Program-made: the position numbers and the translations under genes | Origin: Chlorobiota bacterium | GTDB lineage: Bacteria > Bacteroidota > Ignavibacteria > Kapaibacteriales > NICIL-2 | DNA: 40,439 nt | NCBI GenBank assembly: GCA_026415505.1 | Contig: JAOAGY010000037.1 | Coordinates: forward strand, 1 to 40,439 | Direction of reading: 5' to 3' | Part shown: positions 1-40,439 of the stretch, in pieces | Numbering within the stretch: the first letter of the stretch is position 1 | Layout: every line of letters begins with the position of its first letter | The notes under the pieces: model-generated | What the model saw: the letters and a program-made list of their open reading frames with translations, nothing else | Database searches by the model: none | What the model was told of the DNA's origin: nothing

Positions 1-141
1 AATCCGCAACTCCCAGTCCGGGTAGGACGGATCGCGTCCGGTTGTCGGCAAAACTACTTTGTGACCAATCCGCAACCGCAACCGTGCGCTTGTCATCATC
101 GGTGGGTTGTCGGCAAAACTACTTTGTGACCAATCCGCAAC
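1..141. CRISPR. End of a CRISPR array (two full repeats plus the tail of a third)
   Basis: Two identical 36-bp repeats lie at 41-76 and 106-141. They begin GTTGTCGG and end AATCCGCAAC. The last 10 bases of another copy are at 1-10. The intervening unique sequences are 30 bp (11-40) and 29 bp (77-105), giving a CRISPR-like period of 65-66 bp. The repeat ends can pair (GTTG-CGG with CCG-CAAC, one bulged T). The array stops 12 bp before the stop codon of the neighbouring minus-strand gene, leaving no room for a leader, so this is probably the leader-distal end and the leader and any cas genes lie left of the window. A 36-bp repeat with 29-30-bp spacers is common for type II and also seen for type VI-B; the type cannot be decided here. 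Confidence 0.85.
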
Positions 142-153
142 ATCCGCAACGAC

Positions 154-789
154 CTATTTCCACACTGCGGGTATTCCGACAGCAGTTTTCCCGGCGGGTA
201 CATCTTTGGTAACCACCGCGCCGGCTCCCACCTTCGCGCCATCGCCGATTGTTATGCCGGGCAATATGACTGCACCTGTACCGATAAACACGTCGTTTCC
301 AATCGTACAACCTCCGGAAATATGCACCCCCGGACATATCTCGCAAAATTCACCGATCTGTGAATCGTGACCTACGGTGCAGTTGAGGTTTATCAGTGAA
401 CCCCTCGAAATTTTTATGCAAACAGTAAAGATGCTTCCAGCCATGATCGTACAACCCGGCTCGACGAAAACTTCATATTGCCCGACTTTGGCTTCTCTGG
501 AAACATAGGATACGCCGATCAGACCTGCGTCGGAAAGTTGAGCCCAGATTCTCCTCCGGAGCTGGGGATTCCCGGTACCCAACAAGAAATGCTGTATCCC
601 CATAGCTTTGACTTGGTCAATGCTTGTCAGGACGATAGCATCGAGTTGTTTTTCACTACTCGACCGACGGACATCGTCGAAGAAATAAACGACCCGATCG
701 GGGAAGTCTCTTTTGAGTTCGCTGTACACTTCTTTTGCGAAACCGCCAGATCCAGCGATAATCACAGGGTGGTGTACTGTCGAATCCAC
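154..789 (-). CDS. NeuD/PglD-like sugar O/N-acyltransferase (hexapeptide-repeat family)
   Basis: 211 aa. The N-terminal 90 residues look like the Rossmann-type nucleotide-sugar-binding half of NeuD/PglD enzymes ([13 protein letters not shown] near residues 8-20). The C-terminal half, about residues 100-211, is a left-handed beta-helix of hexapeptide repeats (for example [15 protein letters not shown]) ending in the usual [20 protein letters not shown] signature. Such enzymes transfer acetyl or other acyl groups from acyl-CoA to sugars of surface glycans. The start is a GTG at 789, the only start available after the in-frame stop at 805-807. A TAnnTTTG promoter lies 35 bp upstream. The neighbouring GT9 and GT4 genes support a role in polysaccharide or LPS modification. 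The exact substrate is not visible. Confidence 0.85.
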
Positions 790-823
790 TGTGCGACCAC
801 TCCGCTATCGTGTGCATTCGATG

Positions 824-831
824 CAAAAATA
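824..831 (-). promoter_or_regulatory. TAnnTTTG-type -7 element for the acyltransferase gene
   Basis: Read on the minus strand the sequence is TATTTTTG, a match to the Bacteroidota -7 consensus TAnnTTTG. It would place the transcript start about 28 nt before the GTG codon at 789. No clear TTTG -33 box was found. Confidence 0.5.
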
Positions 832-903
832 ACCGCATTCGGAGAAACTATTCCGCATTCGATAACGAATCCACCTCGGCATAGCGAACACGTTTGAGTA
901 GCA

Positions 904-1199
904 AGACCCTGAAACAAGTTCAGGGTGACAGGCTTTTTCGAGTGCGCGATCACCGTCGGTCATGCTGAACTTGTTTCAGCATCTCTCGCACTCCTCCTGC
1001 CCGTCATGCCGAACTTGTTTCGGCATCTCACACGTTTTTTCCCGTCATGCCGAACTCGTTTCGGCATCCCACAAAGACCCTGAAACAAGTTCAGGGTGAC
1101 AGGCTGCGTTACCGTCATGCTGAACTTGTTTCGGCATCTCAAAAGACCCTGAAACAAGTTCAGGGTGACGGACTGTGCTTTACACGTTCAGGGTGACAC
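904..1199. repeat. Array I of two interleaved hairpin repeats (types A and B)
   Basis: This fills most of the 424-bp gap between the acyltransferase and GT9 genes. Type A units (GTCATGCCGAACTTGTTTC plus GGCATCTC) lie at about 958-985, 1003-1030, 1043-1070 and 1112-1140. Type B units (AGACCCTGAAACAAGTTCAG plus GGTGACA, the opposite orientation of the same GAACTTGTTTC core) lie at about 904-930, 1075-1101 and 1144-1170, with a half unit at about 1182-1199. Each unit is an inverted repeat: ATGCCGAA/TTCGGCAT or CCCTGAA/TTCAGGG around a 5-nt loop. They resemble REP-type dispersed palindromes. No gene-like coding is seen in the gap. Confidence 0.9.
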
Positions 1200-1213
1200 A
1201 CTGGAGTGCATGA

Positions 1214-2569
1214 TCAACAAACACGAAGACACGCTTCCACCACCGCCAACGGCGGAATACGACAGATACTTTCCTCCGATGGACTGAGCACTACCACAAA
1301 AGGCACACCGAACGGATACCACTCGGCGACCTTGATCAGCTCGGCATAGAGTCCGACAACTGGTTTGCCCAGTGCTGCGGCGATGTGAATGGCTGCTGTG
1401 TCGGGCGAGAGCACCCACGCCGATCCAGCAACGAGCGCGACAAGCTCTTCAACACTGCCGAAAAAGACATGACACCGAGGATGCGCAAGGCGTTCGACCA
1501 CGAGCCGAGCTTCGTCCCACTGCGACGGCGCGGCAGTGACGACAAACGCCATGTGCGGGAAGCAATCGAGCAATTGCTGCAATACCGACTGCGCGTGGTC
1601 GGGTTGCCATCGCCGATTCGGGGAATATGCCGATAGATTCACCACCGCATAGGGATTGCCCGAGAGCATCTGCCATGCGATCGGCTCGGCGTCGCGTGCC
1701 CAGCAAAGCGGCACTGCCGGCTGCACGGTCCCCAAGCCACGAGCACTCGACCATTGCCACACCTTCCGACATGCACCAGGAGCGAGCGGTACGTACTGGC
1801 GCGGTGTTTGCTCGATGCTCGTCGCCGGGGCGATCGTTTCCTGTCCCATGCGCAGCAGTGTCTGGGACCAGTGTTCGCGTCCGGGATAATGCCGCGGCTG
1901 GCGGTGAAACACTTTTCCGTAGAGCGCCGCACGTTCGTGGTGCCATGGCGCGACCAGCTCGGCTTCCGGAGCAATCGCACGCGCCAGCAGCGCTGCTTTG
2001 GTCATCCGTGTAAACATCAGCGCAAAGACGACGTCGTAGTCTCCTCCCAGCCGAGCAATTGCCCGAAGCCAGGAGATATGAAACCCGTGCCTCGGATGAA
2101 TCGCCACGGTGCGGGCAATGTGTGGGTCTTGCTCGATAAGCCTCTCGTTGCGCGTGGAGCTGAGCACGGTCACGTGCGCCTGTGGCAGTGCTCGTCGCAG
2201 CCACTCCACAAGCGGCGTCGTCACAATGTAGTCACCGATGGCATCGTATCGGAACAGCAGCACCGAGCGCACTGCTTCACCAGGAATCGGCTCGTTCGGA
2301 TCGAATCGTGGCGAGCGAGCCAGCATGTCGAACACCAGCCGCTTGATCAGCGGCGAATGCTCTGTCGAACGTCCATCGCTTGCATCGAGTGGTGGCACAC
2401 ATCGAGCGACGAACGGCGTATGCACCCAGGACGGGACAATCAGCGCTCGACCGTTTCGCCGCGCGATGTCGAGACGTTCGGCATCCCACGATGCATCCTC
2501 TATGGTGCCCCATGTCGGGGTGGAGAAAAAATGCGGGAATGCCTGCGTTTCTGGTGAGGCTGTGTTCAT
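1214..2569 (-). CDS. Glycosyltransferase family 9 (heptosyltransferase-like) protein
   Basis: 451 aa. After an unusual N-terminal extension of about 100 residues, the GT9/heptosyltransferase fold begins with LLFRYDAIGDYIVTTPLVEW, the usual N-terminal motif of ADP-heptose:LPS heptosyltransferases. The C-terminal half has the donor-site motif SPDTAAIHIAAALGKPVVGL. The expected role is transfer of a heptose or other sugar to lipid A core or another cell-surface glycan at the inner face of the inner membrane. The start is the ATG at 2569; a near-consensus promoter TAGTTTCG (2584-2577) sits almost on it, so the mRNA may be almost leaderless or the real start may lie further in. Repeat arrays flank the gene on both sides. 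Donor and acceptor sugars are not predictable. Confidence 0.88.
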   Translation of the reverse strand: MNTASPETQAFPHFFSTPTWGTIEDASWDAERLDIARRNGRALIVPSWVHTPFVARCVPPLDASDGRSTEHSPLIKRLVFDMLARSPRFDPNEPIPGEAVRSVLLFRYDAIGDYIVTTPLVEWLRRALPQAHVTVLSSTRNERLIEQDPHIARTVAIHPRHGFHISWLRAIARLGGDYDVVFALMFTRMTKAALLARAIAPEAELVAPWHHERAALYGKVFHRQPRHYPGREHWSQTLLRMGQETIAPATSIEQTPRQYVPLAPGACRKVWQWSSARGLGTVQPAVPLCWARDAEPIAWQMLSGNPYAVVNLSAYSPNRRWQPDHAQSVLQQLLDCFPHMAFVVTAAPSQWDEARLVVERLAHPRCHVFFGSVEELVALVAGSAWVLSPDTAAIHIAAALGKPVVGLYAELIKVAEWYPFGVPFVVVLSPSEESICRIPPLAVVEACLRVC

Positions 2570-2576
2570 CGGGCGG

Positions 2577-2584
2577 CGAAACTA
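2577..2584 (-). promoter_or_regulatory. Possible -7 element before the GT9 gene
   Basis: The minus strand reads TAGTTTCG, one mismatch from TAnnTTTG. It lies only 8 bp before the ATG at 2569, so if it is used the leader would be very short. Weak call. Confidence 0.3.
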
Positions 2585-2612
2585 CGATGTGAGCGGAGCA
2601 ACTCCTTATTGG

Positions 2613-2792
2613 CTCGTCATGCCGAACTTGTTTCAGCATCTCTCGCACTCCTGCCCGTCATGCCGAACTCGTTTCGGCATCTCACACGTTTTTTCCCGTC
2701 ATGCCGAACTCGTTTCGGCATCTCACAAAGACCCTGAAACACGTTCAGGGTGACAGACTGTGTTTCTGTCATGCCGAACGCCCGGGGGCATC
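2613..2792. repeat. Array II of hairpin repeats, running into the GT4 stop codon
   Basis: Type A units lie at about 2614-2642, 2656-2683 and 2697-2724, one type B unit at about 2727-2755, and a degenerate A unit at about 2767-2792 (ATGCC...GGCAT arms kept, loop replaced by a GC-rich stretch). The last unit overlaps the 3' end of the GT4 gene and supplies its stop codon. The order A-A-A-B matches the other arrays. Confidence 0.88.
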
Positions 2793-3875
2793 GTCGCTCG
2801 CTGCCGAGCCGGTTGCCACGCAACGATAGACCTCGACCGTTCGCTCCACGCATTCATCCCACGAAAAGAGCGCTGCGCGCCGACGTCCAGCAGCAATCAG
2901 CCGATGGCGCCTGTCGTCGTCATCGAGCACCCGGCAGAGCGCATCGGCGATCGCCTCCGCATCGCTCGGATCGGCATACTCGGCAGCATCGCTGCAAATT
3001 TCCGGGAGTGCACCACAACTGCTGGCAACGACCGGACAACCGAAACGCATCGCTTCGAGCACCGGCAAACCGAATCCTTCGTACCACGAGGGATAAATCA
3101 GCGCGCTGGCGCGGGCGTACAACAGAGGCAACCACCGGTCGGGGACGAATCCCATGTGAACGATATCAGCTTTCGCCGGCGATGCCGCCAGCACTGCGCG
3201 AATCTCCTCTGTACCGTAGCCCCAGCCCCCGACCAGAAGAAGCTTTTCCGGGCGACCGCGACGCTTGGCGATTTCGAACGCGCTGACGATCCCGCGGATG
3301 TTCTTGCGCCGTTCGAGCGTACCGACGAAGAGCACATAGCGCTGGGGCAGATCGAACCATCCGGACACAGGATCGGCTTCGGCGAAACGATCGCTGCCGA
3401 GATGCACAACGCAGACGCGATCGCCCAGATGCGGGAAATACCGCAACACCTGCTGCCGCGTGAATTCCGAGATCGCGATGACGGCTGCAAGGTCGTCGCG
3501 AACGAGTGTCGCGGTCACGTCGGCGATCCGTTTGGCGGCGAACGCAGCGGGAACGTAATCTTGCTCGAACACCACCATGTCGTGGACAGTGACGACCTTC
3601 GGAAGGGCAGACCGTCGCACCGCGATCCGAAAATCCGGACCGTGGAAGACCGCATCATCGGAGCGCAGCGGCACCAGCGGCAGAAGTGCGCGGCAACCGA
3701 TACCCAATGTGTCTCTGACGGCGCGGGCAGCTCGACTGCGTGACAGTCGTGCGACCGGCGCAAGTTCGACGTCGCTGCGTGCAGCCAAGCGTCGGAGCAG
3801 CTCCGTCGTGTACACGCCGATGCCGGTCGCGCGGCGCGGATCGAGGGTGCTGATGTCCAAGTACGTGCGAACCAT
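2769..3875 (-). CDS. Glycosyltransferase family 4 (GT-B) protein
   Basis: 368 aa from the ATG at 3875 (MVRTYLDIS); the only start further upstream is a TTG at 3908 with no ribosome site. The protein has the GT4 layout: an N-terminal acceptor domain (GIGVYTTELLRRL near residue 19), a linker and a donor-binding domain with VLFVGTLERRKNI, and the E-x7-E signature YPSWYEGFGLPVLEAMRFGCPVV typical of retaining GT4 enzymes. It likely transfers a nucleotide-activated hexose in surface polysaccharide assembly, in line with the adjacent GT9 and acyltransferase genes. The last seven codons and the TGA stop (2769-2771) fall inside a degenerate hairpin repeat, suggesting that the original C-terminus was replaced or trimmed by the repeat. 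Sugar specificity is unknown. Confidence 0.9.
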   Translation of the reverse strand: MVRTYLDISTLDPRRATGIGVYTTELLRRLAARSDVELAPVARLSRSRAARAVRDTLGIGCRALLPLVPLRSDDAVFHGPDFRIAVRRSALPKVVTVHDMVVFEQDYVPAAFAAKRIADVTATLVRDDLAAVIAISEFTRQQVLRYFPHLGDRVCVVHLGSDRFAEADPVSGWFDLPQRYVLFVGTLERRKNIRGIVSAFEIAKRRGRPEKLLLVGGWGYGTEEIRAVLAASPAKADIVHMGFVPDRWLPLLYARASALIYPSWYEGFGLPVLEAMRFGCPVVASSCGALPEICSDAAEYADPSDAEAIADALCRVLDDDDRRHRLIAAGRRRAALFSWDECVERTVEVYRCVATGSAASDDAPGRSA

Positions 3876-3949
3876 CGAAGCGATGAGGGGTAGGTTGGCA
3901 TGTTGCAAAATGCATCGCCGAGGCTTGCACGCTCTTGGTTCGTCTTTTG

Positions 3950-4385
3950 TTTGTCATGCCGAACTTGTTTCGGCATCTCATGCCTTTTGCCTGTCATGCC
4001 GAACTCGTTTCGGCATCTCACAAAGACCCTGAAACAAGCTCAGGGTGACACGCTGTGGTTGTGTGTATGCCCTTCCTGCCCGTCATGCTGAACTTGTTTC
4101 AGCATCTCACACGTTTTTTCCCGTCATGCCGAACTGGTTTCGGCATCCCCAAAGACCCTGAAACACGTTCAGGGTGACAGGCTGTGGTTGTGTGTATGCC
4201 CTCTTATCCGTCATGCTGAACTTGTTTCGGCATCTCACACGTTTTTTCCCGTCATGCCGAACTCGTTTCGGCATCCCCAAAGACCCTGAAACGAGTTCAG
4301 GGTGACAAGGAATGCGAAGAGACCCTGAAACACGTTCAGGGTGACACGCAAGGGGAAGACCCTGAATGAGTTCAGGGATGACAAC
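3950..4385. repeat. Array III of hairpin repeats with A-A-B higher-order units
   Basis: This fills the 545-bp gap between GT4 and the TonB receptor. Units: A 3952-3980, A 3992-4020, B 4024-4051; A 4081-4108, A 4122-4149, B 4152-4180; A 4209-4236, A 4250-4277, B 4280-4307; then B 4319-4346 and a variant B 4356-4383. The order A-A-B is thus repeated three times. Loops vary (CTTGT, CTCGT, CTGGT, and the B forms ACAAG, ACACG, ACGAG), but most stems stay paired. No convincing gene is present. Confidence 0.9.
4052..4307. repeat. 129-bp tandem duplication of an A-A-B composite
   Basis: The string GCTGTGGTTGTGTGTATGCC occurs at 4052 and again at 4181, a shift of 129 bp. The sequence after each copy matches through two A units, the CACGTTTTTTCCCGTC linker and one B unit. 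Copies are about 4052-4180 and 4181-4307, with scattered differences in loops and one linker. Confidence 0.85.
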
Positions 4386-4420
4386 CAAGAGCGAGGAGAC
4401 CTCAAACACAACGATGGCGA

Positions 4421-6937
4421 CTACAACCCAACCCTGCAACCCAATCGGACACAACGAGGCAAGCCATAATGAGTACTGCCGAACGTGGACTCGAATTTGT
4501 ACAGGTACGGCGTGTCGAAAACATTGACCACCGCCAGACTCACGCTCAATGGCAAGCCGAAATGTGGCTGCAGGTCGTACCGTGCCATGATATCGAACGT
4601 CGCATGCGGCTTGACGCGGCGATCAGGAGAACCTGGCATTTCGGGTTCCAAGTCGAGCAACGAGATCGTTTTGTCGTCGTAGCCGCGACGCCGCAACTCG
4701 GCAGCAGATTGGTCGGCATCGAGCGGCTCGCCGTTCGGTCCGGTCAAATCGAACGGTAGCCCCGAATCGAAGCGTCCGCCAACGATGAACATCAGACTTT
4801 TCGACACGGCATATCGGACCGCGAATGCTGCTGTGAGCAACTGATCGTGCTCGGTCGGGAAACTATCCTCGCCGCTGAACGGGTGGGCATACGAATTACC
4901 TTCTTCACCGATGACGAGCCCCGCTTCGAACGGTGAGCTACCGTCCTCTGGAATCAGCCCGCGTGAGGTGCAGGTGCTGAGCCACAGGAAACCCGATATC
5001 CCGTGCCACTCGGCGAGCCGCATCCGCAGCTCTGCACCCGCTACCAAACCCTGGCGGAGATTTGCTGGAAAGATGATACCCGAATTGCTCAGCTCGACTT
5101 CGACGAGGAAATGGCGAATCAGTTTGGCATAGCCACAGATATCCAGCTCCAAGTACGGCAACGGGCGATAGGTCGCTCCTACCTCGAAAACGTGTGAGCG
5201 CTCCGCCTGCACGACCGATGAACGATTCTCTTGCTGACTGCCCGCCAGCGTCCGTGCCGCCTCGGAGCTGGAGACAAGGTAGTTCTCGATCGGCGGTGGT
5301 AAGAACATGTGGCCGTAGGATGCACGGAGGATAAGATCACCGGCAGCAGCATACGCGACACCGATGCGCGGCGAGATGCTCCACTCGCTCGAGAGAATGC
5401 GGTAGTAGTCAGCCCGTATGCCGAACCGAACCGTCCAACGCGACAGCGAAAACACATCGCTGGCGAAGGCACTCCACCGATCCGAACGGGCAGAACGCTC
5501 GATAACAAGTGGAGTCCCGCCACGCGTTATGTCATAGGGCGCAAGTCTGGCATCGCCCCCCGCAGTATATGCCGACGACAGCGACGAGTCGGTAACAGCC
5601 AGCGTCAAGTACTCACTGGCTGGTGCTGTTTCTCCGTTGATCCCGATTGTGAGCATGTGATCGCTGCCACCGACCGTCAACGAGCGGGAGTAGAGCAATT
5701 GCGTCCCGTATATCTGATACCGACGCCGACTGCCGATGAAGAATTTGTCGTTCTCCGCGATAGCTCGCCCATACTCCGCCGGTGACAGTTCGAGCATGCC
5801 GCTGCTGCGCAGCTCGGCACTGGCTCGGCGTGTGTAGAGCACTACCGATGCGAGCGCCTCGCTGCTGAGTGACACGTTCGTTCGGACCCCCAGTAAATAA
5901 TCGCCGAGCTGCTGGCGCTGATCTTGACGCGAAGCAGAGGTTCGATTCGGAACCGCATAGGTGGTCGAGTTCACCACACCGAGCACACTGGCGCTCCATT
6001 GTTCATTGAACGCTGCATCGAACTTTGCCAGGAAGCTGCCGCTTTCACCGTCGTCGTGAAGGGGCGATCCTGCTACAATCGGATCGAGATAACGCCCGGT
6101 TCGCATCGTATTGGCAGCAGCATAGAGACCCGCACTCCGCCCGAGTGGGATACCGAGTTCTGCCAGCGCCTCGCGGCTATCGAATGTTCCGACTCCGCCA
6201 CTGGCGTTTGCGAACATCGGTTCTCCCATGCCGGATTTTGTCGTTATCGAGATAATCCCATCGGCATTGTACTCGGCACCGATCCCGCCGGTGAGAACAT
6301 CGATGGACCTGGCAGCAGACGCATTGAACAAGCTCGAGTAAACGCGCGTCATGTTGCCGGTAATCGGAATCCCGTCGATCATGTAGTGAAGCTGCGCACT
6401 CTCGCCGCGCACGTGCAGCCGCCCGTCTTCATCCGGTACGACACCTGGTGTGTTCAGTAGCACCGTCTCGATAGCACGTTGTTCCATTGGCATCGGCAGA
6501 TTGTCGCGCTCCCCAGCAGTCAAAAACCAGTGCGTCGTTGAATAATCCTTCATGCTCGGCATCGCTGGGGTCTCGACAATTACAGCCGCTGCGGCGTACT
6601 CTCCGATCGTATCGAGTTCGACGGTCACTGGCAGCGGCGTCTGAACAGCGATGCGACGCCGATAGAGTGCTGCTCCGTTTTCGACCAGAACAAGGTTGTA
6701 GGTACCCAGCGGCACTGCCGCAAAAACAAATCGCCCAGCGCTATCGGGCTTCGTTCTGGCTAAGACGCCGTTACTGCTGGCTTCCTGCAACAGGACCGAT
6801 AACGTGGCGATTTCTTGCGATCGCCAGTGACGAATCGTCCCCCTCACACTGCCGGCAGGAACTTGTGCTCGGAGCGGTGACAACAACGCACACGTCACGA
6901 TGAGCACCGCGAAACCTCGTAGATGTAGCTCGATCAT
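4421..6937 (-). CDS. TonB-dependent outer-membrane receptor with carboxypeptidase-D-like N-terminal domain
   Basis: 838 aa from the ATG at 6937; AGGA lies 3 nt upstream, and from here the protein begins with a good signal peptide (MIELHLRGFAVLIVTCALLS...RAQ). Residues about 28-110 form a CarboxypepD_reg-like beta-sandwich (GSVRGTIRHW ... FVFAAVPLGTYNLVL). A plug domain follows (LLNTPGVVPDEDGRLHVRG, YMIDGIPITGNM, DVLTGGIGAEYNADGIISITTKSG), then a long beta-barrel ending in an aromatic-poor strand. It should import a bulky nutrient such as a siderophore or glycan fragment with TonB-ExbBD energy. No SusD partner is next to it, so a SusC role is not supported. The esterase 76 bp upstream on the same strand may be co-transcribed. 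Substrate unknown. Confidence 0.9.
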   Translation of the reverse strand: MIELHLRGFAVLIVTCALLSPLRAQVPAGSVRGTIRHWRSQEIATLSVLLQEASSNGVLARTKPDSAGRFVFAAVPLGTYNLVLVENGAALYRRRIAVQTPLPVTVELDTIGEYAAAAVIVETPAMPSMKDYSTTHWFLTAGERDNLPMPMEQRAIETVLLNTPGVVPDEDGRLHVRGESAQLHYMIDGIPITGNMTRVYSSLFNASAARSIDVLTGGIGAEYNADGIISITTKSGMGEPMFANASGGVGTFDSREALAELGIPLGRSAGLYAAANTMRTGRYLDPIVAGSPLHDDGESGSFLAKFDAAFNEQWSASVLGVVNSTTYAVPNRTSASRQDQRQQLGDYLLGVRTNVSLSSEALASVVLYTRRASAELRSSGMLELSPAEYGRAIAENDKFFIGSRRRYQIYGTQLLYSRSLTVGGSDHMLTIGINGETAPASEYLTLAVTDSSLSSAYTAGGDARLAPYDITRGGTPLVIERSARSDRWSAFASDVFSLSRWTVRFGIRADYYRILSSEWSISPRIGVAYAAAGDLILRASYGHMFLPPPIENYLVSSSEAARTLAGSQQENRSSVVQAERSHVFEVGATYRPLPYLELDICGYAKLIRHFLVEVELSNSGIIFPANLRQGLVAGAELRMRLAEWHGISGFLWLSTCTSRGLIPEDGSSPFEAGLVIGEEGNSYAHPFSGEDSFPTEHDQLLTAAFAVRYAVSKSLMFIVGGRFDSGLPFDLTGPNGEPLDADQSAAELRRRGYDDKTISLLDLEPEMPGSPDRRVKPHATFDIMARYDLQPHFGLPLSVSLAVVNVFDTPYLYKFESTFGSTHYGLPRCVRLGCRVGL

Positions 6938-6978
6938 ATTCCTGGCACACTCGAAGTGAAGCATGTCTCAGCGCTCGG

Positions 6979-6986
6979 CGAAATTA
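6979..6986 (-). promoter_or_regulatory. Possible -7 element before the TonB receptor gene
   Basis: The minus strand reads TAATTTCG, one mismatch from TAnnTTTG, 41 bp before the ATG at 6937. The same octamer precedes guaB. Weak but repeated. Confidence 0.3.
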
Positions 6987-7013
6987 TGTGTTGTGTGTAG
7001 TGTGGAGCACGGA

Positions 7014-7967
7014 CTACTGCTTCGGGTGGGCAGCGAAAAATTGCCAGATGATCGGCGTCGCAGCAATCTCCTGTGTCGGCTCATCGAGGATCGCGAGCAG
7101 TCGTTTGCCGCCTGGCCATGCATGCCCACCACCAGCGATTTGGTAATAGACGACCTCTGCAGTACTACCCTCGGCGGCATAGGTGTAGCGCGTCACCGAT
7201 GGAGTGACACTTTCGCGTTGGGGCTGGGTACGGCAGCGATTGAATTTCACCCAAAAGGAAATGCTCTCCTCGACAGGGGGCTTGGGTGTCTTGTCGAGTG
7301 CTTTTGCTCCGACACCGCCGGTGAGGGGGACGTTCTGGTCTGCTGTGCCATGGAAATGCACAACAGAAACTGGCTGCGATGGTCGACACTCGACGGTCTG
7401 GACACCAGCAACGACACCGATAGCTGCGAACGTCTCGCTCATCTCGCACGCCAGTCTGTATGCCATCATCCCGCCGTTCGATATTCCTGCCGCATAGATG
7501 CGCCGCCGATCGATGGGGTACTTCTTTTCCAACTCGACAATCAGCGCACGAATAAAAGCGACATCGCCGACATTGTGTTGTGCCGCATAGCCACAGCATG
7601 TACCGGCATTCCACGTGTACATCTCGCCGCGACCGATAGCATTCAACATCGGGTGGGGTTTTCCCGTACCGTTGGGGTAAACTACGATGAAGCCGTTGCG
7701 ATCGGCTTCAGCATCGAAACCGGTTTGCTCGGCTGCACTCAGTGCATTGCCTCCGCCACCATGAAGGACGATAACGAGCGGCAACGACCCAATGCGCTTG
7801 TTCTCTGGTGGGAGATGAACCAGGTAGCTTCGCGTCAGACTTCCGACGCGAAGCGATTCCCAGCGATCGTCTGCTGCCGCAGTATTGCGTGGGCTACTGC
7901 AGCACAGCAAAACAAGCGACGAGACAAGAACCGAGACGCGTTGCGCGACTGTCAATACGCCTGCCAC
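7014..7967 (-). CDS. Secreted PHB-depolymerase/feruloyl-esterase family alpha/beta hydrolase
   Basis: 317 aa. A hydrophobic N-terminus ending in CCSSP looks like a signal peptide, possibly a lipoprotein, though the lipobox is poor. The alpha/beta-hydrolase parts match the LpqC/PHB-depolymerase esterase family: oxyanion motif HGGGGN, nucleophile elbow AGISNGGMM (Ser in G-I-S-N-G), acid in HGTADQNVPL, and catalytic His in GGGHAWPGG. It probably hydrolyses ester bonds outside the cytoplasm in polyesters or in acylated plant polysaccharides; which one cannot be told. The start is a GTG at 7967 with GGA directly before it; a TTG at 7955 is an alternative. The TonB receptor follows 76 bp downstream, so release of a ligand for import is an attractive inference. 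Confidence 0.85.
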   Translation of the reverse strand: MAGVLTVAQRVSVLVSSLVLLCCSSPRNTAAADDRWESLRVGSLTRSYLVHLPPENKRIGSLPLVIVLHGGGGNALSAAEQTGFDAEADRNGFIVVYPNGTGKPHPMLNAIGRGEMYTWNAGTCCGYAAQHNVGDVAFIRALIVELEKKYPIDRRRIYAAGISNGGMMAYRLACEMSETFAAIGVVAGVQTVECRPSQPVSVVHFHGTADQNVPLTGGVGAKALDKTPKPPVEESISFWVKFNRCRTQPQRESVTPSVTRYTYAAEGSTAEVVYYQIAGGGHAWPGGKRLLAILDEPTQEIAATPIIWQFFAAHPKQ

Positions 7968-7987
7968 TCCATGTTACTGAATTCGAA

Positions 7988-8008
7988 TGGGGCGAACGCG
8001 TCGCCCCA
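7988..8008 (-). terminator. Hairpin downstream of katG
   Basis: A perfect 8-bp stem (TGGGGCGA / TCGCCCCA) closes a 5-nt loop between the katG stop and the esterase start. No T-run follows it, so it is a candidate terminator or 3'-end stabiliser. Confidence 0.4.
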
Positions 8009-8053
8009 CCCATGGACATATATCATGCTGCCTGTTCACAGCTCGCCAACCCG

Positions 8054-11504
<3,451 letters not shown>

Positions 11505-11517
11505 CTATCGGCGAGCC

Positions 11518-12558
11518 TCATCCCGCCTGGGTCGCCACACGGTGGAGCAAGCGCACCATCAGAGCAAGCAGCACGATAGCGACCCCTTGATGCAGCAACG
11601 CCAGCGGCAGCGCTACATGGGTCAGCACAACAACGATCCCCAAGGCGATCTGCACAAGCACCACTGCCAGCATTCCCCAGAGCAACCGTGTCACTTCGGG
11701 GGCGTAGCCGCAGAAGCGTCGCACCGCGCGCCACAGCAGCGGCAGCAACGCGACACCGATGAACGGGAGCCAACGATGGACAAACATCACCGTCACTGGT
11801 GCTTCGAGGAAATTGAGCCACGCTGGCTCTACGAACGAGAGCAGCCCGCTCGGTACGAGCGCGCCGAACATCAGCGGCCAGGTGTCCGACAGATAGCCGG
11901 CTTTGAGTCCTGCCGTCATGCCGCCGTAGACGATCTGCAGAGCGAGGATGCCGATCGCAACGATCACTGCCCGCACCGCACCGTTGGACCATTGCTTCGG
12001 CAGCGATGCCGGGTGCGCCATTTCCGCCAGCGTCCACACGGTCAGTGCGATCATCGTCAGTGCCAGCAGCAAATGTGCCGTCAGCCGAAAGTGGCTCACC
12101 GCCGGCTGATCGACCAAGCCGCTGGCGACCATCAGCCAGCCCATGACTGCTTGCGCGACGAACAGCATTCCGATGGCGACGATTTTCCCGCGATGCGCCG
12201 ACGGGATGCGTCGCCGCACCCAGAACCACACCAGCGGCACTGCGAAATAGAGCCCCACTGCGCGTGCGAGCTGGCGATGAATCCACTCGATCCAAAAAAT
12301 GTAGCGGTATTCGTCGAGTGTCATGCCGCGATTGACTTTCTGGTATTCGGGCGTTTGCTGGTACTTGGCGAATTCTTCGTGCCATGCCTGCTCGGTCAGC
12401 GGTGGGATCGCGCCGCTGATGGGATTCCACTCGACGATCGAAAGTCCCGACCGCGTCAGCCGCACGAAACCACCGACGAGCACCATCAGTGCGGCGAGCA
12501 GAGCGAACCCGCCGAGCCAGCGCCGAATCGGTCGGTCGAAGAAGACTTCCTTGCTCAT
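11518..12558 (-). CDS. ctaA: Heme A synthase, CtaA/Cox15 family
   Basis: 346 aa from the ATG at 12558 (MSKEVFFDRPIRRW), preceded by AAGG 5 nt upstream. It is an integral membrane protein with eight hydrophobic segments. Cox15-type landmarks are visible: GGFVRLTRSGLSIVEWNPI, the long periplasmic insert with QKVNRGMTLDEYRYIFW, IEWIHRQLARAVG with a haem-ligand His, and later SHFRLTAHLLLAL, FVHRWLPF and LLHQGVA with further conserved His. The insert makes it the alphaproteobacterial/mitochondrial-like type rather than the short Bacillus CtaA. It converts haem O to haem A for an aa3-type cytochrome oxidase. Its start lies 1 nt after the TGA of the methyltransferase gene (TGA-C-ATG), so it closes the atpD-atpC run. 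ctaB and oxidase genes are not in the window. Confidence 0.95.
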   Translation of the reverse strand: MSKEVFFDRPIRRWLGGFALLAALMVLVGGFVRLTRSGLSIVEWNPISGAIPPLTEQAWHEEFAKYQQTPEYQKVNRGMTLDEYRYIFWIEWIHRQLARAVGLYFAVPLVWFWVRRRIPSAHRGKIVAIGMLFVAQAVMGWLMVASGLVDQPAVSHFRLTAHLLLALTMIALTVWTLAEMAHPASLPKQWSNGAVRAVIVAIGILALQIVYGGMTAGLKAGYLSDTWPLMFGALVPSGLLSFVEPAWLNFLEAPVTVMFVHRWLPFIGVALLPLLWRAVRRFCGYAPEVTRLLWGMLAVVLVQIALGIVVVLTHVALPLALLHQGVAIVLLALMVRLLHRVATQAG

Positions 12559-12559
12559 G

Positions 12560-13219
12560 TCAGCCTTGCAAAGACGGTTGTGCATTCGGGAGCGGATAGG
12601 CTCGGACGATGTACTGCACGATCGAGAGCGGTCGCGCGATACCGAGCGTAGCCAGATTCAAGAGCGCAAATTTCCAGCTTCGGCTGCGGTTGCAGCCGAC
12701 CAGCTCCGTGCGGTAGCCGGCGACGGCGAACATATGCTCGATCGTGTGGCGCGTGAAAAAGCGCAGATGCGTCCGATCGAGGATGCCGCTGTCTTCGTAC
12801 TCGAAGCGATCGAAGACGATTTTCGCCAGAACACGCGCGTGGCGAATGTTCGGGATGCTGGCGACCACGACGCCATCGCGCGCCAGTAAACGCCGCAGCC
12901 GACGCAGCACGTTCCATGGATCGCGCAAATGTTCGAGCACATCAGCGCAGAGGATGCAATCGAAGTAACCGTCGGGATAGGGGAGTTCCATCTGCTCGAT
13001 GTCGCCGGTGTGGACGCAGTCGAGCCGTGCTGCCGCTTCGGCAGCGACGTCGGGGACGTATTCGACACCGACGACCGTTTCGATTCCCCGTGTGCGTTTG
13101 AGGTATTCCGCCGTGCAGCCAGCGCCGCAGCCGAGATCGAGCAGACGCCGCACCCTCGGCGGAACGAACTCGACCAGGTCGTGGCGAATCAGGTGGTAGT
13201 AATTGGCGGCGGTGTCCAT
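12560..13219 (-). CDS. Class I SAM-dependent methyltransferase
   Basis: 219 aa from the ATG at 13219 (MDTAANYYHLIRHDLVEFVP); the frame is open to 13486, but that part is the out-of-frame image of the neighbouring DCC gene. Motif I LLDLGCGAGCTAEYL binds S-adenosylmethionine. The acidic residue at the end of strand 2 is in VVGVEYVPD, motif II region FDCILCADVLEHL, and the post-motif SIPNIRH is shared with methyltransferases of glycan and cofactor clusters. The substrate is not evident. Position between a DCC oxidoreductase and heme A synthase might hint at a quinone or haem-related role, but SIPNIRH-type proteins are often found in sugar clusters. It starts 16 bp after the DCC gene. Confidence 0.85.
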   Translation of the reverse strand: MDTAANYYHLIRHDLVEFVPPRVRRLLDLGCGAGCTAEYLKRTRGIETVVGVEYVPDVAAEAAARLDCVHTGDIEQMELPYPDGYFDCILCADVLEHLRDPWNVLRRLRRLLARDGVVVASIPNIRHARVLAKIVFDRFEYEDSGILDRTHLRFFTRHTIEHMFAVAGYRTELVGCNRSRSWKFALLNLATLGIARPLSIVQYIVRAYPLPNAQPSLQG

Positions 13220-13235
13220 CGCACAGAAGAACCCG

Positions 13236-13649
13236 TCACTGGTAAAACAGATCGCGCGTGCCCTCGGTCGGCACGACGCAGCGCTCGCGGCGACCGAACC
13301 AGCGATACCGATTGCGCGCGACGAAATCGTACACCGCATCGCGAACGAACGCCGGCACCATCCACACCAGCAGCGCCACGACTTTCCACCCGAGACCGAG
13401 ACGGCTGAGAATGCGGACCGCCGCTGCCGATCGCGTGTAGATGCGTCCGCTGTCGAGCAGAACGACCGTTTCGCCGCCGGCGACACCGGTCGGGAGAGCG
13501 CGTGCGAATGCCGAGGTCAGCGATGCGTAGCGAAACACGCGCCGCCGGTCGCGTCGGAGCATCCACTGCACCACGCCGTTACACAGGACGCAGTCACCGT
13601 CGAAGAGAACCACTGGTGCTGTCGTCTCGGTGTCGGCAGGAGCTGCCAT
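13236..13649 (-). CDS. DCC family thiol-disulfide oxidoreductase-like protein (DUF393)
   Basis: 137 aa. The family signature VVLFDGDCVLCNG with the DCxxC pair is at residues 13-25, followed by FRYASLTS and YTRSAAAVRILSRLG, and near the end the YRWFGRRERC region typical of DUF393. Members have a thioredoxin-like fold and are presumed to act on thiols or disulfides; no substrate is established. It lies 15 bp after atpC and 16 bp before the methyltransferase, so it sits in the same run. Confidence 0.88.
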   Translation of the reverse strand: MAAPADTETTAPVVLFDGDCVLCNGVVQWMLRRDRRRVFRYASLTSAFARALPTGVAGGETVVLLDSGRIYTRSAAAVRILSRLGLGWKVVALLVWMVPAFVRDAVYDFVARNRYRWFGRRERCVVPTEGTRDLFYQ

Positions 13650-13664
13650 CGAAGCAGGACGACA

Positions 13665-14087
13665 TTATTCGGCGACGGTCGCGTCGGCAGCGACTTTGAC
13701 GAGCAGATCGGCGCGGACGCGGGCTGCTTTGAGCTGCGCACGGCGATGGAGATCGGTTTCTTGTTCCAATTCGGCATCGAGCCGATCGCGTTCGGCGCGG
13801 ACGCGGGCGGCATCGATTTCCTCGGCACGAAACACCTCCTCGGCGACGATGCTGACGCGATTGTTTTTGACCTCGACGAAGCCACCGGTGACGGCAAAGA
13901 CGTGCTCGTCGCCGTCGCTATCGAGAACGCGGATCGCACCGAGTTCGAGCGTGGAGATGATCGGCGCGTGGTTGATCAGCACTTGGAACGGAGCCAGTCC
14001 GCCAGGGAGCGACACAGCTTGCGCCGAGCCGCTGTAGAGCGTGCCTTGCGGCGTGACGATTTCGACGGTCAACAGTGTGGCGCTCAT
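13665..14087 (-). CDS. atpC: F1F0 ATP synthase epsilon subunit
   Basis: 140 aa. The N-terminal beta-sandwich carries VEIVTPQGTLYSG, LPGGLAPFQVLINHAPI and FAVTGGFVEVKNNRVSIVAEE, all typical of AtpC. The C-terminal helical hairpin (residues about 88-135) is Arg/Glu/Ala-rich. The subunit belongs to the central stalk and inhibits ATP hydrolysis. It follows atpD by 21 bp. Confidence 0.97.
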   Translation of the reverse strand: MSATLLTVEIVTPQGTLYSGSAQAVSLPGGLAPFQVLINHAPIISTLELGAIRVLDSDGDEHVFAVTGGFVEVKNNRVSIVAEEVFRAEEIDAARVRAERDRLDAELEQETDLHRRAQLKAARVRADLLVKVAADATVAE

Positions 14088-14108
14088 CGGTTCGGCATCG
14101 GTCGGTGA

Positions 14109-15975
<1,867 letters not shown>

Positions 15976-15979
<4 letters not shown>

Positions 15980-16431
15980 TCCACTTGCGCAAGATGTGAT
16001 TCTTCGGTCGAGCAATTATTGGCACGCACAAGCGACAGTTGAAGCCACATGCGCGCACATCGCAACGCCTCGGCGATGCCTGTTGTCGTATCGGGCATAC
16101 ATGTCAGCTCGGCAAGTATTTGTTCGCAGGTCGCAAATAGGTCGCTCGTTATAGCGCCGTGCTCGTCTTCCTTTGCAGCGAGCGCGTGAATACTGGCAAG
16201 GTAAGGATTGCCCGGGTAGTCTCGCTCCAAACCGGCGCGCGCGATTTCGCCGATCGCCGCGCACGCATGATACGTCGAGTAGCTCCGCACCTGCAACTGC
16301 TCGATAATTGACCGTAGCTCGGCAAGGTGCTCTATCACCGTGGACTCGGCAGCGGCGGGTGCACCGACTTGGCTTTCGATCGCCTCGACTGTTCGGCAGA
16401 CTGCCGCTATTTGTTCGATCAACTGTTCCAT
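15976..16431 (-). CDS. Unknown helical protein, coupled to the CSCGH protein
   Basis: 151 aa, ATG at 16431. The protein looks fully helical: an N-terminal amphipathic stretch (MEQLIEQIAAVCRTVEAIES), then IEHLAELRSIIEQLQ, which may form a coiled coil. Several Cys residues are scattered in the helices. No signal peptide and no recognisable domain. Its stop overlaps the start of the next gene (ATGA). A TAGCTTTG promoter element lies 93 bp upstream, directly behind the stop of the exported protein gene. A structural or chaperone-like role would be a guess. Confidence 0.7.
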
Positions 16432-16523
16432 GTTGAACGCGGTTGGTCATCACTACACCATGGGACGCTGCGCGCAGCGTCGTCACGCAGTGATTATCGG
16501 CGAACGGCGCAGAACGTTGAGTC

Positions 16524-16531
16524 CAAAGCTA
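16524..16531 (-). promoter_or_regulatory. -7 element for the unknown gene pair
   Basis: The minus strand reads TAGCTTTG, matching TAnnTTTG. It begins right after the TGA stop of the upstream exported-protein gene and leaves a leader of roughly 85 nt before the ATG at 16431. Confidence 0.4.
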
Positions 16532-17311
16532 TCAGTTTATCAAGATTGGAACGCTCCGCCGTTGACCATCCGGCGTTGTAACGACCAGGAGATACCACCC
16601 ACAAGACAATCCATCGAGGGAGCAACGCAATAGTTCTCCATCGCCGATGTACGGCACCGCTCGCCCTTGTCCGCTCAAATCATAGACGACAACGCCGCGT
16701 ATCGGCAGGTGCCAGGACAGATAGAGTTCTCGCCCGCTTAGAATCGGCACGGGGTCGAATGGCTGCTCAGTAACCGATGTTACGCGAGATGGCGTGTAGT
16801 ACACCCGCACGATGAATCGTTCCAGTTGAGCGTAATTACCCGCAATCGTATCGGCACCGTTCGAACCGAAGCGGAGATTGACCAGCTGACCGCCCAATCG
16901 GTCTGTTACCACGACCGAATCTATGCCACGCGGCAGAGGATACATCCACCGGAAAATGAGCATCTGCCCACGAGTGTATTGAGGCGAGACGTTCAAGTCG
17001 TAGTGCGCGGCAAAATGATCCCCGGCAGTATCGGGATAGGGACGGAAATCGGTATAGCTCAAATCGGACAAATCATCGGTGACAATCTCCCATGCTGCAT
17101 GGAAGCCGTCAGGCGGATGTCCCGGCAGCGGATACTCGCCGAGCGCCAGATCCAATCCATCGGTCGCTGCTGAATCAATACCGCAGCGCAAGGCGATGCC
17201 GTTGCTGAGTTCGTCGCTGATTTGAAAACGGAGTTCGATGTGTGGTTTCTGCTGGGCAACGGCATCCGACAGTGCGACGATCGCACAGGCGACAAAGATC
17301 GGTAGTACCAT
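16532..17311 (-). CDS. Exported protein with T9SS-like C-terminal end
   Basis: 259 aa from the ATG at 17311; a GTG at 17323 is an alternative. A signal peptide (MVLPIFVACAIVALSDAVAQ) leads into beta-rich sequence without a domain I recognise. The last 75 residues resemble a T9SS type A sorting domain in pattern: a short strand with LSWHLPIRGVVVYDLSGQG followed by CSLDGLSCGWYLLVVTTPDG and a basic, hydrophobic end (RRSVPILIN). The usual PNP motif is only partly kept (DPVPIL). It probably reaches the cell surface or is secreted. It is the last of five consecutive exported proteins on this strand and is separated from the one upstream by a strong hairpin. Confidence 0.75.
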   Translation of the reverse strand: MVLPIFVACAIVALSDAVAQQKPHIELRFQISDELSNGIALRCGIDSAATDGLDLALGEYPLPGHPPDGFHAAWEIVTDDLSDLSYTDFRPYPDTAGDHFAAHYDLNVSPQYTRGQMLIFRWMYPLPRGIDSVVVTDRLGGQLVNLRFGSNGADTIAGNYAQLERFIVRVYYTPSRVTSVTEQPFDPVPILSGRELYLSWHLPIRGVVVYDLSGQGRAVPYIGDGELLRCSLDGLSCGWYLLVVTTPDGQRRSVPILIN

Positions 17312-17341
17312 GCAAGACAACACCTGGAACGTTCAACATCA

Positions 17342-17372
17342 GCGGGGCACGCCAATGACCGGCGTGCCCCGC
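17342..17372 (-). terminator. Strong hairpin after the 1038-aa surface protein gene
   Basis: A perfect 12-bp GC-rich stem (GCGGGGCACGCC / GGCGTGCCCCGC) with a 7-nt loop lies 27 bp downstream of the stop at 17400. No T-run follows. It probably ends or stabilises the upstream transcript. Confidence 0.65.
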
Positions 17373-17399
17373 TAAACCTGTGGCGAGAAATGCGGCAGA

Positions 17400-20300
17400 T
17401 TACCGAACGACCGTCACATGCTGAACAGTGGTAAACGTACCGCTCGACAGCTTGACGATGTACGAACCTGCCGGGAGTCCGAGTGCGTTCAACTCGAACG
17501 TCGTTTCGCCTGGCGTCAATGTACCGTCATAAAGCCGCGCGACTTCTTCGCCGAGCGTGTTGTAGAGGACGATCGTCGCGCGCTGAGTTTCGGGCACCGA
17601 TACGCGCACCAGTGCCGCCGTTTCGACAGGATTCGGAGTCACTGCCAACCCATAGCCGATTTCTTGCGGCGTCTGACGCAACAAGCGTACTGCTGTCACG
17701 TTCTGATCGGTGATCGTCACGCTACCGCCAGGAAGCAACTGACCGATCCGAGCACCACTAACTGCATCGAGCACTGTGTAAGCAGCGGTGCTGTTGGCAA
17801 GACGGAGGATGACTGGATACTCAGCACCCTGGACACGAACGATCGGATTGGCGTCGGCTGCCACAAGCGAGTTACCCGCAAAACGAACATCGAACATACC
17901 ATGCGGGGGTAGCGGCGGCATTTCGTATTGTCCGGCACCAACTTCTACCCGACCTTCTGCCAGATAGAGCATGCCGTTACGACCAGCCGCATCGCCGATC
18001 GTCAGTCGTGCTGCAGATGTCGTCAGTTGTTCCAGTTCATCGGCATCAGCCGAGCTGCGCGTCGTTGGAGCAGAGACGTTGTAGTAACCCTGACCACGCA
18101 CTTTGATCCAGTAGCCCTTACCTGGTGTCAACTCCGACACTGCACGGTAGCCGCGGTTGGTCTGGTACTCGTACACGAACGTGAGCGGCACACGAATCGG
18201 TGGCGTACCACCTTGTGTGGCAGGTTCGAACGTAATCCGGTCCACACTCACCGGCACCGAGAGGGCACCGACGGTGTTCCAGCCATCATAGACACGAACG
18301 GGGAATAGACGACTGTTGATTTGCTTGACAAGCACACCGGAGATGATCGTTGTATCAGGGTTGGGGAAGCGGATAAAGTATCCCACACCGACCTTGAGCT
18401 GCTCTTCTTGCTGGTAAATGTCCTGCGAGAACTTGATCGGTGTGACGCCTTGCACGTTCGGATAGACAACCGAGTAGAAGTTATTCGATGGACGAACAGG
18501 CAGCGATACGAGATTCCACCCTTTGTCCTGGTATGTCTGCCGCACAGCACGTGCCGGAGTATATTCGATATCGAATGCCGTCACCGATGCATCACGGATG
18601 GTGTAGGAGCGTGTGCCGTCGGCATTGAGCGTGGCTTCGCGCATGTTGACGCTGAATGTTTGTCCGCCCTCGATGTCGCGCAAGAAGAGCTGAGCACCAT
18701 CGGGGAACGAACGCGGATCCCATGTCACCACGATCGGATAGTTGAGCGCTCCGCCGGCTGAGAACCGCACGCGATAGACAATTGTCGTATCGTCGTACAC
18801 GCTCCGAATGTCGCGTGAAGCGAAAATACCGGTGTAGTCGCCAAGACCGTTGTCTTGGGAACCGTCGGTCGCGTTGATCGGGAAGAATCGAGCGTAAAAT
18901 TGCGCGTCATTGGGTGGCGTTTGATAGGCGAACTCACCGAAGAGCGAATCGGCATTGACAGTAGCGCGCAAACCAGTCCCGAACAGCAGACGAGCTTGCT
19001 GCGGTGTCGGCGCAGAATTGCGAATCTTGATTTCGATACCGCGCGGCGCCCAGGTCGTCGAAACGCCGTTGTATGTTTCGTCCGGCACACGAATGTAGAG
19101 GAACGTAACCTTCAACCGCACCGGCGAAATTTCGGCGTCGTCGGATTTGAACGTGATGTAACCTTCGTACTTGCCGGCGAATTCATTGGGGTCTTGTGGA
19201 TTCGGATCGTCGGTATCCTGCGGCTCGCAGATGACGTCGAGATTGAGTACTGGGTCCTGAACAGACGGTGTGTTCTGATTGACCGCATCGGGGTAACCGT
19301 TGCCACCTGGACCGAGAATACCGCGGTCAATGTAGGCAATCGTTCCGCGCCGCGTCGGACCTTGTGGGAAGATCCGCTTGACGTTGCTACCGCTGCCGAC
19401 GCCTTCGAACTTCAGCCACGGCTGATCGGATTCGATGAGCACGTTCCGAACGCGCACACCTTCGGGTACTAACGTAACCTTGATGTTGACGCGAGCCTGC
19501 AACTGATTCTGCATGACCGGATCGAGATAGACGATACGCGTAATCGTAAAGAGCGAATCACCGCTACTTTGCACCGCGATTTCGTTCGGGTCGAGTCCGG
19601 TCGGTTTCGGCGAAAAGTCGAATCGTCCTGGGTTGTAAATGTGCGCATAAATCATCCCCAATTCCAGGTCATTGATGATTGCCGGCGCACCAACAGGACG
19701 CTGGAAGCGCATACCGCCGAGATACCGATCGCGAGGTGCCGGCGCAGGATAGTTCGCATCGCCTGGGAACGGAGATTCTGTCACCACATTGAGATTGTTG
19801 TAGTAAATCGAGTCAGGTGCGATCGCAAGTGGCGACACATCGCTTTCCAAGCGACCGGGAGCGCCGAGTACTTTGAGCTTCACATAGCACAGCGGGCGAA
19901 ACTCAAAGGCATCGCAGTTCTGGACACTCGGGTCGCCCGTCAGCGGCAACGGCATATTGGACTGCATCACGATGTTGAGACGGCGACCGCGCAAGCGGTT
20001 GTTGGTGTACGGCAATCCCGAAATCACCTGGTAAGTAGTATCTCGTGCATCATCCCAGCTAATTTGCCACCCATCGGCGAGTGCGGCAGAGTCACTGGCG
20101 ATCAATCGCACATTCGGATGATTTCCGCTGTACACGGGACCGCGCGTCAGCACACCGACTGCGCGGAACGCCGAGCTGTCGTATTGCAGCTTGAAGCGGA
20201 TGCTGTAGATCGGGCGAGCCTGGTAGCCACCGGCAGTGACCCAGCAGTTTTTGATGAAAACTGGGACGAGAATGTAACGCGGGTTCGTTGCCGTATCGAG

Positions 20301-20516
20301 CGCTGCCGGCACCCAGATTCGACCATCGGGATAATACGCCGGATCGTAGCCGGTTTCCCGTCCGGTCAAACTCAACTTGGGCACTTCGGGACGAATCGGC
20401 TGCGCATGCAGCAGACTCACCGTTGCCACCAAAAGCGCAACGCTGTAGAGAAGCGCACCGCGCAGTGCGCTCATCGCGCAACGTATGCGTTGCTCGAAAT
20501 CATACCGACGATCCAT
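17400..20516 (-). CDS. Large T9SS-exported surface protein
   Basis: 1038 aa from the ATG at 20516, with AGGAG 5 nt upstream. A signal peptide follows a charged leader (SALRGALLYSVALLVATVSLLHAQ, about residues 15-38). The N-terminal part (about 40-260) has a cohesin-like feel: SIRFKLQYDSSAFRAVGVLTRG plus later strand-rich segments. The middle has repeated beta-sandwich stretches and an unusually Pro/Asn-rich linker. Near residues 650-850 is a YQDKGWNLVSLPVRPSNN module of a kind common before T9SS ends (GWN-V-PV, then GYFIRFP, KGYWIKV). The C-terminus from about residue 955 is a clear type A sorting domain: AVTPNPVETAALVRVSVPE, VLYNTLGEEVARLYDG, LPAGSYIVKLSSG, ending VTVVR. Function beyond surface display is not visible. 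Confidence 0.88.
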   Translation of the reverse strand: MDRRYDFEQRIRCAMSALRGALLYSVALLVATVSLLHAQPIRPEVPKLSLTGRETGYDPAYYPDGRIWVPAALDTATNPRYILVPVFIKNCWVTAGGYQARPIYSIRFKLQYDSSAFRAVGVLTRGPVYSGNHPNVRLIASDSAALADGWQISWDDARDTTYQVISGLPYTNNRLRGRRLNIVMQSNMPLPLTGDPSVQNCDAFEFRPLCYVKLKVLGAPGRLESDVSPLAIAPDSIYYNNLNVVTESPFPGDANYPAPAPRDRYLGGMRFQRPVGAPAIINDLELGMIYAHIYNPGRFDFSPKPTGLDPNEIAVQSSGDSLFTITRIVYLDPVMQNQLQARVNIKVTLVPEGVRVRNVLIESDQPWLKFEGVGSGSNVKRIFPQGPTRRGTIAYIDRGILGPGGNGYPDAVNQNTPSVQDPVLNLDVICEPQDTDDPNPQDPNEFAGKYEGYITFKSDDAEISPVRLKVTFLYIRVPDETYNGVSTTWAPRGIEIKIRNSAPTPQQARLLFGTGLRATVNADSLFGEFAYQTPPNDAQFYARFFPINATDGSQDNGLGDYTGIFASRDIRSVYDDTTIVYRVRFSAGGALNYPIVVTWDPRSFPDGAQLFLRDIEGGQTFSVNMREATLNADGTRSYTIRDASVTAFDIEYTPARAVRQTYQDKGWNLVSLPVRPSNNFYSVVYPNVQGVTPIKFSQDIYQQEEQLKVGVGYFIRFPNPDTTIISGVLVKQINSRLFPVRVYDGWNTVGALSVPVSVDRITFEPATQGGTPPIRVPLTFVYEYQTNRGYRAVSELTPGKGYWIKVRGQGYYNVSAPTTRSSADADELEQLTTSAARLTIGDAAGRNGMLYLAEGRVEVGAGQYEMPPLPPHGMFDVRFAGNSLVAADANPIVRVQGAEYPVILRLANSTAAYTVLDAVSGARIGQLLPGGSVTITDQNVTAVRLLRQTPQEIGYGLAVTPNPVETAALVRVSVPETQRATIVLYNTLGEEVARLYDGTLTPGETTFELNALGLPAGSYIVKLSSGTFTTVQHVTVVR

Positions 20517-20581
20517 AACCACTCCTGTAGTAGTGTTGGTTGAATTTGTTTCGATCCGAAGACGTCGTTGCCATGTTTTAT

Positions 20582-21739
20582 TCATCGTACTTCCGACTCA
20601 TTCGAGAGAATGGTTCGGTAAACAGCGCCGTTCTGCAATCGCACCAGGACTGCACACCAATCGCACCGCACCGGCACGATCACTGCCTGCTCGATACTGT
20701 CGCGCGCGTAGAGCTGGCGACCGAGCGCATCCCAGACGATCAGCTCGCTGTGCTGCCCGAACGGTGCGCGCAGTTCCCACGCACTTCCTGTCCAGATCCA
20801 ACGCACCGTCGAAGCAATGCTCTCGTGCACTGCACTCGACCTGTCTGCGACAACGATCAACGTGTCGTCGTGTATCGCGCCGATACATGCACATGCTGGT
20901 ACGACGATCTCTGTTCGCAGCTGCGATGTGTCTTCTCCAACGAGCCGGAACGAACACTCGACCACCACATCGCGAGCAGCCAGCGGCGAAGGACTGGAAA
21001 CCGTCGCCACCACGAGATTCGGAGAAAGCGTGTCGATTACCAACTGCACCGAATCTTGGCTTGACAAGCGAACGTTCTCGATCGAGAGCGAACCGCTCGC
21101 TCGCAGACGCCATCTCAACTGCCGCAGACGCGTTCCGGCAGCGAGTGCGAGTTTCAACTGCACCGACCGCCGTTCCATCGCACGCATGCGCAGGACAGTA
21201 TCGGGAAACTGCGCTGTCAATGAACGATCGGAATTTACCTGCTCGACTGCCTCGACCAGTGCAGAACCGAGTGAGCCGAACACGATCTTGGCTTCTTGAT
21301 TTTTTTCGGGTTGATAGACGATTCGAACCGTCGTCGTATCGGGACAATCGCCGCGATAGCGAAACAATACCGCACAGAGCGGACCAGTGCCCCGCAGCGG
21401 TTGCGTAACGTTGAATGCCCATACCCGAATTGTTGCTGAGTCAATCGCGCCGCTACCGTTATAATCGGTATTCTCTGCGAGTGTACCGGAGAAGAGCGGC
21501 GCGATGAACTGCAGCTTCGTTGGGTCGTACCCAACAGCGAACTCAAAGAGCAATAGACTATCGCTTGTTTGCAGTGGCGAATCCAAGCCGATTGTCACGA
21601 CGACTCGCCGATCGCCGCAAACATCGGCTACGCCAAGCGTCGCCAGTTGCACTGCAACACTACGTTGAGCGCTCAGTGGCAGCTGGAGAATAGCTCCAAC
21701 ACCCACCAACACAATTGCCTGCAGCCAGACGGCATGCAT
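20582..21739 (-). CDS. Exported protein with cohesin-like N-terminus
   Basis: 385 aa, ATG at 21739. A signal peptide (LQAIVLVGVGAILQLPLSAQ) is followed by about 140 residues that resemble a cohesin-type beta-sandwich: VVVTIGLDSPLQ, LFEFAVGYDPTKLQFIAPLF, then AVLFRYRGDCPDTTTVRI. The central part is strand-rich and unassigned. The last 55 residues (ELIVWDALGRQLYARD ... CAVLVRLQNGAVYRTILSN) follow the T9SS sorting-domain pattern but lack the PNP start. It sits 60 bp behind a dockerin-like protein gene and 65 bp ahead of the 1038-aa surface protein, so the three are probably co-expressed. The cohesin likeness is read from strand pattern only. Confidence 0.7.
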   Translation of the reverse strand: MHAVWLQAIVLVGVGAILQLPLSAQRSVAVQLATLGVADVCGDRRVVVTIGLDSPLQTSDSLLLFEFAVGYDPTKLQFIAPLFSGTLAENTDYNGSGAIDSATIRVWAFNVTQPLRGTGPLCAVLFRYRGDCPDTTTVRIVYQPEKNQEAKIVFGSLGSALVEAVEQVNSDRSLTAQFPDTVLRMRAMERRSVQLKLALAAGTRLRQLRWRLRASGSLSIENVRLSSQDSVQLVIDTLSPNLVVATVSSPSPLAARDVVVECSFRLVGEDTSQLRTEIVVPACACIGAIHDDTLIVVADRSSAVHESIASTVRWIWTGSAWELRAPFGQHSELIVWDALGRQLYARDSIEQAVIVPVRCDWCAVLVRLQNGAVYRTILSNESEVR

Positions 21740-21799
21740 TCACGCTAACTCAACGATTCTTTTTCGCAAAGAGCAAAAACGGTGCTTCCGGTGCAGAGC

Positions 21800-23698
21800 T
21801 TACCGCTCCAGCAATACTTTCGTCGTGACCGAGCCAATGCCATTGCCTTCGAGACGGCAGAAATAGATACCTGCCGGTAGTGCATTGCCGTTAGCATCGG
21901 TGCCGTTCCACGTCAGCCGTAGCACACCTTTGGCGAAGTCGCCGCTGGCGAGGGTCGTGACGAGGTTACCGCGAACATCGTACACCGCGACCGAGTACGT
22001 TCCTGCTGTGGGAATCGTTACCGCCACGGCGGTCGCCACAGTAAATGGATTCGGCGACATGGCGACAGCGGCTTCGACGGGCTCGTACGTCGCGAGTCGA
22101 ATGACTTTGTCGTTTTGCCGTTCACCGTTGAATTCGATATCGCTTGCACGAATCACATCTGCGGAAGCCGGAACAGTGATCCATGCGACGGGCTGATCAG
22201 CGCTGGCATCCACCGACCCAGCGATCGCCACGCGACTACCATGCGCCATAGCCAATGTATTTTCTTTGGTAGCCAATTCGACACCTTCGATCGGTACCCC
22301 AGCATCGAAGGCAATACTGAGCGGACCGTTGTTGACACCATCGAGATAAATCGGTATCCGTAGCGAGTTGCCGATCTTGACTGCTTCGCTGGCGCGGAGA
22401 TCGAATGTGTGCGCCCGCTCGTAAGCGAGTTTTCCAGCCGGCACGACCGAATCGATCAACCACGGCAATTCGGGGACACGCCCACCGAGATAGTGCATGA
22501 TGAGCGCTGCATCGTAGGCGTTGACATAGAAGTAGATCGAGCGAATATCGAGCGAATTGTCGCTTGGCAGATCATCGGTGTAGTAGAGCGACCGTGTCCG
22601 AATCTCGCGACGATAGCGCGTCGTATCGGCAGTGTTGTTCCAGTTTCTCGTCGAGTAGTAGTAGCGCCCGTTGTGATCGACATCGCCTTTGAACGCTGGA
22701 CGGCGATACAAACTATCGAGCGGGATGCCAGTCGCCACTGCACGAAGAATGAGCAGCGCATCGTTGGCGGTCACAAAAATGTTCTGTGGTTGTCCAGCAT
22801 GGCGTTGCCCCGGTGCTTGCGAAAAATCTGCATCGCCATCGCCCCATACATCGAGACGAATACGAGGAATCGCCTGGAATACGATAGTCGTATCGGTTCC
22901 ACCAGAGGGCGGCCACAGATTCGTCAACCGCATAGATGTGCGCGCAACGTCCACATTACCGCCGAACTCGAGACCGTTTATCCAGTCACCTTGCGGCGAG
23001 CTGCCCTTCAGTCCGACCGAGGCATTACGTGTGACGACCGTCTGTTGAGACGTATTTGGATTGCCGCCTACCGTACCGTAAGCGAACTCGATGTCGCCTT
23101 GAAAATTGCCGACAATCTGAGTCTGGCGATAAAGGAAGACTTGGAAATTACCGACCGACGATGGGATGGTTTTATCGTTGATATTCAAATTCCGCCATTC
23201 GACACAGAAGGCATCGCGTCCGCCGATGTTCACTTGCCGCGTCAACACCTGTGACTGCAAGTACTGCGGCTGGGACGGGGGACCGACGCGCATATAATGG
23301 TCACCCCAGAACGGTGCAACGACATTACGGGGAAATTGCTGCCCGTCGAATAGGCGCGTTGCAATGTTCATCCCCACCAAACCCAGTGGAACGTTCGGTC
23401 CATCGAGGAACATGATGAAACCGTTGACGTTGATAGCAATGTAGTTGTAAATCGTCCCGTTGAATTCGAATGGGAACGGGAGCTGCGCAACCACGAATCC
23501 GTCATCGGGATCGGGGTTAGGTGTCGTAACGAAATCACTTGCAGTATAGACCGTTGTTCCTGGTCCGCCCGGCAGCAGGGTGTAGGGACGATTGCCTCTT
23601 TTCATCGGCGGCATGAATTCAACGTACACTTGTGCTACCGATGAGGTGACGGACAGTGCAGCCATCACCAGCCCAACAAGAAGCAGTTTTCCTTTCAT
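21800..23698 (-). CDS. T9SS-exported protein with dockerin-like repeats
   Basis: 632 aa from the ATG at 23698 (MKGKLLLVGLVMAALSVTSSVAQ, signal peptide). The N-terminal 250 residues look nidogen-like (LPFPFEFNGTIYNYIAINVNGFIMF, APFWGDHYM, FCVEWRNLN, GDIEFAYGTVGGN). Two dockerin-like half-repeats follow: GDGDADFS ... TANDALLILRAVATG and GDVDHNG ... VNAYDAALIMHYLGG, each with an insertion between the calcium-loop-like part and the helix. The end is a FlgD-like type A sorting domain (AMSPNPFTVATAVAVTIPT, AVYDVRGNLVTTLASG, LTWNGTDANGNALPAGIYFCRLE ... KVLLER). It is probably exposed on the cell surface and might hold a partner through the dockerin-like part; the neighbouring protein with a cohesin-like N-terminus is a candidate. 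Confidence 0.85.
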   Translation of the reverse strand: MKGKLLLVGLVMAALSVTSSVAQVYVEFMPPMKRGNRPYTLLPGGPGTTVYTASDFVTTPNPDPDDGFVVAQLPFPFEFNGTIYNYIAINVNGFIMFLDGPNVPLGLVGMNIATRLFDGQQFPRNVVAPFWGDHYMRVGPPSQPQYLQSQVLTRQVNIGGRDAFCVEWRNLNINDKTIPSSVGNFQVFLYRQTQIVGNFQGDIEFAYGTVGGNPNTSQQTVVTRNASVGLKGSSPQGDWINGLEFGGNVDVARTSMRLTNLWPPSGGTDTTIVFQAIPRIRLDVWGDGDADFSQAPGQRHAGQPQNIFVTANDALLILRAVATGIPLDSLYRRPAFKGDVDHNGRYYYSTRNWNNTADTTRYRREIRTRSLYYTDDLPSDNSLDIRSIYFYVNAYDAALIMHYLGGRVPELPWLIDSVVPAGKLAYERAHTFDLRASEAVKIGNSLRIPIYLDGVNNGPLSIAFDAGVPIEGVELATKENTLAMAHGSRVAIAGSVDASADQPVAWITVPASADVIRASDIEFNGERQNDKVIRLATYEPVEAAVAMSPNPFTVATAVAVTIPTAGTYSVAVYDVRGNLVTTLASGDFAKGVLRLTWNGTDANGNALPAGIYFCRLEGNGIGSVTTKVLLER

Positions 23699-23758
23699 GA
23701 CACGACCTTGAATAGTTGTGGATCGATTGTGCGATTTCACGAAGAACTTTTCATTACC

Positions 23759-23800
23759 GGCGGAGGAGGAAGCGATCGGCGTGATTCGCTTCCTCCCGCC
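23759..23800 (-). terminator. Long hairpin after the giant surface protein gene
   Basis: Arms GGCGGAGGAGGAAGCG (23759-23774) and CGCTTCCTCCCGCC (23787-23800) pair over about 14 bp with a small bulge and a 12-nt loop, 9 bp downstream of the stop at 23810. No T-run is present on the minus strand. Confidence 0.6.
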
Positions 23801-23809
23801 GAAGACACT

Positions 23810-26800
23810 TTACCGAACGACCGTGACACGTTGCACACTTGTCGTGCCAGCCGCGTCGAGCTTGAGGACATAACTTCCACTGCTGAGAGTGCTGCTATCC
23901 CAGGAGAGGGTATGCAGACCCGGAGCGTAGAAGCCGTTAGCGAGCACTGCAACGACATGACCGAGATTGTCGATGACCTCCAGTCGAGCGTTCGTTGCCG
24001 TCGGAACAGCGAAGCGAACAGTTGCGGCTTGACCATCTACGGGGTTCGGCGTCACTGGATACAGCGTCACTTGCTCACCAGCGATCGGTTCATCACCGAC
24101 TTCGGACGCTTGATCCCACAGAATGACGAACGTTTGGTCAGCATCGCTCTTGATCACGAGCGTTACTTCGTCGCCGTTGACGGTGACGTCATAGTTGCCC
24201 GGCGATTCAGTCGTGAATGCACCGGTTGACATATTGACGCGGTAGAGATTGCCACCCGTACCGTTCTGGAGGTAGTACGTTCCACCGCACGGATTCTTCT
24301 GAGCATCCGTACGACTCGGCACTTGGGACTTGTTCCACGTGATCCGCACAGGCAGATAGTTCGCCGTATTGCCGCTGACACCGCCCGACTGGAAGCGACC
24401 CTTGTATGCTTCGATGCTGGAGTTGCCGGGCGCACATGTCGGGAAGATATTGACTAAGGTTCCGTAACGATTCGGGATCGTCCACCGCGCATCGAAAATG
24501 TCCACAGGCGGAATTGCTGGCAATTCGTATTCGCAATAGTTCGAATCGAGCTTACCGATACCGCCACGACTGGCGTTATCACCTGTTGTCGCGTTCGGCG
24601 CTGAACCCCAGGTGAGGGTTTCGAAGGCACCTTGCGCGTTGCTGACCGTCATCGTTACTGTGAAGGTCGTCGGTTCCGATACTGCGATGCGATAGCGAAG
24701 CGTATCGGGACGCCCTTGATGCTTATCCGTCACGACAAGAACAACCTCGATACTCGTTTGATACGGACTGACAACGAGCGGATCGGCGATAACACGAACC
24801 GGTATCGGCTGATTGTTCGGACGATAGCCCGGAATTTGCGACGGCTCGACGCGAACACCTGTCGGCGATACAACACTGATTGTCAACGTTTCGTCGCGGA
24901 CGATATCAATATCGCCGACGTACACCGTGTCAACGAACGACTTGCCACTTTCGACGCACCGGATCCGTGGCGCACCGGTAATGTACGGATCGTGGTTCCG
25001 GGCGATAATCCGTAGTGGCAGCGTCTTGACATGCGTCAGTCCGCCTTCGTCAGTGACGAGCACCGTCACCTGGACAGTAGTATCGTCGAAGTTCGTATCC
25101 TTGACACGAGGCGTGCCATAGAGCAATCCGCTGGTTTGATTGATCTTGAGCCAATCCGGAGTGCTCGCATTCGAGATGTCCCAATTACCAGCCTCAGGAT
25201 AGCAGTTGTCTTTAGGAATACCGCTGCCCTTGCGAGAATCGTTGGCGTAGATCAACTCGAAGCGATGCGTTTGTCCGAAGTTCGGGTCATACACCGTGAT
25301 ACGCTTGTTGAGATCACCGAGTGCTACGTTGTAATCCTCATCTTCGACAGCATCGGGGAGCGATGTCGTCGTAATCGTCGGGGAAATATTGACGATGATA
25401 CGACGAGTCAGGTACGAAACTCCTCCGTGACCATCATTGGCAGCGATCGTCATAACCGTATCGGTGTTGTACGCACCGTTGTACTGCGGGTTAGGCGTAA
25501 GCAAGCTATATGCCGTCGGTGCATCTATGCGCACATTGATTTGTCCTTTCGTGGTGAAATCCACTGCCAACGGATCGACTTGGCTCGGATTGTCGTATTT
25601 GCGGAAGAACTGGTTCGCCAGCCATGACGGTCGCGTTTGCGACAGTTGGTCATAGGCTGTATCGCGGCCCTGCTCGTTCCGCGAGCGGAAGGCATAGGAT
25701 GTACGCCCATAGCGGAAATTCCATCCGAGCGCCTCAGCTGCGGCGTCCTCTTGCTCGTCGTCGGTGGTGAAGTCCACCTTGAAGCGCAGCGAATCGGTCA
25801 AGTTCGCATACAGCGTGTTCGGATCGGGACCCGGACATGCTGCGGCGACATCGGTAAAGACCGGAACGCTGTCGGTGACGAAGATGCGGAATTGATAGAC
25901 CGTATCGGCATTCCACCCGTAATCCACCGTGTCTTGTTGCAGATAGCGCGCATTCGTCACATCATAGGACTGATTGGCGAAGTACGGCGGATAGAGGTAG
26001 ATGTACTTGGCAATCACACTATCCGGATATCCAGCCGCCTTTAGCGAGTCGATCGTGCGATAGTTCGGCGGATAATTAGAGGCACTCACTGTCACCAACT
26101 CGCCGCCCGGCACGATGTACGGATTGCTGGGACGACCTTTGAGAACAATGTGACCGTAAGCCTGCCAATAACCGTTAGGTTCATCCGCTTGCGCCGAGAT
26201 TGTGTCGGCTTTGAGCCAATACGACAACCCACTATTCGGCGCGACTTGCCAGTGATAAGCAAGTTGCGTGTATTTATTCGGTTCGATGATCGCGCGCGGG
26301 TCGTAGAACTTGTTGGTATCCTTCGCGGTGATAGCGAAGATTGTATCGCGACACGGGATCGTGAACGCTTGATCGCGTGAATAGTCCACATCTTCCGAGA
26401 CCCAGATACGATCCCAGAACTGCGGCGGAGTCAAGATCGGATTGCCCGACCCGTCGGTAACGATTTGGCAATTGTTGTCGCGAAGCGGCGGACGATGCGT
26501 CAGCACCTTGTGTCCTGTCCACACCGGCGGTGGCGTCGAAGTGCCGACACGGAAGATGAGGGCACCATTGAACGCATCGTTGTTCGAGCCGACTTCTCGC
26601 CACAGTGCCGAACGTGATACTATCGCGATCTGGTCACCTGCTTTAGCCGGAATTGCAAGGTAACGCTCACCGGCGAAATACGTTTCGAGACCTTGGTTCG
26701 ACGCCGGCAGTGACGGTCGGTTCGACAGACGGAATCCGGAACCGCCGAGCTGATTGCCCTGCACCGATGCCATGTACTTACGTCCTTGCAGTGCGCCATC

Positions 26801-29800
26801 ATCTTCGTTGAAGGCATTGCGCTTGATCGCCGCCAGTATCGAGGTCAGATCGCCACCGAAGTTGGCAAGACCCTCGGCATTGCGGCGCGCAGCGTATCCA
26901 CCGAGCACTTGCCCGCCGAACGTCGAATCCGGCACGATTTCGACACGCGCACGGAAGACCTCGCTCGACGGATCGACTTGCTTGAGGTTGACGCGAATGT
27001 AATCGCCCGTCGTCGTGTTGATCACAAAAAACACTGTCTCGTTGATCGAGCGGCTGTCGAGGTTGCTGAAGACCGGGTCGGACGACGTGTAATCGGCACG
27101 CGCTTCGAGGAAGAGCGGATAACCGATCGGGTGATCGCCGACGTATTCGGTTTGCAGCGCAGCGACGTTCGGATCGGACTCTGCAACGAACGGATCGCGC
27201 GTGTACCGCTTGACGAATTTGTTGTACGACGGGCGCAGCGGATCGTTGAACCGTTGCAAGCGCGTCGGAATACCGACAGCGAAATCTTCGATTGGCGCCA
27301 TCCGACGCTTGGAATAGTCCGCTGTCTTGATGTCCACACCTTTGTCGAAGATGTCGTAAACCCGACCTTGCTGGAGAAGCTTTTCGGGTATCGAATTCGA
27401 TGCAGGCGTGCGATAATCTGCGCCGTTGAGAGCGGGGATCGGCACATACGTATAGCGACCGACGCTTTCGAACGGACCTTGGTCTTTGCCGGTACCGCCA
27501 CGCACATAGCGCAATTGCTGTGTTCCGTCACCAGCGACGAAGAACGTTTCTTGGTTGACCGAATCGATCGGGTCGCCGTTGACGTCGTACTTGTAAATCT
27601 TCGTCGTCACATTGGCTTCGGTACGACCCCAGTAATTACCGCGGAGCGTGTCGACACCGCCGTAACCGATGCCGGTCGTTCCAGCCAAAAGCCCCTTCGT
27701 GTTCGGTGCATCGGGCAACCGAATCAGGAAACGAGCGGTGTTGTCGTAGATCGAATTCGCTGCGACGCTATACGTCGTCGAAGGCACCGGACCAATGACT
27801 TCGCCGTAGATGATTGCACCCGCAAGATCGCTCGATGCAGGGTTGTACGTCTGGTTGTTGAGAACAACGTACGGACCGGTAATGACGTTCTGCTCACTGC
27901 CGACATTCGATGTCGCCGTGTTGTTGGCGATAAAGCAGCGCGCCATCACGAGTTTGAGGTCGTAGTTGTCCGAGTAGATTGCCGCGCCGCTATATGCTTG
28001 TTGGTTCTGGAAGCGAACACGGTTGAAGAAAACCGAGTCGACACGCCCCGCACGCGCGGGAACGATTTGATCGAGGATGTAGAGTGCACCACCCAATCCG
28101 GTGCCGTTTTCCTGCAGAGCAACACCGCCGATCGCTGCATCCGGACCGCTTGTCGCTCCCGTTCCTGGATGGGTGATTGTGATATTGCCTTGCTGAGTCC
28201 AGCCGCTGCCCATTCGATTGGGATTCGGCACGGCACGGTTATCGAGGAATCGCGTGAGCATCCGAACATGCGGCGGAATCGTTTCGTTTGGATCGAAGGT
28301 GAATGGTGGGTCGTAGGACATGTACCCTACGATGAACGCAGGGTTCGAACCATAACTCACCTGATCGAGATCGGTAACGAACACGCGCTGGAAGATACCA
28401 CCGACGGGCGTTCCAGCACTCGAAGGCTTCGGATTGACCAGCGCGATAGCACCGCCGTTGCCCCACTGGGCAAGATTGCCGCGGAACTCGCAAGCTTTCG
28501 TCGTTTGCAGTTCACCGTTGAGGACGTAGAGCGCACCACCACCGCGGACATTAGCACGATTGGCGGTGTCAACGTTATCACCAACGCGGTTGTTGTCGAA
28601 AATGCAACGGACCAGGCGGATGTAGTTGTACTCCGGTTGATTCATCGCGCTGCGGAAATGGGCAGCAACGGCACCGCCGGAATACCCTGCCGTATTGCCG
28701 GACAGCTCGATCATGTGGGCACTGGTGTATCCGAGTAGCTGACCTGCGACGACACCGCCGGCTCCGTACATCAAGTAATTCCGACGAGTGAAGATGGCGC
28801 CCCCGTCGTATTTGGCAGTGTTGTTCTGGAATTTGATGTTGTAGCCAAGATTGCGCACTTGGATATTCTGCGCATCCGAACCGCCGATATGCGGCGAGGG
28901 CTGTCCGTCGTATCCAACGTTTTCGGCGATGTAAATCGCACCACCCCGCGCCGAACTATTGCTGGTCATGTACATCGGCACGGGAACTTGAGTGCCACCG
29001 CGCAGCACGAGCCGTCCCGCCGTCGAGGACATGTAGATCGCGCCACCCTGATTGATGGCTGCAGCGTTGTAATCAGTCACGAATGGTGTTTCGGTCATAT
29101 TGGAGCGATAGCGCCCCGTCGTGACGACGCTTGTGTAGCCAGTCACATACAACGCACCACCGCGCGCACCGTTGGTACCGCTGACTTGCTGGTAGTTCGT
29201 GACCTTGTTGCCGTCGAAGATCACATAGTCGTAACCCTGGTAGTCATTGACACCGAGTCCGACGTGGATACCCCAGCGACCGGAGATATAGACAGCACCA
29301 CCGAAGGCATCGTTCTTGTACGCCTTGTTCGGATTGGTCTCCACAGGTGCTGGATTGTTGACATCATCCTGCACAATGATAAACGTGCCATTGGGTGTGA
29401 CAACGGTATCCGTCCGAACACGCGCATTGATGACCCGGTTTTGCGCAAACGTCAGTTGACGAATCCGACCAAGATAAATCGCCAACCGACCGTCGTCGAG
29501 CGATTGCCGGTAGGTATCTTCCAACTCGTTGATCGTGCCATCGTAGAGATTGTCGTGGGCACGGACATAGTTCGTACTGTTCGGGGCATTGTCGCGGCGT
29601 GGCGGGGAAAGCAGCGTTGACGTGTTTGCCGCGTTGTGTTCGAACAAGTACTGATTGACGATATGACTCGGTCGCGGCGGCGTCATTGCTGCGCCGACAT
29701 CCGCCGGCAAGTACGAGGCGGGGAGACTGTTGTATTCGGTTGCACCAGTCCCCGTGGCAATGGAAGGATAGAAAGCATTCGTTGCATCGAGCGGGGCTTG

Positions 29801-30895
29801 GAGAAATTGCACCGCACCGCCATGGTAACGCGCCGCATTGCGGGTGAAGTTGCAGTTGACCAGCCACGTCCGCGACGACAGAATCGAAAGCGCACCACCT
29901 GACCCTTGCGTCATCGCAACCAACTGACCATTGACCGAGCCTGGATTGCTGACATCGCCAGCAGCAGCTTGTTGATAGATATTGACGCGGTCGACGGTGG
30001 TATCCTTCCGGAAATTGTCGAAGTCGCAGTCACGGAAAAATGCTGTCCGCGCACCGGGCAGGATAATGATGTGCCCCCACTCGCGCGCCAGGTTTGTTCC
30101 TACTCCGACGAAACGAATACGATCGCGTCCCGGACCGCCGATACTGGGGTCTTGGTTGTTGAAGCGCCGCCAGGGCTGCGTCCGAATGAGCGGATCGAGT
30201 GAAGGATTCGGCAAGCGCGCCGTAATCCACATGATGGCGTATTCGAACGGCACCACGAACTTGGTATTGTAGTATGTGTTCGCCCCGACGACGGTCGGAT
30301 TGTTGTAGATGTAGAGTTGTCCGCTTGGCGGCGTCGGTGTACCCGATGGATTGACCGCCGTTGGCCAGGTCACATACACCGCACCTTGCGCATTGTAGGG
30401 CAGCGGCGGCAGGTTCTCGATTCGCCGCGTGAGCGTATCGAGAATTACATTGTACGTAATGTCGTACTTCTGCGAGCTGATCGTCGGTTCGATCTGGGTC
30501 GTTTTGCTGATCACCGACGAATAGAGGAAATAAGCGGGGTCGGAATAGTCGTAGCACGTTCCTCCGCCCGGACGGGGAATCGTTTGGTAGTCCGGCGGAT
30601 TGGTGAAATTGTAGAAAGCACGTGCACGTCCATCAGCAATGATTCGCCCACCCGTCGAATCGATGATTCGACCGTTCGGCAAGAACTCCACTCGCGTACC
30701 CGGCTCGATGATGAGCGTTCCCGCGATGACATAGTTTCCGCTGATCCGATAGAGCGTATCACGAACAAAGATGCGAACATCTTTGGCGTCGACACGCCCA
30801 GAAACTTCTCGTATCGGCAACTGGGCAAGCGCAGTGCCTGCCGCAACCATCGCAACGAGCGCGACAAGGGCGCTCACTCGAAACCAACGAAGCAT
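23810..30895 (-). CDS. Giant Pmp-like beta-helix surface protein with T9SS sorting domain
   Basis: 2361 aa from the ATG at 30895, preceded by GGAGG with 4 nt between; an ATG at 30928 (MTTTFYTFGG) is the alternative. The open frame further upstream belongs to the TPR gene in another frame. After a signal peptide (ending GTALAQ) residues about 330-985 hold at least eleven GGA(I/L/V) motifs, several right after FxxN (FTRNAARYHGGAV, FQNNTAKYDGGAIF, FRGNLAQWGNGGAIA), the pattern of Chlamydia Pmp-type beta-helix autotransporters. Residues about 1830-2080 look cadherin/putative-Ig-like (LPDAVEDEDYNVALGDLN, GTPRVKDTNFDDTTVQVTVLVTD). The last 100 residues are a type A sorting domain (YPVTPNPVDGQ ... 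RLEVIDNLGHVVAVLANG ... VTVVR). A T9SS-secreted adhesin or sheath component is likely. Confidence 0.9.
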   Translation of the reverse strand: MLRWFRVSALVALVAMVAAGTALAQLPIREVSGRVDAKDVRIFVRDTLYRISGNYVIAGTLIIEPGTRVEFLPNGRIIDSTGGRIIADGRARAFYNFTNPPDYQTIPRPGGGTCYDYSDPAYFLYSSVISKTTQIEPTISSQKYDITYNVILDTLTRRIENLPPLPYNAQGAVYVTWPTAVNPSGTPTPPSGQLYIYNNPTVVGANTYYNTKFVVPFEYAIMWITARLPNPSLDPLIRTQPWRRFNNQDPSIGGPGRDRIRFVGVGTNLAREWGHIIILPGARTAFFRDCDFDNFRKDTTVDRVNIYQQAAAGDVSNPGSVNGQLVAMTQGSGGALSILSSRTWLVNCNFTRNAARYHGGAVQFLQAPLDATNAFYPSIATGTGATEYNSLPASYLPADVGAAMTPPRPSHIVNQYLFEHNAANTSTLLSPPRRDNAPNSTNYVRAHDNLYDGTINELEDTYRQSLDDGRLAIYLGRIRQLTFAQNRVINARVRTDTVVTPNGTFIIVQDDVNNPAPVETNPNKAYKNDAFGGAVYISGRWGIHVGLGVNDYQGYDYVIFDGNKVTNYQQVSGTNGARGGALYVTGYTSVVTTGRYRSNMTETPFVTDYNAAAINQGGAIYMSSTAGRLVLRGGTQVPVPMYMTSNSSARGGAIYIAENVGYDGQPSPHIGGSDAQNIQVRNLGYNIKFQNNTAKYDGGAIFTRRNYLMYGAGGVVAGQLLGYTSAHMIELSGNTAGYSGGAVAAHFRSAMNQPEYNYIRLVRCIFDNNRVGDNVDTANRANVRGGGALYVLNGELQTTKACEFRGNLAQWGNGGAIALVNPKPSSAGTPVGGIFQRVFVTDLDQVSYGSNPAFIVGYMSYDPPFTFDPNETIPPHVRMLTRFLDNRAVPNPNRMGSGWTQQGNITITHPGTGATSGPDAAIGGVALQENGTGLGGALYILDQIVPARAGRVDSVFFNRVRFQNQQAYSGAAIYSDNYDLKLVMARCFIANNTATSNVGSEQNVITGPYVVLNNQTYNPASSDLAGAIIYGEVIGPVPSTTYSVAANSIYDNTARFLIRLPDAPNTKGLLAGTTGIGYGGVDTLRGNYWGRTEANVTTKIYKYDVNGDPIDSVNQETFFVAGDGTQQLRYVRGGTGKDQGPFESVGRYTYVPIPALNGADYRTPASNSIPEKLLQQGRVYDIFDKGVDIKTADYSKRRMAPIEDFAVGIPTRLQRFNDPLRPSYNKFVKRYTRDPFVAESDPNVAALQTEYVGDHPIGYPLFLEARADYTSSDPVFSNLDSRSINETVFFVINTTTGDYIRVNLKQVDPSSEVFRARVEIVPDSTFGGQVLGGYAARRNAEGLANFGGDLTSILAAIKRNAFNEDDGALQGRKYMASVQGNQLGGSGFRLSNRPSLPASNQGLETYFAGERYLAIPAKAGDQIAIVSRSALWREVGSNNDAFNGALIFRVGTSTPPPVWTGHKVLTHRPPLRDNNCQIVTDGSGNPILTPPQFWDRIWVSEDVDYSRDQAFTIPCRDTIFAITAKDTNKFYDPRAIIEPNKYTQLAYHWQVAPNSGLSYWLKADTISAQADEPNGYWQAYGHIVLKGRPSNPYIVPGGELVTVSASNYPPNYRTIDSLKAAGYPDSVIAKYIYLYPPYFANQSYDVTNARYLQQDTVDYGWNADTVYQFRIFVTDSVPVFTDVAAACPGPDPNTLYANLTDSLRFKVDFTTDDEQEDAAAEALGWNFRYGRTSYAFRSRNEQGRDTAYDQLSQTRPSWLANQFFRKYDNPSQVDPLAVDFTTKGQINVRIDAPTAYSLLTPNPQYNGAYNTDTVMTIAANDGHGGVSYLTRRIIVNISPTITTTSLPDAVEDEDYNVALGDLNKRITVYDPNFGQTHRFELIYANDSRKGSGIPKDNCYPEAGNWDISNASTPDWLKINQTSGLLYGTPRVKDTNFDDTTVQVTVLVTDEGGLTHVKTLPLRIIARNHDPYITGAPRIRCVESGKSFVDTVYVGDIDIVRDETLTISVVSPTGVRVEPSQIPGYRPNNQPIPVRVIADPLVVSPYQTSIEVVLVVTDKHQGRPDTLRYRIAVSEPTTFTVTMTVSNAQGAFETLTWGSAPNATTGDNASRGGIGKLDSNYCEYELPAIPPVDIFDARWTIPNRYGTLVNIFPTCAPGNSSIEAYKGRFQSGGVSGNTANYLPVRITWNKSQVPSRTDAQKNPCGGTYYLQNGTGGNLYRVNMSTGAFTTESPGNYDVTVNGDEVTLVIKSDADQTFVILWDQASEVGDEPIAGEQVTLYPVTPNPVDGQAATVRFAVPTATNARLEVIDNLGHVVAVLANGFYAPGLHTLSWDSSTLSSGSYVLKLDAAGTTSVQRVTVVR

Positions 30896-31031
30896 ACGAC
30901 CTCCGAAAGTGTAAAACGTTGTTGTCATCTTCTCGACTTCGATAGTGTTCGGATTCGTTTTTCGTGCGTATGCAGTTTTGTTGACAGTTCTGCATCGCCA
31001 TCGCACTCCGGACCTGGGGTCGCGGGCGCGC

Positions 31032-33689
<2,658 letters not shown>

Positions 33690-33713
33690 GAAACCGTCGC
33701 ATCGTAATACGAC

Positions 33714-34313
33714 CTAAGCATCAGAGAAATCGTTCGGATCGAACTCGATCTCTATTGCGTCGTCTGTCTTGCGATAGAAAACTACCGCGCCCTGTAACTG
33801 TTCACGGTGTACCTGTTGTTCTTTCCACGAAATAGGCTTTATGGAGATTGGTCGGTTTCCAATAATCCCGTCGATGCCGGCGGCTTCCTGTTCAGCGTTC
33901 GCAAGGGTGTAGGACTTACCTGTTTCAGTCGCAATCTTTTTGAGGATGGCTTCCTGAAACCGCAACCCAATGAATGTTTTGACGAGAACGAGATCCTCTA
34001 CCCACCGTCGAACCGTTACATCGTCAATTTGATTGAGGACCTGCTGGAATTCTTGCACCTTCTGCAGAATAAGCTTTGTCGCCTCTTCAATCGTGTTGGG
34101 GTACTGTCGCTGATACCACCGTGACCATTCTTCCAAGGTTCGTCCCCCGAACTGGTGGATCATTTCCGACAGCTGCCCAACAATACGTGGTCTCGTCGCG
34201 CCAGCGAACCTGTTGGCAAGGTTCAATAGTGGGGAAACATAGGTGGGCAAATCCAAAGACGGAACATCGAGTAGCTTTCTGATCTCGACGGAACGCAAAG
34301 TGATTTTCTTCAT
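33714..34313 (-). CDS. MjaI-family-like type II restriction endonuclease
   Basis: 199 aa, ATG at 34313. The start overlaps the methyltransferase stop by one base (TAATG), implying coupled translation with the methylase made first. The N-terminal 110 residues are helical. Residues 114-160 carry the probable nuclease core: FIGLRFQEAILKKIA with Glu121, then AAGIDGIIGNRPISIKPISW with Asp148 and Lys159, a PD-(D/E)xK-like arrangement. From memory, the GIDGxxG...SIKP segment is typical of the MjaI endonuclease family, whose founder cuts CTAG; this cannot be verified here. Its place right after a methyltransferase gene strongly supports the restriction role. The recognition site in this organism is unknown. 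Confidence 0.75.
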   Translation of the reverse strand: MKKITLRSVEIRKLLDVPSLDLPTYVSPLLNLANRFAGATRPRIVGQLSEMIHQFGGRTLEEWSRWYQRQYPNTIEEATKLILQKVQEFQQVLNQIDDVTVRRWVEDLVLVKTFIGLRFQEAILKKIATETGKSYTLANAEQEAAGIDGIIGNRPISIKPISWKEQQVHREQLQGAVVFYRKTDDAIEIEFDPNDFSDA

Positions 34314-35623
34314 TACGTTCCGCTCGAATTGTTTGGAATAGGAGTAAGCTGGAGAAATTTGTCTCGCAACGCGTACGAACGAGAACAGTCCACCGCAACA
34401 TAGCCCGTTCGAATCAAATGCGCATTGACAAACGTTCTGTTTTTCAAGTGCACATAGGCAAGCAGGTTGCCCTCGTTGTCGTACTTGTCTCTATCAAAGC
34501 GCAAGAAGACTCGCTTTCCTTTGGTAAGTTCGCACAGAAACTTCATCGCATTGGAAGGGTCAGGGACAACATCGGAGATACCAATCAAACGAACCACGAC
34601 ACCCGTGTCAAGCAAAATCTTTGACGGGGAGAGAACTGCTGTGACGCGGAATAAATCCTCCGTTCCCTTGTTTGCGTTCGCTGTTATAGTCGAGCCGAAG
34701 GGTAGTGCGCGAGGATCGACTTTTTTGTCGAGCCTGTGCGGATCGCGAAAACGATATGGTAACCGAGCAATTTCCTCCTCGAAATCAATATCAACATCGA
34801 GTCGCGATACAAACTCTACTGTCGCATCGTCGAACATGCTGCTGTTGCCGACACCAAGTTTGTGCCGGATAATCGGGAGAAATTCCGAATTGATTTCATA
34901 ACCAATGGAATTTCTTCCGAGATTTTTCGCCGCAAGCGATGTTGTGCCGCTCCCCAAAAACGGATCGAGTACCGTCTCACCGATAAACGAAAACATTCGT
35001 ATCAAACGACGTGGCAGCTCCTCAGGGAACATCGCAATATGTTTATCCTGTTTTTCCCCGTTGAACTGCCAGTGACCTGCGAAATACGTATTCCATTCCT
35101 CCGGGGTCAACTTCGATCGTTCCTTGACATCAACGCTGACCTTTGGAGGAATTCCGAGCTTTTTGAAAATCAAGATAAACTCGTAATCGAGCTTGATTAT
35201 ACCGTTGCGCGGATAGGGGAACGATCCCATTATGCTTGCACCACCGGTGGTGTTCATGGTTGTCACTTTCTGCCAGATGATCGCACCCATGTAATCCATT
35301 CCGAGCGTTTCACAGAACCTGATGATTTCGGTCCGTATCGGAATGACCTTGTAGCGACCATAGTACACCGATCGTGCAAACTGGTCGCCAATGTTGATGC
35401 ACAGGCGACATCCAGGATGAAGAACCCTATAGCACTCCTTCCATACCAGGTTCAGATGGTTGATATAATCTTCGTACGAGTCATGGAAGCCAATTTGATT
35501 CTCACATCCATAATCTTTCAACTGCCAGTACGGGGGCGAAGTGACAATCAGATGCACCGATTCATCTGGTACATCCTGCATTTTCCGCGAATCACCGATA
35601 ATAATTGTGTGGCGGGTAGTCAT
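34313..35623 (-). CDS. Beta-class DNA methyltransferase with degenerate SNase-like C-terminal domain
   Basis: 436 aa from the ATG at 35623, chosen for GGAG 6 nt upstream; an in-frame ATG at 35641 is possible. Motif IV TSPPYW (28-33) comes before motif I DPFLGSGTT (220-228), the order of beta-class amino-methyltransferases. SPPY suggests N4-cytosine or N6-adenine methylation. The target-recognition part should be between them. Residues about 325-425 resemble a staphylococcal-nuclease OB-fold (VVVRLIGIS, KGKRVFLRFDRDKYDNEGNLLAYVHL, VNAHLIRTGYVAVD). The nuclease residues look lost: DGDT is SPSK, D-x-P-E is SDVV, and the Arg of the D-YGR-LAY segment is Asn. It therefore likely binds nucleic acid or protein rather than cutting. 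It should protect the host from the endonuclease encoded next. Confidence 0.88.
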   Translation of the reverse strand: MTTRHTIIIGDSRKMQDVPDESVHLIVTSPPYWQLKDYGCENQIGFHDSYEDYINHLNLVWKECYRVLHPGCRLCINIGDQFARSVYYGRYKVIPIRTEIIRFCETLGMDYMGAIIWQKVTTMNTTGGASIMGSFPYPRNGIIKLDYEFILIFKKLGIPPKVSVDVKERSKLTPEEWNTYFAGHWQFNGEKQDKHIAMFPEELPRRLIRMFSFIGETVLDPFLGSGTTSLAAKNLGRNSIGYEINSEFLPIIRHKLGVGNSSMFDDATVEFVSRLDVDIDFEEEIARLPYRFRDPHRLDKKVDPRALPFGSTITANANKGTEDLFRVTAVLSPSKILLDTGVVVRLIGISDVVPDPSNAMKFLCELTKGKRVFLRFDRDKYDNEGNLLAYVHLKNRTFVNAHLIRTGYVAVDCSRSYALRDKFLQLTPIPNNSSGT

Positions 35624-35652
35624 CGCTGGCTCCGACTGCATAGCATCGGCTA

Positions 35653-35660
35653 CAAAACTA
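35653..35660 (-). promoter_or_regulatory. -7 element for the restriction-modification genes
   Basis: The minus strand reads TAGTTTTG, matching TAnnTTTG, 29 bp before the methyltransferase ATG at 35623. It lies inside the insert, so the cassette seems to carry its own promoter. Confidence 0.45.
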
Positions 35661-35690
35661 CTGAACAAACACAAGGCTCAGCATAGCGCC

Positions 35691-35756
35691 GGCTTGCGCG
35701 AATCGCACCCGCACGATGTGATCATCACCAAAGAGTCGCCGAATTACTTCGGGTGA
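35691..35756 (+). repeat. 66-bp direct repeat, copy 2 (detached guaB 3' end)
   Basis: A perfect copy of the end of guaB including its TGA, without the rest of the gene and not translated in any sensible frame. Seven bases separate it from the stop of the convergent E1 gene, so this copy marks the original junction behind guaB. Confidence 0.97.
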
Positions 35757-35763
35757 AAAACGC

Positions 35764-37938
35764 TCACCACCGCACAACGTCGCGCACCGCTCCGACGATG
35801 TCCTCGACGCTGAGCAATATGGCGTTCTCCAGCGGCTTGGCAAAGCCCACCGGACAATCCTTCGATGCCACACGCCTGACCGGCGCATCAAGCCAGCGGA
35901 AACATTCGTCTTGAATCGTCGAAGCGACCTCACCGCCGAAGCCACCCGTCAAGTAGTGCTCGTGCGCGACCACAGCGCGTCCGGTTCGCTTGACCGATTC
36001 GCACACCCGATCGCGGTCCCACGGTCGCAGCGAGCGCAGGTCGATCACCTCCACCTCGATGCCTTCCGATGCCAGTTGCTCGGCTGCCTTGAGCGACCAG
36101 TGCAGCGCGTTGCCATACGAAACGAGCGTGACGTCCCGACCCGGACGCCGCAGCCGCGCCTTGCCAAACGGAATCAGGTAATCGTCCGGCGGCGTCGGTG
36201 CACTCGTGGGACGGTAGTTGTAGAGAAACTTCGGCTCGATGTACATCGTCACGCCCTGCGAACGAATCGCCGTCCGCATCAAACCGATAGCGTCGTCGGC
36301 AAATGCCGGACACACCACCCGAATACCCGGCAAATGTGCGAACACCGCATCCAAACACTGCGAGTGATACAGTCCGCCCTGGATGTAACCGCCGCTTGCC
36401 AGCCGAATGACGATGTTCGGCGTGAATTGCCCGCGTGTGCGCCAATAGTCGTGCGAGCACTCGATGAGCTGCTCCATCGCAGGCCAGAAGTAGTCGGCAA
36501 ACTCCGCACCCTCGATGACCACGCGAATGTCATCCCGATAGCGGCAGAATCCGTTCGCAGTGCCGACGATGTAGTCTTCGGCGATCGGCGCGTTGAAAAT
36601 GCGCTCGTTGCCGAACTCATCGAGCATGCCTTTGACGACGTTGAAAATCCCTTGCTTGTTCTTCGAGGCGACGTCTTGTCCCCACAGGAACGTGTGCGGA
36701 TTCCGTCGGAACTCCTGTTTGAGTGCATAATTGATGCCCTCGCGCAGCGTCAGCATCGGTGCCGACGGATCGAAGACGGCTCGTTCCTCGCTCGGGTCGT
36801 CGTAGCCGATGATCGCCGGCGGCACGATGAACTCTTTCCACGACTGCGGATCGGGATCGGCGGCAGCTTCGGCTTGCTCGGCTGCACGCGCGATTTCCGC
36901 CATGTTCTCTTGTTCGATCGCTGCAAGCTCTTCTTCGGTGGCGATGCCTTCTTCCAGAATCCGCTGGCGGAACACCTTGAGCGGATCGCGTGCCTTCATC
37001 GCTTCGATCTCTTCCTTGCTGCGATAGAGCTCGTGGTTGTCCGAGTTCGAATGCGAGCCGATGCGGTCGCAATCGGCATGCACCATCGCCGGTCCGGCAC
37101 CCGAGAGCACGTACTCGGCGGCACGTTTCATCGCGCGGTACGAATCGAACACGTCGCGTCCATCGCACTTGACAATGAGCAGATGGCGAAAGCCGACGAA
37201 ATTGTCCGACACGTCCGGGTTGGCTGTCTGCTCTTCGACCGGCACCGAGATGCCATACTTGTTGTTTTGGATGACGAAAATCACCGGCAATCGCTCGCGC
37301 GAGGCGCCGTTGACGGCTTCGTAGAAGTACCCTTCCGCGCACGCCGATTCGCCACCGGAGTAGATGACCAGCTCGTCGCCCTTGTACTTTTTGATCGCGC
37401 GTGCCGTGCCGGCGGCATGTTGGGCGTGATTGCCCGTGCACGAGCTGACGTTCTGAATGCGGATCGATGGCTTGGCGAAGTGATTGCTCATGTGCCGCCC
37501 GCCACCGGCGACATCGGCATCTTTGCTCAAACCGTTCAAGATGATCTCGTAGGGCGTGATCCCCGCCGATAGCGCCGTGATCAAGTCGCGGTAGTACGGG
37601 AACAGAAAATCCTTGCCCGCACGGAAAATTTGCCCGATGGCGATCTGAATGCCGTCGTGACCGGCGCACGGCGCATGGTACGACCAGCCTTTCGCCATTT
37701 TCAGGTACGTCGCTGCTTTCTCGTCGAGCTTGCGACCGAGGTGATCGAGTTTGTACCACCGCAGAATCGTCTCGCGATCGAATCCGGTAAAATCGAATCG
37801 CGAACGCACAAAACCTTGTTCGTTTGCCGGCGCGCCATTGGCGGCATCGGCGAGGGGCGAGGAAGCAGTTTTCTCGCCCTTCGCCGGTGATGTAGCCTTC
37901 GGAACAGCCTTCTTCGACTTCGATGAACGACTCGGCAT
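35764..37938 (-). CDS. Fused E1 alpha/beta 2-oxoacid dehydrogenase (branched-chain type)
   Basis: 724 aa from the ATG at 37938 (MPSRSSKSKK), 22 bp after ilvE. A basic, Ala/Lys-rich N-terminus of about 45 residues is followed by the E1-alpha part (to about 360) and the E1-beta part (about 395-724). Alpha features: thiamine-diphosphate region YSGGESACAEGYFYEA...NNKYGIS, where GGE stands for the usual GDG, and the phosphorylation-loop-like DRIGSHSNSDNHELYR, close to branched-chain E1-alpha. Beta features: RIFNAPIAEDYIVG, EGAEFADYFWPA, SGGYIQGGLYHSQ. With E2 and E3 it would decarboxylate branched-chain 2-oxoacids (or pyruvate) to acyl-CoA. The adjacent aminotransferase supports branched-chain substrates. 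Single-chain E1 fusions are known in Bacteroidota and relatives. Confidence 0.92.
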   Translation of the reverse strand: MPSRSSKSKKAVPKATSPAKGEKTASSPLADAANGAPANEQGFVRSRFDFTGFDRETILRWYKLDHLGRKLDEKAATYLKMAKGWSYHAPCAGHDGIQIAIGQIFRAGKDFLFPYYRDLITALSAGITPYEIILNGLSKDADVAGGGRHMSNHFAKPSIRIQNVSSCTGNHAQHAAGTARAIKKYKGDELVIYSGGESACAEGYFYEAVNGASRERLPVIFVIQNNKYGISVPVEEQTANPDVSDNFVGFRHLLIVKCDGRDVFDSYRAMKRAAEYVLSGAGPAMVHADCDRIGSHSNSDNHELYRSKEEIEAMKARDPLKVFRQRILEEGIATEEELAAIEQENMAEIARAAEQAEAAADPDPQSWKEFIVPPAIIGYDDPSEERAVFDPSAPMLTLREGINYALKQEFRRNPHTFLWGQDVASKNKQGIFNVVKGMLDEFGNERIFNAPIAEDYIVGTANGFCRYRDDIRVVIEGAEFADYFWPAMEQLIECSHDYWRTRGQFTPNIVIRLASGGYIQGGLYHSQCLDAVFAHLPGIRVVCPAFADDAIGLMRTAIRSQGVTMYIEPKFLYNYRPTSAPTPPDDYLIPFGKARLRRPGRDVTLVSYGNALHWSLKAAEQLASEGIEVEVIDLRSLRPWDRDRVCESVKRTGRAVVAHEHYLTGGFGGEVASTIQDECFRWLDAPVRRVASKDCPVGFAKPLENAILLSVEDIVGAVRDVVRW

Positions 37939-37960
37939 AGTCGTAACGACACAGAAAATG

Positions 37961-38941
37961 TTACTTGCTGTCGAGAGAGGGAGAAACACGCCGCGCTTTC
38001 TTTGTGGAGCGTTTCCGTGGTTCATTGACGAACGTCAGCCAACCGTATGGATCATCGCCGTCGCGAACGACCGCCAAAAAGCGCTCGACGATCGTGCGCG
38101 TGACCGGTCCGACCGTGCCTGAACCGATCGTGATGCGGTCGATCGTGCGAACCGGCGTGATCTCGGCAGCCGTACCGGTCAAGAATACTTCGTCGGCGAC
38201 GTAGAGCATCGCGCGCGGGATGACCTGCTCGACGATCGGAATGCCTGCATCGCGTGCCAGTTGGAACACCGTCGCCCGTGTGATGCCCGGTAGAATCGAG
38301 GCAGCAATTGGCGGCGTGTAGAGCACACCGTCGCGAACGAGAAAGACATTTTCGCCGCTGCCTTCGCTCAAATTGCCATGGGCATCGAGTGTGAGTCCTT
38401 CGTCGTAGCCATGCCGCAATGCTTCGATGCGGACAAGCTGCGAGTTCATGTAGTTAGCTGCGGCTTTTGCAACGGTCGGGAGTGTGTTGCCGTGCAACCG
38501 CATCCACGACGATACGCATACGTCCACACCGCGCTCGAGCGGATCACCGCCCAAGTACCGTCCCCACTTCCATGCAGCGATGGCAACCTCGACCGGACAG
38601 CCGAAGGGTGTCACACCCATTTCGCCGTAGCCGCGGAAGACGATCGGGCGAATGTACCCCTCGCGCAATTCGTTGCGACGGAGCAGCTCGATCGTCGCCT
38701 CAGCCAACTGCTCGGTCGAGTATGGCAAATCGGTGTAGTAAATCTTGCACGAGTCGTGCAGTCGCCGCATGTGGTCGTGCAAACGGAAGACCGCGGTGCC
38801 GCGCCGAGTCCGGTAGGCACGGATGCCCTCGAACCAACTGGAGCCGTAGTGCAACGCATGCGACAGCACGTGCACCTGCGCTTTGTCCCACGGCACGAAG
38901 CGTCCGTTCATCCAGATCAGTCGCGTTTTGGGAATGGGCAT
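37961..38941 (-). CDS. ilvE: Branched-chain amino acid aminotransferase
   Basis: 326 aa, ATG at 38941 with GGAG 7 nt upstream. A class IV aminotransferase: N-terminal WMNGRFVPWDKAQVHVLSHALHYGSSWFEGIRAY, the pyridoxal-phosphate Lys in LPTVAKAAANYMNS, and the cofactor-phosphate site LSEGSGENVFLVRDG with Glu and Asn. The last 20 residues are a basic tail. It interconverts Leu, Ile and Val with their 2-oxoacids, which the next gene product would oxidise, so the pair could feed branched-chain acyl-CoA primers for fatty acids or degrade these amino acids. It starts 33 bp after the gatB stop. Confidence 0.95.
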   Translation of the reverse strand: MPIPKTRLIWMNGRFVPWDKAQVHVLSHALHYGSSWFEGIRAYRTRRGTAVFRLHDHMRRLHDSCKIYYTDLPYSTEQLAEATIELLRRNELREGYIRPIVFRGYGEMGVTPFGCPVEVAIAAWKWGRYLGGDPLERGVDVCVSSWMRLHGNTLPTVAKAAANYMNSQLVRIEALRHGYDEGLTLDAHGNLSEGSGENVFLVRDGVLYTPPIAASILPGITRATVFQLARDAGIPIVEQVIPRAMLYVADEVFLTGTAAEITPVRTIDRITIGSGTVGPVTRTIVERFLAVVRDGDDPYGWLTFVNEPRKRSTKKARRVSPSLDSK

Positions 38942-38974
38942 TGGGCAGCTCCAATTGGTGATACACGCTCTGTC

Positions 38975-40439
38975 CTACCGCGGCACGCCGTCCGACGCAC
39001 CGAGTCGCTCCAAGAGCAACTGGCGCACGAGTGTCGGATTGGCTTTGCCTTCGGAATACTTCATCACTTGCCCGACGAGAAAACCGAGCACGTTGGTTTT
39101 GCCGTTGCGCCATTTTTCGATCGTGTCGGGATTCTCTTCGAGCGCGCGCTCGACCAGTTGCTCGATCAGTGCAGTGTCGGACACTTGCACCATGCCACGC
39201 TCAGCCACCAGCGACCGAGGCGAGGCAGAATTGCCGAGCATTTCGGCGAAGAGTTCTTTGGCGATGCGGCTGTTGATTGTCTGCGTCGCTTGCAATTCGA
39301 CCAGCTCGGCGAGCCGCTCCGGACCGATGGGGAAGTCCGCAATACCGATTTTTTGTTCGCCGATCACGCGGAGCACGTCGGTCATGATCCAATTGCTGAC
39401 GAGCTTGAAGCGGTCGGGCGTGCGAGTCGGCAGCAACTCGCACGCTCGCTCGAAATAATCGGCAACGGGGCGCTCGGCAACCAAGACGCCCGCATCGTAG
39501 GCAGGTATGCCGTACTGCTCTTGCAATCGGCGCTTGCGAGCCAGCGGCAATTCGGGCAGCTCGCGGCGAACACGCTCGATCCATTCGTCGGTGACGACCA
39601 CCGGTACCAGGTCCGGTTCGGGGAAGTAGCGGTAGTCGTGCGCCAGTTCTTTCGTGCGCATTGGACGTGTCCGCTGGGCTGCAGCGTCCCACATGCGCGT
39701 TTCCTGGGCGACGCTGCCACCGCTTTCGATGACGGCGATCTGACGCTCGATTTCGTAGGCGAGTGCTTTTTCGAGATTGCGGAACGAGTTGAGATTTTTC
39801 ACTTCGGTTTTCGTGCCGAACCGGTCCGAACCGCGCGGGCGCACCGAGACGTTCGCATCGCAGCGGAGCGAACCTTCTTCCATGTTCCCGTCGCAGATGC
39901 CCAAATAGACGACGATTTGCCGAATCGTTTGCAGATACAGCGCTGCTTCGCGCGGCGAACGAATGTCCGGCTCCGAGACGATCTCGATGAGCGGCACGCC
40001 GCAGCGATTGAGGTCCACGAGCGTGTCGATATCGAGGTCGTGGATGGATTTGCCGGCATCTTCTTCCATGTGGATGCGCGTGATGCCGATGCGTTTGGTC
40101 GAGCCGTCGTCGAGTTCGATTTCGACCGCGCCGCCGTAGCAGATGGGATCGTCGTACTGCGAAATCTGGTAGCCTTTCGGCAGGTCGGGGTAGAAGTAGT
40201 TTTTCCGGGCAAAACGGGAGCGCTGGCGAATCGTGCAGCCGGTCGCCAATCCCATGCGGAGCGTCATTTCGACCACCTGCCGATTGAGCACGGGCAGTGC
40301 GCCGGGATGACCCAAGCACACCGGACAAACGTTCGTGTTCGGTGCTGCGCCGTATTGGGTCGAACACCGGCAGAACGCTTTCGTCGCCGTCAGCAGTTGG
40401 GCGTGGACTTCCAGCCCGATGACAGCTTCGTATTCGGTT
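38975..40439 (-). CDS. gatB: Asp/Glu-tRNA amidotransferase subunit B (5' end outside the window)
   Basis: 487 codons are in the window; the first few residues lie beyond the right edge. The frame begins [15 protein letters not shown] and continues with [27 protein letters not shown], the zinc-binding Cys signature of GatB, then [33 protein letters not shown], and the tail domain ([26 protein letters not shown]). In the GatCAB complex it helps amidate mischarged Glu-tRNA(Gln) or Asp-tRNA(Asn). The stop is 33 bp before ilvE, so the three genes gatB-ilvE-E1 may be co-transcribed. Confidence 0.98.

What the first reader, a model, noticed from the sequence alone, without database searches (positions are those of the whole stretch)
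904..4385. About 23 hairpin repeats of two families confined to the gaps of the glycan locus
Types A and B share the GAACTTGTTTC core in opposite orientation. Outer arms differ in a paired manner: ATGCCGAA/TTCGGCAT, ATGCTGAA/TTCAGCAT, CCCTGAA/TTCAGGG. One unit (about 1112-1140) has ATGCTGAA with TTCGGCAT, a possible G-T intermediate. Such paired change suggests that the hairpin itself is selected or copied as a structure. None of these units was seen in the other 36 kb.
Basis: partly seen in the sequence, partly recalled or inferred. Interest (0 to 1): 0.6.

Follow-up and report, generated by a model that had tools for sequence, protein, structure and literature searches.

The report
CGTC-type REP arrays with unlike arms
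The hairpins are a known kind of short bacterial repeat (CGTC-tagged REPs), here multiplied into about 56 arrays across the genome, and across the phylum neighbouring copies that face each other always carry different stems, which keeps each copy folding as its own small hairpin.

Summary
The units are real (21 intact plus 2-3 decayed at 904-4387), but types A and B are one element on opposite strands, and they are not confined to the glycan locus. The genome (2.29 Mb, a Kapabacteria/Ignavibacteria-like relative) holds 352 exact and about 472 PWM-level units in 56 intergenic clusters, against 6 and 0 exact hits in two congeners. They are CGTC-tagged REPs (Di Nocera 2013), a known kind without a known transposase. 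The only Y1 transposase gene found in this genome belongs with another, GTAG-type REP. What is new is a strict rule. Within each array every TGC-stem unit lies on one strand and every CCC-stem unit on the other (1 exception in 471; shuffles about 174). In 58 listed outward-facing dimers from 16 other genera of the phylum, partners never share a stem and 57 differ at two or more of three stem pairs (about 31 expected). DNA folding energies put a threshold there: like arms form one long hairpin, unlike arms mostly two separate hairpins. Most carriers tested lack a recognisable SbcD, which weakens the published SbcCD explanation. Best reading: the mobile unit is a dimer of two unlike hairpins, recently expanded here by tandem duplication. 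The mobiliser remains unknown.

The parts
904..929 (-). unit, type B (CCC/GGG stem)
959..984 (+). unit, type A (TGC/GCA stem, T-A at pair 8/20)
1003..1028 (+). unit, type A
1044..1069 (+). unit, type A; with 1075-1100 a dimer predicted to fold as two separate hairpins
1075..1100 (-). unit, type B
1144..1169 (-). unit, type B
1182..1196 (-). decayed partial type B unit
   Evidence: family D7
2616..2641 (+). unit, type A with C8-A20
2657..2682 (+). unit, type A
2698..2723 (+). unit, type A
2729..2754 (-). unit, type B
2768..2792 (+). decayed type A unit
   Evidence: family D3, 76%
3953..3978 (+). unit, type A
3993..4018 (+). unit, type A
4024..4049 (-). unit, type B
4082..4107 (+). unit, type A
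4123..4148 (+). unit, type A
4153..4178 (-). unit, type B
4210..4235 (+). unit, type A with T8-G20
4251..4276 (+). unit, type A
4281..4306 (-). unit, type B
4320..4345 (-). unit, type B
4356..4385 (-). decayed type B unit with indels
   Evidence: family D5, 66%

Best explanation
These are CGTC-tagged REPs. The mobile unit is an outward-facing dimer, 5'GTC-hairpin X, a short spacer, then hairpin Y inverted, in which X and Y have different stems. The difference stops the two arms pairing with each other as one long hairpin, so each arm folds as its own 8-bp hairpin with a 5-nt loop on single-stranded DNA, which is the form an ssDNA-acting transposase or repair enzyme would recognise. In this lineage one dimer type (TGC/CCC) spread to about 56 intergenic sites in either orientation, and each copy then grew into an array by tandem duplication, so every array keeps the strand assignment of its founder. 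Shown: identity of the element, copy numbers, the strand rule, the unlike-arm rule across the phylum, repeated copies of the same dimer with its spacer in several genomes, and three sites with short gene gaps instead of arrays in a congener. Inferred: that the dimer is what moves, that separate folding is the selected property, and that arrays grew by duplication. Not identified: the enzyme.
For: Genome count 352 exact hits with control 0; 472 units of 20 bits or more in 56 clusters. Strand rule: 470 of 471 units; inverted neighbours all hetero (201), same-strand neighbours all homo (213), the one exception a TGC/GGG hybrid unit; shuffled labels give 174 violations, minimum 148. Class survey: 34 of 149 genomes have the unit, next highest 41 copies, congeners 6 and 0. 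Dimers in other genomes: all listed ones with unlike stems at gaps 2-32 and 33-63; listed dimers 58, none identical (9.1 expected), 1 with a single difference (17.5 expected), none of 20,000 random pairings as extreme; collapsed to 33 genus-level types in 16 genera, P(no identical) 0.003 and none of 50,000 pairings had as few with 0-1 differences. Inward-facing pairs occur only here and in G405. Energy: identical arms favour one long hairpin by 15 kcal/mol; one difference by 5-8; differences at 5 and 6 by 3.4; differences at (5,8), (6,8) or (5,6,8) favour separate hairpins by 2-5; 96% of 73 own dimers favour separate. Within this genome partners also differ at position 8 in 41 of 51 clusters, 34 expected, p 0.0006. 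The same dimer plus spacer recurs in G214 (5 copies listed), G109 (4), G033 (4) and G317 (3). Gene gaps of 116, 105 and 148 bp in G027 where three arrays sit here.
Against: No transposition was observed and no enzyme identified. Pseudomonas REPINs have like arms and are modelled as one long hairpin (PMC3116915), and homodimers predominate in other CGTC families (Di Nocera 2013), so unlike arms are not needed for every REP. Differences at positions 5 and 6 alone, present in about a fifth of the listed dimers, still slightly favour the long hairpin in the model, and a few own dimers (3 of 73 by energy, 7 by full fold) favour it, for example window 1114-1169. Shared blocks between arrays are few and do not all end at unit borders, so ectopic recombination also contributes.
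Confidence: 0.55

Rival explanations
1. Palindrome clearance: dimers with identical arms do form, but long perfect inverted repeats are cut (SbcCD) or deleted during replication, so only unlike pairs survive. Unlike arms then have no role in mobility.
For: Proposed by Di Nocera et al. for REP heterodimers (PMC3733652). The same folding energies apply, and the rule concerns inverted neighbours.
Against: SbcD (TIGR00619) has no match in 8 of 16 carrier or related genomes tested, including this one, and exceeds the family cut-off in only 2, while 13 of 14 control genomes ring; the rule still holds in the carriers without it. The rule also holds at 33-63 nt gaps. Replication slippage or another nuclease could still do it, and a diverged SbcD could be missed.
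Confidence: 0.3
2. Pure descent: one TGC/CCC dimer was inherited and copied, and the strand rule is only its footprint, with no constraint on unlike arms.
For: Explains the strand rule inside arrays of this genome completely.
Against: Other genera use many different stem pairs (TGC/TCC, TGC/TTC, TTC/CCC, AGC/TTC, ACC/TTC, TCC/TTC), never identical, and position 8 differs beyond chance among clusters here.
Confidence: 0.1
3. RAYT-driven REPs: the genome's Y1 transposase mobilises these units as RAYTs do GTAG REPs.
For: The genome has one REP-associated Y1 gene. In the class 32 of 34 unit-bearing genomes have a Y1 match, against about 87 of 115 without units.
Against: The gene carries a GTAG-type REP (GGTAGGGGCACGTTGC...) in frame and no CGTC unit nearby. 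About 30 Y1 loci were scanned and only one (L218, an IS200 in G215) has CGTC-like units within 1.5 kb. Dimer carriers G405, G342 and G210 have no PF01797 match, although their dimers may be old.
Confidence: 0.12
4. Transcript-level elements: terminators or mRNA 3'-end stabilisers selected as RNA hairpins.
For: Intergenic and close to gene ends; covariation of arms.
Against: Array polarity is independent of flanking gene direction (16 with both genes in one sense, 12 in the other, 9 divergent, 8 convergent) and of GC skew. G-T and C-A intermediates are equally frequent (18 to 17), so neither strand is favoured. No T-run follows the stem and there is no Rfam match.
Confidence: 0.06

Closest known systems
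CGTC-tagged REPs (Di Nocera, De Gregorio and Rocco 2013, PMC3733652)
   Same: Unpaired (C/T)GTC tag, 8-bp stem, 5-nt loop, intergenic, outward-facing dimers, paired stem variants, no linked transposase; reported from Chlorobi and Bacteroidetes among others.
   Different: Here large clusters dominate (they report clusters as rare), the arms are always unlike, and the 3' tail reads CTC/CTT rather than their usual CCA. Exact family assignment by their Figure 2 could not be checked.
REPINs of Pseudomonas fluorescens (Bertels and Rainey 2011, PMC3116915)
   Same: An inverted pair of REPs with a spacer behaves as the copied unit.
   Different: REPIN arms are alike and fold into one long hairpin, and the tag is GTAG with linked RAYT genes. 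Here the arms are unlike, the predicted fold is two hairpins, and no RAYT is linked.
E. coli BIMEs (Y and Z REPs)
   Same: Tandem arrays with two REP variants in opposite orientation.
   Different: GTAG tag, bulged stems, TnpA_REP present; sequence unrelated.

Membership tests
CGTC-tagged REPs | unpaired 5' CGTC (or TGTC) tag | tested here: met
   GTC fixed in the search pattern, preceded by C 46-52% or T 41-51%
CGTC-tagged REPs | stem of 8-9 bp with A-T first pair, loop 4-5 nt | tested here: met
   8 bp and 5 nt
CGTC-tagged REPs | short unpaired 3' tail, mostly CCA | tested here: inconclusive
   a tail is present but reads CTC/CTT
CGTC-tagged REPs | dispersed, intergenic, high copy | tested here: met
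   472 units, 56 clusters, 14 units inside predicted genes
CGTC-tagged REPs | not linked to a transposase gene | tested here: met
RAYT-associated (GTAG) REPs | GTAG tag | tested here: not met
   tag is GTC followed by the A of the first stem pair
RAYT-associated (GTAG) REPs | RAYT gene flanked by the same REP | tested here: not met
   the own RAYT has GTAG REPs only
REPIN | inverted doublet recurring as a unit | tested here: met
   same dimer and spacer 3-5 times in G214, G109, G033, G317
REPIN | arms pair into one long hairpin | tested here: not met
   separate hairpins favoured in 96% of 73 own dimers
REPIN | excision or transposition intermediates seen in reads | not testable with these tools
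   no reads held
CRISPR array | identical direct repeats with unique spacers of constant length | tested here: not met
   repeats alternate in strand and type, spacers of varied length and partly shared

The most novel reading that the evidence does not exclude
A distinct class of non-autonomous mobile DNA in Bacteroidota: a minimal element made of two mutually non-pairing hairpins, where unlikeness of the arms is required for movement, mobilised by an enzyme that is not a RAYT.
Probability: 0.3. Interest if true: 0.7.

Novelty: new variant of a known kind. Interest (0 to 1): 0.48.

Why it matters
What moves CGTC REPs, and why so many REP dimers are heterodimers, were left open in 2013. A quantitative rule (two or more of three stem pairs differ, at the energy threshold between one long and two separate hairpins), holding in genomes without a recognisable SbcD, gives a direct test between clearance and a two-hairpin substrate. 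This genome, with hundreds of copies and nearly empty congeners, is a good place to look for the mobiliser. For annotation, the repeats should be labelled CGTC REPs and not taken as glycan-locus regulators.

Tried and rejected
Polarity of arrays against gene direction: no link. Polarity against local GC skew, as a proxy for replication direction: no link. Rfam: only a tRNA in the window. RAYT linkage: not supported; one IS200 copy lies in a unit-rich stretch of G215 (L218) and looks incidental. A first attempt to compute the extended fold by forbidding local pairs failed and those energies are discarded (replaced); the enforced-closure energies kept local hairpins for unlike arms and are not relied on. 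Literature search by sequence words found nothing useful.
Full report
WHAT IS THERE. The window lies in a 2.29-Mb, 42-contig genome as contig C36. Its proteins include a T9SS sorting domain and its GatB is 62-65% identical to GatB of Ignavibacteria and Candidatus Kapaibacterium MAGs, so I treat it as a Kapabacteria/Ignavibacteria-like member of the Bacteroidota group; the exact name is unknown. Three gaps between minus-strand genes (a PglD-like acetyltransferase, two glycosyltransferases, a TonB receptor) hold 21 full units and about three decayed ones. The core word occurs 20 times against 0.5 expected.

ONE ELEMENT, TWO STEMS. Read on its own strand each unit is GTCA-(TGC or CCC)-Y-GAAC-NN-GTTTC-R-(GCA or GGG)-TCT: an unpaired GTC tag, an 8-bp stem and a 5-nt loop. 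Type B of the finding is this element on the minus strand. Covariation over 472 units is strong. At pair 8/20 the two half-changed states are equally common (T-G 18, C-A 17). Because C-A on one strand is G-T on the other, this shows no preference for either strand and no specific sign of RNA selection. Paired change may also arise without selection by hairpin-templated correction (general knowledge, not tested).

NOT CONFINED TO THE GLYCAN LOCUS. The pattern GTCANNCNGAACNNGTTTCNGNNTC hits 352 times in the genome, reversed control 0. A weight-matrix scan gives 479 hits, of which 472 score at least 20 bits, in 56 clusters of up to 40 units. Clusters avoid predicted genes (14 of 472 unit centres inside) and are unevenly spread (one in the 462-kb contig C7; p < 0.0002). 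Among 149 genomes of the class 34 have the unit; the next highest count is 41, and two congeners have 6 and 0. In the congener G027, the array near 625.6 kb lies inside a 3,071-bp block identical to G000 contig C13, so its own copies in the 1.2 Mb read are only a decayed triple at 892 kb. At three array sites flanked by orthologous genes, G027 has gaps of 105-148 bp and no array.

WHAT IT IS CALLED. Tag, stem, loop, intergenic location, dimers and lack of a linked transposase match the CGTC-tagged REPs of Di Nocera et al. 2013 (PMC3733652), known from Chlorobi and Bacteroidetes among others. [quoted passage not shown] Here the only PF01797 gene found is a REP-associated Y1 gene (NF047646, 73.6 bits, below the cut-off of 80) between hsdS and hsdR, interrupted in frame by a GTAG-type REP. 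This resembles subclass 2.4 of PMC6006769, in which REPs are inserted in tnpA_REP. It is not the cognate of the CGTC units by any evidence here.

THE STRAND RULE. In each multi-unit cluster all TGC units point one way and all CCC units the other: 470 of 471, the exception being a TGC/GGG hybrid. Inverted neighbours: 201 unlike, none alike apart from pairs involving that hybrid. Same-strand neighbours: 213 alike. Label shuffling gives on average 174 violations, never below 148. Polarity is unrelated to gene direction or GC skew. Arrays in G051, in another family of the class, appear to follow the same rule in the listed hits.

THE UNLIKE-ARM RULE. I searched 395 genomes of the phylum for inverted pairs with tags outward at gaps of 2-32 nt and 33-63 nt. 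17 and 9 genomes have them. Every listed pair has two different stems, in many combinations (TGC with CCC, TCC or TTC; TTC with CCC, AGC, ACC or TCC). Of 58 listed dimers outside this genome, 57 differ at two or more of positions 5, 6 and 8; random pairing of the same units gives 9.1 identical and 17.5 single-difference pairs. Reduced to 33 genus-level types in 16 genera the result stands. Only the first places of each genome are listed by the tool, so the count is of listed places. Inward-facing pairs at 0-30 nt occur only here and as one tandem pair in G405, so the outward-facing dimer is the basic unit. Several genomes carry 3-5 copies of the same dimer with the same spacer, as expected of a copied unit.

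WHY UNLIKE. With DNA parameters, identical arms favour one extended hairpin by 15 kcal/mol; a single differing pair still favours it by 5-8; differences at 5 and 6 by 3.4; differences at (5,8), (6,8) or all three favour two separate hairpins by 2-5. Observed dimers sit at or beyond that threshold. In this genome 96% of 73 tested dimers favour separate hairpins. The window shows both: 1044-1100 folds as two hairpins, and 1114-1169, where position 8 is the same in both arms, folds as one. At cluster level partners also differ at position 8 more than expected (41 of 51, 34 expected, p 0.0006), which is evidence within one genome that unlikeness is kept. The published suggestion is clearance of long palindromes by SbcCD. 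SbcD was not recognised in 8 of 16 genomes tested, this one included, and passed the cut-off in only two, while 13 of 14 control genomes ring. This weakens SbcCD as the general cause but does not exclude other clearance.

MECHANISM AND LIMITS. I favour a two-hairpin mobile dimer whose copies grow by tandem duplication. TnpA_REP and IS200/IS605 enzymes bind folded single-stranded hairpins strand-specifically (PMC8266576), which makes a two-hairpin substrate plausible, but no enzyme has been found: Y1 genes are common in the class (119 of 149), are not recognised in three dimer carriers and are as a rule not adjacent to units. The contrast with Pseudomonas REPINs, whose like arms form one long hairpin (PMC3116915), is the main reason to call this a variant. 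In-silico like-arm sequences were used only as folding controls. The P values treat listed dimers as exchangeable; the genus-level test is the more conservative one.

Noticed in passing
G000:C13:11037-14107 (L042) and G027:C1:623065-626135: 3,071 bp of 100% identical DNA, starting inside a pepP-like gene and including a unit array, between two species with about 67% median protein identity: recent transfer or a chimeric assembly.
   Followed up: partly
L031:1144-1731: REP-associated Y1 transposase gene between hsdS and hsdR of a type I restriction locus, interrupted in frame by a GTAG-type REP; related words also lie inside hsdR.
   Followed up: partly
window 40-141: Two exact copies of a 37-nt direct repeat, GGTTGTCGGCAAAACTACTTTGTGACCAATCCGCAAC, 65 bp apart at the contig end, unrelated to the hairpin units.
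   Followed up: no
G000:C11:34012-34170 (L040): Degenerate tandem GTGAAATGTCGGCATGACG-like repeat directly beside a unit array.
   Followed up: no
G272, G169, G190, G225, G207 (family f39): Longer CGTC dimers of 83-108 bp with related spacers, a good population for studying dimer movement.
   Followed up: no
L218 (G215), 884-2470: An IS200-type element with a stop in its transposase lies in a stretch rich in decayed AGC/TTC units.
   Followed up: partly
C22:826 and C32:26549 (contigs of G000; L048, L075): Two arrays share 292 bp at 95% including both flanks, so at least one array was copied together with its flanking DNA.
   Followed up: no
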